Source: Ahrensia sp.
Lineage (GTDB): Bacteria; Pseudomonadota; Alphaproteobacteria; Rhizobiales; Rhizobiaceae
Assembly: GCA_002706335.1 (NCBI GenBank)
Contig: PAKZ01000023.1
Span: 1 to 64,000 of the forward strand
DNA length: 64,000 nucleotides
Reading direction: 5' to 3'
The notes beneath the pieces are model-generated. The model was given only the letters and a program-made list of their open reading frames with translations. It was not told the origin of the DNA and ran no database searches. Within the stretch, counting starts at the first letter, position 1; every line of letters begins with the position of its first letter. A program made the translations under genes and the position numbers. Shown one piece after another: positions 1 to 64,000 of the stretch.

Positions 1-82
1 GGGGGAGACAAAGGCCATGAGGCGGCCAGTCGGGACCTTGCGGGTCCCGGGCGTAGAGCGGCCGGAGCCGGAAGCAGCCGAG

Positions 83-136
83 GGGCGGTCGAAGGATCGC
101 ATATACACAATAGACAGAGCGATCCTTCGACCGCCC
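83..136. repeat. Perfect inverted repeat, 18-bp arms, 18-bp loop
   Basis: gggcggtcgaaggatcgc (83-100) and gcgatccttcgaccgccc (119-136) are exact reverse complements; no T-tract follows. Confidence 0.85.
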
Positions 137-357
137 GTCTTCCAGTTTTGCGTGCTCACGGCAGTACCCGCTGCGCGGGAACGCCTCCGCATGGGCGGCC
201 AAAAGTGGCCGACGCGCGGTCGCGCTTTAGGGGCCCGCCAGCGACGAGCGCCGCGAGGAGCTTACTGGCGGGACAGAAATGCGGGCTCGTCAGCCCGGGT
301 TCTTTGAAAATGACGGAGATCGATGTTTTTGGCGCGAGGCGAAAGCGACGCGCGCCT

Positions 358-558
358 ATCTCCCCCTTGGCGGGGGAGAAAGTGATTTCCTGGGCTTAGC
401 TTGCTAAGTCCTTGGAAATCACAAGAGAGGGGGTCGCGATGTCCAACATATGCGCGACCGCTTCTGCTTCGGCGCCTTGCCCCCTCTCTGGCAAAAGCTA
501 AGGACTTGGCGCTGCCAAGCCCAGGCTTTTGCTTTCTCCCCCGCGAGGGGGGAGATAC
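358..558. repeat. Composite intergenic palindromic repeat: two ~77-bp units in inverted orientation around a central hairpin (RIME-like class)
   Basis: Unit 358-434 and reverse complement of unit 481-558 share TATCTCCCCC..GGGGGAGAAAG...TGGGCTT.GC...GC.AAGTCCTT...AGAGAGGGGG; internal stems differ but both pair; spacer contains ggtcgcgatgt/acatatgcgcgacc. Confidence 0.75.
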
Positions 559-632
559 GCCCGCGCCCTTGACGCCGCCGCCCTGCCTTTTCAAAAAGGT
601 GCGCGCGCTCATCGCGCGGGGAGGAAAGATAT

Positions 633-1643
633 ATGAAATTCGGCGTGTTCGACCATGTGGACGCGAGCGGCCCCGATCTGGGCCGGCATCTGGAAAACCG
701 GCTGAAAATCGTCGAGGCATACGACCGCTGCGGCATCCATGCCTATCACGTCGCCGAACACCACGCGACGCCGCTCGGCTACGCCTCGTCGCCCTCGGTC
801 TATCTCTCCGCCGTCATCCAGCGCACGAAGCGCATCCGCATCGGCCCGCTGATCTACATCCTGCCGCTCTACCACCCGCTGCGCCTGGCCGAGGAAATCT
901 GCATGCTCGACCACATGTCGAACGGCCGCTTCATGATGGGCATCGGCCGCGGCGCGTCGCCCATCGAGGCGGGTTTCTACGGCGTGCCGATGGAGGAGCA
1001 GCAGCGCCGCTATTTCGAGGCGACCGAGGTGATCCTCAAGGCGCTGCAGTCCGAGACGCTCACCCACAAGGGCGAGTTCTTCGAATTCACCGACGTGCCG
1101 ATGACGATGCGTCCGCTGCAGCAGCCCTACCCGGAACTCTGGTACGCCAGCCGCGCGCCCGACAGCTTCGCCTGGGCCGCCCGCGCCGGCGCCAACACGG
1201 TCACGCTCGCCCATGACGATCAGGTCAAGGCGCTGACGGACATCTTCCGCCAGACCTGGGTCGAGGAGGGCAACGATATCGCCGACCTTCCGCTGGTCGG
1301 CGTCAGCCGCCACGTCGTCGTCGCGGAAACGGATGCGGAAGCCAAGGATCTCGCGGCCAGCGCCTACGAAAAATGGCGCGCCTCCTTCGCGAAGCTCTGG
1401 GTCGACGCCGGCCGCGCCGTGCCGATGACTGATCTCTATCCCGAGAGCTGGGAGCAGCTGGAGGCGTCGAAGAACGGCATCGCGGGCTCGCCCGAGACCG
1501 TCCGCGACTACGTGCTGGCGGAGGCGGAGCGCTGCGGCACCAACTACCTCGTCTCATGGTTCGCCTTCGGAGACCTGCCCGTCGACGCCGTCATCCGCTC
1601 GGTGGAACTGTTTTCCGACCGGGTCATGCCCGCCTTTGATTGA
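633..1643 (+). CDS. LLM-class flavin-dependent oxidoreductase (luciferase-like)
   Basis: 336 aa ORF; MKFGVFDHVD..., HHATPLGYASSPSVYLSAVIQRTKRIRIGPLIYILPLYHPLRLAEEICMLDHMSNGRFMMGIGRG is typical of bacterial luciferase-like monooxygenases. Confidence 0.9.
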   Translation: MKFGVFDHVDASGPDLGRHLENRLKIVEAYDRCGIHAYHVAEHHATPLGYASSPSVYLSAVIQRTKRIRIGPLIYILPLYHPLRLAEEICMLDHMSNGRFMMGIGRGASPIEAGFYGVPMEEQQRRYFEATEVILKALQSETLTHKGEFFEFTDVPMTMRPLQQPYPELWYASRAPDSFAWAARAGANTVTLAHDDQVKALTDIFRQTWVEEGNDIADLPLVGVSRHVVVAETDAEAKDLAASAYEKWRASFAKLWVDAGRAVPMTDLYPESWEQLEASKNGIAGSPETVRDYVLAEAERCGTNYLVSWFAFGDLPVDAVIRSVELFSDRVMPAFD

Positions 1644-1655
1644 TCGAGAGGATAG

Positions 1656-2543
1656 ATGATGACGTCCCACCCCGACCCGCTCGCCCCGCTGCGCCCGCTC
1701 GGCGCGGTGCTCAACCCGGACCTCGTCCAGGCCACCTACCGGGTCATCGCCCCGCTTGCCGCCGCGCTCGACCCGGCGACGACCGCCGCGCGCTACGACA
1801 TCGCCTACGGCCCGCACCCGCGCAACCGCCTCGACCTCTACCGCCCGGCGGGCGACGCGCCGGTCGAGACGGTCGTGCTCTTCGTCCATGGCGGCGGTTT
1901 CGCCGGCGGCGACAAGGGCGGCGAGGGCAAGCCCTTCTTCGCCAATATCGGCCAATGGGCCGCGTCCGAGGGTTTCGCGGCGGTCGCGATGACCTACCGC
2001 CTCCTGCCCGACGCCAAATGGCCGTCCGGCGCGCAGGATGTCGCCGCCGCCATCGCGCATATCTCGGAGAATGCCGAGACCCTCTTCGGAACGTCGCCGC
2101 GCATCGTGCTGGCCGGCCAGTCGGCGGGCGCGATCAATGTCGCCGACTATCTCGCCGGCCGCGCCGGCCCGGTGCACGCGGCGGTCGCCGGCGCGGTGCT
2201 GATGTCCGGCCTCTACGATTTCACGCGGCACGACCGCCGCACCTTCGAAGACGCTTATTTCGGCGAGGACCCCGCGCAGTTCGCCGCCCACTCGACGCTT
2301 GCCGCGCTCGCCTCCTGCCCGCTGCCGCTGATGTTCACCGTCGCCGAACTCGACCCGCCCCATTTCCAGCGTCAGGCGGCTCATCTCGTCGAGATCTGGA
2401 TGGCCGAGAACGGCGCCTGGCCCCTCATGCATTACATGCCCGGCCACAACCACATCTCTCCCGCCCCGCTGATCGGCTCCGCGGTCGACACGCTCGGCCC
2501 GGTGATCGCGCGCTTCGTGCGGGAGGTTGTCGCGGAGACCTGA
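1656..2543 (+). CDS. Alpha/beta hydrolase (esterase/lipase-like)
   Basis: 295 aa; HGGGF oxyanion motif and GQSAG nucleophile elbow. Confidence 0.88.
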   Translation: MMTSHPDPLAPLRPLGAVLNPDLVQATYRVIAPLAAALDPATTAARYDIAYGPHPRNRLDLYRPAGDAPVETVVLFVHGGGFAGGDKGGEGKPFFANIGQWAASEGFAAVAMTYRLLPDAKWPSGAQDVAAAIAHISENAETLFGTSPRIVLAGQSAGAINVADYLAGRAGPVHAAVAGAVLMSGLYDFTRHDRRTFEDAYFGEDPAQFAAHSTLAALASCPLPLMFTVAELDPPHFQRQAAHLVEIWMAENGAWPLMHYMPGHNHISPAPLIGSAVDTLGPVIARFVREVVAET

Positions 2544-2690
2544 CCCCACCTCACGCCCGCCTTTCGCCGAGTCATCGAAAATGACCGGTCCCGTCCGATT
2601 CCCGCCCGACTGTGACTGTCAGGTTACCCGGCGCGCGGCTCGCAAAGACGTCGCCGCCACAAACAGGGAAGTATCAAACGGGGTGTATCT

Positions 2691-3500
2691 ATGAGTATCA
2701 CGTGGGAAGAACCGGGCAGGGGCGAATGGATCGAGACCGAGCAGAGCAGCTCGGCCGCATGGAAAAGGGCGGCGGGACAGGTCGCCGTGCTCGCCATCCT
2801 CGCCGTTATCGGCGGCGCGGCGGGCGCGGGCATCGCCGCCTGGAAGCTGGGCGATGGCGCCGAGGCCCCCGCGATTGCGGCAAGCGCCGCGCCGGAAGCC
2901 ACGCAGCCGCCGGCCCGTGCAGCGGCAACGGCTGAGCCGAAGTCCGAGCCAATGACGGAGCCGCGCGACATCGCCGCCGCGCCCGCGGTTCGTGAAGCCG
3001 CCGACGCCGAACCGGCCCCGTTGTTCCCGGAAAGCGAGACCGTTTTTGTCGCCGATGCCGGTCCGGACATGGGCGCGGCCGAGATCGCTGCTCCGGACGA
3101 ATTGGCGCCAGACGCCACGCCCGCCACCGGCATCGATGTCGCCGAGACCGCCTCGATCCTGTCGCCGGGCGAGCCGGTCGCCGTCGCCGACACGGCCGAG
3201 GAGGCCGCCAGGCTCGAGGCGATGATGGCCGATGAGAGCCAACCGCCCGAACCGGACCGCATGGCCGCCGCCTCCGCCGACAGTCCCGAGGCGGCGCTAG
3301 CGCCGAACGGTAAGCCGCTAACCCCCGCTCAGGCCGACAAATATGTCAATCTGCGCGCCGGGCCCGACAATGAGTCCGATGTCCTCGAGATCATCCCGGC
3401 CAATGCCGAACTGCTCGCCGAGGAGAACTGCACCCATTGGTGCGCCGTCAGTCATGACGGAGTGCAGGGCTATATCTACAAGACCTTCATCCGTCGCTGA
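2691..3500 (+). CDS. SH3-domain-containing membrane-anchored protein
   Basis: N-terminal TM segment, long Ala/Pro/Glu-rich linker, C-terminal bacterial SH3 (YVNLRAGPDNESDVLEIIPANAELLAEENCTHWCAVSHDGVQGYIYKTFI). Confidence 0.8.
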   Translation: MSITWEEPGRGEWIETEQSSSAAWKRAAGQVAVLAILAVIGGAAGAGIAAWKLGDGAEAPAIAASAAPEATQPPARAAATAEPKSEPMTEPRDIAAAPAVREAADAEPAPLFPESETVFVADAGPDMGAAEIAAPDELAPDATPATGIDVAETASILSPGEPVAVADTAEEAARLEAMMADESQPPEPDRMAAASADSPEAALAPNGKPLTPAQADKYVNLRAGPDNESDVLEIIPANAELLAEENCTHWCAVSHDGVQGYIYKTFIRR

Positions 3501-3612
3501 CATGGCGAGGAGCCGCCATATCAGCGGCTCCCCATAGGTACTGGTACAGCCATTTAGCCTGCTTTAACCGCTTGCGGTTTATGAATAATCCACAGGGAAA
3601 CATAATCCCGCT

Positions 3613-6600
3613 ATGCCGCGCGCCAATGCGCCGCGGACGGGAGTGGACGGGGCGTTGGCGGCAGGACGCATTAAAAATATAGGCGGTGACGCATTCCAGG
3701 CGAAGCTCGGCGCGGTCGCCGAGCACACGACAGCCTATGTCACGCTCACCGATCCCGAACGCCGCATCGAATGGGCGAACGCCGCTTTTTGCGAAAAGAC
3801 AGGCTATCGGCTGGAGGAAATCATCGGTCGCCGGCCGTCCGAGTTTCTGCGCGCCGAAGGCAATGACCCCGCTGCGATGCGCGAACTGGAAAGAAACGAA
3901 GCAGCAGGCGAGGGCATCACGTGCGAGATGCTCAACCGGACCAGAACCGGCGAGACCTTCTGGATCGACCTCGATGTAAGACCGGTCCACGACGATGACG
4001 GCCAACTCACCGGCTTCGTGACCATCGGTATCGACATTACCGAGCGCAAGGCGGCCGCCGAGCGGCTGCGTGAGGCGAGCCTGATGGGTCAGATGCTCGA
4101 GGAGTCGCTTAACGAAATCCACATCCTCGACGCGCATACGCTGAAATTCCTCTATGCCAATCGCGGAGCGCGCGAAAATCTCGGCTACACGCTGGAAGAA
4201 CTTCGCGAGATGACTGCCGCCGACATCAACGTGGCGCTCGACCTCGAAGAGCTCATGGAGCGAAACGGCCCGCTGCTGACCGGTGAGAAGAAGTTTCGCC
4301 GCATTGAAGGCCGCTACCGCCGCAAGGACGGCAGCATCTACGACGTCGACATCCACGTCCAGTTGGCGCCCGACGACCCCAGCCGACTGGTCGTCTTCGT
4401 CCTCGACATCACAGAGCGCAAGGCGGTCGAGGAGCGCCTCCGCGAGGCGAGCCAGTTCGGCGCCATGCTGGAGGAGTCGGTCAACGAGATCTACGTCCTC
4501 AGCGCACATGATCTCTCGTTCATCGACGCCAACCGCGGCGCATGCTCCAATCTCGGCTATTCGCTCGAAGAACTGAAGAAGATGACGATCCTGGACATCA
4601 GTCCCGATCTCTCGAAGGAGCAGCGGCGGAAGGTGCGCAAGCTGCTGGAAGCCGCGCCCTCCGAACGGGTTTGCTTCGAGGCCCGCCATTTTCGAAAGGA
4701 CGGCTCGACCTATGACGCGGAAGTCTATCTCCAGATTGTCGATGGTAAAGCCGATCGCCTGATCGGTTTCGTCCTCGACATCACCGAGCGCAAACGCGCC
4801 GAGAAGCAGGCGCAGGCCGCTCGGCAGAGCCTGGTGTCGGCCATCGAGACCTTGCCGGACGGCTTCGTCCTCTATGACGCCGACGATCGCCTCGTCATCT
4901 GCAACGAACGATATCGGGAAATCTACGCAAAGAGTGCGCCAGCCATCGTCCAGGGCGCCCGTTTCGAGGACATTGCGCGCTATGGCCTCGAACATGGCGA
5001 ATATGCCGACGCCGAAGGTCGCGAGGAGGAATGGCTGGAGAACCGGATGGCCGCGCACCGCTCGCTCGAGGGGGGCTTGGACCAGCAACTGGCCAACGGG
5101 CACTGGATCCGCATCGTCGAACGCCGCACGCCGGACGGCGGCATGGTCGGCCTGCGCATCGACATTACGGATCAGCTGGAAAGCCTGGCGCGGGCGGAGC
5201 GGGCCGAGCAGCGCCTTGTCGACGCGATCAATGCCTTGCCGGCAGCGTTCTGGCTCTATGACGAGGACGATCGGCTCGTCCTCTTCAACGATCATTATCA
5301 AAACCACTTCCTTGAACCGTCATTTCTGAAGAAGGGTATTTCATACGAGTCAGCGCTGCGCGGCGGATTGCGCCAGAACCGAAGGATCGACGGACCGGAA
5401 CATGAAACGCAGCTTGTCGACGCAATCCTGCAGGCGCGGGCCACGGGCCACACCGAACGGGAATACCAGCTGATCGACGGTCGCTGGATAAGATCCTATA
5501 ACGACCGGACAAGCGATGGCGGCTATGTCGGCTTCGGCATCGACATCACCGATGCGCGCGAGCGCCAGGAAAAGCTTGAATACACGGCCAGGACAGATCC
5601 GCTGACCGGCCTCGCAAACCGCCGCGGCCTTGCTGCCCACCTCGAGGAGATCGCGCAACGCGCCGATGCTACGACGCGGATCGCGTTCATGCATGTCGAT
5701 CTCGACAGGTTTAAATCGGTCAACGACGCGATCGGCCACGACGCCGGGGATCACGTGCTGGAATATTGCGCGTCGGTACTGCGAAAAGCGACGCGCGGTG
5801 ATGACATGGTTGCCCGCGTCGGGGGCGACGAGTTCGTGGTCGTTTGTGCCGATTCGGGCAGCGACGAGGACATTGGCCGCATGGCCGACCGCCTGGTCAG
5901 CCGCCTTGCCGCGCCGATCCCATACGGCGAAAAGACCTGCCACACCGGCGCCAGCATTGGTGTCGCCTTCTGGCGGCCGGCCCACGAACCCGATGTGCAG
6001 CGTCGCCTGACCGATGCCGATATCGCGCTGCAGCAGTCGAAGGTGGAGGGACGCGGCCGTTTTCATTTCTTCGAGGACGCCATGCGCAGCAAGGCGTTGC
6101 TCAGTGCCGAACTTGCGCAAGACATCTATGACGGGCTGTTGCGCGACGAATTCGAGCCGTTCCTGCAACCCCAATACGATATTGACGGCAGCCGGATCGT
6201 TGGGTTCGAAGCGCTCATTCGTTGGCATCATCCTCGGCGCGGCCTGCTTGCGCCCGCCGATTTCATGTTCGCTGCAGAGGAGGCGAACCTGATGGACGCG
6301 CTCGACCAGCGCATGCTGGAAAAAAGCTGCGCGCTCGTCGCTAAACTCTCCGCCGCCGGCATTCCCGATCCCAGAATAAGCATCAACATGTCCGGCACGC
6401 GGCTTGGCGATCCGAAGATCGTCGAGCGCATAATGGCGACCACCGGCCATTACGCGGTGAAGCCCCGACAACTGGTTTTGGAGATCCTCGAAACGACTCT
6501 GCTCGACGATCGCTCGGCTTTTGTCGACCAAAACCTCCGCCGCCTCGTCGATGCAGGTTTCGCGCTGGAGCTCGACGACTTTGGCACCGGTCACGCCGCG

Positions 6601-6903
6601 ATCGCCAATCTGCGCAGATACCCGCTGGAACGGATCAAGATAGACCGCAGTCTCGTTGCCGGCATCGACCGCGACGTCGACCTTGTCATGATCACCAGCG
6701 CAATCACCAATCTCGCTCGCAGTCTCGGCCTAAGGGTTCTGGCCGAGGGCGTCGAAACAGAAGCCGAACTGGAGATGCTGCAGCAAATCGGCTGCACCTG
6801 CGTGCAGGGCTATCTATTCTCGCGCCCCATGCCGATTGGCTTGGTCCTAAAGCATCTCAGACAACGCGAAACCGGCCAAACCGGAAGTCGAGCGACCGGT
6901 TAG
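3613..6903 (+). CDS. Multi-PAS diguanylate cyclase/phosphodiesterase (GGDEF-EAL)
   Basis: 1096 aa; several PAS units ending in DITERK; RGDD-(5)-GGDEF and FEALIRWHHP motifs. Confidence 0.95.
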   Translation: MPRANAPRTGVDGALAAGRIKNIGGDAFQAKLGAVAEHTTAYVTLTDPERRIEWANAAFCEKTGYRLEEIIGRRPSEFLRAEGNDPAAMRELERNEAAGEGITCEMLNRTRTGETFWIDLDVRPVHDDDGQLTGFVTIGIDITERKAAAERLREASLMGQMLEESLNEIHILDAHTLKFLYANRGARENLGYTLEELREMTAADINVALDLEELMERNGPLLTGEKKFRRIEGRYRRKDGSIYDVDIHVQLAPDDPSRLVVFVLDITERKAVEERLREASQFGAMLEESVNEIYVLSAHDLSFIDANRGACSNLGYSLEELKKMTILDISPDLSKEQRRKVRKLLEAAPSERVCFEARHFRKDGSTYDAEVYLQIVDGKADRLIGFVLDITERKRAEKQAQAARQSLVSAIETLPDGFVLYDADDRLVICNERYREIYAKSAPAIVQGARFEDIARYGLEHGEYADAEGREEEWLENRMAAHRSLEGGLDQQLANGHWIRIVERRTPDGGMVGLRIDITDQLESLARAERAEQRLVDAINALPAAFWLYDEDDRLVLFNDHYQNHFLEPSFLKKGISYESALRGGLRQNRRIDGPEHETQLVDAILQARATGHTEREYQLIDGRWIRSYNDRTSDGGYVGFGIDITDARERQEKLEYTARTDPLTGLANRRGLAAHLEEIAQRADATTRIAFMHVDLDRFKSVNDAIGHDAGDHVLEYCASVLRKATRGDDMVARVGGDEFVVVCADSGSDEDIGRMADRLVSRLAAPIPYGEKTCHTGASIGVAFWRPAHEPDVQRRLTDADIALQQSKVEGRGRFHFFEDAMRSKALLSAELAQDIYDGLLRDEFEPFLQPQYDIDGSRIVGFEALIRWHHPRRGLLAPADFMFAAEEANLMDALDQRMLEKSCALVAKLSAAGIPDPRISINMSGTRLGDPKIVERIMATTGHYAVKPRQLVLEILETTLLDDRSAFVDQNLRRLVDAGFALELDDFGTGHAAIANLRRYPLERIKIDRSLVAGIDRDVDLVMITSAITNLARSLGLRVLAEGVETEAELEMLQQIGCTCVQGYLFSRPMPIGLVLKHLRQRETGQTGSRATG

Positions 6904-7471
6904 GAGAGGATGACCAGCCGCCCGAACCCCGCCATGATGTAGTCGCCACTCCGACCGTGGTCGATACGGTCGAAATGCCGCCGGCTGCCGCATCGAATTG
7001 CTCGGCTTCAAATGGCAAGGTGCGCCAATCCCCCAGCTCTTCGCGGCGGGCCCGCGCGTCTTCTCGGACTATGGTATGCACCCTTCTCTTGCTGAAGGGC
7101 CGGCGTCCTGCCGTTCCCATCCTGGTATTGTGATCGAGAAGTCCATGCCCGAAGACCACCCGCAAGGTTTCGCCGCGCGCATATATCTTCTGCGGGACCA
7201 CCGAACGGCGCGCTGTCCGCGCCTCCGCATCGCCGATGGCGTTGGGGGGCCTCGCTTCCTGATCGGGCGCGCGCGGCTTTGCTTGCGTATCTTAAATTGA
7301 CTGCAGGCAGATCACCGATTCTTCACCATAATCCCGGTTTCGGGGGGTTAACGCTTCGGAAACCGTGTTCCTTAAGCAGGTAGCAACAGGGCGTCTGTAG
7401 GTTTCGGCTATCCGATCGGCGCCAATCGAAGCGTCGACGGTATGTGCTGTGAACGAGAATAGGAGCTCACC

Positions 7472-7636
7472 ATGTTTGCACGTTTTCTGAAATACGAGTC
7501 CGTCGCTACCGCTATCGAGTATGGCCTGATCGCTGCCCTGATCGCCGTTGCGATCATCACCGGCGCTACCACGCTCGGCTCGAACCTGAACGCCAAGTTT
7601 GACGCCATCGGCACCAAGGTCGGTTCGACCGCCTAA
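7472..7636 (+). CDS. flp: Flp family type IVb pilin
   Basis: 54 aa: MFARFLKYESVATAIEYGLIAALIAVAIITGATTLGSNLNAKFDAIGTKVGSTA; AIEYGLIAALIAVAII pilin core; aggag upstream; below the ORF-track cutoff. Confidence 0.93.
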   Translation: MFARFLKYESVATAIEYGLIAALIAVAIITGATTLGSNLNAKFDAIGTKVGSTA

Positions 7637-7673
7637 GGGCCGCGCCGCCTCAAGGCGGCTGGTATGAGATGAG

Positions 7674-7704
7674 AAAGGCCCGTCTCGGCGAGACGGGCCT
7701 TTTT
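7674..7704 (+). terminator. Rho-independent terminator-like hairpin between flp and cpaA
   Basis: aaaggcccgtctcggcgagacgggccttttt: GC-rich stem followed by T-run. Confidence 0.85.
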
Positions 7705-7786
7705 CGCATTCGGCGCCTGAGCCGATTATGGGAATCTTAAGGGCGCCGGTTCTAGTTTTCGCGTCGTTACGAGTTGGAGTGATACG

Positions 7787-8302
7787 ATGATCGTTGCCGT
7801 CATCCTGGTCGTGTTTCCCTTCGCGATGATCTTCGCCGCGCTGTCCGATGTCTTCACCATGACGATCGGCAATCGCATCTCCGCGGTGCTGATCGGGTCG
7901 TTCCTGCTGGTGGCGCCCTTTATCGGGCTGACCTGGGCGGATTTCGGAATGCATTTGGCGGCTTTCGCACTTGTCCTGACCGTCACCTTCGCGCTGTTTG
8001 CTACGGGCACGATGGGTGGCGGCGATGCCAAGCTTCTCGCCTCGACGAGCCTTTGGATGGGGTTTGGGCCCGCACTGGCCGATTATCTCCTGATGGCGAC
8101 GGTCGCCGGTGGCGCTTTCACGCTGTTCCTGATCCTGTTCAGGAAGTCGACATTCGCGGTTTATGCCGGCGAGGTGCCGATCCTGCGTCGCGTGATCGAC
8201 GAGAAAGATGTTCCCTATGGCGTGGCGCTTGCCATTGGCGGCCTGTTCGCCTTTCCGGATTCGCCCGCCATGCAATGGGTCATCGAGCGCTTGGCTGCCT
8301 GA
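7787..8302 (+). CDS. cpaA: Prepilin peptidase CpaA/TadV
   Basis: 171 aa polytopic; both aspartates of the peptidase (SDVFTMTIGNR and GGGDAKLL). Confidence 0.92.
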   Translation: MIVAVILVVFPFAMIFAALSDVFTMTIGNRISAVLIGSFLLVAPFIGLTWADFGMHLAAFALVLTVTFALFATGTMGGGDAKLLASTSLWMGFGPALADYLLMATVAGGAFTLFLILFRKSTFAVYAGEVPILRRVIDEKDVPYGVALAIGGLFAFPDSPAMQWVIERLAA

Positions 8303-8368
8303 CTGTCGTCGCGGGGCAGGCGCGGACATTTAATTCAAACTTTATTAAGCATGAAAATTACGGGCTCA

Positions 8369-8381
8369 TTAACCCTAATTA
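8369..8381. promoter_or_regulatory. Candidate CtrA-like box upstream of cpaB
   Basis: TTAACCCTAATTA in an AT-rich patch between cpaA and cpaB; TTAACCCTAA recurs at 17927. Confidence 0.3.
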
Positions 8382-8432
8382 CACCTTTGCAGATGAAACA
8401 TGGCGCCATGAGGTTCGGACTCCATCCGGAAA

Positions 8433-9245
8433 GTGGGTGCCATCATGTCGAAGCGTATCATCATCCTGGGCGTAGCGGTTATCGCTGCCGGCGCAGCCGG
8501 ATATCTGGCCATGAACATGGTTTCGCAGCCCCCGGCGGAACAGCAGGTGACCGAAACGCGTCCGGCGATCGAACTCGACCAGGTGCTGGTCGCGGACCAG
8601 AATCTGTCCACTGGCGAAGTCCTTGACGGTCAGTTGCGCTGGCAGGATTGGCCGGTCGCATCGCTTTCGCCGGACTTCATCACGAAATCCATTCGCCCCG
8701 ATGCGATCAGCGAGCTGCAAGGCTCGGTCGTGCGCGCAACGGTCGCGCAGGGCGAGCCGATCCGCCCGATCAAGCTTCTGGGTCCCGACCAGAGTTTCAT
8801 GTCGTCGATCCTGCCGTCGGGAAAACGCGCTGTCGCAACCCAGATCGCGGCCGATACTTCGGCCGGCGGCTTTATCCTCCCGGACGACTATGTCGACGTC
8901 ATCATGACGTCACGCCCGCCGTCCCGCGGCGGCGGCTATATCACCGAAACCATCCTGGAGAATATCCGCGTTCTGGCCATCGACCAGACCATTCGCGAGG
9001 ACGAGCAAGGCCGTCTCGTGCAGGTCGGTCAGACCGCGACGCTCGAACTTACGCCCAAGCAGGCTGAGATCATCACCGTAGCCCAGCAGATGGCCGACCG
9101 GTTGACGCTGGCCCTGCGCTCGGTGCGCGACGTGGACGCTAAGGCGGGAACGGACGGTGCGGAGCATCTGTTGAACGGTGGCGCGGGCGGAGGGTCCATC
9201 ACCGTGATCAGGTCCGGCCAGCGCAGCGAGGTCAACGCACAATGA
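8433..9245 (+). CDS. cpaB: Flp pilus assembly protein CpaB/RcpC
   Basis: N-terminal TM, SAF domain-like region, position in Tad locus. Confidence 0.92.
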   Translation: MGAIMSKRIIILGVAVIAAGAAGYLAMNMVSQPPAEQQVTETRPAIELDQVLVADQNLSTGEVLDGQLRWQDWPVASLSPDFITKSIRPDAISELQGSVVRATVAQGEPIRPIKLLGPDQSFMSSILPSGKRAVATQIAADTSAGGFILPDDYVDVIMTSRPPSRGGGYITETILENIRVLAIDQTIREDEQGRLVQVGQTATLELTPKQAEIITVAQQMADRLTLALRSVRDVDAKAGTDGAEHLLNGGAGGGSITVIRSGQRSEVNAQ

Positions 9246-10801
9246 AGATTCATCGCAATCGTACGGGCGCAAATCCCAGTGGGAGTTTTCCGGTCATGAC
9301 GTTGAAGCGCGCAGTCCATGCCCTGGTTTCCGCCACCGCGTTTGTCGCGATGGCCAATCTGGCGCCCATTGTGGCCCCGGCCCAGGCGGCGGAGCAGAAC
9401 GGCAATATCATCAAGGTCGCCAGGAACAACTCCGGCACGGAGCGGGTTTCGCTCGGCCTCAACAAGTCCATCGTGCTCGCCCTGCCGGTCGACGCGCATG
9501 ACATTCTGGTCGCCAATCCGGAAGTCGCCGATGCGGTGAGTCGCACGGCGCGCCGCATCTATCTCTTCGGCAAGAAGGTCGGCGAAACCAACATCTTCGT
9601 CTTCGACAAGGCGGGCAAGCAGGTCGTCAGCCTGGATCTGCGCATCGAGCGCGACGTGTCCGGCCTCGACCGTTACCTGGCGCGCTTCATTCCCGATTCC
9701 GAAATCAAATCAGAGATCATAAACGACAACATCGTTTTGACCGGCAGGGTGCAGACTCCGCAGGATGCGGCCAAGGCCAGCCAGCTTGCCGAACTGTTCG
9801 TCAAGGGCGGCGATGCGACGAACAACAACAACTTCTTTTTCTTCTTCGGACGCGGCAACAGCAAGATCGTCAACATGCTCGACATCGTCGGCGGCGATCA
9901 GGTGACGCTCAAGGTGACGGTGGCGGAAGTCCAGCGCTCGGTGATGAAGCAGCTCGGCGTCAACCTGGTCGGCAATATGAGCAGCAATCACGGCATCAGC
10001 TTCTCGGGGATTTCCGAGGGCATTGCCGGTGCGCTCGGCAAGCCGATCACCAACAGCGGCGTCGGTCTTGGCGCATCTGTCGCCGGGCTCGAGCTTGAAG
10101 CCTATTTCCGCGCGATGGAGGAAGCCGGCGTCATGAAGACCCTGGCGACACCGACCCTGACGGCCATTTCCGGCGAAAAGGCAGTGTTCCGCGTCGGCGG
10201 CGAATACAACATCATCAAGGGCTCCTCGCCAGCCGGAGAGGATGGAGGCACGGTCAGCTATGACATGCAGACGCTGGATTACGGCATCGGCCTTGAATTC
10301 ACACCGGTTGTCCTTGCGCCCGGTCGCATCAGCCTGAAAATCCGCACCGCCGTCTCCGAGCCGACCATGGCGGGATCCGTTCCGCTGTCGATCGGCACAT
10401 CCAGCGGTCAGGCGACCAATGTCCTGTCGCTGCGCAAACGTCTTGCCGACACGACGGTCGAGTTGCCGTCCGGCGGCGCGATGATGATCGCCGGCCTGAT
10501 CCAGGACGATGTGCGCCAGGTGGTCAGCGGCTTCCCCGGCCTTTCCAAGGTGCCGGTGCTGGGCACGCTGTTCCGCAGCCGCGACTACATCCGCAACGAA
10601 TCGGAACTGGTCATCACCGTCACGCCCTATCTGGTTCGCCCGACGGCACCCAACAAGCTGGCCGCCCCGACAGACAATTTCATGCCGGCGAGCGATCGCA
10701 CCGGCAATCTCCTCGGCCGTGTGAACCGCATCTACGGCACCGTGGAGAAAGATCTTCCCGATGGCCGCTACTACGGCGCGGTCGGGTTCATTTACAAATA
10801 G
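9242..10801 (+). CDS. cpaC: Tad secretin CpaC/RcpA
   Basis: 519 aa; secretin C-terminal domain (VTPYLVRP, GLIQDDVRQVVSGFPGLSKVPVLGTLFRS); ATGA overlap with cpaB. Confidence 0.94.
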   Translation: MKIHRNRTGANPSGSFPVMTLKRAVHALVSATAFVAMANLAPIVAPAQAAEQNGNIIKVARNNSGTERVSLGLNKSIVLALPVDAHDILVANPEVADAVSRTARRIYLFGKKVGETNIFVFDKAGKQVVSLDLRIERDVSGLDRYLARFIPDSEIKSEIINDNIVLTGRVQTPQDAAKASQLAELFVKGGDATNNNNFFFFFGRGNSKIVNMLDIVGGDQVTLKVTVAEVQRSVMKQLGVNLVGNMSSNHGISFSGISEGIAGALGKPITNSGVGLGASVAGLELEAYFRAMEEAGVMKTLATPTLTAISGEKAVFRVGGEYNIIKGSSPAGEDGGTVSYDMQTLDYGIGLEFTPVVLAPGRISLKIRTAVSEPTMAGSVPLSIGTSSGQATNVLSLRKRLADTTVELPSGGAMMIAGLIQDDVRQVVSGFPGLSKVPVLGTLFRSRDYIRNESELVITVTPYLVRPTAPNKLAAPTDNFMPASDRTGNLLGRVNRIYGTVEKDLPDGRYYGAVGFIYK

Positions 10802-10812
10802 GAGCGGGTGCG

Positions 10813-11487
10813 ATGCGTTTGAAAGCCTATGTCAATTCCGCAGGGTTGCTGATCGTCGCAGCCGCGCTCTCGGGTTGCGGCTCGCTCGGCCGCGGTCCCA
10901 TCGCGGTCGGCAGCGTCCCCTCCGATTACCGAACCAACCATCCGATCGTCTTGTCGGAAAAGGAGCATACGCTCGATGTGCCGATCGCGTCCGGCGCTCA
11001 CAAGCTGGGCATTCCGGTGAAGAGCAACATCCGTGCCTTCGCCGCGAGCTACGCGTCCGCCGGAAACGGCGCGGTGATCGTGATGATGCCGGTCGGTTCG
11101 CTCAATGAACATGCGGTGAAACGCGTGCAGGCCGAGATCGTCCAGGCACTGGTTGACGGCGGCGCCACACGCGGCCGCATCATCCTGCAGAACTACGATG
11201 CAAGCGCCCACGGTTCGGCGGCCGCTGTCCGCCTGTCCTATTCCGGCGTGACGGCTTCGACGACGCCCTGCGGCAGATGGACGGACGATCTCACCGACAC
11301 GGTCGAGAACCGGAACTATGCCGATTTCGGCTGCGCCAACCAGCAGAACCTCGCCGCGATCGTTGCCAATCCGGGTGACCTGATGGGACCGCGCCAGGAA
11401 AGCCCGATCGACGCTACCGAGCGCGGCGCGGTGATCGGCGGATACCAGGAAGGTCCGGTCGGCGGCCGGTCTGAGGTCACCTACTAA
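10813..11487 (+). CDS. cpaD: CpaD pilus assembly lipoprotein
   Basis: lipobox-like ALSGCGSLG; DYRTNHPIVLSEKEHTLDVPI; locus position. Confidence 0.9.
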   Translation: MRLKAYVNSAGLLIVAAALSGCGSLGRGPIAVGSVPSDYRTNHPIVLSEKEHTLDVPIASGAHKLGIPVKSNIRAFAASYASAGNGAVIVMMPVGSLNEHAVKRVQAEIVQALVDGGATRGRIILQNYDASAHGSAAAVRLSYSGVTASTTPCGRWTDDLTDTVENRNYADFGCANQQNLAAIVANPGDLMGPRQESPIDATERGAVIGGYQEGPVGGRSEVTY

Positions 11488-11501
11488 GCGGGAAAACCAC
11501 C

Positions 11502-12779
11502 ATGTCAGACGTAGCCTACCAGGAAGACTTGATGGACGAACCGGCTGACGCCGGCGACATCTCCGCGCTCAACGATGTGCGGCCGGTCCCGCGCATCTCG
11601 ATCCAGGCCTTCTGCGAGACCGAGGGCGTCGCCGCTCCGATCAATCGGATGGGCGAGGATCGTCGCATGGCCAAGGCGCAGACCCGCGTCTATATGGGCG
11701 GCATCCCGGCGGCGGTCGAGTTCTACCAGACCGCGCCGACGCCGAACCTGATCATTCTGGAATCGACCTCCGGCCCGGATGGTCTTTTTCACAATCTGAA
11801 CGACCTCGCGGAAGTCTGCGATCCGAACAGCAAGGTGGTCGTGATTGGCCACCACAACGATGTCGCGCTGTACCGCGAACTCGTCAAGAACGGCATTTCG
11901 GAATACATGGTAGCGCCGGTGACCATCGCCGACATGATGAGCGTGGTCTCCACGCTGTTCATCGATCCCGAGGCCGAGCCCCTCGGCCGTTCCATCGCCT
12001 TTGTCGGCGCCAAGGGTGGGGTCGGCGCCTCGACCATCTGCCACAACGTTTCCTGGGCCATGTCGACCCTGTTCGAGGCAGAGGTGGTAATCGCCGACAT
12101 GGACCTGCCCTTTGGCACGGCCAACATCAATTTCGACCAGGACCCGGCCCAGGGCATCGCGGAAGCGGTGTTTTCCTCCGACCGTATCGACGAGGTCTAT
12201 CTTGATCGCCTGCTGGCAAGTTGCGCCGAGCATCTGTCGCTGCTCGCGGCGCCGTCGATGCTCGACAAGGTCTACGATTTCGACCCCGACGCGTTTTCGC
12301 AGCTGGTCGACGTCGCCCAGCGTACCGCGCCCTACGTGGTGCTCGACGTTCCCCATGTCTGGAACGGTTGGACCCGGCGGACGCTGGAGCAGGCCGACGA
12401 GGTTGTGATCATAGCCGCGCCCGAACTCGCCAATCTGCGCAACGCCAAGAACATGATCGACACGCTGCGCAAGCTGCGTCCGAACGATTTTGCGCCGAAG
12501 CTGATCCTCAACCAGGTCGGCATGCCGAAGCGGCCGGAGATCGCCGTGTCGGACTTCGCCGATCCGCTCGAGCTGGAGCCGATCGCTGTCATTCCGTTCG
12601 ATGCTCAGCTGTTCGGCACCGCTTCCAACAACGGCCGCATGCTGGCCGAGACGGATGCCGCCAACCCGGTTGTCGCCAGCCTGTCGAACATCGCGCATCT
12701 GGTGACCGGACGCGGCATGGTGAAGGAAAAGCCGAAAGGCGGTTTGAAGGGCATGCTTTCCAAATTGAAGAAGAAGTGA
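11502..12779 (+). CDS. cpaE: CpaE/TadZ P-loop pilus assembly protein
   Basis: receiver-like N-terminus then GAKGGVGASTICHN MinD/ParA-type P-loop. Confidence 0.93.
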   Translation: MSDVAYQEDLMDEPADAGDISALNDVRPVPRISIQAFCETEGVAAPINRMGEDRRMAKAQTRVYMGGIPAAVEFYQTAPTPNLIILESTSGPDGLFHNLNDLAEVCDPNSKVVVIGHHNDVALYRELVKNGISEYMVAPVTIADMMSVVSTLFIDPEAEPLGRSIAFVGAKGGVGASTICHNVSWAMSTLFEAEVVIADMDLPFGTANINFDQDPAQGIAEAVFSSDRIDEVYLDRLLASCAEHLSLLAAPSMLDKVYDFDPDAFSQLVDVAQRTAPYVVLDVPHVWNGWTRRTLEQADEVVIIAAPELANLRNAKNMIDTLRKLRPNDFAPKLILNQVGMPKRPEIAVSDFADPLELEPIAVIPFDAQLFGTASNNGRMLAETDAANPVVASLSNIAHLVTGRGMVKEKPKGGLKGMLSKLKKK

Positions 12780-12812
12780 CGCTTCTTGCCAGTATTGTAA
12801 CGGGACAGGTTC

Positions 12813-14351
12813 ATGTTCGGAAAAAAGGGAACGGGTAGCTCTTCGGGAGGTGGTTTCGGCGGTTCGCATCACGCGACGCCGCGCCAGGCCGTCGAAGCGC
12901 CGGCGAAGCCGGAGCCTGCAGCGCCGCCGGCCCGCGAGCCGGAAGCCGCGCCGCAGCCGAGACCCGCGGCCGAAAGCCGGCCAGCGCCGAAGCCGGCCCA
13001 GCCGCAACCGGCGGCTGCGATTGTCAGCGAGCCGATCGCCGAGAAACCGCGTGCGCGCTCGCAGAAGAACGACACCTATTACGACACCAAGATGCAGGTC
13101 TTCTCGGCGCTGATCGAGACGATCGACCTGTCGCAACTAGCCAAGCTCGACGCCGATTCCGCGCGTGAGGAAATCCGCGACATCGTCAACGACATCATCG
13201 CGATCAAGAACTTCGCCATGTCGATCGCCGAGCAGGAGGAACTGCTCGAGGATATCTGCAACGACGTGCTCGGCTATGGTCCGCTGGAGCCTCTGCTGGC
13301 GCGCGACGACATCGCCGACATCATGATCAATGGCGCCGAACACGCCTATATCGAAGTCAATGGCAAGGTGAAGGAAGCCGACATCCGGTTCCGCGACAAT
13401 CAGCAGTTGCTGAACATCTGCCAGCGCATCGTCAGCCAGGTCGGCCGCCGCGTCGATGAGTCGAGCCCGATCTGCGACGCGCGTCTTCCCGACGGCTCTC
13501 GCGTCAACGTTATCGCGCCGCCGCTGGCCATCGACGGCGCCGCGCTCACCATTCGTAAGTTCAAGAAGGACAAGCTGACCCTCGATCAGCTGGTCAATTT
13601 CGGCTCGATCTCCCCGGAGGGCGCGACGGTTCTTCAGATCATCGGCCGGGTGCGCTGCAATGTCGTCATCTCAGGCGGTACCGGTTCGGGTAAAACGACG
13701 CTGCTCAACTGTCTGACGCGCTATATCGATCCCGACGAACGCATCATCACCTGCGAGGACTCGGCCGAGCTCCAGCTCCAGCAGCCGCATGTGGTGCGTC
13801 TCGAAACCCGCCCGCCGAACCTCGAGGGGGAGGGCGAGATCACCATGCGCGACCTGGTCAAGAATTGCCTGCGCATGCGTCCCGAGCGCATCATCGTCGG
13901 CGAAGTGCGCGGACCCGAGGTGTTCGACCTTCTGCAGGCGATGAACACCGGCCACGACGGTTCGATGGGCACGATCCACGCCAACACGCCGCGCGAGTGC
14001 CTCAGCCGTATGGAATCGATGATCGCAATGGGCGGCTTCACGCTGCCGCAAAAGACCGTGCGCGAGATCATCGTCGGTTCGGTCGACGTGATCGTTCAGG
14101 CCGCTCGCCTGCGCGACGGATCGCGCCGCATCACCCACATCACCGAGGTGATCGGCATGGAGGGCGATGTGATCATCACCCAGGACCTGATGCTCTACGA
14201 CATGGAAGGCGAGGACGCGAACGGTCGCATCATCGGCAAGCACCGCTCCACCGGCGTCGGCCGTCCGGCCATGTGGGATCGCGCCCGTTACTTCAACGAG
14301 GAACAGCGCCTTGCCGGCGCGCTCGATGCGATGGAGGTGACCACAGCGTGA
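12813..14351 (+). CDS. cpaF: CpaF/TadA secretion ATPase
   Basis: [14 protein letters not shown] Walker [34 protein letters not shown]. Confidence 0.97.
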
Positions 14352-14385
14352 TCGCGCCGCACCCGCAAACTGGAGCTGAAGCGTC

Positions 14386-15405
14386 ATGACGATCCTCGGT
14401 TTTCCCGCTGTGGTCGTCGCCTTCGTCGCGCTGGCCGGGTTCGGGGTCGGCGGCGTTCTCTATGCGCTGTTTTTCACGTCCATCGAAAACGAACAGAAGC
14501 AGGCGAAGCGGCTTTCGACGATCAAGGCCGCCTCGACCGACAGCGCCTCTCGCCGCGCCGCCATCGACCGGGTCCAGGAAGGCGCCAAGCGAAAGAAGCA
14601 TATCCAGGATTCGCTGCACGACCTTGAAGAGCGCAACAAGGACCGGGCCAAGGATGCCCTGCGCCCGTCGCTGAAGCGCATGCTGCAGCAGGCCGGCCTG
14701 AAGATCGAGCTGCGCACCTTCTACATCTACTCCGCCATCTGCGGCGCGGTGATCTCGGCGATGGCCTTTGCGTCCGGCGTACCCCTGCTGTTCCTGATCG
14801 GCGTGTTCTTCGCCGGCGCTCTTGGCGTGCCGCGCTGGGTCGTCTCGTTCCTGCGCAAGCGCCGCATGAAAGCTTTCCTCAACGAGTTCCCGAACGCCAT
14901 CGACGTCATCGTGCGTGCTATCAAGTCCGGCCTTCCGCTCAACGACGGACTCCGCCTGATCGCCTCCGAGGCGCGCGAGCCGGTCAAGACCGAGTTCCGC
15001 CACATCGTCGAGGCGCAACAGCTCGGCCTGTCCACCCCGGAAGCCTGCGAGCGCATGTACAACACCATGCCGCTTCCCGAGGCGAACTTCTTCGCCATCG
15101 TGATTCAAATCCAGGCCAAGGCTGGCGGCAATCTCGCCGAGGCGCTCGGCAACCTGTCGCGCGTGCTGCGCGACCGCAAGAAGATGAAGGCCAAGGTTTC
15201 GGCCATGTCGATGGAAGCGAAGGCGTCCGCCGCGATCATCGCGTCGCTGCCCTTCGTCGTGACCGTTCTCGTCTATCTGACGAGCCCTTCCTACATCATG
15301 CTGCTATTCACCACCAACACCGGCTATCTTATCCTCGGCCTCTCCGCCATCTGGATGTCGATCGGCGTGTTCGTGATGCGTCAAATGATCAATTTCGAGG
15401 TCTAG
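14386..15405 (+). CDS. tadB: TadB, type II/IV secretion F-domain membrane protein
   Basis: LNEFPNAIDVIVRAIKSGLPLNDGLRLIASE F-domain; follows cpaF. Confidence 0.93.
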   Translation: MTILGFPAVVVAFVALAGFGVGGVLYALFFTSIENEQKQAKRLSTIKAASTDSASRRAAIDRVQEGAKRKKHIQDSLHDLEERNKDRAKDALRPSLKRMLQQAGLKIELRTFYIYSAICGAVISAMAFASGVPLLFLIGVFFAGALGVPRWVVSFLRKRRMKAFLNEFPNAIDVIVRAIKSGLPLNDGLRLIASEAREPVKTEFRHIVEAQQLGLSTPEACERMYNTMPLPEANFFAIVIQIQAKAGGNLAEALGNLSRVLRDRKKMKAKVSAMSMEAKASAAIIASLPFVVTVLVYLTSPSYIMLLFTTNTGYLILGLSAIWMSIGVFVMRQMINFEV

Positions 15406-15413
15406 AGCCTGCC

Positions 15414-16412
15414 ATGAGCGACGATCTCGTAGAACTGCTGACATCACCGCAATTCATCCTGGCCGTCCTGGTTTCGGTCAGCGTCTTCGCGACACTTTTC
15501 ACGCTGCTGACGCCGCTTCTCGGCGGCAATGAGCTGAAATCGCGCATGAAATCCGTGGCGACAGAGCGCGACGAGATTCGCGCCCGCGAACGCGCCCGCC
15601 TCGCTGCTGAAAAACAGCAGAACCGCGGCTCGCTGCGCATGGAGGCCAAGGAAGGCGGTGTTCGCCGCATCGTCGAGCGTCTTGACCTGAAGACGGCGCT
15701 CGCCGACCAGGCCACGATCGACAAGCTGCGCGCCGCCGGCTTTCGCGGTCAGCAGCCGCTGAACGTCTTCCTCTTCGCGCGCCTTGTCCTGCCGCTGGTC
15801 TTTTTCGCGGTGGCGCTTTTCTACGTCTTCGTGCTCGGCGCGCTCGGCGAACAGCCGACGATGATCCGCGTGCTCGCCTGTATCGGCTTTGCCTATCTCG
15901 GCTTCTATTCGCCGAACATTTACATTTCCAACGTCGCCGGCAAGCGCAAGACTTCGATCAAGAAGGCCTGGCCGGACGCGCTCGACCTGATGCTGATCTG
16001 CGTCGAATCCGGCATGTCGATCGAGGCCGCCTTCCGCAAGGTGTCGGAGGAAATCGGCACCCAGTCGATCCCGCTCGCCGAGGAACTGGTTCTTGTCGGC
16101 GCGGAACTGTCCTTCCTCCAGGAACGCCGCATGGCCTATGAGAACATGGCCACGCGAACGGGCCTCGAGAGCGTCAAGTCGGTGGCCCAGGCGCTGGTCC
16201 AGGCCGAACGCTACGGTACGCCCGTCGGTCAGGCGCTGCGCGTGCTTGCCGCTGAAAGCCGCGACCAGCGCATGAACGAGGCCGAGAAGAAAGCCGCCGC
16301 CCTGCCGCCAAAGCTGACTGTGCCGATGATCCTGTTCTTCCTGCCGGTCCTGTTCGGCGTCATCCTTGGCCCAGCGGGTATCCAGGTTTCCCAGCGCGGC
16401 GGCATCTTCTGA
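15414..16412 (+). CDS. tadC: TadC, type II/IV secretion F-domain membrane protein
   Basis: WPDALDLMLICVESGMSIEAAFRKVSEEIG F-domain; follows tadB. Confidence 0.93.
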   Translation: MSDDLVELLTSPQFILAVLVSVSVFATLFTLLTPLLGGNELKSRMKSVATERDEIRARERARLAAEKQQNRGSLRMEAKEGGVRRIVERLDLKTALADQATIDKLRAAGFRGQQPLNVFLFARLVLPLVFFAVALFYVFVLGALGEQPTMIRVLACIGFAYLGFYSPNIYISNVAGKRKTSIKKAWPDALDLMLICVESGMSIEAAFRKVSEEIGTQSIPLAEELVLVGAELSFLQERRMAYENMATRTGLESVKSVAQALVQAERYGTPVGQALRVLAAESRDQRMNEAEKKAAALPPKLTVPMILFFLPVLFGVILGPAGIQVSQRGGIF

Positions 16413-16442
16413 CGGCTGTCGCGCCGGGCATCCGGCCGCTTC

Positions 16443-16907
16443 CTAAACGATCAACGCAATCAGGGCATAGATCGCCATGACGATGACGGCGATCGAGCCG
16501 ATCGTGTAGAAACTCGCCCGCACTTCGTGGCGCTGTTCCGTCGCATAGGCGATCGTGTGAACAAGGCGGGCGGCGACAAATCCGTACATCAGGACTTGCG
16601 CCAGCAACCCCGGCGGCCCGACCGCCGTGAAGACCAGTCCCGCCGCCCAGAATGCCGGAATGTTTTCCAGATCGTTGCGGTGCATGCGCCGCGATCGGTC
16701 CACATAGTCGTTGATCGCCAGCTGGTCGGGTCTGGGGTTCTTGTTGAGAGGGCCCGACTGGAGATCCTCGGGGCTGGCCAGTCCGGAATCGCTTTTCATC
16801 ATCCGGTAGACCGTCATCCATCCTTGCCCCATCACCTTGAGAACCATGATGGCCGAAGCGATGGCGTATGTGACAAAGACCGGATTATCGAGATCGAATG
16901 CAGCCAA
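16443..16907 (-). CDS. MAPEG family membrane protein
   Basis: 154 aa, four hydrophobic helices, RMHRNDLENIPAF motif. Confidence 0.85.
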   Translation of the reverse strand: MAAFDLDNPVFVTYAIASAIMVLKVMGQGWMTVYRMMKSDSGLASPEDLQSGPLNKNPRPDQLAINDYVDRSRRMHRNDLENIPAFWAAGLVFTAVGPPGLLAQVLMYGFVAARLVHTIAYATEQRHEVRASFYTIGSIAVIVMAIYALIALIV

Positions 16908-16999
16908 ATGTTCCCCCTCCGCGAACCGGCGGCGAGATGGCCCGGCGGTTACATCGGGAGGCTAGCACATTTTAATGACGCTACGGAATGGCGGAAGGG

Positions 17000-17914
17000 C
17001 TACTGCGCGGCCTTGAGCTTGTCTTCCTGCTTGATCAGGTTCCAGGCGTTTTGCTGGGACAGCATCTGACGCAGATAGGCGACATTGGCCTCGGCCTGCT
17101 GCGGCGACATTTCGCGCCGGGCGATTTGTTCGGCCTCGTCGAACCGGCCTTGCAGGCCGACGACGAGGGCGAGGTTTTGCCGAACGCGGCTGTCGGCGCC
17201 CGGTTGGGTCGAGGCCTGGCGCAGATAATTCTCGGCTTCCGACAATTTGCCTTCCAGAAGGTAGCTCATGCCCAGATTGGAGAGCACCGACGGCTCGTTC
17301 GGGCGGAAGGTCAGGGCCTTCTTGTAGAGCTGGCGCGCCTCGTTGGAGCGGTTGGTTTGGTCCATGATCGCACCCTCGGCCGAGATCAGCCGCCAGTCGG
17401 GCTGGGTCGGATCCTGCGCGCGTTGGATGGCGTCGAGCGCCTGGGTGAACTGGCCTGCGCCGGCAAGCGCCTTGCCATAGGCGGCGAGGACGTCCCTGTC
17501 CTTCGGGTGATCGATGGCCGCCTTGCGCATCACGGCGAGCGCCTGCTCGTTGCGGTCGTTCATCCGAAGCATCGAGGCAAACGCCATCGCGACCGTCTTG
17601 TTCCTTGGATCGCGCTCATACATTTTCGAATAGGAGCCGAGCGCCTGTTCCAGCTCGGTCGCCGTCATCTGCTCGACCGGCTTGTTCGTCGGCCTGTTGA
17701 TCGAGCCCGTGATCACCGACCGCTGGTTTGCGCAGGAGGCGACGGTCGACGCGGCAAGGACGAGCGCGAGAACCTGCAGGGCTACGCGTGCTTTGCCGCG
17801 ATGGTTCGATGAAGAAGCTGAGGTCGCTGTCGCAGTCCGCACCATGCTATGCTCCCGCGCGGTCATCGTTTCGGTGGATGGAACCGCGAAAATGGCGATG
17901 AATCTCTTGGTCAA
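17000..17914 (-). CDS. TPR lipoprotein, TadD-like
   Basis: 304 aa; lipobox-like STVASCANQ; tandem TPRs; next to Tad locus. Confidence 0.85.
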   Translation of the reverse strand: MTKRFIAIFAVPSTETMTAREHSMVRTATATSASSSNHRGKARVALQVLALVLAASTVASCANQRSVITGSINRPTNKPVEQMTATELEQALGSYSKMYERDPRNKTVAMAFASMLRMNDRNEQALAVMRKAAIDHPKDRDVLAAYGKALAGAGQFTQALDAIQRAQDPTQPDWRLISAEGAIMDQTNRSNEARQLYKKALTFRPNEPSVLSNLGMSYLLEGKLSEAENYLRQASTQPGADSRVRQNLALVVGLQGRFDEAEQIARREMSPQQAEANVAYLRQMLSQQNAWNLIKQEDKLKAAQ

Positions 17915-17926
17915 AGCAATATTCTG

Positions 17927-17947
17927 TTAACCCTAACGGTTGGTTAA
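17927..17947. promoter_or_regulatory. Quasi-palindromic TTAACC..GGTTAA element in divergent tadD-like/aminopeptidase promoter
   Basis: TTAACCCTAACGGTTGGTTAA; arms TTAACC/GGTTAA; resembles CtrA half-sites. Confidence 0.4.
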
Positions 17948-17987
17948 TGCGCCGCCCGGACGGCCGCCAAAGAGGACTGGAAAAGAC

Positions 17988-19376
17988 ATGATGCTCGAAG
18001 ACGTATTGGCGCCCGCCGGGCGCCGCCCGGCCAACGCCCGCCCGGTCTGGATCGTCGCCGCCGACAGCCTGAAATCCGGGGCCATCGCCGACGGCGCAGC
18101 CGTTGCCTGGGCTGAGCAGACCGGGTTCAAGGCGGCCGCGGGTGAGGTTCTCGTCGTGCCGGATGGCAAAGGCGGGATCGCGGGCGTCGTGCTGGGAACC
18201 GGAGACGGCGATGATCCGATGGTGGCTGGTGCGCTGGCGCGCAAACTGCCGGCCGGCGACTGGTATTTCGAGGCCGCTCAGGAAGGCGATCTACGGCTGG
18301 CGAGCCTCGGCTTCCTGCTCGGCGCCTATCGCTTCACGCGCTATCGCAAGTCTTCCGGGGAGACGCCCCGTCTCGTCCTCGGTGCTTCGCTCGACCGCGA
18401 GGAGATCGCCGCGCTTGCCGAAGCGGTCTGGCTGGCCCGCGACCTGGTCAACACGCCCGCCAACGATCTTGGCCCCGATGGCATCGAGGCGGCGGCGAAG
18501 GCGCTGGCTGCGCCACGCAAGATGACCGTCAAGGTCATCAAGGGACCCGACCTTCTGAAGCAGAATTTTCCGCTGATCCATGCGGTCGGGCGCGCTTCGG
18601 ATCAAGCCCCCCGGCTGATTGACATGCGCTGGGGAAAGCGCGACGCGCCGCGGCTGACGCTGGTCGGAAAGGGCGTTGCCTTCGATACGGGCGGCCTCGA
18701 CATCAAGCCGCCGTCCGGCATGCGAAACATGAAGAAGGACATGGGCGGCGCGGCCAATGTGCTGGCGCTTGCCGGCCTGATCGTCGACATGAAGCTCGAT
18801 GTGCGCCTGCGCGTGCTGATCCCGGCGGTCGAGAATTCCATCGCCGGCAACGCCTTCCGGCCCGGCGACATCTTCCCGAGCCGAAAGGGGCTGACGGTGG
18901 AGATCGGAAATACCGATGCCGAAGGCCGGCTGATCCTCGCCGATGCGCTGACGCTTGCCGACGAGGAGAAGCCGGATCTCATCATCGACATGGCGACGCT
19001 GACCGGCGCGGCCCGCGTCGCGCTCGGGCCCGATCTGCCGCCCTTCTACACAACCGATGAGGAATTCGCCTCCGCACTCGCCGAAGCCGCACACCTCGAG
19101 CACGATCCGCTGTGGCGCATGCCGCTCTGGGCGCCTTACGCAAAGGGTCTGTCCTCGCCCGTCGCCGATCTGTGCAACATTACCTCGGACGGTATGGCGG
19201 GCTCTGTCACGGCTGCGCTGTTCCTGCAGCGTTTCGTGTCCGAGGCCAAGGCCTGGGCGCATCTCGATATCTTCGCATGGAGCCCGGTCGCCAAGCCGCA
19301 CGCGCCCGTCGGCGGCGAAGCGCAGGGCATCCGCGCGCTGCTTGTCGCGCTGAAGGAGCGCTACGGCGCTGCCTGA
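17988..19376 (+). CDS. M17 leucyl aminopeptidase family protein
   Basis: NTDAEGRLILADAL signature, GKGVAFDTGGLDIKP; start chosen downstream of the 17940 ATG. Confidence 0.92.
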   Translation: MMLEDVLAPAGRRPANARPVWIVAADSLKSGAIADGAAVAWAEQTGFKAAAGEVLVVPDGKGGIAGVVLGTGDGDDPMVAGALARKLPAGDWYFEAAQEGDLRLASLGFLLGAYRFTRYRKSSGETPRLVLGASLDREEIAALAEAVWLARDLVNTPANDLGPDGIEAAAKALAAPRKMTVKVIKGPDLLKQNFPLIHAVGRASDQAPRLIDMRWGKRDAPRLTLVGKGVAFDTGGLDIKPPSGMRNMKKDMGGAANVLALAGLIVDMKLDVRLRVLIPAVENSIAGNAFRPGDIFPSRKGLTVEIGNTDAEGRLILADALTLADEEKPDLIIDMATLTGAARVALGPDLPPFYTTDEEFASALAEAAHLEHDPLWRMPLWAPYAKGLSSPVADLCNITSDGMAGSVTAALFLQRFVSEAKAWAHLDIFAWSPVAKPHAPVGGEAQGIRALLVALKERYGAA

Positions 19377-19449
19377 CCGCCGCCCGGCTTGCGTTATCGC
19401 CGGTTTCGCGCGTATTGTGCCGGACCCGAAACGAAATCATGAGCGGTAA

Positions 19450-19800
19450 ATGTCCATTCGCTTGCGGGCGAGCCATGCGCTGACATTGTGGCATCAGGTG
19501 GCGTTGTCGGAAGTGCGCGACGACGCGGTCGACCTGACCCAGCGCCAGATGGCGATCCTGCTGACGATCTATCTGGAGCCGCCGCCGCACACGGTGCGCG
19601 GGCTGGCGGCCAAGCTGAACGTCACCAAGCCGGTCATTACCCGCGCCCTCGACGCGATGGGCGCGCGCAAGCTCGTCACCCGCCACCGCGATCCGCGCGA
19701 CAAGCGCAACGTCGTTATCTCTCGCACGGTCGAGGGATCGCAATATCTCGAACGTTTCGCCGATCTGATCATCACCAAGGCAAGGGATCTGCCGCTGTGA
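19450..19800 (+). CDS. MarR-family transcriptional regulator
   Basis: winged HTH: LTQRQMAILLTIYLEPPPHTVRGLAAKLNVTKPVITRALDAMGARKLVTRHRDPRDKRNV. Confidence 0.85.
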   Translation: MSIRLRASHALTLWHQVALSEVRDDAVDLTQRQMAILLTIYLEPPPHTVRGLAAKLNVTKPVITRALDAMGARKLVTRHRDPRDKRNVVISRTVEGSQYLERFADLIITKARDLPL

Positions 19801-20657
19801 CCCTCGACCGACGCCTGAACGCCTTCCGACCCGACCTGGCGGACATCGCGCTCCGGGGTGAGGTTCAGGCCGAGCGCTTCGTCGAGGCGCGTCCAGCCGT
19901 TATAGCCGTGCCCGTGGCCGATTTGCATGCGGCGCCATCGAGGGATGCCGGTATCGACACCCAGTTCCTGCTCGGCGAGACGGTGCGCGTCTTCGATGTC
20001 GCCAAGGGATGGGCATGGGTGCAGGGCGAGCGCGACTCCTATGTCGGCTACATGCCGGGCAGTTCGCTGTCCTTCGAGCTCGATCCTCGACCGACCCATC
20101 GCGTGACTGCCTTGCGCAGCTATGTTTTTCCAGAACCGGAGCTGAAAAAGCCGCCGCTCGCCTCGCTTTCGATGGGGTCGCTCGTCACAGTCGCGGGCGA
20201 GGAAATGCGTCGCAACACGCGCTACGCGATACTGCCTAACGGGACAGCGGTACCCGCCGTGCATGTCGCTCCGCTCGCCGAGACGGACGCGGATTTCGTG
20301 GCCGTCGCCGAGCGTTTCCTGCATGCGCCCTATTTGTGGGGCGGCACATCCGGCTTCGGCGTGGATTGCTCCGGTCTCGTCCAGCTTGCCATGTCGATGG
20401 CCGGGCAGACCGTACTGCGTGACACCGACATGCAGGAAGGAAGCATCGGCGAAATCCTCGAAACCGGCGATGACTATTCATCGCTTCTGCGCGGCGATCT
20501 CGTCTTCTGGAAGGGCCATGTCGGCATCATGACCGACGCCGACAACCTCCTGCACGCCAACGGCTCCACCATGACCGTCGCGCTGGAGCCCCTGTCGGCC
20601 GCGATCGCTCGTATCGAGCCGCATTACGGCCTGCCGACCTCGGTCAGACGGATTTAG
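19797..20657 (+). CDS. C40 (NlpC/P60) peptidase with SH3-like N-terminus
   Basis: GGTSGFGVDCSGLVQLA; GTG start overlapping preceding stop; the 19488 ORF start in the track is out of context. Confidence 0.88.
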   Translation: MTLDRRLNAFRPDLADIALRGEVQAERFVEARPAVIAVPVADLHAAPSRDAGIDTQFLLGETVRVFDVAKGWAWVQGERDSYVGYMPGSSLSFELDPRPTHRVTALRSYVFPEPELKKPPLASLSMGSLVTVAGEEMRRNTRYAILPNGTAVPAVHVAPLAETDADFVAVAERFLHAPYLWGGTSGFGVDCSGLVQLAMSMAGQTVLRDTDMQEGSIGEILETGDDYSSLLRGDLVFWKGHVGIMTDADNLLHANGSTMTVALEPLSAAIARIEPHYGLPTSVRRI

Positions 20658-20763
20658 CCGGTCACGCGCGTTCACATTGCCGTCAGCAGCGAAAACCCCG
20701 CTTCCGGCAAGGATGTCCCGATGTTAGTCGCTGCCGACATTCCTCGTGCTGGACTGAACGATT

Positions 20764-21255
20764 ATGACGAACAGCCCCGAAACCGGGATCGCCTTTACAC
20801 GCCTTGGCGAGATCGACATCGCCGAGATCACCGCGCATATGTCCGATCCGCGTGTAGCCGAGCATATGCCGCTCCTGACTGGTCGGTGGGACGATGCCGC
20901 CTCTCGCGCCTTTGTCGAGGCGAAGGAGGCTCGCTGGCGCCGGGACGGGCTGGGTCACTGGGCAATCCTTTGCGATGGCGCTTATGTCGGCTGGGGCGGC
21001 TTTCAGAAGGAGGGCGACGAGTGGGACTACGGCCTGGTTCTCAAACCCGATCGCTTCGGGCTCGGCGCGCGCATCACCCGCGAGGCGCTCGAATTCGCCC
21101 GCTCTGATGATCGCATTGCCTTCGTCACTTTCCTGTTGCCGCCGTCACGAAAGAAGCTCGGAGCGCTCGAAAGGATCGGCGCCCGCTTTGTCGGAGAGGC
21201 AGACCACGAGGGCGAGGCGTTTCTGAAATACCGGCTCGATTTGATTTCGTCGTAA
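20764..21255 (+). CDS. GNAT-family N-acetyltransferase
   Basis: 163 aa; GHWAILCDGAYVGWGGFQKEGDEWDYGLVLKPDRFGLG. Confidence 0.8.
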   Translation: MTNSPETGIAFTRLGEIDIAEITAHMSDPRVAEHMPLLTGRWDDAASRAFVEAKEARWRRDGLGHWAILCDGAYVGWGGFQKEGDEWDYGLVLKPDRFGLGARITREALEFARSDDRIAFVTFLLPPSRKKLGALERIGARFVGEADHEGEAFLKYRLDLISS

Positions 21256-21267
21256 TCCGGTGGCGCA

Positions 21268-21303
21268 GCCTGATAGCGGATTATCGCGGCGATCAGGCGT
21301 TTT
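21268..21303. terminator. Candidate bidirectional terminator between convergent GNAT and LysR genes
   Basis: GCCTGAT...ATCAGGC with following gtttt. Confidence 0.35.
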
Positions 21304-22213
21304 AACCTTCGGCGTCGGAAGGCCTCACCGGCGGCGCGTCAAGCGCTTCCAGGATCCAGTCCCGAAAGGCGCGGATTTTCGGCACGTTGCGACGGCTCTC
21401 GGGATAGCACAGCCAGTATGACCGCGCCTCGGCGACGGTGCCGAAGGACTGCAGCAACAGGCCGTTTTCGATCTCCATCGTATAGAACCCTGGCGACAGG
21501 ATCGCGAGACCCTGTCCGCCGATTGCGGCGCGCGCCGCCAGATGCTGGTCGCCCATCTGCGAATCCGGCTGGTCCGGCGGATCGTAGGCGATGCCGTGTT
21601 CAGCGAACCAGAGCTGCCACCATTCGTCGCCCGGATCGATCAGCGGATATTTCAGCAGGTCTTCGGGGGCTCTGGGCGTGCCGAGCCGTTCGGCGAGCCT
21701 GGGGCTGAACATCGGCGTGAAGTCGACCTCCATCAGCCGGTGCGCTCGGATCCCGGGCCAGTTGCCGTCGCCGGCGCGGATGCTCAGATCGAAATTGTCC
21801 CGGCCGAACTCGACGATCTGCCGCGTCGCGGTGATGCGCACGGCGATATCCGGCTGCGCCATCTGGAATTCGCCGATCCGCGGCGCCAGCCAGTGGGCGG
21901 CGAAGGTCGGCAGGACGCTGATCGACAGGATCCCGCCGAGATTTCCGCGCGCCGCCGAAAAGGCGGCGGCGAGCGTTTCGAGCGCCTCGCTTGCCGCGGG
22001 CGCAAACAAGTGGCCGGCCGGTGTCAGCTCGACCGCTCGCGGACGGCGCAGAAAGAGAGGCGCGCCGAGGCGTTCCTCGAGCACCTTGATCTGGTAGCTC
22101 ACGGCCGCTTGCGTCATGCCAAGTTCCTCGGCCGCCTGCGTGAAGCTGAGCCGCCGCGCTGCCGCCTCGAAAACCCGAACCGCCGCCAGGGGAGGGAGGT
22201 CTTTCAAGCTCAT
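21302..22213 (-). CDS. LysR-family transcriptional regulator (GcvA-like)
   Basis: LPPLAAVRVFEAAARRLSFTQAAEELGMTQAAVSYQIKVLEERLGAPLFLR. Confidence 0.93.
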   Translation of the reverse strand: MSLKDLPPLAAVRVFEAAARRLSFTQAAEELGMTQAAVSYQIKVLEERLGAPLFLRRPRAVELTPAGHLFAPAASEALETLAAAFSAARGNLGGILSISVLPTFAAHWLAPRIGEFQMAQPDIAVRITATRQIVEFGRDNFDLSIRAGDGNWPGIRAHRLMEVDFTPMFSPRLAERLGTPRAPEDLLKYPLIDPGDEWWQLWFAEHGIAYDPPDQPDSQMGDQHLAARAAIGGQGLAILSPGFYTMEIENGLLLQSFGTVAEARSYWLCYPESRRNVPKIRAFRDWILEALDAPPVRPSDAEG

Positions 22214-22330
22214 GGATCAAATATCCTTATGTATCATGATCGAGCTTCAATTGGATGAGTGCGACCAGATCGCGTAGATTGCAAGCATAACATCACAAAA
22301 AGCCCGGATAATTGGGAAAGATAGCTTGCA

Positions 22331-22555
22331 ATGACGGACGCGTTGGATCGGCCGGCCATGCGGTTGCGCATGTCTGGCATCAGCAGGATTATTTCATTGG
22401 TCGGGGATCTAAGCCACAGGGCAACCCGCGTTGCGGCGCCCGACATCGGTCTCGCAACGGACGCTCGGCTGCGCGATATTGGCATGCTGGACGGGCGCGG
22501 GCCGTCGCTCCGGCGGCCGGAGCGCAACCCGGACCGTTTCGGGCGATGCAGCTAG
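22331..22555 (+). CDS. Small protein with DUF1127-like C-terminus
   Basis: 74 aa; LATDARLRDIGMLDGRGPS resembles the LDDRLLRDIGL motif; TAG stop lies in a hairpin shared with the convergent gene. Confidence 0.5.
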   Translation: MTDALDRPAMRLRMSGISRIISLVGDLSHRATRVAAPDIGLATDARLRDIGMLDGRGPSLRRPERNPDRFGRCS

Positions 22556-22571
22556 AGCCTGAGAGGCTCTA
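22553..22571. terminator. Perfect 7-bp hairpin carrying both convergent stop codons
   Basis: TAGAGCC-TGAGA-GGCTCTA; first TAG ends the + ORF, last CTA is the TAG of the - ORF. Confidence 0.5.
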
Positions 22572-23528
22572 ATACCCCGCTTCGCGATCGACGAGGTTCT
22601 TCAGCTTCTCGCCGCGGTCATGCGCGTCCATCTGATCGACCATTGGCGGCACCAGCGCATGCGGCATGGACGTCGCCGCCGCATGCGGTGTGATCGTGAC
22701 GCGCGGGTGGGTCCAGAGCGGGCTTTCGGGGGGCAGCGGCTCGGGCTGGAACACGTCCAGCGACACCGCGCCGAGGCGCTTTTCCTCCAGCGCCGCGAGG
22801 ATGTCCGCCTCGACCTGCAACCCGCCGCGCCCGGCATTGATCAGGATCGGTGCCCCGAGCGGCCCGCGCGGCTTCATCTTGGCGAAGAACGACGCCGACA
22901 GGATACCGCGCGTCGCCGGGGTTAGCGGCAGCAGGCAGACGACGATGTCCGATTGCGCCAGGAAACCCGCCAGCCCGTCCTCGCCGGCGAATGTTTCCAC
23001 CGCCTCGTCCTGCTTTTCGGTGCGGCTCCAGCCGATCACCTTGAAGCCGAGCATTATCAGCTTCTTCGCCGCGTCCCGGCCGAGATTGCCATAACCCAGA
23101 ATGCCGATCGTCACCTCGCTGGCCGCCGGCTGCATCAGGTCTTCGTGCCAGCCCCGCCGCGCCTGCTGGTCGCGATAGAGCGGCCCCTTTCGGAGATGGT
23201 CGAGCACCTGCCAGACGGAATATTCGCTCATCCGGTCGGTCAGATCTTCGGCGACAACGCGCACGATCGGAACGTCGGGCAAATCGTTGCCCGCCGCGAA
23301 GAGATGGTCGACGCCCGCACCGATGGAAAAGATCGCTTTCAAGTTGGGCAAGCCGTCCAGCACGCCCGGCGGCTGTTTCCAGACCACGGCGTAGTCGATC
23401 TCGGGATCGCTTGCCTCCGCCGGCTCCAGGACGACGGTGCGGTCGGGCGCGGCCTTTTCCAGTGCGTCTTTCCAGATGCCTGGGTCGAAGCCGGTGACGG
23501 AAAGGAGGATTTTGCCCTTGTCTGCCAT
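22569..23528 (-). CDS. Glyoxylate/hydroxypyruvate reductase A-type D-2-hydroxyacid dehydrogenase
   Basis: ILGYGNLGRDAAKKL nucleotide-binding motif; INAGRGGLQVEADILAALEE; VTITPHAAATS. Confidence 0.9.
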   Translation of the reverse strand: MADKGKILLSVTGFDPGIWKDALEKAAPDRTVVLEPAEASDPEIDYAVVWKQPPGVLDGLPNLKAIFSIGAGVDHLFAAGNDLPDVPIVRVVAEDLTDRMSEYSVWQVLDHLRKGPLYRDQQARRGWHEDLMQPAASEVTIGILGYGNLGRDAAKKLIMLGFKVIGWSRTEKQDEAVETFAGEDGLAGFLAQSDIVVCLLPLTPATRGILSASFFAKMKPRGPLGAPILINAGRGGLQVEADILAALEEKRLGAVSLDVFQPEPLPPESPLWTHPRVTITPHAAATSMPHALVPPMVDQMDAHDRGEKLKNLVDREAGY

Positions 23529-23532
23529 ATGC

Positions 23533-25160
<1,628 letters not shown>

Positions 25161-25164
<4 letters not shown>

Positions 25165-26198
25165 GACAGGACGATCACTCCCGCGATAGCGGTGACGTAG
25201 AGCGCGCCGACCGACCAGCCCTCGAAGCCGATTCCACCGAAACCGCGTTTTTCGCGTCGCAGCAGGCCGAGTATCAGCACGCCGGTCATGGCGGTGACAA
25301 TTGCGGTAAGGAAGATGTCGGAGCCGGCAATGGCGCCGTAGATCGAGCCGTCGCGGTAGGCGATGTCGGCAAAGGAGGCGAACAGCGTGTCGAAGGCGTT
25401 GCCGCCGAGAATGCCGCCCACCGCGAGCTGGAGCGACCCCGCACGGACTGCCGCAATCGTGGTCACCAGCTCCGGCAGTGACGTGACCGTCGAGGTCATC
25501 AGCGTGCCAACCAGGCTTTCCGATACGCCAAGCGACGAGACGAAGGCTGTGCCGGTCTCCGCGACCGCATATCCACCTGCGGCGACAGCAAGCAGGCAGC
25601 CTGCGAAGACCGCCAGCGTCCGTGGCAGCGATGTCCGATGGCTGTCTTCGTCCGGAATGTCGGCTCGCGTATCTTTCGTCTCCGCAGCCAGCCACATCGG
25701 CTCGTCACGCGCATTCTGCGCGAAGCGCAGGCCGAAGCCATAGACCACAAAGCACAGGAGCGAGACCGGATGGACACCGAAAATGGAAATGTCCGGCCCG
25801 CTCGCCGCGCCCAGCATCAATGACAGCAGGACGATCAGCAGCGTCGCGTTGACGATGTTCACGAGACTCGCCGCAGCATGTTCGAGATTGGCCCGCCGGT
25901 GCATGAAATCGGCGATGACGAGAAACAGCGTTTGCGCCGCGATGCCGCCAATCGCATTGGAATAGGCAAGCGACGGATAGCCTTGCGCCGCGGTTACCGT
26001 CGAGGTGATCACGCCGGGAAGCGAGGTGGCCGCGCCTAGCAGGATCGCGCCGGTGATCGCCTCGCCCATTCCGGTCTGGTCGGCGATCCGATCCGCCACG
26101 AAAGCAAGCTTCGAACCCGCGACCACGATGATTGCGCCAGCCCCGATGAAGATCGCGATCTGGAGGCCGGGCGAGGCATCTTCGATCAAGCCGATCAT
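25161..26198 (-). CDS. Sodium/calcium exchanger (CaCA) superfamily membrane protein, atypical
   Basis: 345 aa; two alpha-repeat-like segments (GAATSLPGVITSTVTAAQG; TSTVTSLPELVTTIAAVRAGSLQLAVGGILGGNAFDTLF); ATGA overlaps both sides. Confidence 0.85.
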
Positions 26199-27364
26199 CC
26201 GAACGTCTTTCGCGGATCGAAGGCATCGCGCGTCGCTTCGCCGATGAAGATCAGAAGCGACAGCATCACCGAGATGACGATGAAGCCGGAAAAGCCGAGC
26301 CACGGTGCCTGCAGATTGTTCTTGCCCTGCAGGATCAGTTCGCCGAGCGAGGCCGAGCCCGGCGGCAGGCCGAAACCGAGGAAGTCCAGCGAGGTCAGCG
26401 TCGTGATCGAGCCGTTCAGGATGAAGGGCAGGAATGTCAGTGTCGAGATCATGGCGTTCGGCAGGAGGTGCCGGAACATGATCGTCCGGTTCGGCACGCC
26501 CAGCGCCCGCGCGGCGTTTACATATTCGAAGTTGCGCGCTCTCAGGAATTCCGCCCGCACGATGCCGACAAAGGCCACCCACGAGAACAACAGCATGATA
26601 CCGAGCAGGATCCAGAAGCCCGGCGGCAGGATCGCTGCGATGATCAGCAGCAAATAGAGCACTGGCATGGAAGACCAGATTTCGATCATCCGCTGGCCGA
26701 TCAGGTCGACCCAGCCGCCGAAGAAACCCTGGATCGCGCCGAAGCCGACGCCGATCACCGCCGAGAGCGCCGTCAGGATCAGCCCGAACAGCACCGAGAT
26801 GCGAAAGCCGTAGATCAGCCGCGCCAGCACGTCGCGGGCCTGATCGTCGGTGCCCAGCCAGTTGAAATTGCCGATATTGCAGTTGGGATCGTCCACGCCG
26901 TCCGGATAGCGCGCGCACAATTCCTCGCGGCTGGAAAACATGAAAGCCGGCTTCGACGGCGCCGCCGTCGGCACCTCCTTGTTCACAGTGCGGTAGGAAT
27001 AGTGGATCGGCGGCCAGATCATCCAGCCGCCGGCGTCATGGATGGCGTCCTGGATATAGGGATCGGTAAAATCGATGCGTGGCAGCGCCAGCGGATCGTC
27101 GGGAAACAGCACCGTCTCGCCATAGGTCTTGAAGATCGGCGTCAGATACTGGCCCTCGTATTTGACGAGGATCGGCTTGTCGTTGGCGATGAACTCGGCG
27201 AACAGCGACAGGATGAACAGCACCAGGAACAGCCACATCGACCAGTAGCCGCGGCGATTCGCCTTGAAGTTCTTCCAGCGCCTTTGGTTGAGCGGCGACA
27301 GGAAAGGCCGCTTGCGGCGCTCCTCGCGTAACGTTTTGCTGTCGGCGGGCAGGGACTGGTCCAT
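26195..27364 (-). CDS. yejE: Peptide ABC transporter permease (YejE-type)
   Basis: 389 aa; DQARDVLARLIYGFRISVLFGLILT and binding-protein-dependent permease EAA region. Confidence 0.92.
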   Translation of the reverse strand: MDQSLPADSKTLREERRKRPFLSPLNQRRWKNFKANRRGYWSMWLFLVLFILSLFAEFIANDKPILVKYEGQYLTPIFKTYGETVLFPDDPLALPRIDFTDPYIQDAIHDAGGWMIWPPIHYSYRTVNKEVPTAAPSKPAFMFSSREELCARYPDGVDDPNCNIGNFNWLGTDDQARDVLARLIYGFRISVLFGLILTALSAVIGVGFGAIQGFFGGWVDLIGQRMIEIWSSMPVLYLLLIIAAILPPGFWILLGIMLLFSWVAFVGIVRAEFLRARNFEYVNAARALGVPNRTIMFRHLLPNAMISTLTFLPFILNGSITTLTSLDFLGFGLPPGSASLGELILQGKNNLQAPWLGFSGFIVISVMLSLLIFIGEATRDAFDPRKTFG

Positions 27365-28476
27365 CAGACATCCCTCCGCTCGAAATCGATGCGCGGATCG
27401 ACCCAGGTGTACATCAGGTCGGAGAGAAGCCCGACCAGCAGCCCCATCAGCGAGAAGATGTATAGCGTCGCGAAGACCACCGGATAGTCGCGATTGATGA
27501 CCGACTGGAAGCCGAGCAGACCGAGCCCGTCGAGCGAGAAGATCGTCTCGATCAGCAGCGAACCGGTGAAGAATGAGGAGATGAAAGCGCCCGGAAAGCC
27601 CGCGATGATGATCAGCATGGCGTTGCGGAAGACGTGGCCGTAAAGCACCTGCCGCTCGTTCAGCCCCTTGGCCCGCGCCGTCACCACATATTGCTTGCGG
27701 ATCTCGTCGAGAAAGGAATTCTTGGTCAGCAGCGTCGAGGTCGCGAAAGCCGAAAGGATCAGCGCCGTCAGCGGCAGCGCGAGGTGCCAGAAATAGTCGA
27801 GGATACGCGCCGGCCAGGAAAGGCTCGCCCAGTTGTCAGACGTCAGGCCGCGCAGCGGAAACAGGTCGAAGAACGAGCCGCCGGCAAACAACACGATCAG
27901 CATGATCGCGAACAGGAAGCCGGGAATCGCATAGGCGACGATGACGACCCCGCTCGTCCACACATCGAAGGTCGAGCCGTCCTGGACGGCCTTCTTGATG
28001 CCGAGCGGGATCGAGATGCCGTAGGAGATCAGCGTGATCCAGAGCCCCAGCGAGATCGACACCGGCATCTTCTCGACGATCAGGTCGATCACCGAGATGT
28101 CGCGGAAATAACTCTCGCCGAAATCGAAGCGGATATAGTTCCACAACATCAGCCCGAAGCGCTCCAGCGGCGGCTTGTCGAAGCCGAATTGCTTTTCGAG
28201 CTTGGCGATGAATTCCGGGTCGAGCCCCTGCGCGCCGCGATATTTGGAGTTGACCGAGCCGCCCTCGACGCTGGTACTCAGGTCTTCGCCGCCGCCAATG
28301 TCGCTGCCGCCGCCGGAAATCCGGTCGGTCGCATCGCCGCCCTGGCCGGTCAGTTGCGCGATCACCTGTTCCACCGGTCCGCCGGGCGCGAACTGGATCA
28401 CCGCAAAGGATATCGCCATGATCCCGAAAATGGTTGGGATCATCAGCAGCAGACGTCGCACGATATAGGCGCCCAT
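27364..28476 (-). CDS. yejB: Peptide ABC transporter permease (YejB-type)
   Basis: 370 aa; [61 protein letters not shown]. Confidence 0.93.
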
Positions 28477-28511
28477 GTCAGGCGGGCTCCATCCGGCGCG
28501 GTTCGGTCACA

Positions 28512-30395
28512 TCAAGCCTTTCCAAGCGTCTCTGCTTTCGCCCTGTCGAACCACCACAGCCGCTCCACGGGCCAAAAATAATCGGGCTTCGGCTCCTTGA
28601 AGCCGAACATGTCCCAATAGGCGACGCGGTGATTCGCCGAATTCCAACTTGGAATCCAGTCTCGCCTCAGACGCAAGACCCGATCTAGCACGCGCATCGC
28701 CGTGCGATGTTCTTCACGGTTCTCCGCTCGGCCGATCTCCGCGATGATCGCGTCGATCAGCGGATCGGCGGTTCCCGTCCAGTTGCGGGAGCCTTCCTCG
28801 GCGGCGGTCTTGCTGGAAAAGACATTTTCCAGGCTCGAACTGGTCGGCGTCGCCGTCCAGACGAGGTGCAGGCCGGCGATGTCGAAATCGAAGCTTGTCA
28901 GGCGCGCCTGGTACTGTGCCGGATCGACCACGCGGAGCGAGGCGTTGATGCCGAGCGAGCGCATCGTTTCCACCCATGGGCCGTAAATGCGTTCGAACAC
29001 ACTGGCATTGACCAGGATTTCGGCGTCCAGCGTCTCGCCGGCCGCATTTCTCAGCATGCCGCCGTCATTCTCCCAGCCGGCGTCGTTGAGAAGGCCTATG
29101 GCGGCGCGGAGCCGCGAGCGGTCGCGCCCGGAGCCGTCGCTTTGGGGCTGCAGATAGGCTTCGCCGTTGATCCCCTCCGGCAGATCGTGGTCCCGGGAGA
29201 GCGTCTCGATCAGCGCCGCCTCGTTCGCGTCCGGCGTGCCGGTGGCCACATAGTCCGAGCCCTCGAAAGCCGAATGGCTTTTCTCGTAGGCGCCGTAGAA
29301 GAGATTGGCGTTGGTCCATTCGAAATCGAAGCAGAGCGCGATTGCGTCCCGCACATTGCGGTCTTTGAACCGTTCCCTGCGCTGGTTCGGCGCAAGCGCT
29401 TGCATGTCGGGGCGCGCTTCGCGGGGAAACAGGTGCTTGAGAACCTTGCCCTCCTCGATGGCGGGGAAGACATATTCGGTCACCCAGGTCTTGGACGTAT
29501 ATTCCTCGCGCCAGGTGATGACGCCCTTCTTGAATGCCTCGAAACCGGCCTGCCGTTCCTGGAAGAACTCGAACCGTACGGTCTGGAACTGATCCAGCCC
29601 GCGCGCCGTGCCGATGTCCCGCGCCCAATAATCCTCGACGCGCTCATACTCGATATAGGCGCCGGGGCTGAAATCTCCGACCCTGTAGGGACCGGAGGCG
29701 AGCGGCGGTTCCAGCGTCGAAGCCGTAAACTCGCGCGTCTCGTACCAGGCCTTCGAAAGGACGGGATACGTGGCGATCGTCAGGATCGCCTGAGCCGACT
29801 GCGTGCCGTCGAAGATCAGAACCACCCTCCAGTCGTCCTCGGCAACGACCTTTTCGACAACGCTGAGCGGCAGCTGCAGCTCGGGATGGCCTTCTTCTTT
29901 CAGCGTCCGGTAGGTAAACGCGACGTCATGCGCAGTGATCGGAGTCCCGTCATGCCAGCGCGCCTCCCGCTTCAGGGTGAATGTATAGCGGTTGCGGTCT
30001 TCCGAGATCGTCACGCTGTCGGCGAGATGGCAGTAGATCGCGTCCGGCTCGTCCCAGGCGTCCACCATCAGCGAATCGAAACACGTCTCCATGCGCGGCG
30101 GAGCATCCCCGCGGCGCACGAAACTGTTCATCGTGTTGAAGGTCTGTACGTTCTGATTGTAGAACCAGTAGCCCGGCTGGAAATTGAATGTTCCGCCCGT
30201 CGGCGCGTCCGGCGAGGCGTAGTCGAACTGCTCGAAACCGGGCGGATATTTCAGATCGCCAAAAGCAGAAAGCCCGTGCAGCGCCACGCCGCTCGGATTG
30301 TCCGCCCGGCCGAGCGGCGGAAAGGCGGCGCTCGCCGCGATGCCGCCGGCAAGCGCCAGGAAGCGCCTGCGGTTTACCGGGAAACCGAGGCTCAT
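28512..30395 (-). CDS. Peptide ABC transporter substrate-binding protein (YejA-type), Tat-like signal
   Basis: 627 aa; NRRRFLALAGGIAASAAF; SBP_bac_5 features; start at 30395 overlaps preceding stop. Confidence 0.9.
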   Translation of the reverse strand: MSLGFPVNRRRFLALAGGIAASAAFPPLGRADNPSGVALHGLSAFGDLKYPPGFEQFDYASPDAPTGGTFNFQPGYWFYNQNVQTFNTMNSFVRRGDAPPRMETCFDSLMVDAWDEPDAIYCHLADSVTISEDRNRYTFTLKREARWHDGTPITAHDVAFTYRTLKEEGHPELQLPLSVVEKVVAEDDWRVVLIFDGTQSAQAILTIATYPVLSKAWYETREFTASTLEPPLASGPYRVGDFSPGAYIEYERVEDYWARDIGTARGLDQFQTVRFEFFQERQAGFEAFKKGVITWREEYTSKTWVTEYVFPAIEEGKVLKHLFPREARPDMQALAPNQRRERFKDRNVRDAIALCFDFEWTNANLFYGAYEKSHSAFEGSDYVATGTPDANEAALIETLSRDHDLPEGINGEAYLQPQSDGSGRDRSRLRAAIGLLNDAGWENDGGMLRNAAGETLDAEILVNASVFERIYGPWVETMRSLGINASLRVVDPAQYQARLTSFDFDIAGLHLVWTATPTSSSLENVFSSKTAAEEGSRNWTGTADPLIDAIIAEIGRAENREEHRTAMRVLDRVLRLRRDWIPSWNSANHRVAYWDMFGFKEPKPDYFWPVERLWWFDRAKAETLGKA

Positions 30396-32266
30396 TGGGC
30401 GCTTCCGCCGGCGGCCAGCGCGACTTCCTTCTCCGGGATGATCCACCAGGAATCGATGTCGGCGCCGACATATTCGGGCTGCTTTTCCGGAATGCCGAAC
30501 TTGTCCCACCAGGCCAGCCAGACCTCGGGCGTGTACCACTGCGGAATATAGTAATAGCCCCACAGCAGCACCCGATCGAGGGCATGGGTCGCCGCTACCA
30601 GATCCTCGCGGTCCTTGGCGAAGATCACCTTGTCGACCAGCGCGTCGACGACGGGATCCTGAATGCCGGACAAGTTGCGCGAGTCCGGCTGGTCGGCGGC
30701 CGAGGAGCTCCAGAAGTCGCGCTGCTCGTTGCCGGGCGAAAGCGACTGCGCGAGAACCGCAGTTGTCATGTCGAAATCGAAATTCTGCATCCGGTTGACC
30801 TCCTGCGCCTGGTCGACGATGCGGATCGAGGCGTCGATGCCGAAGCGGCGCATGTCCTCGACGAACTGGCCCGCGATGATCTCGTCGGTCGGGCTGGAGC
30901 CGAGATACTCGATGGTGAACTGTTCGCCGGTCTTGTCGTTGACAAGCTTGCCGTCGCGGCTCACCCAGCCGGCCTGCTTGAAAAGATCGAACGCCTTGCG
31001 TTGGTTGGCCCGCTGGGCCCCGCGTTCGCTGTAGTCCGGCAGGCTGAAGGGCTCGGTGAAAAGCTCCGGCGGGAGCTGGTCGCGGAATTCCTCGAGGATT
31101 TCCAGTTCGCGCCCTTCCGGCACGCCGCTGGAGGCCAGTTCATCCCCGACGAAATAGCTGTCGGTGCGGGTTCTGAGGCCGTAGAGGCGGGTTCGGTTCA
31201 CCGTCGCGAAATCGAACAGATAAGTGAGCGCCTCGCGCACCCTGCGGTCCTTGAACTTGTCGCGGCGCATGTTCATCGCGAAACCCTGCATCGGTTCGGG
31301 GGACTTGGTGTGAAACACCTTCTTGACCACCTTGCCTTCCTCGAAAGCCGGGAAGTCGTAACCCTGCGCCCAATTCTGCGAGCGGTATTCCGGCCTTATG
31401 TCCTCAAGGCCGCCTTTCTTGAACGCTTCCCATTCGGCATTGGAGTCGCGGAAATAGACATAGCGCCGTATGTCGAAATTCTTGCGCCCCACATTCACCG
31501 GCAGATCCTTCGCCCAATAGTCGTCGACGCGTTCCCAGACAATCTCCGATCCCGGCACGAAGCTTTTGATCTTGTAGGCGCCGGAGCCGAGCGGCGGTTC
31601 CAGCGTCGGCGCGGTCACGTCGCGCTTCTTGCCGTCCGGGCCGGTGCCCTCCCACCAGTGCTTCGGCAGCACAGCGAGGTCGCCCATGATATGCGGCAGC
31701 TCCCGGTTGCCTGTCTGGTCGAAGTTGAACTTCACCTCGTGGTCGTTCACCGCCACTGCCTCGGTGACGTTCTCGTAGTAGCGATTGTAGAGCTGGCTGT
31801 TTTCCTTCAGCACATTGAAGGACCAGACGACGTCCTCCGCGGTGATGGGTTCGCCGTCATGCCAGCGCGCCTTCGGATTGATCCGGTAGGTCGCGGAGGA
31901 ATAATCGTCCGGATTGGAATAGGCTTCGGCGATCAGCGCGTGGCTCGTCGAAGGCTCGTCTATCGCCTGTTGCATCAGCGTGTCGTAGAGCAAACCTCCG
32001 CCGAATCCCCGCACCGCGAAGCCGGCCGCGGCGGAGCCGCGAATGACATAGGGGTTGAAACTGTCGAAGGTCCCGGTGGTCGTCGAGTTCAGCGTTCCGC
32101 CCTTGGGGGCGTCGGGATTGACGTAATCGTAGCGCTCGAAATCGTCGCCATATTTGCTCTCGCCGATCAGCGAGGCGGTCGAGTGCCATTCCGGTTCCTG
32201 CGCCGTCGCCGGCTGAATGGTCAGGACCGCAAAGCCGATGAGCGAAAGAAATGTCGGGAAACGCAC
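30392..32266 (-). CDS. yejA: Peptide ABC transporter substrate-binding protein (YejA-type), Sec signal
   Basis: 624 aa; MRFPTFLSLIGFAVLTIQPATAQ signal; HSTASLIGESKYGDDFERYDYVNPDAPKGGTLN. Confidence 0.92.
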   Translation of the reverse strand: MRFPTFLSLIGFAVLTIQPATAQEPEWHSTASLIGESKYGDDFERYDYVNPDAPKGGTLNSTTTGTFDSFNPYVIRGSAAAGFAVRGFGGGLLYDTLMQQAIDEPSTSHALIAEAYSNPDDYSSATYRINPKARWHDGEPITAEDVVWSFNVLKENSQLYNRYYENVTEAVAVNDHEVKFNFDQTGNRELPHIMGDLAVLPKHWWEGTGPDGKKRDVTAPTLEPPLGSGAYKIKSFVPGSEIVWERVDDYWAKDLPVNVGRKNFDIRRYVYFRDSNAEWEAFKKGGLEDIRPEYRSQNWAQGYDFPAFEEGKVVKKVFHTKSPEPMQGFAMNMRRDKFKDRRVREALTYLFDFATVNRTRLYGLRTRTDSYFVGDELASSGVPEGRELEILEEFRDQLPPELFTEPFSLPDYSERGAQRANQRKAFDLFKQAGWVSRDGKLVNDKTGEQFTIEYLGSSPTDEIIAGQFVEDMRRFGIDASIRIVDQAQEVNRMQNFDFDMTTAVLAQSLSPGNEQRDFWSSSAADQPDSRNLSGIQDPVVDALVDKVIFAKDREDLVAATHALDRVLLWGYYYIPQWYTPEVWLAWWDKFGIPEKQPEYVGADIDSWWIIPEKEVALAAGGSAQ

Positions 32267-32327
32267 GCAAGCCTCCTGTCTTCATTGCCTTACGGTAAAG
32301 CTTAGAGAGGAATGCGGGAAAACAAAG

Positions 32328-32354
32328 ACAAAAAGCCGGGCAATGCCCGGCTTT
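32328..32354 (-). terminator. Rho-independent terminator downstream of cytochrome c gene
   Basis: minus strand: agAAAGCCGGGCATTGCCCGGCTTTTTGT, GC stem plus T-run. Confidence 0.85.
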
Positions 32355-32384
32355 CTGGATTTTCGTCGAATGACGCGCTTTGCG

Positions 32385-33164
32385 TCAGTTCTGCGTCGCG
32401 CCTTCGGTGGCCGGCGCGGTCTCTTCCGCCGGCGCAGCTTCCTCGGTGGCGGCGGGTGCCTCTTCGGCTGCCGGCTGCTCTTCCGTTGTGGCGGCGTCGG
32501 TTGCCGCCGGGGTTTCCTCGGCAGGCTGGTCCATCGCTGCCGGTTCGGCGGCAGGTGTTTCGGTCGCGGTCGCGTCTTCAGCCGCAGGGGCGGCCTCCTC
32601 CGCAGGCGCCTCGGCGCTCGGCAGCGGTTCCGGCGTGTCGGCCATCGTGCGCAGATAGGCAACGAGGTTGGCGCGGTCTTCAACCTTCTTCAGACCGGCA
32701 AAGCCCATGGCGGTGCCCGGAACGAGATCCTTCGGCTTGTGGGTGAAGGCGTTCAGGTGCTCATAGTCCCATACGGTCCCGCCTTCGGCGAAGGCTATCA
32801 GGGCGGAGGAATATTTGAAGCCCTCATGCGAGGCGACCGGACGGTTCACGACGCCCCAGAGATTCGGGCCGACCTTGTTGGCACCGCCCTTGTCGTCCGT
32901 ATGGCACGCCTGGCACTTCTTGAAGACATTCTCGCCGGCTGCAATGTCGGCATCAGCCAGAAGCGGCCCGATGGGCTCGAGCGTCGGCTCGGCGTCGGCG
33001 GTCGCTTCACCGCCGCCGCTGCTTTCTTCGACGGTGATCGCGAAACCGGCCTGTTCGGGATCTTCTTCGTGGAAGATCGCTTCCCCGAGAATTCCGACCG
33101 ACATCATGACGAAAACCGTGCCGAGGAAGGCGCCAGCATACATGTTAAAGTTCGATGAGCTCAT
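32385..33164 (-). CDS. cycM: Membrane-anchored class I cytochrome c with acidic Ala/Pro/Glu/Thr-rich tail (CycM-like)
   Basis: CQACH heme motif, GPNLWGVVNRPVASHEGFKYSSAL, GTAMGFAGLKK; N-terminal TM; position next to kdsB-pheA. Confidence 0.85.
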   Translation of the reverse strand: MSSSNFNMYAGAFLGTVFVMMSVGILGEAIFHEEDPEQAGFAITVEESSGGGEATADAEPTLEPIGPLLADADIAAGENVFKKCQACHTDDKGGANKVGPNLWGVVNRPVASHEGFKYSSALIAFAEGGTVWDYEHLNAFTHKPKDLVPGTAMGFAGLKKVEDRANLVAYLRTMADTPEPLPSAEAPAEEAAPAAEDATATETPAAEPAAMDQPAEETPAATDAATTEEQPAAEEAPAATEEAAPAEETAPATEGATQN

Positions 33165-33316
33165 CGCTTAGCTAATTCCCGATATCATGCAGGGTCGCGC
33201 AGAACAGGGCTCTGGGCGAATTCGCGCGGAAACTAGGTCTTTTGCTCTGACGATGCAACACATATAAGGGCGCTCGATTTGAGACTTTTTGACACCCATC
33301 GGCAAATTCCGCTTTC

Positions 33317-34042
33317 ATGCGCCCTCTCATCCTGATTCCCGCCCGCATGGCCTCGACGCGGCTTCCCGGAAAGCCTTTGGCCGATATCGCCGGCAAGCCG
33401 ATGATCGTCCATGTGGCGGAACGCGCGCGCGAGGCCGATTGCGGCGCGGTCGCGGTCGCCACCGACGATTCGGATGTCGCGGAAGCGGTTCGCGTCGCCG
33501 GTTTTACCGCCGTGATGACCCGCGCCGATCACCCTTCCGGCTCCGACCGTATCTTCGAGGCGCTCGGCGCGCTCGATCCCGACGGCCGCCACAACGTAGT
33601 CGTCAATGTGCAGGGTGATCTCCCGACGATCGACCCGGCCGACATTCGCGCCGCGCTTTCGCCATTGGCCGATCCGGCCTGCGACATCTCGACGCTTGGC
33701 GTCGAAATCACGGTCGAGGAGGAAAAGACCAATCCGAACGTGGTCAAGATCGTCGGTTCGCCGCACGGCCCGTCGATCCTGCGCGCGCTCTATTTCACCC
33801 GCGCCACCGCGCCATGGGGGGAAGGGCCTCTCTACCACCATGTCGGCCTCTATGCCTGGCGCCGCGCCGCGCTCGCCCGCTTCGTCGCCCTGCCGCCCTC
33901 CGTGCTGGAAAAACGCGAGCGCCTTGAACAATTGCGCGCGCTTGAGGCCGGGATGGAGATCCACGCCGCCATCATTGACTCCGAACCGCTCGGCGTGGAT
34001 ACGCAGCCCGATCTTGAGCGTGCCCGCGCGCTCCTGGGTTAG
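33317..34042 (+). CDS. kdsB: 3-deoxy-manno-octulosonate cytidylyltransferase
   Basis: [35 protein letters not shown]. Confidence 0.96.
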
Positions 34043-34056
34043 CGAAAGATACCGAC

Positions 34057-34911
34057 ATGACAAACTCCTCGAACCTTATCGCCTTCCAGGGCGAACCCGG
34101 CGCCAATTCCGACACGGCCTGCCGCGACATGTTCCCCGAGATGGAGCCGCTGCCCTGCCCGACCTTCGAGGATGCCTTCAACGCGGTCGAAAGCGGCAAG
34201 GCGCGCCTTGCCATGATCCCGATCGAGAACACGATCGCCGGACGCGTCGCCGACATCCACTATCTGCTCCCCGATTCGCGTCTGCACATCATCGGCGAGT
34301 ATTTCCTGCCGATCCATTTCCAGCTCATGGTGCTGCCGGGAACGGACATGAAGGACATCAAGTCCGTCCACAGCCATATCCATGCGCTCGGCCAGTGCCG
34401 AAAGGTGATCCGCAAGCACCGCTGGAAGGCGATGGTCGCGGGCGATACGGCGGGCGCCGCGAAGCTCGTCGCTGAAACCGGCGACAAGACGATGGCCGCC
34501 CTGGCGCCGGAACTGGCAGCCGGCATGTACGGGCTCGATATCGTCGCCCGCGATGTCGAGGATCAGGAGAACAATGTCACCCGCTTCGTCGTCCTGTCGA
34601 AGAACAAGCAGCTCACCACCCGCGACACGGCGGCCGAGAAGATCATGACCACCTTCGTCTTCCGCGTGCGCAACATTCCGGCCGCGCTCTACAAGGCGAT
34701 GGGCGGCTTCGCGACCAATTCGGTCAACATGACCAAGCTGGAAAGCTACCAGCTCGGCGGCAAGTTCGTCGCCACGCAGTTCTATGCGGATATCGAGGGC
34801 CATCCGGACGACGCGAATGTCCGGCTCGCTTTCGAGGAGTTGAAATTCTTCTCCGAGGATATTCGCATCCTCGGCGTCTACAAGGCGGCGGAAGCCCGCG
34901 AGGGCAACTGA
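34057..34911 (+). CDS. pheA: Prephenate dehydratase
   Basis: FQGEPGANSDTACRDMFPEMEPLPCPTFEDAFNAV; ENNVTRFVVLS; C-terminal ACT domain with ESYQLGGKF. Confidence 0.96.
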   Translation: MTNSSNLIAFQGEPGANSDTACRDMFPEMEPLPCPTFEDAFNAVESGKARLAMIPIENTIAGRVADIHYLLPDSRLHIIGEYFLPIHFQLMVLPGTDMKDIKSVHSHIHALGQCRKVIRKHRWKAMVAGDTAGAAKLVAETGDKTMAALAPELAAGMYGLDIVARDVEDQENNVTRFVVLSKNKQLTTRDTAAEKIMTTFVFRVRNIPAALYKAMGGFATNSVNMTKLESYQLGGKFVATQFYADIEGHPDDANVRLAFEELKFFSEDIRILGVYKAAEAREGN

Positions 34912-34924
34912 CGGAGCAGGGCGG

Positions 34925-35770
34925 TCAGCCCTGCACCACTGTCTGCTTCTGCGCGCCGAGACCGGCGATGCCGAGTTCCATGACGTCGCCTTCCTTCAGA
35001 TAGACCGGCTCCGGCTTGATCCCCATCCCGACGCCCGGCGGCGTGCCGGTCGAGATCACGTCGCCCGGGTGCAGCGTCATCAGCTGCGACAGGTGCTCGA
35101 TGATCGCCGCGACGTCGAAGATCATCTTCGCGGTCGTGCCGGTCTGGCGGCGCGTCCCGTTGACGTCGAGCCATAAATCCAGCGCCTGCGGGTTCGGCAC
35201 CTCGTCGCGCGTCACCATCCACGGACCGACCGGACCGAACGTGTCGCAGGACTTGCCCTTGGTCCACTGGCCGGTCAACTGCGTCTGGAAATGGCGCTCC
35301 GACACGTCGTTGACGACGCAATAGCCGGCGACGTGGCTGAGCGCGTCAGCCTTCTCGACATATTTCGCCCTTGTCCCGATAACGACGCCGAGTTCGACTT
35401 CCCAGTCCGTCTTGGTCGAGCCGCGCGGGATTTCCACGTCGTCATTCGGACCGACGATCGCCGAATTCGCCTTCATGAACAGGATTGGATGATCCGGGAT
35501 CGGCAGGCCGGATTCGGCTGCATGGTCGGAATAGTTGAGCCCGATGCACAACAGCTTGCCGATACTCCCGACACAGGGGCCGAGCCGCGTCGCCGGATCG
35601 ACCTCCGGCAGCGTAGCCGGATCGATCGCCGCGATCCGCGCCAGCGCCTCGTCGCCAAGCACGTCGCCGGTGATATCGCCGACATGGCCTGTCAGGTCGC
35701 GAATCACGCCCTTGTCGTCGAGAAGACCCGGCTTTTCCTGTCCGGCCGGCCCGAAGCGTAGAAGTTTCAT
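34925..35770 (-). CDS. Fumarylacetoacetate hydrolase family protein
   Basis: IGLNYSDHAAESGLPIPDHPILFMKANSAIVGPNDDVEIPRGSTKTDWEVELGVVIG. Confidence 0.94.
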   Translation of the reverse strand: MKLLRFGPAGQEKPGLLDDKGVIRDLTGHVGDITGDVLGDEALARIAAIDPATLPEVDPATRLGPCVGSIGKLLCIGLNYSDHAAESGLPIPDHPILFMKANSAIVGPNDDVEIPRGSTKTDWEVELGVVIGTRAKYVEKADALSHVAGYCVVNDVSERHFQTQLTGQWTKGKSCDTFGPVGPWMVTRDEVPNPQALDLWLDVNGTRRQTGTTAKMIFDVAAIIEHLSQLMTLHPGDVISTGTPPGVGMGIKPEPVYLKEGDVMELGIAGLGAQKQTVVQG

Positions 35771-35902
35771 CGGTTATTTCCTGGTTCGTTCGTCTGGCGG
35801 CGGACCGTAATCGCAATGTGGCGTGAAACCAAGCCCGCCGGCGGCGATTGACAAATGCCGCCTCAGGGTCTCTTTCGCGCTGGCGCGCCAGAGGAGGACA
35901 GG

Positions 35903-36790
35903 ATGCAAACCGGCAAGACAATCGCGTTTTACGGCGTTGGCCTGATGGGTGTCCCGATGATCGCGCGGCTCGCTGCCGCAGGCCATCGTGTGCGCGCCTG
36001 GAACCGCACCTTTGAAAAGGCGAAGGCGATCGAAGGCGGCAATGTCATCGCCGTGGAGCACGCACGCGATGCTGCCGAAGGTGCCGACATCGCGATCTCG
36101 ATCCTGACAGACGGCCCGGCGGTTCTCGCGCTTGTCGAGGAGAATAACCTTGCCGCCGCGTTGCCCGAAGGCGCTGCTTTCGTCGACATGAGTTCGGCGA
36201 AACCGGAGGAGGCGACCCGTCTCGCCTCGATCCTCGCCGAAGGCGGCGTCGGCTTCTGCGACGCGCCCGTCTCCGGCGGCCCGCCCGGCGCGGAAGCCGG
36301 AACGCTCGCCATAATGGCCGGCTGCGAGGAAGCGGCGTTCGAACAGGTCGCCCCGGTCCTGTCGGCGATGGGCCGTCCGGTTCGCCTCGGCCCCGTCGGC
36401 ACGGGACAGCTTGCCAAGCTCGCCAACCAGTTGATCGTGGGTGCGGCGATCGGCGCCGTCGCCGAGGCCATTCTGCTGGTCAAGGAGGGTGGTGGCGACA
36501 CCGAAGCCTTCCGAGACGCGCTGACCGGCGGCTATGCCGATTCCAAGGTGCTGCAGATGCATGGCGCGCGCATGGCGGCCGGCGATTTCGAACCGCGCGG
36601 ACGCGCCGCGCTTCACAGGAAGGACCTGGGCAATATCCTGGCCGAGGCGGACAAGCTCGGTCTTGACCTTCCGATGTCGAAAATGCTGGGCGAGCGCTTC
36701 ACGCGCCTGTGCACCGAGCTCGGCGGCGCCGATCTCGACCATTGCGCGCTCTATCTTGAATTGCTGGACCTGAACGGCGTCAGCCGATGA
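35903..36790 (+). CDS. NAD(P)-dependent beta-hydroxyacid dehydrogenase (3-HIBADH family)
   Basis: FYGVGLMGVPMIARL Rossmann motif; FCDAPVSGGPPGAEAGTLAIMAG; start set at 35903. Confidence 0.92.
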   Translation: MQTGKTIAFYGVGLMGVPMIARLAAAGHRVRAWNRTFEKAKAIEGGNVIAVEHARDAAEGADIAISILTDGPAVLALVEENNLAAALPEGAAFVDMSSAKPEEATRLASILAEGGVGFCDAPVSGGPPGAEAGTLAIMAGCEEAAFEQVAPVLSAMGRPVRLGPVGTGQLAKLANQLIVGAAIGAVAEAILLVKEGGGDTEAFRDALTGGYADSKVLQMHGARMAAGDFEPRGRAALHRKDLGNILAEADKLGLDLPMSKMLGERFTRLCTELGGADLDHCALYLELLDLNGVSR

Positions 36791-37160
36791 CGGCGCCGAG
36801 CGTTGCCCAGGCGATCGCCACATAGGTCATCTGGTGGGCCAACTGGTCGATCCCGTGGAGTTGCCAGTAGCGCGCCGGATTGCGGTCCACGTCCGAAATT
36901 TTCGTGTAGCGATCCTTGGCGAAGTCGATCGCGAAATGCACGACGAATTCGGCGGCCATGACGGCGAATATCATGGCGGCGCCGATGCCGCAGGCAAGAA
37001 GCACGATGCCGCTGCCCGCCGCATGGACGGCCGCATGCGCATAGCCGCCCGGCGCGTCCAGCCTTCCCTTTGCCGATAACATCCAGTGTGGCTGCATGAC
37101 GAAATCCGCCAGGTAGTGTTTGACCAGCAGACCGGAGAGCATCAGGAAAATAATTGGCAT
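36780..37160 (-). CDS. DUF3307-like membrane protein
   Basis: 126 aa; LLVKHYLADFVMQPHWML; HFAIDFAKDRY. Confidence 0.75.
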   Translation of the reverse strand: MPIIFLMLSGLLVKHYLADFVMQPHWMLSAKGRLDAPGGYAHAAVHAAGSGIVLLACGIGAAMIFAVMAAEFVVHFAIDFAKDRYTKISDVDRNPARYWQLHGIDQLAHQMTYVAIAWATLGAVIG

Positions 37161-37278
37161 GCGAACTTGAACGACCCCTTCCAGCGGCGATTATGCATTT
37201 CGCCACGGGCAAATCCTTTCATAATCGCAGTCGCTGTCTGTGCGCAATCGCACAGACTTGAACTTTGGCGAGAGATTG

Positions 37279-38310
37279 TCAGGCCGTCGCGGTCTGCGGC
37301 ACCGGGCCCGTCGACGCCCCGACGACGAATTCCGCCTCGAGCAGCAGATTGCGCGGCCCGGTCTTCTTCTCGATCAGGTCGATAAGCATCTCGGCGCAAT
37401 GCATGCCGGCAAGCCGGATGCTCGACCGCAACGCGGTGATTGCCGGGCGCTCGCCCGTGGTCGGCAGGAAGGAGAGGCAATCGTCATAGGCGATCAGGGA
37501 TACGTCGCGGCCCGGCCTGCTGCCGTGCTCGTGGATCGCGCGCATCGCGCCCATCGCATTCAGCACGCTGGAGCACAGCACGGCGGTCGGCGGATTGTCG
37601 AGGTTCAGAAACCGCTTCATCGCGTCGTGGCCCACGGGCTCGATCATCTCCGAGGAGATCATGATCTCGGGATCGGGCTCGGCGCCATATTCGCGCATCG
37701 CTTTCTCCAGCCCGTCCCGTCGCTTCGCGGCGAACGTCATGTATTCCCAGCCATTGATCAGCGCGATCCGCCGGTGTCCGGCTTCGAGCAGATGTTTGGC
37801 GGCGGTGTGGAAGGCCCGCCGGTTGTTCACGTCCACCCATGAATAGCTGTCCTCGGGATCGTTGGTGCGGCCATGCACCACGAAGGGAAGCTTCAGCTTG
37901 CGCAAAAGGTCTATCCGTTCGTCCTCGACGCGGGGACCGTGCACGATCACGCCGTCGACGCGCCGGTTGCGGCGCAGCGCCTCGTAGACCGGTTTCTCCG
38001 CCCCCGCATTCACCACCGAAATCAGCATGTCGTAACCGCACCGATTGTAGATTTCGCCGGCGCCGGCAATGAAGTCCGAGAAATGCGGATTGATCATGTC
38101 GTGATGCGAAAGAGGCACCACATGGCCGATCGTGTTCGACTTGCCGGTCGCCAGCCGGCGCGCATTCGAGTTCGGCTGGTAATTCATCTCGCGCGCGACG
38201 GCTTCGACGCGCTTGCGGGTCTCCTCGCTCACCTCGGGATAGCCGTTGAGGGCGCGGCTGACCGTGGTCTGCGACAGGCCGAGTTTGTCCGAAAGTTGCT
38301 TGAGATTCAT
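37279..38310 (-). CDS. aglR: LacI-family transcriptional regulator (AglR-like)
   Basis: MNLKQLSDKLGLSQTTVSRALNGYPEVSEETRKRVEAVAREMNYQPN; divergent from agl operon. Confidence 0.92.
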   Translation of the reverse strand: MNLKQLSDKLGLSQTTVSRALNGYPEVSEETRKRVEAVAREMNYQPNSNARRLATGKSNTIGHVVPLSHHDMINPHFSDFIAGAGEIYNRCGYDMLISVVNAGAEKPVYEALRRNRRVDGVIVHGPRVEDERIDLLRKLKLPFVVHGRTNDPEDSYSWVDVNNRRAFHTAAKHLLEAGHRRIALINGWEYMTFAAKRRDGLEKAMREYGAEPDPEIMISSEMIEPVGHDAMKRFLNLDNPPTAVLCSSVLNAMGAMRAIHEHGSRPGRDVSLIAYDDCLSFLPTTGERPAITALRSSIRLAGMHCAEMLIDLIEKKTGPRNLLLEAEFVVGASTGPVPQTATA

Positions 38311-38335
38311 TGGATGCCGTCCTCCCAAAGGCATT

Positions 38336-38347
38336 CAAAGGGCTTTG
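38336..38347. promoter_or_regulatory. Candidate LacI-family operator 1
   Basis: CAAAGGGCTTTG, half-sites CAAAG/CTTTG, next to aglR start. Confidence 0.55.
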
Positions 38348-38512
38348 GATAGTGCATAATTCTGCAGCAAAACACCAGTTTTTTCGATTTGTGCGGAAAA
38401 CCGGAATCTCGGGAAGGACGCAAAATCGCGGCGCGTCGTTGACGGTTGACAAGGCGGTGCGACAAATATTTCGCTTGACTCAAAGGGGTTCAACGCCAAA
38501 GCTCAGGCCTGC

Positions 38513-38524
38513 CAAAGCGCTTTG
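38513..38524. promoter_or_regulatory. Candidate LacI-family operator 2 upstream of aglE
   Basis: CAAAGCGCTTTG perfect 12-bp palindrome with central CG. Confidence 0.7.
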
Positions 38525-38597
38525 ACTAGCTATGAGCAAGTGAATGCTCTATGTGTCTTGTTGCTAGTTTGAAAAACCGATCCTGGGAGGATTTTCG

Positions 38598-39953
38598 ATG
38601 AAAAAACTATTGCTGGCGGGTGTTGCCGCCTTTGCCCTGTCCGCCATTTCGGCGCAGGCGCAGGATCTCATGTTCCCCGTCGGGGAAGGAGACTTTAACT
38701 GGGACAGTTTCGAAGCCTACAGCGCCGATCATGATCTGAGCGGCGAGCAGGTGACTGTTTTCGGCCCGTGGCTCGGCCCGGACCAGGAAGCCATCGAAGC
38801 GGTTCTCGCCTATTTCGCCAAGGCGACCGGCGCTGACGTGCGCTACACCGGCTCGGATTCCTTCGAGCAGCAGATCGTCGTTGACGCCGAAGCGGGCTCG
38901 GCCCCGAACGTCTCGGTATTCCCGCAGCCCGGCCTTGCCGCGGACCTTGCCAAGCGCGGCTTCCTGACGCCGCTCGGCGATGACGCGGCGAGCTGGATGG
39001 CGGAAAACTACGCCGCCGGCGACTCCTGGGTCGATCTCGGCACCTATGCCGGCCAGGACGGTACCGATCACTTCTACGCATTCCCCTACAAGGCCGACGT
39101 GAAGTCGCTTGTCTGGTATGTGCCGGAAAACTTCGAGGATGCCGGCTACGAGATCCCGAAGACCATGGAAGAACTGAAGGCGCTGACCGAGCAGATCGTC
39201 GCCGACGGTGCGACGCCCTGGTGCATCGGTCTCGGTTCGGGCGGCGCGACCGGCTGGCCCGCCACCGACTGGGTCGAGGACATGATGCTGCGCACCCAGC
39301 CGCCGTCTGTTTACGACCAGTGGGTCACCAACGAAATCCCCTTCGATGACGAACGCGTGGTCGCCGCCATCAACGAGTTCGGGTGGTTCCTGCAGGATGA
39401 TTTCGTTGCAGGCGGGCGCGGCGCTGTCGCCTCGACCGACTTCCGCGATTCTCCGAAGGGCCTCTTCGATTCGCCGCCACAGTGCTACATGCACAAGCAG
39501 GCGTCGTTCATCCCGGCCTTCTTCCCGGAAGGCACCGAGATCGGCCTCGACGCGGACTTCTTCTACTTCCCGGCCTATGCCGACAAGGATCTGGGTTCTC
39601 CGGTTCTCGGCGCCGGCACGCTGTTCGCCATCACCAAGGACAGCCCCGGAGCGAAGGCGCTGATCGAGTTCCTCGAAACCGACATCGCTCATGAGGTCTG
39701 GATGGCGATCCCGGGTCAGGGCTTCCTGACGCCGCTGAAGTCGGCCAATGCGGCCACCTATTCGGACGACACCAAGCGCGCGCTGGGTGAGATCCTCACC
39801 TCCGCGACCACCTTCCGGTTCGACGGTTCGGACCTGATGCCCGGCGGCGTCGGTGCGGGCTCCTTCTGGACCGGCATGGTCGATTTTGCCGGTGGCGAGG
39901 ACGCCAAGAAGGTCGCTTCGGAAATCCAGGCGAGCTGGGACGCGCTCAAGTAA
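38598..39953 (+). CDS. aglE: Alpha-glucoside ABC transporter substrate-binding protein
   Basis: 451 aa; signal peptide; family 1 sugar SBP; aglEFGAK order. Confidence 0.93.
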   Translation: MKKLLLAGVAAFALSAISAQAQDLMFPVGEGDFNWDSFEAYSADHDLSGEQVTVFGPWLGPDQEAIEAVLAYFAKATGADVRYTGSDSFEQQIVVDAEAGSAPNVSVFPQPGLAADLAKRGFLTPLGDDAASWMAENYAAGDSWVDLGTYAGQDGTDHFYAFPYKADVKSLVWYVPENFEDAGYEIPKTMEELKALTEQIVADGATPWCIGLGSGGATGWPATDWVEDMMLRTQPPSVYDQWVTNEIPFDDERVVAAINEFGWFLQDDFVAGGRGAVASTDFRDSPKGLFDSPPQCYMHKQASFIPAFFPEGTEIGLDADFFYFPAYADKDLGSPVLGAGTLFAITKDSPGAKALIEFLETDIAHEVWMAIPGQGFLTPLKSANAATYSDDTKRALGEILTSATTFRFDGSDLMPGGVGAGSFWTGMVDFAGGEDAKKVASEIQASWDALK

Positions 39954-40041
39954 GCTCGGTTCCAGGCTTTCAAATCATACCGTTCGGGGCATACTGTCCC
40001 GAACGGCACCTTGAGGTCGCAGCGGTTTTTGGGAGGGAGCC

Positions 40042-41283
40042 ATGCATCCAGCCTTGCAAGGACTGATCACCATCATCATCGGTGTTGGTGGTTGCATCGG
40101 ATACTTCTACCTGTCGAACTTGTTCATCGACCGGGTCCTGTTTCCGGCCACCGGCAAGAATGCCGGCCGCAACATCAATCGCGCCAATATGGTTCGCCCG
40201 TGGCTGTTCCTGTTTCCGGCGATTTTCGCGCTTGGCCTCTATCTCGCCTATCCGGTTGTTGAAACGCTGCGTCTTTCGCTGACGGACCGAAGCGCCGGCG
40301 GCGCCTTTGTCGGTCTGGCGAATTACCGCCAGATGGTCTCCGAGCCGAAATTCTGGGAGGCGATGAGCAACAACATGCTCTGGCTGATCGTCGTTCCGGC
40401 CGCCTCGACCGCGTTCGGACTTCTGGCCGCCCAACTCACCGACCGCATCAAATGGGGCAACATCGCCAAGTCGCTGATCTTCATGCCGATGGCGATTTCC
40501 TTTGTCGGCGCGTCGGTCATCTTCAAGCTCGTTTATGACGCGCGGCCTGCGGGCCAGAACCAGATCGGCGTGCTCAACGCCGTGTGGATGAACTTCGACG
40601 GCGGCGTCTGGTCGATCATCTTCCTGCGTATCCTGCCCGCCGCCATCCTGCTCGTCTTCGCCGCCCTGATGCTCTACCTGATTTACACGGCTGGTCGGCC
40701 GATCGTCGATCGCAACGCCACACGCGGCGGCCTTTCCGTCTGGGCCATCCTGCTGCGCGGCATCGCCGTCATCGGTGCTGTCTGGCTCGGCTATCTCGCC
40801 CTCAAGTCCGTCTATTCGGTATTTACAGCCAACCTCCCGTTCGGCGAACCGCAGAACTGGTTGACGATCCTGTTCTGGAACAACTTCTTCCTGATGGTCG
40901 TCTTGATCTGGATCCAGACCGGCTTCGCCATGGTCATCCTGTCGGCGGCTTTGCGCGGTATTCCCGAGGAGACCATCGAGGCAGCCGTCATCGACGGCGC
41001 CAATCCGTTCGACATCTTCTTCAAGATCAAGGTGCCGCAGATCATGGGCACCATCGTCGTCGTCTGGACGACGATCACGCTGGTCGTCCTGAAGATCTTC
41101 GACATTGTCTTCGCCATGACCAACGGCCAGTGGGAAACCCAGGTCCTCGCCAATTACATGTACGACAAGCTTTTCCGCGCCAATGACTGGGGCGTCGGCT
41201 CCGCCAGCGCCATCGTCATCATGCTGCTCGTGTCGCCGATCCTGATCTGGAACGTCTACAACGCGCGCAAGGAAATGAAGTAG
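40042..41283 (+). CDS. aglF: Alpha-glucoside ABC transporter permease
   Basis: MalF-like EAA region (EETIEAAVIDGANPFDIFFKIKVPQI). Confidence 0.92.
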   Translation: MHPALQGLITIIIGVGGCIGYFYLSNLFIDRVLFPATGKNAGRNINRANMVRPWLFLFPAIFALGLYLAYPVVETLRLSLTDRSAGGAFVGLANYRQMVSEPKFWEAMSNNMLWLIVVPAASTAFGLLAAQLTDRIKWGNIAKSLIFMPMAISFVGASVIFKLVYDARPAGQNQIGVLNAVWMNFDGGVWSIIFLRILPAAILLVFAALMLYLIYTAGRPIVDRNATRGGLSVWAILLRGIAVIGAVWLGYLALKSVYSVFTANLPFGEPQNWLTILFWNNFFLMVVLIWIQTGFAMVILSAALRGIPEETIEAAVIDGANPFDIFFKIKVPQIMGTIVVVWTTITLVVLKIFDIVFAMTNGQWETQVLANYMYDKLFRANDWGVGSASAIVIMLLVSPILIWNVYNARKEMK

Positions 41284-41296
41284 GGAGGCCGGAACC

Positions 41297-42454
41297 ATGT
41301 CATCGATCGCAGGTACGAAATCCGGTCTCACCTGGGCCGTCCATATCTCCGTCGTCGCGCTGGTCCTGCTCTGGCTGTTCCCGACCGTCGGCCTGTTCGT
41401 CTCGTCCTTCCGCACCGCCGACCAGATCTCGTCGAGCGGCTGGTGGGATGCGCTGTTCCCGCAGGAACAAAACCTGGTCATGCGCACCGCCGATCCGGAT
41501 ACCCAGCGGCAGGAAGGCGCTCAGTTCGTCATCGACGGCAATCTCTTCGAGATCAACGGAGAGAACACGGCCGGCACGATCTCGGCATGGGGCACATCCT
41601 CGCGCGCCATCAGCGAATACAAGCCCGGCGATACCGCGGATATGGGCGATGATGGCCGGATCACCGTTCAGGCGAATGGCGATTACGTCTGGCAGAACGA
41701 TGTCGAATTCCAGGGCCGGCGAGGCGAACGCGTCTTCGTGACGGCAAAGGCTCCGCCCAAATTCACCCTCGCGAACTACGAGAGGGTGCTGTTCTCCGGC
41801 TCGACCACCGACTCGATGGCCAAGGCCTTCTTCAACACGCTGACGGTGACCATCCCGGCGACGGTCATCCCGATCGTCATCGCCGCCTTCGCTGCCTATG
41901 CGCTCGCCTGGATGCGTTTTCCGGGTCGCGCCCTGCTGATCGCCGCCGTCGTCGCGCTTCTCGTCGTTCCGCTGCAATTGGCGCTGATCCCGCTATTGCG
42001 CCTGCATAACGAGATCGGCATCGGCAAGGGCTATCTTGGCGTCTGGCTCGCCCATACGGGTTTCGGTCTGCCGCTCGCGGTCTATCTTCTGCGCAACTAC
42101 ATGGTCGGCCTGCCGCGCGACATCATCGAATGCGCCAAGGTCGACGGTGCGACGGACTTCCAGATCTTCACCCGGATCGTCTTGCCCCTGTCGTTCCCGG
42201 CGCTCGCCTCCTTCGCGATCTTCCAGTTCCTGTGGACCTGGAACGATCTGCTCGTGGCGCTGGTCTTCCTGATCGACGCGACCGGCGAGACGACCGTAAT
42301 GACCCGCCAGATCGTCGAACTGCTCGGCACGCGCGGCGGCAACTGGGAAATCCTGGCGACGGCGGCCTTCGTGTCGATTGCCGTTCCGCTCGTCGTCTTC
42401 TTCGCAATGCAGAGATATCTGGTGCGCGGTCTTCTGGCCGGCTCGGTAAAATAG
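41297..42454 (+). CDS. aglG: Alpha-glucoside ABC transporter permease
   Basis: MalG-like EAA region (RDIIECAKVDGATDFQIFTRIVLPLSFPALASF); large hydrophilic loop after TM1. Confidence 0.92.
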   Translation: MSSIAGTKSGLTWAVHISVVALVLLWLFPTVGLFVSSFRTADQISSSGWWDALFPQEQNLVMRTADPDTQRQEGAQFVIDGNLFEINGENTAGTISAWGTSSRAISEYKPGDTADMGDDGRITVQANGDYVWQNDVEFQGRRGERVFVTAKAPPKFTLANYERVLFSGSTTDSMAKAFFNTLTVTIPATVIPIVIAAFAAYALAWMRFPGRALLIAAVVALLVVPLQLALIPLLRLHNEIGIGKGYLGVWLAHTGFGLPLAVYLLRNYMVGLPRDIIECAKVDGATDFQIFTRIVLPLSFPALASFAIFQFLWTWNDLLVALVFLIDATGETTVMTRQIVELLGTRGGNWEILATAAFVSIAVPLVVFFAMQRYLVRGLLAGSVK

Positions 42455-42469
42455 GGACTGTCTGAATAA

Positions 42470-44137
42470 ATGAGTGTGTTTGCATCCGCGGCCCAGCGAA
42501 CAGAGGAACAGGTCAAGCCGGATCCCGATTGGTGGCGCGGCGCGGTGATCTACCAGATCTATCCGCGTTCCTATCAGGACTCCAACGGCGACGGCATCGG
42601 CGATCTGGCGGGCATCCGCCAGCGCCTGCCCTATATCGCCGGCCTTGGCGCTGACGCGATCTGGATCTCGCCCTTCTTCCCGTCGCCGATGAAGGATTTC
42701 GGCTATGACGTGACGGACTATCGCGGCGTCGATCCGATGTTCGGCAGCGTCGAGGATTTCCGCGTCCTCGTCGACGACGCCCATCATCTCGGCCTGAAGG
42801 TGATGATCGACCTCGTCATGTCGCACACCTCCGACCAGCACCCCTGGTTCACGGAGAGCCGCTCGAATCGCGAAAACCACAAGGCCGACTGGTATGTCTG
42901 GGCGGATGCGAAGCCGGACGGCTCGCCGCCCAACAACTGGCTGTCGATCTTCGGCGGCTCGGCCTGGGAGGGGGATTCCAACCGCCTCCAATATTACATG
43001 CACAACTTCCTGACGAGCCAGCCAGACCTGAACTTCCATAATCCGGACGTCCAGAATGAACTGCTCGACATGGTGCGCTTCTGGCTGGAACTCGGCGTCG
43101 ACGGCTTCCGGCTCGACACGATCAATTTCTACTTCCACTCGCAGACACTGAAGGACAATCCGCCACTACCGCCCGAGCAGCGCAACGCCAAGACGGCGCC
43201 GGCGGTCAATCCATACAATTATCAGGACCACCTCTACGACAAGAGCCAGCCGGAAAATATCGAGTTCCTAAAGCGCTTCCGCGCCGTACTCGACGAGTTC
43301 CCGGCGGCCGCCGCGGTGGGCGAAGTCGGCGACAGCCAGCGCGACATGGAAATCCTCGCCGAATACACCCGTGGCGATGACCGTATCCACATGTGCTACG
43401 CCTTCGACTTCCTGGCGCCCGATCCGCTGACGGCGGAAAAGGTGCGCGAGGTCGCGGAGAAGTTCGAGGTCGGCGCGCCGGACGGCTGGTCGTGCTGGGC
43501 ATTCTCCAACCATGACGTCGTGCGGCATGCGTCCCGCTGGGGCGCTTTCGAGCGCGATCCGGAGCGTTACCTCGCCGTCATCGCCGGCATCCTGTTCACC
43601 CTGCGCGGCTCGGTCAGTATCTATCAGGGCGAGGAGCTGGGCCTGCCCGAGGCGGATATTTCCTACGAGGACCTGCAGGACCCCTACGGCATCCGCTTCT
43701 GGCCGAAATTCAAGGGCCGCGATGGCGCGCGCACGCCGATGGTCTGGTCGTCGAACTTGCCGAATGGCGGCTTTACCACCGGCAAGCCCTGGCTGCCCGT
43801 GCCGGATATCCATCGCGCCATGGCGGTCAACACGCAGCAGGGTCGCGACGGCAGCATCTTCGAATTCTACCGCGATTTCCTCGAATTCCGGCGCGCCAAT
43901 CCGGCGCTGATCAAGGGAGACATTTCCTTCGTCGACACGCCGGACGATGTCGTCGCCTATATTCGCGACGACGGGGAAACGAAAATCCTGTGCGCCTTCA
44001 ATCTCGGCCACGGACCCGCGGAATTCGGCACGGGGCTGAAGCTGACGCGGCTCGACGCGCCGCTGGATGGCCAGGCCGGGGAGGACGGCGTCGTGAAACT
44101 GAAAGCGCTCGGCGGATATATCGGTCGCGTCGGTTAG
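42470..44137 (+). CDS. aglA: GH13 alpha-glucosidase
   Basis: WWRGAVIYQIYPRSYQDSNGDGIGDLAGI; GVDGFRLDTINF; FSNHDVVR. Confidence 0.95.
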   Translation: MSVFASAAQRTEEQVKPDPDWWRGAVIYQIYPRSYQDSNGDGIGDLAGIRQRLPYIAGLGADAIWISPFFPSPMKDFGYDVTDYRGVDPMFGSVEDFRVLVDDAHHLGLKVMIDLVMSHTSDQHPWFTESRSNRENHKADWYVWADAKPDGSPPNNWLSIFGGSAWEGDSNRLQYYMHNFLTSQPDLNFHNPDVQNELLDMVRFWLELGVDGFRLDTINFYFHSQTLKDNPPLPPEQRNAKTAPAVNPYNYQDHLYDKSQPENIEFLKRFRAVLDEFPAAAAVGEVGDSQRDMEILAEYTRGDDRIHMCYAFDFLAPDPLTAEKVREVAEKFEVGAPDGWSCWAFSNHDVVRHASRWGAFERDPERYLAVIAGILFTLRGSVSIYQGEELGLPEADISYEDLQDPYGIRFWPKFKGRDGARTPMVWSSNLPNGGFTTGKPWLPVPDIHRAMAVNTQQGRDGSIFEFYRDFLEFRRANPALIKGDISFVDTPDDVVAYIRDDGETKILCAFNLGHGPAEFGTGLKLTRLDAPLDGQAGEDGVVKLKALGGYIGRVG

Positions 44138-44150
44138 GGAGGGAAACACC

Positions 44151-45263
44151 ATGGCTGAACTGAAACTGACCAAGCTGGAAAAGGCCTACGGCCATGTAAA
44201 GGTGCTGCACGGCATCGACCTTCACATCGAGAAGGGCGAGTTCATCGTCTTCGTCGGCCCGTCCGGTTGCGGCAAATCCACGCTCCTGCGCTGCATCGCC
44301 GGTCTCGAACAGATTACCGGCGGCACGCTGGAAATCGATGGCATGGTGGTCAATGACGTGCCGCCGTCGCAGCGCGGCATCGCCATGGTGTTCCAGACCT
44401 ATGCGCTCTATCCGCACATGACGGTCTACGACAACATGGCCTTCGGCCTGCGCCTGGCTAAATTCTCGCGCGAGGAGATCGAAAAGCGCGTCAGGAACGC
44501 CGCCGAGATCCTCCAGCTAACGCCCTATCTCGATCGCCTGCCCAAGGCCCTCTCGGGCGGACAGCGTCAGCGCGTCGCCATCGGCCGGTCGATTTGCCGC
44601 GATCCTAAGGTTTTCCTCTTCGACGAGCCGCTGTCCAACCTCGATGCGGCCCTGCGCGTCGCCACGCGCATCGAGATCGCCAAGCTCAACGAATCCATGC
44701 CCGACACGACGATGATCTACGTCACCCATGACCAGGTCGAGGCGATGACTTTGGCCGACCGGATCGTCGTCTTGCGCGGCGGCTATATCGAACAGGTCGG
44801 CTCGCCGATGCAGCTGTACCATGAACCGGCCAATCTCTTCGTCGCCCAGTTCATCGGTTCGCCGGCGATGAATATCCTGTCCTCCACGGTGACGTCCGTC
44901 TCCGATACCGCCATCGAGGTCGATGTCGCGCATGCCGGCAAGGCCTCGGTCCCCATTGGCGGCGACGTCTCGCTCAATGGCAAACCGGTCAGCCTCGGTG
45001 TGCGTCCGGAGGATCTGAAGATTGCCGGCGAGGGCGAGACGCCGCTTCTGTCGGGCGAGGTCGATATCGTCGAGGCGCTGGGCGAGGTGACCTTGCTCTA
45101 TGTCCGCATGGAAGGACACGAGGAACCGATCATCGCCAAGCTTGCCGGAGACGCCAAGGTCAACCGCGGCGACAAGGTCGATCTGACAGCCGCTTCCGAA
45201 GTCCTGCATCTCTTCGACAACGACGGAAAGACGCTGCGCATCGCACAGCAGAAAGCCGCTTGA
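44151..45263 (+). CDS. aglK: Sugar ABC transporter ATP-binding protein (UgpC/MsmK type)
   Basis: [34 protein letters not shown]-terminal TOBE. Confidence 0.95.
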   Translation: MAELKLTKLEKAYGHVKVLHGIDLHIEKGEFIVFVGPSGCGKSTLLRCIAGLEQITGGTLEIDGMVVNDVPPSQRGIAMVFQTYALYPHMTVYDNMAFGLRLAKFSREEIEKRVRNAAEILQLTPYLDRLPKALSGGQRQRVAIGRSICRDPKVFLFDEPLSNLDAALRVATRIEIAKLNESMPDTTMIYVTHDQVEAMTLADRIVVLRGGYIEQVGSPMQLYHEPANLFVAQFIGSPAMNILSSTVTSVSDTAIEVDVAHAGKASVPIGGDVSLNGKPVSLGVRPEDLKIAGEGETPLLSGEVDIVEALGEVTLLYVRMEGHEEPIIAKLAGDAKVNRGDKVDLTAASEVLHLFDNDGKTLRIAQQKAA

Positions 45264-45287
45264 GACGACGCAATTCGGGGCGCGGGC

Positions 45288-46478
45288 TTACAGCTCGCGC
45301 TCGATTGCTTCCAGCAGCCGAAAACGCAGTTTTCCCCCGCCGCTCAGCGAGATCACGAAGCGCACATCGCCATGGCTCTTCGTCTTCGCGAAACCCGCCA
45401 GCGTACTCACGCCCGAAAACGTGCCCGTCTTGTAGCGCGAACCGCTCTTCGTCCGCCGCATCAGTTCCGCATGCGGTGCGAACAGGTCGAGCACTTCGGC
45501 CAGGCCGCGCGCCGTAAAGCGGTTGTCGCGGCTGATCCCCGAGCCTTCTTCCAGATGGATCGCCTTGGCGAGGCCGTGCCTGGCGAGGATCTGGTTGGCG
45601 ACCCGCAGTGACTTGTCCAGGCTCACCGGCCCGCCGAGGAGATCGGTGCCGATTTCCAGGAACACCTGGTTGGCGATGTAGTTGTTGGAGCCCAGCAGCA
45701 ACAGCCGCAGGATTTCGGCGAGGTCGCGCGACTGGCGGTGCACGTAGACCGGCTTCAGCCCGTCCGGCACTGGCCCCAGCGATATTGCACCGTCGATCTT
45801 GCCACCGGCCTTCTCGATGAAGGCGGCGATCAGTTCGCCTGCATAGAGGATGCTGATGCTCGGGTCTTCCTGCGCCAGGCTGATGCGGCCCTTGCCCTTC
45901 GGCCCGCGCGCCTTGAACTGGCTGATCGCCAGCGGCGTGATCGGGGTCTGCGCTTCGGCCGACTTCACCGTGTCGCCACTACGCACCGCATTGATCGTGT
46001 TGAAATTCACCGCGAGCGCGGAGTTCAGTGCGTCATAGGCCTCGTCCGTCCCTTCGATGCCCGGGATTTCGAGATCGTCGGGATAATAGCTCCCGTCAAG
46101 CACCATGCCGGTGAAGGGCTCCTCGCCGGTCGCGGCCAGGAGTGCAGGCGCCAGCAGGTCCAGTTCCTCGGAGACCAGCATCGGGTCGCCGCCGCCGCGT
46201 ACATAAAGAACCCTTTTGGCGTCCACATGGAAGCGCGTCTCGAACCGGTAATCCGGCCCAAGAACCTCCATGGCGAGCCATGCGGTGACGATCTTGGCAA
46301 CGGAGGCCGGCACGAAGGGTTCGTCGGAATTCTGCGCCAGAAGGTCTTTGCCGTCCTTGTCGAGAACCAGAACCAGCCCGTTGGGCGCCAGCTTGGCGAC
46401 CGTCTCCTTGATGTCGGCATGAGCGGCGGCAGGCAGCAGCAGCGCCGCCCACAGGGCGGCAATCAGGCGAATCCACAT
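45288..46478 (-). CDS. dacB: D-alanyl-D-alanine carboxypeptidase/endopeptidase (PBP4-type, S13)
   Basis: SVAK, SNN and KTG penicillin-binding motifs. Confidence 0.9.
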   Translation of the reverse strand: MWIRLIAALWAALLLPAAAHADIKETVAKLAPNGLVLVLDKDGKDLLAQNSDEPFVPASVAKIVTAWLAMEVLGPDYRFETRFHVDAKRVLYVRGGGDPMLVSEELDLLAPALLAATGEEPFTGMVLDGSYYPDDLEIPGIEGTDEAYDALNSALAVNFNTINAVRSGDTVKSAEAQTPITPLAISQFKARGPKGKGRISLAQEDPSISILYAGELIAAFIEKAGGKIDGAISLGPVPDGLKPVYVHRQSRDLAEILRLLLLGSNNYIANQVFLEIGTDLLGGPVSLDKSLRVANQILARHGLAKAIHLEEGSGISRDNRFTARGLAEVLDLFAPHAELMRRTKSGSRYKTGTFSGVSTLAGFAKTKSHGDVRFVISLSGGGKLRFRLLEAIEREL

Positions 46479-46582
46479 GGCGGCTCCGTCACGGATAGGG
46501 CGTCTTGTGGAATGACCCTAGCGTTACGCGCGGATCAGGCAAGGCCCTTCCGGCCAAGGCTGCGAAGTCCGGGGCGACTGCT

Positions 46583-46897
46583 TCAGGAGATTTCCAGCCG
46601 GGCGATCAGGTCGCCGTCCAGGTCGAACACGTTCTGCAGTTCGACCGGACTTCCCTTGAAGGCGCCGGAGATGCGGGTCGCCACCGTCACGCGGTTACCC
46701 TCTCGGCGAAAGGATAGGATTTCCTGACTGTAGCTGATCTTCGCGACTTCCTCGCGCCATTGGCGGATTGCGTCGCGCCCCCGATGCGTGTGCCGTTCGT
46801 CGAGGGCGATGCCGTCTTGCGTGAAGCGCTGCGCGATATCGTTTGGCGTCTGTGCGGCGTAATAGGCGGTAATGGGGGCGGGGAGCGTATCTGACAT
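46583..46897 (-). CDS. Nuclear transport factor 2/SnoaL-like protein
   Basis: 104 aa; RFTQDGIALDERHTHRGRDAIRQWREEV. Confidence 0.8.
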   Translation of the reverse strand: MSDTLPAPITAYYAAQTPNDIAQRFTQDGIALDERHTHRGRDAIRQWREEVAKISYSQEILSFRREGNRVTVATRISGAFKGSPVELQNVFDLDGDLIARLEIS

Positions 46898-46952
46898 GGT
46901 GGCGGTCCGTATCCGGTTGCGGTCGGCCCATACCTGCGGCTAACCTGACGAC

Positions 46953-47336
46953 ATGACAAGAACGGACAAAAAAGTTGGGTACTCACCAAAAGGTAAGTTA
47001 ACCGCCCCGGCGCATGACTATACGCGCGAGACCGCTGCATCCGGCGTCGAAAGCGCCCTCAAGATACTGGAGGGCCGCTGGAAGCTGGTGATTCTGTTCC
47101 ACCTGTTCGGCGGCCGGGTCATGCGCTTCTCGGACCTCGAGCGCGCCATCCCTGACGTGTCCCAGAAGATGCTGATCCAGCAATTGCGGCAGCTTGAGGC
47201 TGACGGCATCGTGCATCGCACGGTCTACCCGCAGGTTCCGCCCAAGGTCGAATACAGGCTCACGGAATGGGGGCAGGACCTCTGTCCCGCCCTCGACGCC
47301 TTGCTTGGCTGGGCGGCGGCGCGGCCGAAAGCCTGA
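46953..47336 (+). CDS. HxlR-family transcriptional regulator
   Basis: ILEGRWKLVILFHLFGGRVMRFSDLERAIPDVSQKMLIQQLRQLEADGIVHRTVYPQVPPKVEYRLTEWG. Confidence 0.94.
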   Translation: MTRTDKKVGYSPKGKLTAPAHDYTRETAASGVESALKILEGRWKLVILFHLFGGRVMRFSDLERAIPDVSQKMLIQQLRQLEADGIVHRTVYPQVPPKVEYRLTEWGQDLCPALDALLGWAAARPKA

Positions 47337-47352
47337 CCCCCGCACGCGCCGA

Positions 47353-49155
47353 TCAGTGATTGTCGCGCGGCATGCCCCTTGTCTGCGCGATTTTCTGGTA
47401 TTTGACCGCCGGCTTCAGAACCATGCCTTCGGACAGCTGATCCACCATAGCGCGCTGGATTTCCTGCCAGGGCGTCTGGCTGTCCGGATAGGCGTAACCG
47501 CCTTCGTCCGCCAGTGCCTTGCGTCGCGCCGCCAGCTCTTCGTCGGAGAGAAGGATATTCGCCTCGCCCTTGCCGAGATCGACGCGGATCCGGTCGCCCG
47601 ATTTAAGCAGCGCCAGCCCGCCCATCGCGGCCGCTTCCGGCGACGCATTGAGGATCGAGGGCGAGCCCGACGTGCCGGACTGCCTTCCGTCGCCGATACA
47701 GGGCAGCGACTTGATGCCTTTCTTGATCAGGTAATCCGGCGGCTGCATGTTGACGACTTCCGCCGCGCCCGGATAGCCGATCGGGCCTGTGCCGCGCATG
47801 ATCAGGATTGTGTGTTCGTCGATTCCTTCCGCCGGATCGTCGATGCGCGCGTGATAGTCCTCCGGCCCGTCGAAGACTGCCACCTTGCCCTCGAAGGCGT
47901 CCGGGTCGTCGGGATTGGAAAGGTATCGCTTGCGGAATTCCTCGGAGATCACGCTGGTCTTCATGATCGCGGAATCGAACAGAGTCCCCTTCAGGTTGAT
48001 GAAGCCCGCATGCGCCACCATCGGCTGCGCGACGGTGCGGATCACGTTGGTGTTCAAATTCTCGACCGAGCTGCAATTCTCGCCGATCGACTTGCCGTTC
48101 GCCGTCACGGCGCCGGGATGCGGCAGCAGTTTTTCCTTCATCAGTTCCATGACCACGGCCGGCACGCCGCCGGCGCGGCAATAATCCTCGCCGAGAAACT
48201 CGCCGGCCGGCTGCAGGTTCACCAGCAGCGGGATGGCATGCCCGACCGCCTGCCAGTCGTCATTGGTCAGCGAGATGCCGAGATGCCGCGCGATCGCGTT
48301 CAGATGGATCGGCGCATTGGTCGAACCGCCAATGGCGGAATTGACCACGATGGCGTTTTCGAAGGCTTCGCGCGTCATGATGTCGGACGGTTTCAGGTCC
48401 TCATGCACCATCTCGACGATCCGCTTGCCCGTCTCGTATGAAATCTGCCCGCGCTCGCGATAGGGCGCCGGGATCGCCGCCGAACCCGGCAACTGCATGC
48501 CCAGCGCTTCGGCGAGCGAGTTCATCGTCGTCGCGGTGCCCATCGTGTTGCAATAGCCGACAGACGGCGCCGAAGAGGCGACGATATCCATGAACTCGTC
48601 ATAGTCGATCTCGCCCGCAGACAGCCGCTCGCGCGACTTCCACACGATCGTGCCGGACCCGGTGCGCTCGCCGCGATGCCAGCCGTTCAGCATCGGCCCC
48701 ACAGACAGCGCTATCGCCGGAATGTTGACGGTCGCCGCCGCCATCAGCAGCGCCGGCGTGGTCTTGTCGCAGCCGATGGTCAGCACCACCCCGTCGAGCG
48801 GATAGCCGTACAGCACCTCCACCAGCGACAGATAGGCCAGGTTGCGGTCGAGCGACGCGGTCGGTCGTTTGCCGGTTTCCTGGATCGGATGGCAGGGAAA
48901 CTCGAAGGGTATTCCACCCGCTGCCTCGATGCCGGAGCGCACACGCTTCGCCAGCTCGACGTGATGGCGATTGCACGGGGACAGGTCGGAGCCGGTTTGG
49001 GCGATGCCGATGATCGGTTTGCCCGATTGCAGCTCTTCGCGCGTGATCCCGAAATTCAGGTAGCGCTCGAGATAGAGCGCGGTCATGCCGGGATTGTCAG
49101 GATTGTCGAACCATTGCTGGCTGCGCAGCTTTGTTGTCTTTGATTCGGCCATCAC
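47353..49155 (-). CDS. IlvD/Edd family (sugar-acid type) dehydratase
   Basis: 600 aa; [55 protein letters not shown]; start may be 49152. Confidence 0.93.
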
Positions 49156-49224
49156 GCCCTCCCGTTTCGTCTCGGCTCAGCGTTAGGCCAAGGCAGGCAA
49201 AGCCGCAAGAGCGGCGACGGCGGG

Positions 49225-49437
49225 TCAGTCGCCGTCGGGGACGTATTCCAGCAGGTCGCCGGGCTGGCACTCCAGAACCGCGCAGATCTTTTCAAGCGTA
49301 TCGAAACGCACGCCGCGCACTTTGCCCGATTTCAGCAGCGATACGTTCTGTTCGGTGATGCCGATTGCCTCCGCCAGTTCCTTCGAGCGCATCTTGCGCT
49401 TCGCCAGCATGACGTCGAGTTGCACGATGATGGCCAT
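49225..49437 (-). CDS. XRE-family HTH regulator (YozG-like)
   Basis: 70 aa; MAIIVQLDVMLAKRKMRSKELAEAIGITEQNVSLLKSGKVRGVRFDTLEKICAVLECQPGDLLEY. Confidence 0.92.
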   Translation of the reverse strand: MAIIVQLDVMLAKRKMRSKELAEAIGITEQNVSLLKSGKVRGVRFDTLEKICAVLECQPGDLLEYVPDGD

Positions 49438-49440
49438 GGT

Positions 49441-49986
49441 TCAGACGAAGCTCTTGTTTTCCTGCTCGATCTCACTGCCCAGGACGAGCGCGTGCGCCAC
49501 CAGCAGGAAAACCCCGGCGAGAAAGATCGAGAAAAGCTGCGTGCTCTCTACACCGATCGCCAATTGCCGTTCGCCGGGCGGGTTGCCCATAGACAGAAAC
49601 AGGATCGTCAGGGTGCGCGACACGGTGGAATAGATTGCCAGCACGAACAGCGTGATCCCGGCCCGGCGCATCCATGTCGCTGCCTCCTGCGTCAGGATCC
49701 GGCCTTGTCCTGTCAGGGAGAACATCCGCATCAGGCATCGGATCGCGTGGATCATCAGGCCGATCGCGATCCAGCCGAGGGCAAGGCTGACGATGCGTGC
49801 CGTCATCGATACCGTCGCCGGATCGCGCACGACGTCCGGGAAGGCTCGGGTGAGAACGCCGACGTCAGCGATTGTCATCGCGGTCAGCACGGCGCCGGCG
49901 AAGGCCAGTGCCGCGATCAACGCGACAGAGAAACCGTAGAGAATGCGGCTGAGCCGTTTCAGCCGGTCGAGCGTGTGTGTCGACAT
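49441..49986 (-). CDS. DUF2975-like four-helix membrane protein
   Basis: about 181 aa with four hydrophobic helices; paired with the XRE regulator; upstream start at 50013 also possible. Confidence 0.8.
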   Translation of the reverse strand: MSTHTLDRLKRLSRILYGFSVALIAALAFAGAVLTAMTIADVGVLTRAFPDVVRDPATVSMTARIVSLALGWIAIGLMIHAIRCLMRMFSLTGQGRILTQEAATWMRRAGITLFVLAIYSTVSRTLTILFLSMGNPPGERQLAIGVESTQLFSIFLAGVFLLVAHALVLGSEIEQENKSFV

Positions 49987-50056
49987 TGACACCTCGTCAA
50001 AAAACGTTTGCATTAATTATCGTATAACAATAATAAATCGCCGTAAAGAGTGAAAT

Positions 50057-50686
50057 ATGGAGTTCTCGATGTCATCGTTTTCCGCCCGTGCACTACCGCG
50101 CCGCACGGCCGCCTTTCTGCCTGCTCTCCTTGTCTCTTTCGCACTTTCCGGCTGCGCCGGGCTCGGCACGCCGCCTGCCAGCGCGCTGAAACTCGCCCGC
50201 ATGAATCCGATGGAAGCCGATCCCGGCGCGATCCGCTTTGCATTGGCGACACCCTCTTTCCTGCGGCTTCGCGACGGCGACGTCACCGTGACGGTGCGGT
50301 ACGACACGGGTGACCCGAAGACGAGTTTCCTGGAGCAATACAAGCCGATCATCACGGACGAGACGGCGTCTGCGCCCGGCCTGCCCGCGCCTGGCGGCGA
50401 AAGTCGTCTTGTCGTTGCCCGGTTCGACCAGGCCGACAGCGAGGCGTTCCGCGCCATGCAGGCGCGCGTAAAGGCGTTCAAGGCCGGGGTTGGGAAAGGG
50501 AAAGGATCGCTCACGGTTGGCGCTACCGGTTGCCGGACCGCGCCGGTTCCGGCCGGCCCCATTCGCATGTCGGCCTGGCTCCGGGCCGAAGCCGGCGAAC
50601 CCTATTTCATGCTGATGCGCGATGTCGACATGCGTGGAAAGCTTGAAAAGGCCGGCGCCGACGCCGGCCTGATTCCGCCGTGCTGA
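50057..50686 (+). CDS. Hypothetical lipoprotein
   Basis: 209 aa; signal and lipobox-like FALSGCAGLG. Confidence 0.65.
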   Translation: MEFSMSSFSARALPRRTAAFLPALLVSFALSGCAGLGTPPASALKLARMNPMEADPGAIRFALATPSFLRLRDGDVTVTVRYDTGDPKTSFLEQYKPIITDETASAPGLPAPGGESRLVVARFDQADSEAFRAMQARVKAFKAGVGKGKGSLTVGATGCRTAPVPAGPIRMSAWLRAEAGEPYFMLMRDVDMRGKLEKAGADAGLIPPC

Positions 50687-50739
50687 TACTGCGGCGGCGG
50701 ATAGGGTAAGGGCGGCGCGAACGCCGCCCCGATATCTGG

Positions 50740-53294
50740 TCAGCCCGCGGACTGCGGCAGCGCATAGGCGATGACCGCGTCGCTGATCGGCGTTTCCATG
50801 AAATGATGGCCGCCCGGCGCGATCACCAGATACTGGCGCCCGTCGACCTCATAGGTCATCGGGTTGGCCTGGCCGCCGCCTGGAAGCGTGTCTTCCCACA
50901 GCACCTTGCCGGTCTTCTCGTCGATGGCGCGGATCATGTTGTCCGTCGTCGCCGCGACAAAGATCACACCGCCAGCTGTAACCACGGAGCCGCCATTGTT
51001 GGGCGTCCCGATGGTCAGCGGCAGCATCGAGGGAATCCCGAACGGGCCGTTTTGGCGCGCCGAGCCCAGCGGCTCGTCCCAAACGGTCTCGCCGGTCTTC
51101 AGGTCGATGGCGCGGATCCAGCCATAGGGCGGTTCCTTGCACAGCATCCCCGTGAGCGGCACGCGCCAGCCCGCATTGACGTCGATGGCGTAGGGAGAGC
51201 CCGCCTGCGGGTCGCCTTCGCCTTCGGCGCCGCCGGACTGGCCGCTTTCCGGATCCTCGTATTTCTGGACGATCGTGCGCAGATTGCGCTTGTCGGCCTC
51301 CTCGCGGGTCAGCAGCCGGTTGTGGTTGGGCATGTCGTTGTAATTCGCGATGATCAGCCCGCGTTCCGGGTCGACCGCCACGCTGCCCAGTCCGATCCGC
51401 CATTATAGCCCGGATACTGGATCCAGTGCCGGTCGACGGTCGGCGGCGTGTAAATGCCGTCATAGGCCGCGCGTCGAAACTGGATGCGGCACCACAACTG
51501 GTCGAGCGGAGTGGCGCCCCACATATCCTTCTCGGTGAGATCGGGCTTGCGCAGAGTGGCGTAGCTGGAGACGGGCTGCGTCGGCGAAATGTTCTCCGGT
51601 TCCACACCGCCTGTGGGCGCATCCATTTCCTCGACCGGGAAAAGCGACTCGCCTGTCTCGCGGTTCAGGACATAGATGTCGCCCTGCTTGGAAGGCAGAA
51701 TGATCGCCGGAACGGTGCCGCCGTCCTCCGGAAAATCGACCAGCGTGGCCTGCGAACCGAGATCGTAGTCCCAGACGTCGTAATGAACGGTCTGGAAATG
51801 CCAGACCGGCTCGCCGGTCGTCGCATCGAGCGCGACGAGCGAAGTCGAGAATTCGTTCTCCGCATCCGAGCGGTTGCCGCCATAATAGTCGACGGCTGAA
51901 TTGCCGAGCGGGACATAGACGTAGCCCAGCTGCTCGTCGGCGACCGCGGTCGTCCACATGTTCGGTGTGCCGCGTGTATAGATCTCGCCCTGCGGCGGTG
52001 CGCCGGTCAGATCCGGATTGGCGAGGTCCCACGCCCAGGCAAGTTCGCCGGTCACCGCGTCATAGCCGCGGATGACGCCGGATGGTGCGTCCTCTGCCTC
52101 GCCGTCGGAAACCTGGGCGCCTGTGACGACGACGCCGCGCACGATGACCGGCGGCGCGGTGACGGCATACCAGCCCGGAATCACCTCGTCATTTTTCCAG
52201 ATGCCTTCATTGAGGTCGACGGATCCGTTCTCGCCGAAATTGGCACAGGGTTCGCCGGTTTCGGCGTCGACTTCGATCAACCTTGCATCGAGCGTAGCCT
52301 CCACGACGCGTGCGGCGCAGACTTCGTCAGCAGCCGCTTCCGGATTGCGATAGAAGGCGACGCCTCGGCAGGTAGCGCCATAGGGGATCGACTCGGTCGA
52401 GACCTCGGGGTCGTAGCGCCATCTCTCCTCGCCGGTCGCCGCATCGACGGAAATCAGCACATTCATTGCCGAACACATGTAGAGATTGCCCCCGATCGCG
52501 ATAGGCGTGATCTCGGGCGAATATTTCCCCTGCGCCTTTTCGGAGGGCATGTCGCCGGTATGGTAGACCCAGGCGCGCTCCAGATCGCCGACATTGTCGG
52601 CGGTGATCTGGTCGAGCGACGAGTAGCGGGAAGCATTCTCGTCCCCGCCCCAGTAAGGCCAGTCCGCCCCGGCCTCGAGTGTCTGTTCGGGCTCGTTCGC
52701 TGCGACTGTAACGCCGGTAGTGTCTGCCAGAACCGGTGCTGCGGTCTCCTCGTTTGCCGCCGGGGCCGTGGCGCCGTCCTGCGTCGCCGTGTCGGCTGCG
52801 GCCGGGGCTTCCTGTGCTCTCGCCGTCGGTGCCAGCGCAACCTGCACGACACCGATCATGCCCATCGTGATGCCGAACAGCAGTCCGGCGGCAACGACGC
52901 CCGCCTGCGAATTGTCGCGGCGAATGCGCCGCACGTGCCGGACGCCCAGCGCCGGGATGCAGGCAAGCACGGCGATCATCATCACCGTCGGGGCGACCAG
53001 CCGCGGCACTTGTGCCCACCAGTCTGTTCCTACTTCCCAGAACGCCCAGATGATCGTGAAGAGATAGGTTGCGAGATAGAGCCAGAAACCCGCCATGCTG
53101 CGGCGGAGCATCAGTGCCCCGGAACCGATCAGGCCGATGCCGGCGATTGCGTAGTACCAGGACCCACCGAGCCCGATGAGCCAGATACCTCCCGCAAGAA
53201 TTGGAATTCCGAAAAGGATGAGGAGCAGGGCGACGACAGCCATGGCCCAATAGCCCGGCCCGCGCTCCGCTTCGACATACGTTTGCTCAGACAT
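50740..53294 (-). pseudogene. gcd: Membrane-bound PQQ-dependent glucose/quinate/shikimate dehydrogenase, interrupted by a single-base frameshift
   Basis: ORF 51354-53294 (5 TM then PQQ propeller) runs out of frame at ...YPGYNGGSDW; ORF 50740-51381 continues VAVDPERGLIIANYNDMPNHN...; adding one C to the ccc at 51386-51388 restores SDWGSVAVDPERG. Confidence 0.85.
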
Positions 53295-53434
53295 GAGAGA
53301 AACTCCGTTGAGAGGACGTCATCCGTGGTTTGAACGGACAGATCCGACGGGAGTTCCCGAATTTAACATTTCGTGTTGCAACCGGATCGCCATATCGCCC
53401 TTAAACGGGCCCGCGGCGATCCGGCTCCCTGGCC

Positions 53435-55072
53435 TTATCCGGCCTTCAGTTTGCGCAGGTGGGCGACCAGCGCGGCGGTCGAGCTGTCGCGCTTCTCCAC
53501 GCCGTCTCCGGTCTCGACGACCGGCAGAAGCGCGGTCGCCAGCTCCTTGCCCAGTTCCACGCCCCATTGGTCGAAGGCGTTGATCCCGTAGAGCTGCGCC
53601 TCGACGAAGACGCGGTGCTCGTAGAGCGCGATGATCCGCCCCAGCGCATAGGGATCGAGCTTGTCATAGAGAATGGTGATCGACGGCCGATTGCCGGTGA
53701 AAACGCGGTGCGGCGCCAGCTCGGCGGCCTCCGCTTCGCCCATCCCCTTATCGATAAGCTGCGCCCTGGCCTCATCGAATGTCCGACCCTTCATCAGCGC
53801 TTCCGACTGCGCCAGGCAGTTGGCGAGCAGCAGGTCGTGATGCTGGCGCAGCCCCGGCTCATGGCTGTTGGCGGCGGCGAGGAACTCCACCGGCACGATA
53901 TCCGTGCCCTGGTGCAGGAGCTGGAAGAAGGCGTGCTGGCCGTTGGTGCCGGGCTCGCCCCAGACCACGGGCCCGGACACGCCGTCCACCGGCTCGCCGG
54001 AGACCGTCACGCCCTTGCCGTTCGATTCCATGTCGAGCTGCTGCAGATAGGCGGGCAGGCGGGCCAGACGCTGGTCGTAGGGGATCACCGCGCGAGACGG
54101 ATAGCCTGAAATCGCCCGGTTCCAATAGCCGATCAGGCCGAGCATCATTGGCAGGTTCTCGGCGACCGGCGCGGATTTGAAATGAGTGTCGATCGCATGC
54201 GCGCCGTCGAGCAGCCGGCCGAAATTCTCAGGTCCGATCGCCAGCATGATCGGCAGGCCGATGGCGCTCCACAGCGAATAGCGTCCGCCGACCCAGTCCC
54301 AGAAGCCGAAGGTGCGCTCCTCGCCGATGCCGAAGGCGGCCACCTTGGGCAGCGCCGTCGACACCGCGCAGAAATGGCTCGCCACGGCGCTCTCGCCCAG
54401 CGCGTTGACCAGCCATGCCCGCGCCGTCGCGGCATTGGTCATGGTCTCGATCGTGGTGAATGTCTTCGAGGCGACGACGAACAGGGTGCGCGCCGGATCG
54501 AGGCCGGACAGCGTGTCTGCCATATGCGCGCCGTCGACATTGGAGACGAAATGGCAGCGTGGCCCGTCATGATAGGGCGACAGCGCCAGCACAGCCATGG
54601 CCGGGCCGAGGTCGGAACCGCCAATGCCGATATTGACGACATCGGTGAAGGGCGCGCCCGTCGCGCCCTTGATCGTGCCGGCGCGCACCCCGTGGCAGAA
54701 ATCCGCCATCGCTGCCAACACCGCATTGACCTCCGGCATGACGTCCTCGCCGTCGACGATGACCGGCGTGTTGGAGCGGTTGCGCAGCGCCGTGTGAAGC
54801 ACCGCGCGGTCCTCGGTCGTGTTGATCTTTTCTCCGGCGAACATCGCGTCGCGGCGGTCTTCGACATCGCAGGCCCCGGCGAGGGTCTCCAGAAGCCGGA
54901 TCGTCTCGTCATTGACCCGGCATTTCGACCAGTCGAGCAGCAGATCCTCGTACTGCGCGCTGTGCTTGCCGAACCGCCCGGAATCTTCCGAAAATGCGGC
55001 GCGCATATCGGTCGGCGCACCGTTTTCGAAATGGCGTTTCAGGGCGTCGATGGCGTCGGTTTTCGTCGGCAT
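53435..55072 (-). CDS. pgi: Glucose-6-phosphate isomerase
   Basis: [44 protein letters not shown]; start at 55072 ([18 protein letters not shown]). Confidence 0.96.
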
Positions 55073-55239
55073 GATGGCTCTCCCGGTCGGACCGCGGCGG
55101 TGGCGCGGATGCGCGATGGCGGCCACGATCTATAAAGGACCTGGGCGGCGCGAATGCAAGCCGCGCCGCTGCCTTGACCGGGCAATTCCATTCTGGCGCC
55201 ATCCGCATTATGGCTTGGACAGTCAGTGGGAGAATTTCG

Positions 55240-56277
55240 ATGCGCGCGGTGATCTTCGAGGAATTTGGCAAACAGCCGGAACTGCGGACGGTGCCCGATC
55301 CGACGCCGGAGCCGGACGGGGTCGTCGTCAAGGTCGAGGCGAATGGCGTCTGCCGGTCGGACTGGCATGGCTGGAAGGGGCATGATCCCTCCATCGCCCT
55401 GCCGCATGTGCCGGGGCATGAACTGGCCGGTACTATCGTCGCCGTCGGCGCGGAGGTCCGTCGCTTCCGCGAAGGCGACCGGGTGACCGTCCCCTTCGTC
55501 GCCGGCTGCGGTCATTGTTCCGAATGCGCGTCGGGCAACCAGCAGGTCTGCCCGGACCAGTACCAGGTCGGCTTTTCCGGATGGGGCTCGTTCGCCGAAT
55601 ATGTCGGTCTGCGCCACGCCGACCTGAACCTTGTGAAACTGCCCGAATCCATGTCCTTCGATGTCGCGGCCAGCCTCGGCTGCCGCTTTGTCACCTCGTT
55701 TCGCGCGGTCGTCGACAAGGGCCGCGTCTCCGCCGGAGAATGGGTCGCCGTGCATGGCTGCGGCGGCGTCGGCCTGTCGGCGATCATGATCGCGGTCGCC
55801 TCCGGCGCACGCGTCGTCGCCGTCGACGTGACCGATGAAAAGCTCGCAATGGCGAAAGCGCTCGGTGCGGAGGTGATCGTCAACGGCGCGTCGGACAACC
55901 CGGTCAAGGCGATCCGCCAGGCCACCGGCGGCGGCGCCCATCTGTCGCTCGATGCGCTCGGCCATTCGACGACCTTCGCTAATTCGGTCAAATGCCTGCG
56001 CCCGCGCGGCCGCCACGTTCAGGTCGGCCTCTTGCTCGGTGAGCATTTGACCCCGGCCGCGCCGATGGCCCGCGTCATCGCGCTGGAGCTGGAAATCCAT
56101 GGTTCCCACGGCATCCAGTCTTTCCGTTACGCCGCCGCCCTCGCGCTTATCGAAGCCGGCCGCCTGCAGCCCGAGAAGATGATCGGCAGCCGCATCACGC
56201 TGGAGCAATCCATCGACGTGCTGACCGGCATGGACGCGTCCACCTCGACCGGGATCCCGGTGATCACCTCCTTTTGA
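55240..56277 (+). CDS. Zinc-dependent alcohol dehydrogenase family protein
   Basis: GHELAGTIVAVG; VPFVAGCGHCSECASGNQQVCPDQ; HGCGGVGLSAIMIA. Confidence 0.93.
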   Translation: MRAVIFEEFGKQPELRTVPDPTPEPDGVVVKVEANGVCRSDWHGWKGHDPSIALPHVPGHELAGTIVAVGAEVRRFREGDRVTVPFVAGCGHCSECASGNQQVCPDQYQVGFSGWGSFAEYVGLRHADLNLVKLPESMSFDVAASLGCRFVTSFRAVVDKGRVSAGEWVAVHGCGGVGLSAIMIAVASGARVVAVDVTDEKLAMAKALGAEVIVNGASDNPVKAIRQATGGGAHLSLDALGHSTTFANSVKCLRPRGRHVQVGLLLGEHLTPAAPMARVIALELEIHGSHGIQSFRYAAALALIEAGRLQPEKMIGSRITLEQSIDVLTGMDASTSTGIPVITSF

Positions 56278-56394
56278 GCGTGTATCCGGAGTCACAATCT
56301 CGTGATGACGCGTTATCTGCGCCGCCCTTCGGTTGAACGGGCGTGACCCGGCGCTACCTCGGTTTGGTCACCCGACGTCAACCGGAGGATTTCA

Positions 56395-57171
56395 ATGAGA
56401 TTGACACGACGCCGTTTTGTAACCACCACCGCCATGGCGGCGGGCACGGTCACCTTCCTGCCCTACATGGCCCGCGCCCAGATGGCCGAAGGCGACATGT
56501 TCTCGACCGATGCCGGCGACATCGCCGTTCACCCGATCGCGCATGCCTCCTTCGTGATGGAGACGCCGGCCGGTGTCATCTATGTCGATCCCGTCGGCGA
56601 TCCGGCTTCCTATGCCGACCTGCCGGCGCCGGACCTGATCCTGATCACCCATGAGCATGGCGACCATTACAATGCCGATACGCTTGCCGCGCTTGTCGGC
56701 GAGAGCACGGTGATGATCGCCAATCCGGCCGTCCACGGCATGTTGTCCGACGACCTGAAGGCCAAGGCGAGCGCAATCGCCAACGGCGAGTCGTCCGAGT
56801 TCAACGGCGTGGCGATCGACGCCATCCCCGCCTACAACACGACCGAGGAACGCAAGAACTTCCACCCGCAGGGCCGTGACAACGGCTATGTGCTGAGCTT
56901 CGACGGGTTCCGCGTCTATATTTCCGGCGACACCGAAGACATCCCGGAAATGCGGGCGCTTGAGAACATCGATCTCGCCTTCCTCTGCATGAACCTGCCC
57001 TTCACCATGGATGTCGAGCAGGCCGCCTCGGCGGTCGAGGAGTTCAAGCCGACATACGTCTATCCCTACCATTATCGGGGTCGCGACGGCGGTACGCAGG
57101 ATCCGCAGGAATTCGCGAGCCTGGTCGGCGACGCCACCGAAGTAAAAATGGGCGATTGGTACGGCGGCTGA
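56395..57171 (+). CDS. Tat-exported MBL-fold metallo-hydrolase
   Basis: MRLTRRRFVTTTAMAAG Tat-like signal; THEHGDHYN HxHxDH motif. Confidence 0.9.
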   Translation: MRLTRRRFVTTTAMAAGTVTFLPYMARAQMAEGDMFSTDAGDIAVHPIAHASFVMETPAGVIYVDPVGDPASYADLPAPDLILITHEHGDHYNADTLAALVGESTVMIANPAVHGMLSDDLKAKASAIANGESSEFNGVAIDAIPAYNTTEERKNFHPQGRDNGYVLSFDGFRVYISGDTEDIPEMRALENIDLAFLCMNLPFTMDVEQAASAVEEFKPTYVYPYHYRGRDGGTQDPQEFASLVGDATEVKMGDWYGG

Positions 57172-57198
57172 CCGGCCGCCTTTGCCCGGGAGAAAACG

Positions 57199-57230
57199 CC
57201 GATCGCCGCCTGTTCATTATCGGCGATCGG
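57199..57230. repeat. Perfect inverted repeat, 10-bp arms
   Basis: CCGATCGCCG (57199-57208)...CGGCGATCGG (57221-57230), just downstream of MBL gene. Confidence 0.7.
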
Positions 57231-57574
57231 TGTGAGCTTCACGATTCCGCCTTCAGGTTCCTTCCTGGAAATTCCCATGAGATCGTCCTCCTGATCGTCG
57301 CAACGGATCGATGCGCCGGGCCGTTTTCCACGCACATCGCGGTATTTTCCCGCAAATCGCCGCGCGCCGGAATTACTTTCATTACAAAATATTACTAGTC
57401 CCGTGCTTGGGCGATCGGGCGGGATGAATGGATGAAAATTGCCGGCCGTCTTTTTTCGGCCTTGGTTTCTTCATCCAATTGGCATCTCGGCAATGCAGAT
57501 AGGAAGCCACGGACTCGCCGCCTCTCGCGCGGCGGAAGAAAGTTGGCCCCATTGCCGGGGACAAGGAGGATGTC

Positions 57575-57784
57575 ATGGAAAACGCGAACAGATTGCACCC
57601 GCAGTCCGGCTACGACCCTCAAATGGCGCTGGAAAAACTGCGCCGTCTCTCCCGCGAGGTGTTCCTCGATCTCGGCCTGACCGAAGACGAGATCGCGGCC
57701 TATTTCGGCGGTGATCTCGACCGGCTGAAAACGCTTCCGGTTTTCGGCATGGGCGAGGAGTCTCGCCCCGCCTCGAGCCACTGA
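57575..57784 (+). CDS. Small hypothetical protein (69 aa)
   Basis: MENANRLHPQSGYDPQMALEKLRRLSREVFLDLGLTEDEIAAYFGGDLDRLKTLPVFGMGEESRPASSH; strong aaggagg upstream. Confidence 0.6.
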   Translation: MENANRLHPQSGYDPQMALEKLRRLSREVFLDLGLTEDEIAAYFGGDLDRLKTLPVFGMGEESRPASSH

Positions 57785-57793
57785 GGAAAGCGT

Positions 57794-59488
57794 CTACCGC
57801 AATTCCCGCCGCAGGATCTTGCCGACATTGGTTTTCGGCAGTTCCGCCCGGAATTCGATGAAGCGCGGCCGCTTGTAGTTGGTCAGATTGGCCGCGCAAT
57901 GCGCCTTGACCACCTCCTCGGTGACGGTGTCGTCCTTGCGCACGACAAACAGCTTCACCACTTCGCCGGAATGGGCGTCCGGCACGCCGATTGCGGCGGC
58001 CTCGATGATGCCCGGATGCGATACCGCGACCTCTTCCACCTCGTTCGGATAGACGTTGAAGCCCGACACCAGGATCATGTCTTTCTTCCGGTCGACGATC
58101 TTGGTGCGGCCCGCCTCATCCATGAATCCCATGTCGCCGGACCGGAAGAAGCCGTCGGAGGTCATCACATTTGCGGTTTCCTCGGGCCGGTTCCAGTAAC
58201 CGGCCATCACCTGCGGCCCGCGGATGCAGATTTCGCCGACCTCGCCGAGCGGCAGATCGTTGCCGTCCTCGTCGCGGATCGCGATATCGGTTGACGGTAG
58301 CGGCAGGCCGATCGTGCCGGTGAACTCAGTCGCGTCGAAGCGGTTCGCGGTCGCAACCGGCGAGGTCTCCGACAGGCCGTAGCCCTCATAGATGATCGAG
58401 CCGGTCACCTCCTGCCAACGGTCGGCCACCGGTTTCTGCACGGCCATGCCGCCGCCCATCACCAGCTTCACGTTGGAGAAGTCGAGCTTGCGGAAATCCT
58501 CGCTGTTCAACAGCGCGTTGAACAGCGTGTTGAGCCCCGCGAAGAAGTTCCAGTCATAGGCCTGCATCTCCTTGACGAATGCCGGGATGTCGCGCGGATT
58601 GGGGATCAGCACATTGTGTCCGCCCCAGTGCATGCCGACGATCGAATTCACCGTCAGCGCGAAGATGTGATAGAGCGGCAGCGCGCACATATAGACGATT
58701 TGGTCCGGCTTGCCGCGCGCGTGATAGGCGGCCGAGACCCAGTGCGAGGTCTGCTGCAGATTGGCGAGAATATTGCCATGCGTCAGCGTCGCGCCTTTCG
58801 AGACACCGGTCGTCCCGCCAGTATATTGCAGGAAGGCGATGTCGCCGTGATCCAGCGTGACCGCGCGCATCGTCTTGCCGCGCCCGGCGGCGAGCGCCGC
58901 CTTGAAGGTTTCGTGGCCGGGCAGGGACCATGCCGGCACCATCTTCTTGACCTTGCGCACGACGAAATTGACGAGATGGCCCTTCAGCCCCATCAGGTCG
59001 CCCATCGAAGCGACGATGGTGTGCTTGACCTGCGTCCGGCCGTTCACCTGCTGCAGGGTGTGGGCGAAGTTTTCCAGGATCACGATCGCCTTCGCGCCGG
59101 AATCGTTCAGCTGATGCTCCAGCTCGCGCGGCGTATAGAGCGGGTTGATGTTGACCACTGTCAGGCCGGCGCGGAGCACGGCGAAGAGCGCCACCGGATA
59201 TTGCAGGATATTCGGCATCATAAGCGCCACGCGCTCGCCCTTTTCGAGCCCGAGCGATTGCAGATGGGCGGCGAATGCCTTGGAGGCGACGTCGAGCTCG
59301 CCGAAGGTCATCGCCTTGCCCATGCAGCTATAGGCGGTCGCATCGGCATGCCTGGTACAGCAAATGTCGACCATGTCGCCGAGCGACGCGTAGGGGACCG
59401 GGTCCATATCTCCGGGAATGCCGTCGGGATAGGATGCCAGCCAAGGTTTGGCGGCATAGGCCGAAGGGGGCTGCTTGATGTCTGCCAT
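57794..59488 (-). CDS. Long-chain fatty acid--CoA ligase
   Basis: 565-codon ORF; YTGGTTGVSKGATLTHGN AMP-binding motif; GYGLSETSP; DRKKDMILVSGFNVYPNEVEEV. Confidence 0.95.
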   Translation of the reverse strand: MADIKQPPSAYAAKPWLASYPDGIPGDMDPVPYASLGDMVDICCTRHADATAYSCMGKAMTFGELDVASKAFAAHLQSLGLEKGERVALMMPNILQYPVALFAVLRAGLTVVNINPLYTPRELEHQLNDSGAKAIVILENFAHTLQQVNGRTQVKHTIVASMGDLMGLKGHLVNFVVRKVKKMVPAWSLPGHETFKAALAAGRGKTMRAVTLDHGDIAFLQYTGGTTGVSKGATLTHGNILANLQQTSHWVSAAYHARGKPDQIVYMCALPLYHIFALTVNSIVGMHWGGHNVLIPNPRDIPAFVKEMQAYDWNFFAGLNTLFNALLNSEDFRKLDFSNVKLVMGGGMAVQKPVADRWQEVTGSIIYEGYGLSETSPVATANRFDATEFTGTIGLPLPSTDIAIRDEDGNDLPLGEVGEICIRGPQVMAGYWNRPEETANVMTSDGFFRSGDMGFMDEAGRTKIVDRKKDMILVSGFNVYPNEVEEVAVSHPGIIEAAAIGVPDAHSGEVVKLFVVRKDDTVTEEVVKAHCAANLTNYKRPRFIEFRAELPKTNVGKILRRELR

Positions 59489-59603
59489 ACGGTTCCTCCC
59501 GAAGCGGTGTTTAAGCGTTTCCTCCCGAAACACCGCCAGTTTCGCCGCGCATTGCGGCTTTGTCATGCTGACATATTTCTCGCTGCCGCACGATGCAAGG
59601 TTT

Positions 59604-59619
59604 TTTACGTAAACGTAAA
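59604..59619. promoter_or_regulatory. Near-palindromic operator candidate upstream of acyl-CoA ligase
   Basis: TTTACGTAAACGTAAA. Confidence 0.5.
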
Positions 59620-59644
59620 CGTCAGTTGTGTCATCCGGAGCGTT

Positions 59645-60112
59645 TTATGGAAACTCGTCCTCCAGCGCCCTCTCTACGGCCGCGTCGATCGCGGCGATGC
59701 GGTGCGCAAGATCTCCCCGGCCGGCCTCTGCCATCCGCCGGGTCATGATCCCGGTCAGGTCGGTCCAGCAATCGGCTGCGTGAAGGGGATCGTCTGCAAG
59801 CAGCTTTTCCATCCGGTCCAGGTGGGTTTCGACGATCCAGACAGGTGCGTGATAGGCAAGCTGGTCAAGCGTTTCGCCCGCCGCGTGCGGATGTAGCGCG
59901 ATATCCTTGTGCGCCAGCATCTCCAGCATCGCCTGCAGCCTTGGCGCGAACGGATGCATCGTACCCCAGTCGCAGATCGCCCAGAAAAGGTCTGGATCGC
60001 GATGGGCGTCGATCAGCCGGGCGATCTCTTCGGCATCGCCGCCTTCCGCCGGCATCGCGGAGATAGTCGCTACGATCTCCGCAAATTTCTCGTCTGCCGA
60101 TCCGCCGCTCAT
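59645..60112 (-). CDS. Hypothetical protein
   Basis: 155 aa; consistent with the co-oriented cluster to its right. Confidence 0.6.
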   Translation of the reverse strand: MSGGSADEKFAEIVATISAMPAEGGDAEEIARLIDAHRDPDLFWAICDWGTMHPFAPRLQAMLEMLAHKDIALHPHAAGETLDQLAYHAPVWIVETHLDRMEKLLADDPLHAADCWTDLTGIMTRRMAEAGRGDLAHRIAAIDAAVERALEDEFP

Positions 60113-60124
60113 CCGCGTTGAAGT

Positions 60125-60673
60125 CTAGAAACCGCCGTGTTCGTCGATCCAGGCCTGCTCCGCCGGCGAGGTGGGGCGGCCGAGCATGGCGTTGCGATGC
60201 GGAAACTGACCGAAAAGGCGGATCGGATCGCGATGCAGCCTGGCATATTTCAGATTGTTTTCCTTGCCGAGCGCCTCGAACAGCGCGACGGAACGGTTCT
60301 GGTCAGCCAGGGTCTCCGAATGCATGAAGGGCATGTAGAGGAACTGCTTCTCGTCGTCGTTCATGCTCGCGTCGAACCCGGCTTCCAGGGCCGCGTTGGA
60401 CAATGCGCGCGCCTTGGCGTCGCCGGCGAAGCTCTTTGCCGAGCCGCGGAACATGTTACGCGCGAACTGATCGAGCACGATGATCGCGGCCAATGCCGTC
60501 CCGCGGCTTTTCTGAAGCTCCGCATTGTCCGTTCCGGCAATCGCCTCGTGCAGCGCTCCGAAGCGCTGGACGATCGTCGCGTCGACATCGTCGTCCTTCT
60601 TGTACCACTGTTCCGGCGTCAGCTCCGAGAACCAGAAGCCGAGCACGTCCTTTTCCCATCCAGCGTCAGGCAT
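60125..60673 (-). CDS. DUF924 family protein
   Basis: VLGFWFSELTPEQWYKKDDDVDATIVQRF; IIVLDQFARNMFRGSAKSFAGD. Confidence 0.9.
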   Translation of the reverse strand: MPDAGWEKDVLGFWFSELTPEQWYKKDDDVDATIVQRFGALHEAIAGTDNAELQKSRGTALAAIIVLDQFARNMFRGSAKSFAGDAKARALSNAALEAGFDASMNDDEKQFLYMPFMHSETLADQNRSVALFEALGKENNLKYARLHRDPIRLFGQFPHRNAMLGRPTSPAEQAWIDEHGGF

Positions 60674-61652
60674 CGTCTTTCTCCTCTTCCCATGCCCAGC
60701 TGCGGATCAGCAGCGAGGCGATTGCGCCATGCGGCGGCGTGCGCAGCCCGTCGGGATGGCTGTTGTCGAGCATCTTTCGCACATCGGCGCGGCCGAACCA
60801 GCGGCAATCCTCCAGCTCCTCGTCGAGCTTGATCTCCGTCGTCTCCGCTTCCGCGAGGCAGCCGATCATCAGCGTATGCGGAAACGGCCAGGGCTGGCTG
60901 GCGTAATAGGCGACCTTGCCGACCGTTATGCCGCTTTCCTCAGCCGTCTCCCGGCGCACCGCATTCTCGATCGTCTCGCCCGGCTCTACAAATCCGGCGA
61001 GGCAGGAATAGGATCCCTCGGCGAAATGCGGGCTGCGCCCGAGCAGGCATTTCTCGCCATCCGGCGTCACCGCCAGCATGATGACGACCGGGTCCGTGCG
61101 CGGAAAATGCATGCCCTGGCAACTCGGGCAGATGCGTTTGTAGCCGCCATCGGTCATCCGGCTCTCATGCCCGCACCGCGAGCAGAAGCGATGCGTCCGG
61201 TTCCACGACACCAGCGCCGACGCCTGCGCGATAGCGCCGAGCTTGTCCGGCGGAACTAGCCCTTGCACAAAAACCGAACGCAGGTCGATCGCCTTGATAT
61301 GCGCCGGCAGCTCTTCCTTGTCGGTACCGCAATAGGCCGCCAGAACCGGCGTTTCGTCCGGCTGAAAGCCCAGCAGTACGGCTTCCGCGAGGTCGACCGT
61401 GAGATCGTAGAGCTCGCCCGGCGCGAACACCGCGTCGAAAATCTCTTCGTCATGCTTCAACAGCACGCGTCCGTCCTGGAGAAGATAGAGATGCGCCCGC
61501 TCGTCTTGCAGCGCCTCGCGCGTCGAATTCTCGCTGCGCTTCTCCGACCGCCGCTCCAGCCTGTTGCCCGAAAAGCCGGATTCGCTGGAAAGCTCGGGAT
61601 AGGGCGCTTCGGCAAGGCGCTTGGTCATCGACGGTCCTTCAGACTGGTTCAT
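60666..61652 (-). CDS. nudC: NAD(+) diphosphatase
   Basis: CSRCG...CPSC zinc ribbon; Nudix box GFVEPGETIENAVRRETAEESGI; SQPWPFPHTLMIG motif; start may be 61628. Confidence 0.95.
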   Translation of the reverse strand: MNQSEGPSMTKRLAEAPYPELSSESGFSGNRLERRSEKRSENSTREALQDERAHLYLLQDGRVLLKHDEEIFDAVFAPGELYDLTVDLAEAVLLGFQPDETPVLAAYCGTDKEELPAHIKAIDLRSVFVQGLVPPDKLGAIAQASALVSWNRTHRFCSRCGHESRMTDGGYKRICPSCQGMHFPRTDPVVIMLAVTPDGEKCLLGRSPHFAEGSYSCLAGFVEPGETIENAVRRETAEESGITVGKVAYYASQPWPFPHTLMIGCLAEAETTEIKLDEELEDCRWFGRADVRKMLDNSHPDGLRTPPHGAIASLLIRSWAWEEEKDDA

Positions 61653-61804
61653 GGCGTGCTCCCTTCTGCCAGATGGGAGCGTGTGCCGCTAGCCTCGCCA
61701 TGCGGAGCGGCGGCGGATGGCCAGCCGCTCGCGTTTTGCTAGTATCGATTGCAGGGCGGTTTAAGTCGCCCGGAAATTCGTCGATAATTTGAGGGAGGCG
61801 GAGC

Positions 61805-62458
61805 ATGACGAACGAGACCGGTTTCAGACCGGAATATCTAGTCACCAGCGAGGAGGAACTGAGGTCTCTCTTTCCGCCGACGCATGAAGTCGCCCTGAAG
61901 AAATGCCAGGACCGCCTCGACCGCCACGCGAGGGATTTCATGGCCCGTTCGCCGTTCCTGTGCATCGGCACCCAGTCGCCGGACGGCTCCGCCGATGTCA
62001 GCCCGCGCGGCGATCCGCGCGGGTTTGTCCATGTCCTCGATGACAGGACGCTCGCGATTCCTGATCGTCCCGGCAACAACCGCCTCGATACGCAATCCAA
62101 CATTATCGCGAATCCGTCGGTCGGGCTGCTCTTCATGGTCCCCGGTTTCGACGAGACGTTGCGCATCAACGGAAAGGCGCGGATAACCCGCGATCCCGAT
62201 TTGCTCGCTTCGATGGCGATGAAGGGCCGCGCCCCAACGATCGCCATTGTCGTCGCCATCGAGGAAGTCTTTCTGCATTGCGCGAAGGCATTTCGCCGTT
62301 CGGGCCTGTGGGATCCGGATCAGCGCCAGAATCGCGACGAGATGCCGTCCCTCTCGAAGATGATCCTCGATCAGACCACCGGCGCGCCGCGGGATGCCGA
62401 CGAGATGAACAGGATCGATGCGGCTCTTGAGGAAGAATACGCCAAGTCGATGTATTAG
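61805..62458 (+). CDS. FMN-dependent PPOX-type flavoprotein (pyridoxamine 5'-phosphate oxidase family)
   Basis: FLCIGTQSPDGSADVSPRGDPRGFVHVLDDRTLAIPDRPGNNRLDT. Confidence 0.92.
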   Translation: MTNETGFRPEYLVTSEEELRSLFPPTHEVALKKCQDRLDRHARDFMARSPFLCIGTQSPDGSADVSPRGDPRGFVHVLDDRTLAIPDRPGNNRLDTQSNIIANPSVGLLFMVPGFDETLRINGKARITRDPDLLASMAMKGRAPTIAIVVAIEEVFLHCAKAFRRSGLWDPDQRQNRDEMPSLSKMILDQTTGAPRDADEMNRIDAALEEEYAKSMY

Positions 62459-62507
62459 CCGGCGCTCGGAACGCGGCAGTCGGGCCCCGTTCCGTCGGCT
62501 TCGATCC

Positions 62508-62825
62508 CTAATCCGCGCCGGCCGCATTCCCGCCGTCGCGGCGCGCCGACCAGGTTTTCGCCCAGTCGCCCAGCGCGAGCAGCTGGCGCCCGAGTTCCAG
62601 CCCCATCGGCGTGAGCGCATAGCCTTCCGGCTCCTTTGCCACGAACCCTGCGTCGCGCAGCGTCCCGAGCCTCTGGTTCAGGACGGTCGGTGAAACGTCC
62701 TCGCATCGGGCGCGCAGCACCCGAAACGTCATCGGCCCATCCCTCAGTTCCCAGAGAATGCGCAGCGTCCAGCGCTGTCCGATGATCTCGAGCAACTGCA
62801 TGATCGGCTGGCTCGATCGCGCCAT
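62508..62825 (-). CDS. HxlR-family transcriptional regulator
   Basis: MARSSQPIMQLLEIIGQRWTLRILWELRDGPMTFRVLRARCEDVSPTVLNQRLGTLRDAGFV. Confidence 0.93.
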   Translation of the reverse strand: MARSSQPIMQLLEIIGQRWTLRILWELRDGPMTFRVLRARCEDVSPTVLNQRLGTLRDAGFVAKEPEGYALTPMGLELGRQLLALGDWAKTWSARRDGGNAAGAD

Positions 62826-62857
62826 GGAAAATTCCTTCGCTCGCAACAAAACTCTTG

Positions 62858-62899
62858 CGCTACAGAAAATGTAGCGTTATTCGCTACGAAATCAGTAGC
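62858..62899. promoter_or_regulatory. Tandem operator palindromes upstream of HxlR gene
   Basis: CGCTACAgaaaaTGTAGCG (62858-62876) and GCTACgaaatcaGTAGC (62883-62899). Confidence 0.65.
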
Positions 62900-63013
62900 A
62901 CGGTTCATTGGCCGGCGGAAGATGTCTCCAACCCATCTTCTGTCCCGGCGTCCCCGTGCAGATCGCCAACAATTGAAAACACGCAATCGGCCCTCGCGCC
63001 GAAGGAGAAGGCT

Positions 63014-63397
63014 ATGAAAAATCTGAAAACCCTGTCCGCAATCATCGTCGTCGCCACGGCGGCAACCGGCTGCGCCGGCACCGGCGCCAATTACGTGCCG
63101 ACCGTCGACGGACCGGTCTCTTCGCGCTGGTCGGCCGATCTTGCGCAGTGCCAGCAGCTTGCGCGCCGGCACGGCTTCGCCAATGCGCAGACCCGAAACG
63201 CCGCGCTCGTCGGGGCCGGCATCGGCGCGGTCGCGGGCCTTGCCGATGACGATGTCACCGATACCGAGGGCGCTGTCGGCGGCGCGGTTGTCGGCGCGCT
63301 GGTCGGCGGCGGTGCCGGCATGGCGGCCCGGCAGGGCGAGCGGCGCGAGATCGTCATTTCCTGCATGAGGGGCAGGGGCCACCGCGTCGTCGGCTGA
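63014..63397 (+). CDS. Glycine-zipper-type lipoprotein
   Basis: MKNLKTLSAIIVVATAATGCAGTGANY lipobox; GAGIGAVAGLADD...GAVGGAVVGALVGGGAGM; start at 63014 preceded by gaaggagaa. Confidence 0.8.
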   Translation: MKNLKTLSAIIVVATAATGCAGTGANYVPTVDGPVSSRWSADLAQCQQLARRHGFANAQTRNAALVGAGIGAVAGLADDDVTDTEGAVGGAVVGALVGGGAGMAARQGERREIVISCMRGRGHRVVG

Positions 63398-63454
63398 TCT
63401 CGTCGTGTGAGATCAACCGCATCCGCCGGCCTGCGAGCGGAAGGTGAAAGCCGG

Positions 63455-63871
63455 CTAGTTCCGGTCTACGAACCCGGCCTTGAAGTTTGCGATGAACGTC
63501 TCCGCCGCGTCCTTTTCATAGGGCGCGGCGGGGCCCGAGCCCCAGACCGGGTTAGGCCAGGCGGCGTCTTCGGTGAACCGCGCGATCACATGCATGTGCA
63601 ACTGCCGGACCTGATTGCCGAGCGCCGCGACATTGATCTTGTGGCATCCGGTCAGCCGTTTCAAATTTTCCGAAACGGTGACGGTCTCGAAAGTCAGCAT
63701 CGTCTGGTCGAGCGGCGACAGGTCGTGGACTTCCGCGACGCCGCTGCGCTGCGGCACGAGGATCAGCCACGGAAACCGGCTGTCATTCATCAGCAATAGC
63801 CGGCACAGGCCTATATCGGCCACCGGAAACGTGTCGCTCTTCAGCTTCGGATCGATTTCAAAAACTTCCAT
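63455..63871 (-). CDS. HIT-domain protein
   Basis: 138 aa; CHKINVAALGNQVRQLHMHVIARF. Confidence 0.88.
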   Translation of the reverse strand: MEVFEIDPKLKSDTFPVADIGLCRLLLMNDSRFPWLILVPQRSGVAEVHDLSPLDQTMLTFETVTVSENLKRLTGCHKINVAALGNQVRQLHMHVIARFTEDAAWPNPVWGSGPAAPYEKDAAETFIANFKAGFVDRN

Positions 63872-63934
63872 GACGTAACGATAGCATATTTTTCTTACCG
63901 ACGACTTGCTTTTGCGCGCCCGAAATACGATATC

Positions 63935-64000
63935 GCGGTCGGGAGGTTGGTGGTGGACGAGCCACTCGCCAACCGGGTCAGGTCCGGAAGGAAGCAGCCC
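63935..64000 (+). ncRNA. ffs: Small signal recognition particle RNA (4.5S), truncated by window end
   Basis: GGTCAGGTCCGGAAGGAAGCAGCC (conserved SRP RNA tetraloop/loop core) preceded by ggttggtggtggacgagccactcgccaacc stem; 5' end approximate. Confidence 0.9.

Follow-up and report, generated by a model that had tools for sequence, protein, structure and literature searches.

What are the two palindromic units that face each other near the start of the window (the whole 64,000-nt stretch of DNA analysed here), and what could have put them there? Both are double hairpins of ∼78 nt, arranged convergently, with unit A at 357-433 on the forward strand and unit B at 480-557 on the reverse strand, so placed that their tails face one another over a 46-nt spacer. 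Two inverted units with a common backbone had been claimed in a preliminary description of this DNA, and both the claim and its coordinates (right to within 1 nt) were borne out. Each unit runs from H1, a pyrimidine/purine hairpin (TCTCCCCC-loop-GGGGGAGA; CTCCCCC-GGGGGAG), through H2, a variable hairpin of outer stem, bulge and inner stem, to the G-rich tail AGAGAGGGGG, and the backbone common to A and B is TATCTCCCCC...GGGGGAGAAAG / CTGGGCTT...AAGTCCTT / AGAGAGGGGG. Unit A, a type-1 unit by its match to covariance model R1 (G000:C23:355-443, 92.9 bits), consists of H1 at 357-379 (TATCTCCCCC / GGGGGAGA, loop TTGGC), the H2 outer-stem arms GTGATTTCC (382-390) and GGAAATCAC (414-422), the inner stem CTTAGC/GCTAAG (395-408) and the tail AAGAGAGGGGG (423-433). 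In the inverted unit B, also of type 1 by the same model (G000:C23:471-559, 89.4 bits), the outer arm that reads GCAAAAGC on the forward strand (491-498) pairs with GCTTTTGC (525-532), while the inner stem CTTGGC/GCCAAG lies at 505-519 and the H1 arms TCTCCCCC/GGGGGAGA pair at 535-555.

The stems thus differ between the units and are nevertheless paired in both, the outer stem at 9 of 9 positions in A and 8 of 8 in B, and the inner stem in each. This pairing had been called perfect, which is right for the stems, but the ninth outer position of B and the bulges beside the inner stem are unpaired. Folding is strong for the dimer (z = -10.9 relative to dinucleotide shuffles) and for single units (z = -6.6 for A and -4.7 for B, relative to mononucleotide shuffles), and in the minimum free energy structure of the whole dimer the units do not fold apart, A being paired to B along a single long hairpin. 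A third hairpin proposed for the spacer (GGTCGCGATGT..ACATATGCGCGACC, 432-459) can form (z about -3), but none of the five further dimers examined has a counterpart in its spacer; judged from these sequences the hairpin looks specific to the window copy, and it was ruled out as a conserved part.

Further genomic copies had been set beforehand as the test of these units, and they proved numerous. BLAST identified 11 places in the same genome (E ≤ 0.01), and a covariance model based on 16 units, with type-1 units called at 45 bits or above, identified about 22 in this assembly (G000) and 2-11 in each of five relatives of the genus (about 11 in G003, 5 in G001, 4 in G005, and 2 each in G002 and G004). 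Beside the dimer, positions 1-350 of the window are a mosaic of other repeats, including a short palindrome at about 229-279 (CCCGCCAG..CTGGCGGG), with 16 matches in the same genome, of which most lie at contig ends, while G001 has 24; many contigs of this genome start or end in repeats of this kind, and copies are therefore hidden by the assembly. At the opposite end of the window, a bacterial small SRP RNA begins (63942-64000) and is truncated by the window end.

Across the copies, the H2 outer stem falls into classes (GTGATTTCC, GCAAAAGC, GCAAAAAC, GCGATTTC, GCCTTTTC), nearly all fully paired. In the unit alignment, 95.8% of outer-stem cells are paired and seven of the nine pairs have changed on both sides, and the covariation score over both helices (0.383) exceeds that of shuffles (0.136 ± 0.019) and of slid partners (at most 0.204). 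The covarying arms that had been predicted are therefore real. The accompanying argument, that covariation marks a fold maintained in DNA or RNA, goes further than this for RNA, as the same covariation could arise by selection on an RNA fold or a DNA fold, by arm-to-arm copying within the palindrome, or by exchange of stem modules. The strong fold and the compensatory changes are what one would expect if the units were regulatory RNAs or terminator-like hairpins selected in transcripts, their neighbourhood to any particular gene being incidental, a reading to which we give little credence. No Rfam family scored above its gathering threshold in 300-640, the best of the weak, sub-threshold similarities being MIR1437 and whalefall-1, and membership of the units in an RNA family was rejected; moreover, the copies lie in unrelated contexts and are polymorphic for presence and absence. 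The association described below bears on the same question.

Dimers like that of the window, with no gene between the units, were also found in G001, G003, G004 and G005 and on a Phyllobacterium plasmid. The last of these (L285:798-990; Phyllobacterium zundukense plasmid NZ_CP104969.1) is a convergent dimer of the same type between two ABC-transporter genes, and its stems too differ between the units. A rule that paired units must differ in their H2 stem was tried and rejected: all 19 genus pairs differ, yet random pairing gives this with p = 0.03 to 0.08, and the H2 stems match in the distant pairs L116, L129 and L155, so that differing stems within a pair are only a trend.

Overlooked in the preliminary description was a gene that such units enclose elsewhere, which suggests that the units are the ends of an element encoding a DUF559 protein and would explain the inverted-dimer layout. 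The full-length form is present elsewhere in the same genome, with a DUF559 gene standing between a unit and its inverted partner. This genome has three DUF559 (PF04480) genes, all enclosed by inverted units and each by its own unit type: a type-1 pair at C6:167783-168307, type-2 units (GGGGGAGATGTC..GACAGAGGGGGG), and type-3 units (CCTTCTCCC..GGGAGAAGGTGG..GGATGAGGGG, also CCTTCTCCC..GGGAGAAGGTGGATGCG..CGCAGACGGATGAGGGG), which resemble RIME. Compared with the full-length elements L034 and L061, the ends are the same in the window dimer and the gene is replaced by the 46-nt spacer (434-479, forward strand); for this reason we read the dimer as non-autonomous. The explanation that we favour, and regard as probable though far from secure, is that 357-557 is a non-autonomous, REPIN-like inverted pair from a DUF559-encoding palindromic element, and that the nuclease probably mobilises it.

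The arrangement recurs throughout the six genus genomes, where a unit lies just upstream of the start of 13 of 13 DUF559 genes, mostly with 3-20 nt between unit tail and start codon, and an intact inverted unit lies downstream as well in nine. From its sequence, the tail looks like a Shine-Dalgarno motif that serves DUF559 as its ribosome binding site; by pairing with the H1 arm, it could hold back expression of the gene. At five loci (L002, L003, L176, L185, L203), the tail of a solo unit leads into a conserved sequence that resembles a start, GCGATGTCGGCCATCAA..TACGGGCC, and recalls the position of the DUF559 start where no DUF559 is encoded.

Beyond the genus, we scored the best inverted match between the 200 nt upstream of the domain and the 300 nt past the stop at 114 DUF559 loci, mostly proteobacterial. 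Matching inverted flanks were found at 42% of loci (score at least 18) or 32% (at least 25), compared with 0 of 1091 shifted windows at the same loci and, for mechanically called neighbouring ORFs, 2 of 583 and 0 of 583 respectively; at the other 58%, matched flanks were undetectable, and an E. coli locus (L284) has none. Examples, with their scores, are the DUF559 of Sinorhizobium meliloti Ak57 pSymB (102), Deinococcus proteolyticus (47) and Azospirillum lipoferum (25). H1 and the tail are common to both sides in many aligned flank pairs while H2 differs, which generalises the pattern first described for the window, although the test of this pattern in the genus is suggestive only. A flanking rate of 42% versus 0.3% is not what an incidental link would give, which further weakens the regulatory-RNA reading. 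Type-4 dimers (L057, L059, L063, L259) have the opposite polarity, H1 to H1 with tails outward; in three of them (L057, L059 and L063), DUF559 lies downstream of the two units.

To our knowledge, DUF559 is a common family to which no role has been assigned. The product of the flanked gene matches PF04480 with an E-value of 1e-36, and its AF2 model (pLDDT 89, pTM 0.81) has as its best Foldseek matches NGO0050 (3hrl, E 3e-7) and the homing endonuclease I-Bth0305I (3r3p, E 3e-4), with Vsr matched weakly. The invariant residues E24, D53, E64, D66 and H70 fit, as acidic residues plus a histidine, a PD-(D/E)XK/Vsr-type site. The protein is predicted to be a small nuclease of the PD-(D/E)XK type that folds like I-Bth0305I and Vsr. 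In Caulobacter, the DUF559 protein VsrA triggers a DNA-damage response in the absence of a methyltransferase (PMC12907096), a phenotype consistent with nuclease activity in vivo. A role as a defence system was considered and rejected, as PADLOC gave no match. No link of DUF559 to palindromes appeared in the open-access literature, as covered by titles, abstracts and look-ups (subscription papers and preprints lay outside the scope), nor was such a nuclease linked to palindromes in the open-access COG2852, Vsr and RAYT literature; priority for the link is not certain.

In the genus, units and DUF559 have diversified together. Among the 13 genus proteins, six unit types correspond to six DUF559 clades, with five changes on the protein tree (the minimum) as compared with nine for host genome; two orthologous insertions are shared by descent, so that the match rests on fewer than 13 independent events. 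Similarity of the proteins correlates with that of the upstream units (Mantel rho 0.18, p 0.009, and 0.225, p 0.001). Units of types 2-4 beyond the flanking ones occur in 7 of 7 genomes with the cognate DUF559 and in 2 of 11 without it (Fisher p 0.002, which is optimistic given shared ancestry), and type-1 units number about 22 and 11 in the genomes with the cognate gene, compared with 2-5 in those without. Where units occur without their cognate DUF559 (types 2 and 4 in G001; 2-5 type-1 units in four genomes), either the gene was lost or the units were moved by something else.

Filled and empty sites demonstrate that the elements are mobile. Upstream of the carboxylase gene PCC-alpha, the genes of G005 overlap by ATGA, while G000 and G003 hold a complete type-1 unit-DUF559-unit element at this junction; downstream, there is an ATGA overlap in G001, G002 and G005, while G000 and G004 hold a type-2 DUF559 element. 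Units and gene therefore arrive together, between genes that are left unbroken, and the insertions show no evident target-site duplication. For the window copy itself, no empty site was found among the five relatives, because its downstream gene is absent from them, and the PCC-alpha junctions were used instead. The joint arrival bears on a second explanation, in which DUF559 is a homing-endonuclease-like parasite of pre-existing dimers, the window dimer is an empty target, and the palindromes spread by other means. The fold match to I-Bth0305I and the gene-free dimers in five genus genomes would suit such a parasite; the junctions that lack DUF559, however, lack units too (G005 upstream; G001, G002 and G005 downstream), and unit type tracks DUF559 clade, so that we think this explanation unlikely.

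The layout invites a third reading, namely that the unit is a common RIME/REP-type repeat whose movement is due to host recombination or to a RAYT-like transposase that escaped detection, DUF559 being just a frequent neighbour or an enzyme that repairs hairpin DNA. Inverted pairs, a flanked gene and coevolution are just what has been described for RAYT/REP (PMC2817692), and the Caulobacter protein has been interpreted as a Vsr-like repair nuclease (PMC12907096). We nonetheless hold this to be highly improbable: the RAYT (Y1) transposase domain PF01797 was found in none of the six genus genomes, with the control search positive in E. coli and Caulobacter, which rules it out as the mobiliser, and the adjacency of DUF559 to the units is both direct, the start codon following the tail so closely, and type-specific. 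Spread by phages or plasmids was likewise rejected, DUF559 being rare on both (2 of 50,697 phages; 44 of 72,556 plasmids), which argues for a chromosomal, RAYT-like lifestyle.

For a DUF559-encoding element, we infer that the protein cuts the unit, and where it does so, and that it mobilises solo units and dimers in trans. The nuclease would recognise the hairpin of its cognate unit in extruded or single-stranded form and nick it at the base or tail, after which repair or replication would copy the unit pair, with or without the gene between, into intergenic gaps; this scheme, drawn by analogy with RAYT/REPIN (PMC2817692), is probably how the element works. A wider proposition is that there is a separate and widespread class of bacterial mobile palindromes (Alpha-, Beta- and Gammaproteobacteria, Deinococcus) whose double-hairpin units are recognised and spread by a lone DUF559/Vsr-like PD-(D/E)XK nuclease, and by neither an HUH nor a DDE transposase; on this our judgement is evenly balanced.

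Among known systems, REP/REPIN with RAYT (TnpA_REP, PF01797) comes closest, comprising palindromic intergenic units, inverted pairs and a flanked small DNA-processing gene that coevolves with the units and is linked to their copy number (PMC2817692). Here too there are inverted palindrome pairs (in the window, in four more genus dimers and in the Phyllobacterium plasmid dimer) and a small gene that has an inverted unit on either side and coevolves with the units, but the gene encodes the PD-(D/E)XK/Vsr-like DUF559 instead of an HUH Y1 transposase, and each unit, of ∼78 nt, is formed by two hairpins and the G-rich tail AGAGAGGGGG, with no GTAG/CGTC tag beside it. RIME are palindromic intergenic repeats of Rhizobiaceae of unknown function (PMC2573895), for which no mobiliser is described in the open-access literature examined. 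The general likeness to rhizobial intergenic palindromes noted earlier is supported in that the window units are palindromic, intergenic and repeated in the genome, but the type-1 backbone differs from that of RIME. Freestanding Vsr-fold homing endonucleases have a fixed target site and are not known to have flanking hairpins; the predicted DUF559 fold is that of the I-Bth0305I type, but each DUF559 gene here sits between its own palindromic units. The Bradyrhizobium repeats Br-REP1 and Br-REP2 are also alphaproteobacterial palindromic intergenic repeats, some occurring as three stem-loop groups, but have another consensus and, in the accessible part of their report, no associated gene (PMC5082802).

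Catalogues of alphaproteobacterial intergenic palindromes go back three decades, and the open-access literature examined names no mobiliser for them. Our results suggest that many unexplained intergenic palindromes, in rhizobia and other bacteria, are spread by DUF559 and not by a palindrome transposase of the E. coli type. The anatomy of unit and gene joins these orphan palindromes to a family without an assigned role and makes both testable. If true, it would explain orphan palindromes, RIME-like ones among them, in RAYT-free genomes, give DUF559 a function, and represent convergent evolution of a RAYT-like system with an unrelated enzyme, a new route for short repeats through genomes and operons. 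Were the nuclease function demonstrated, these elements would form a class of their own; meanwhile, because that role is one that we infer, they are placed as a variant of REP-type elements.

Two further observations concern insertion sites. Both PCC-alpha junctions (L254-L259) are insertion hot spots across species, occupied by DUF559 elements, a type-4 dimer, a further family of palindromes (CATCCTCGGGCTTGACCCGAGGATCCATTC, L255) and two small, unrelated ORFs. In Sphingomonas parapaucimobilis, a DUF559 gene lies within the suf operon, in the gap between sufB and sufC (L282; NZ_CP155753.1:112589-112999), with a palindrome upstream.
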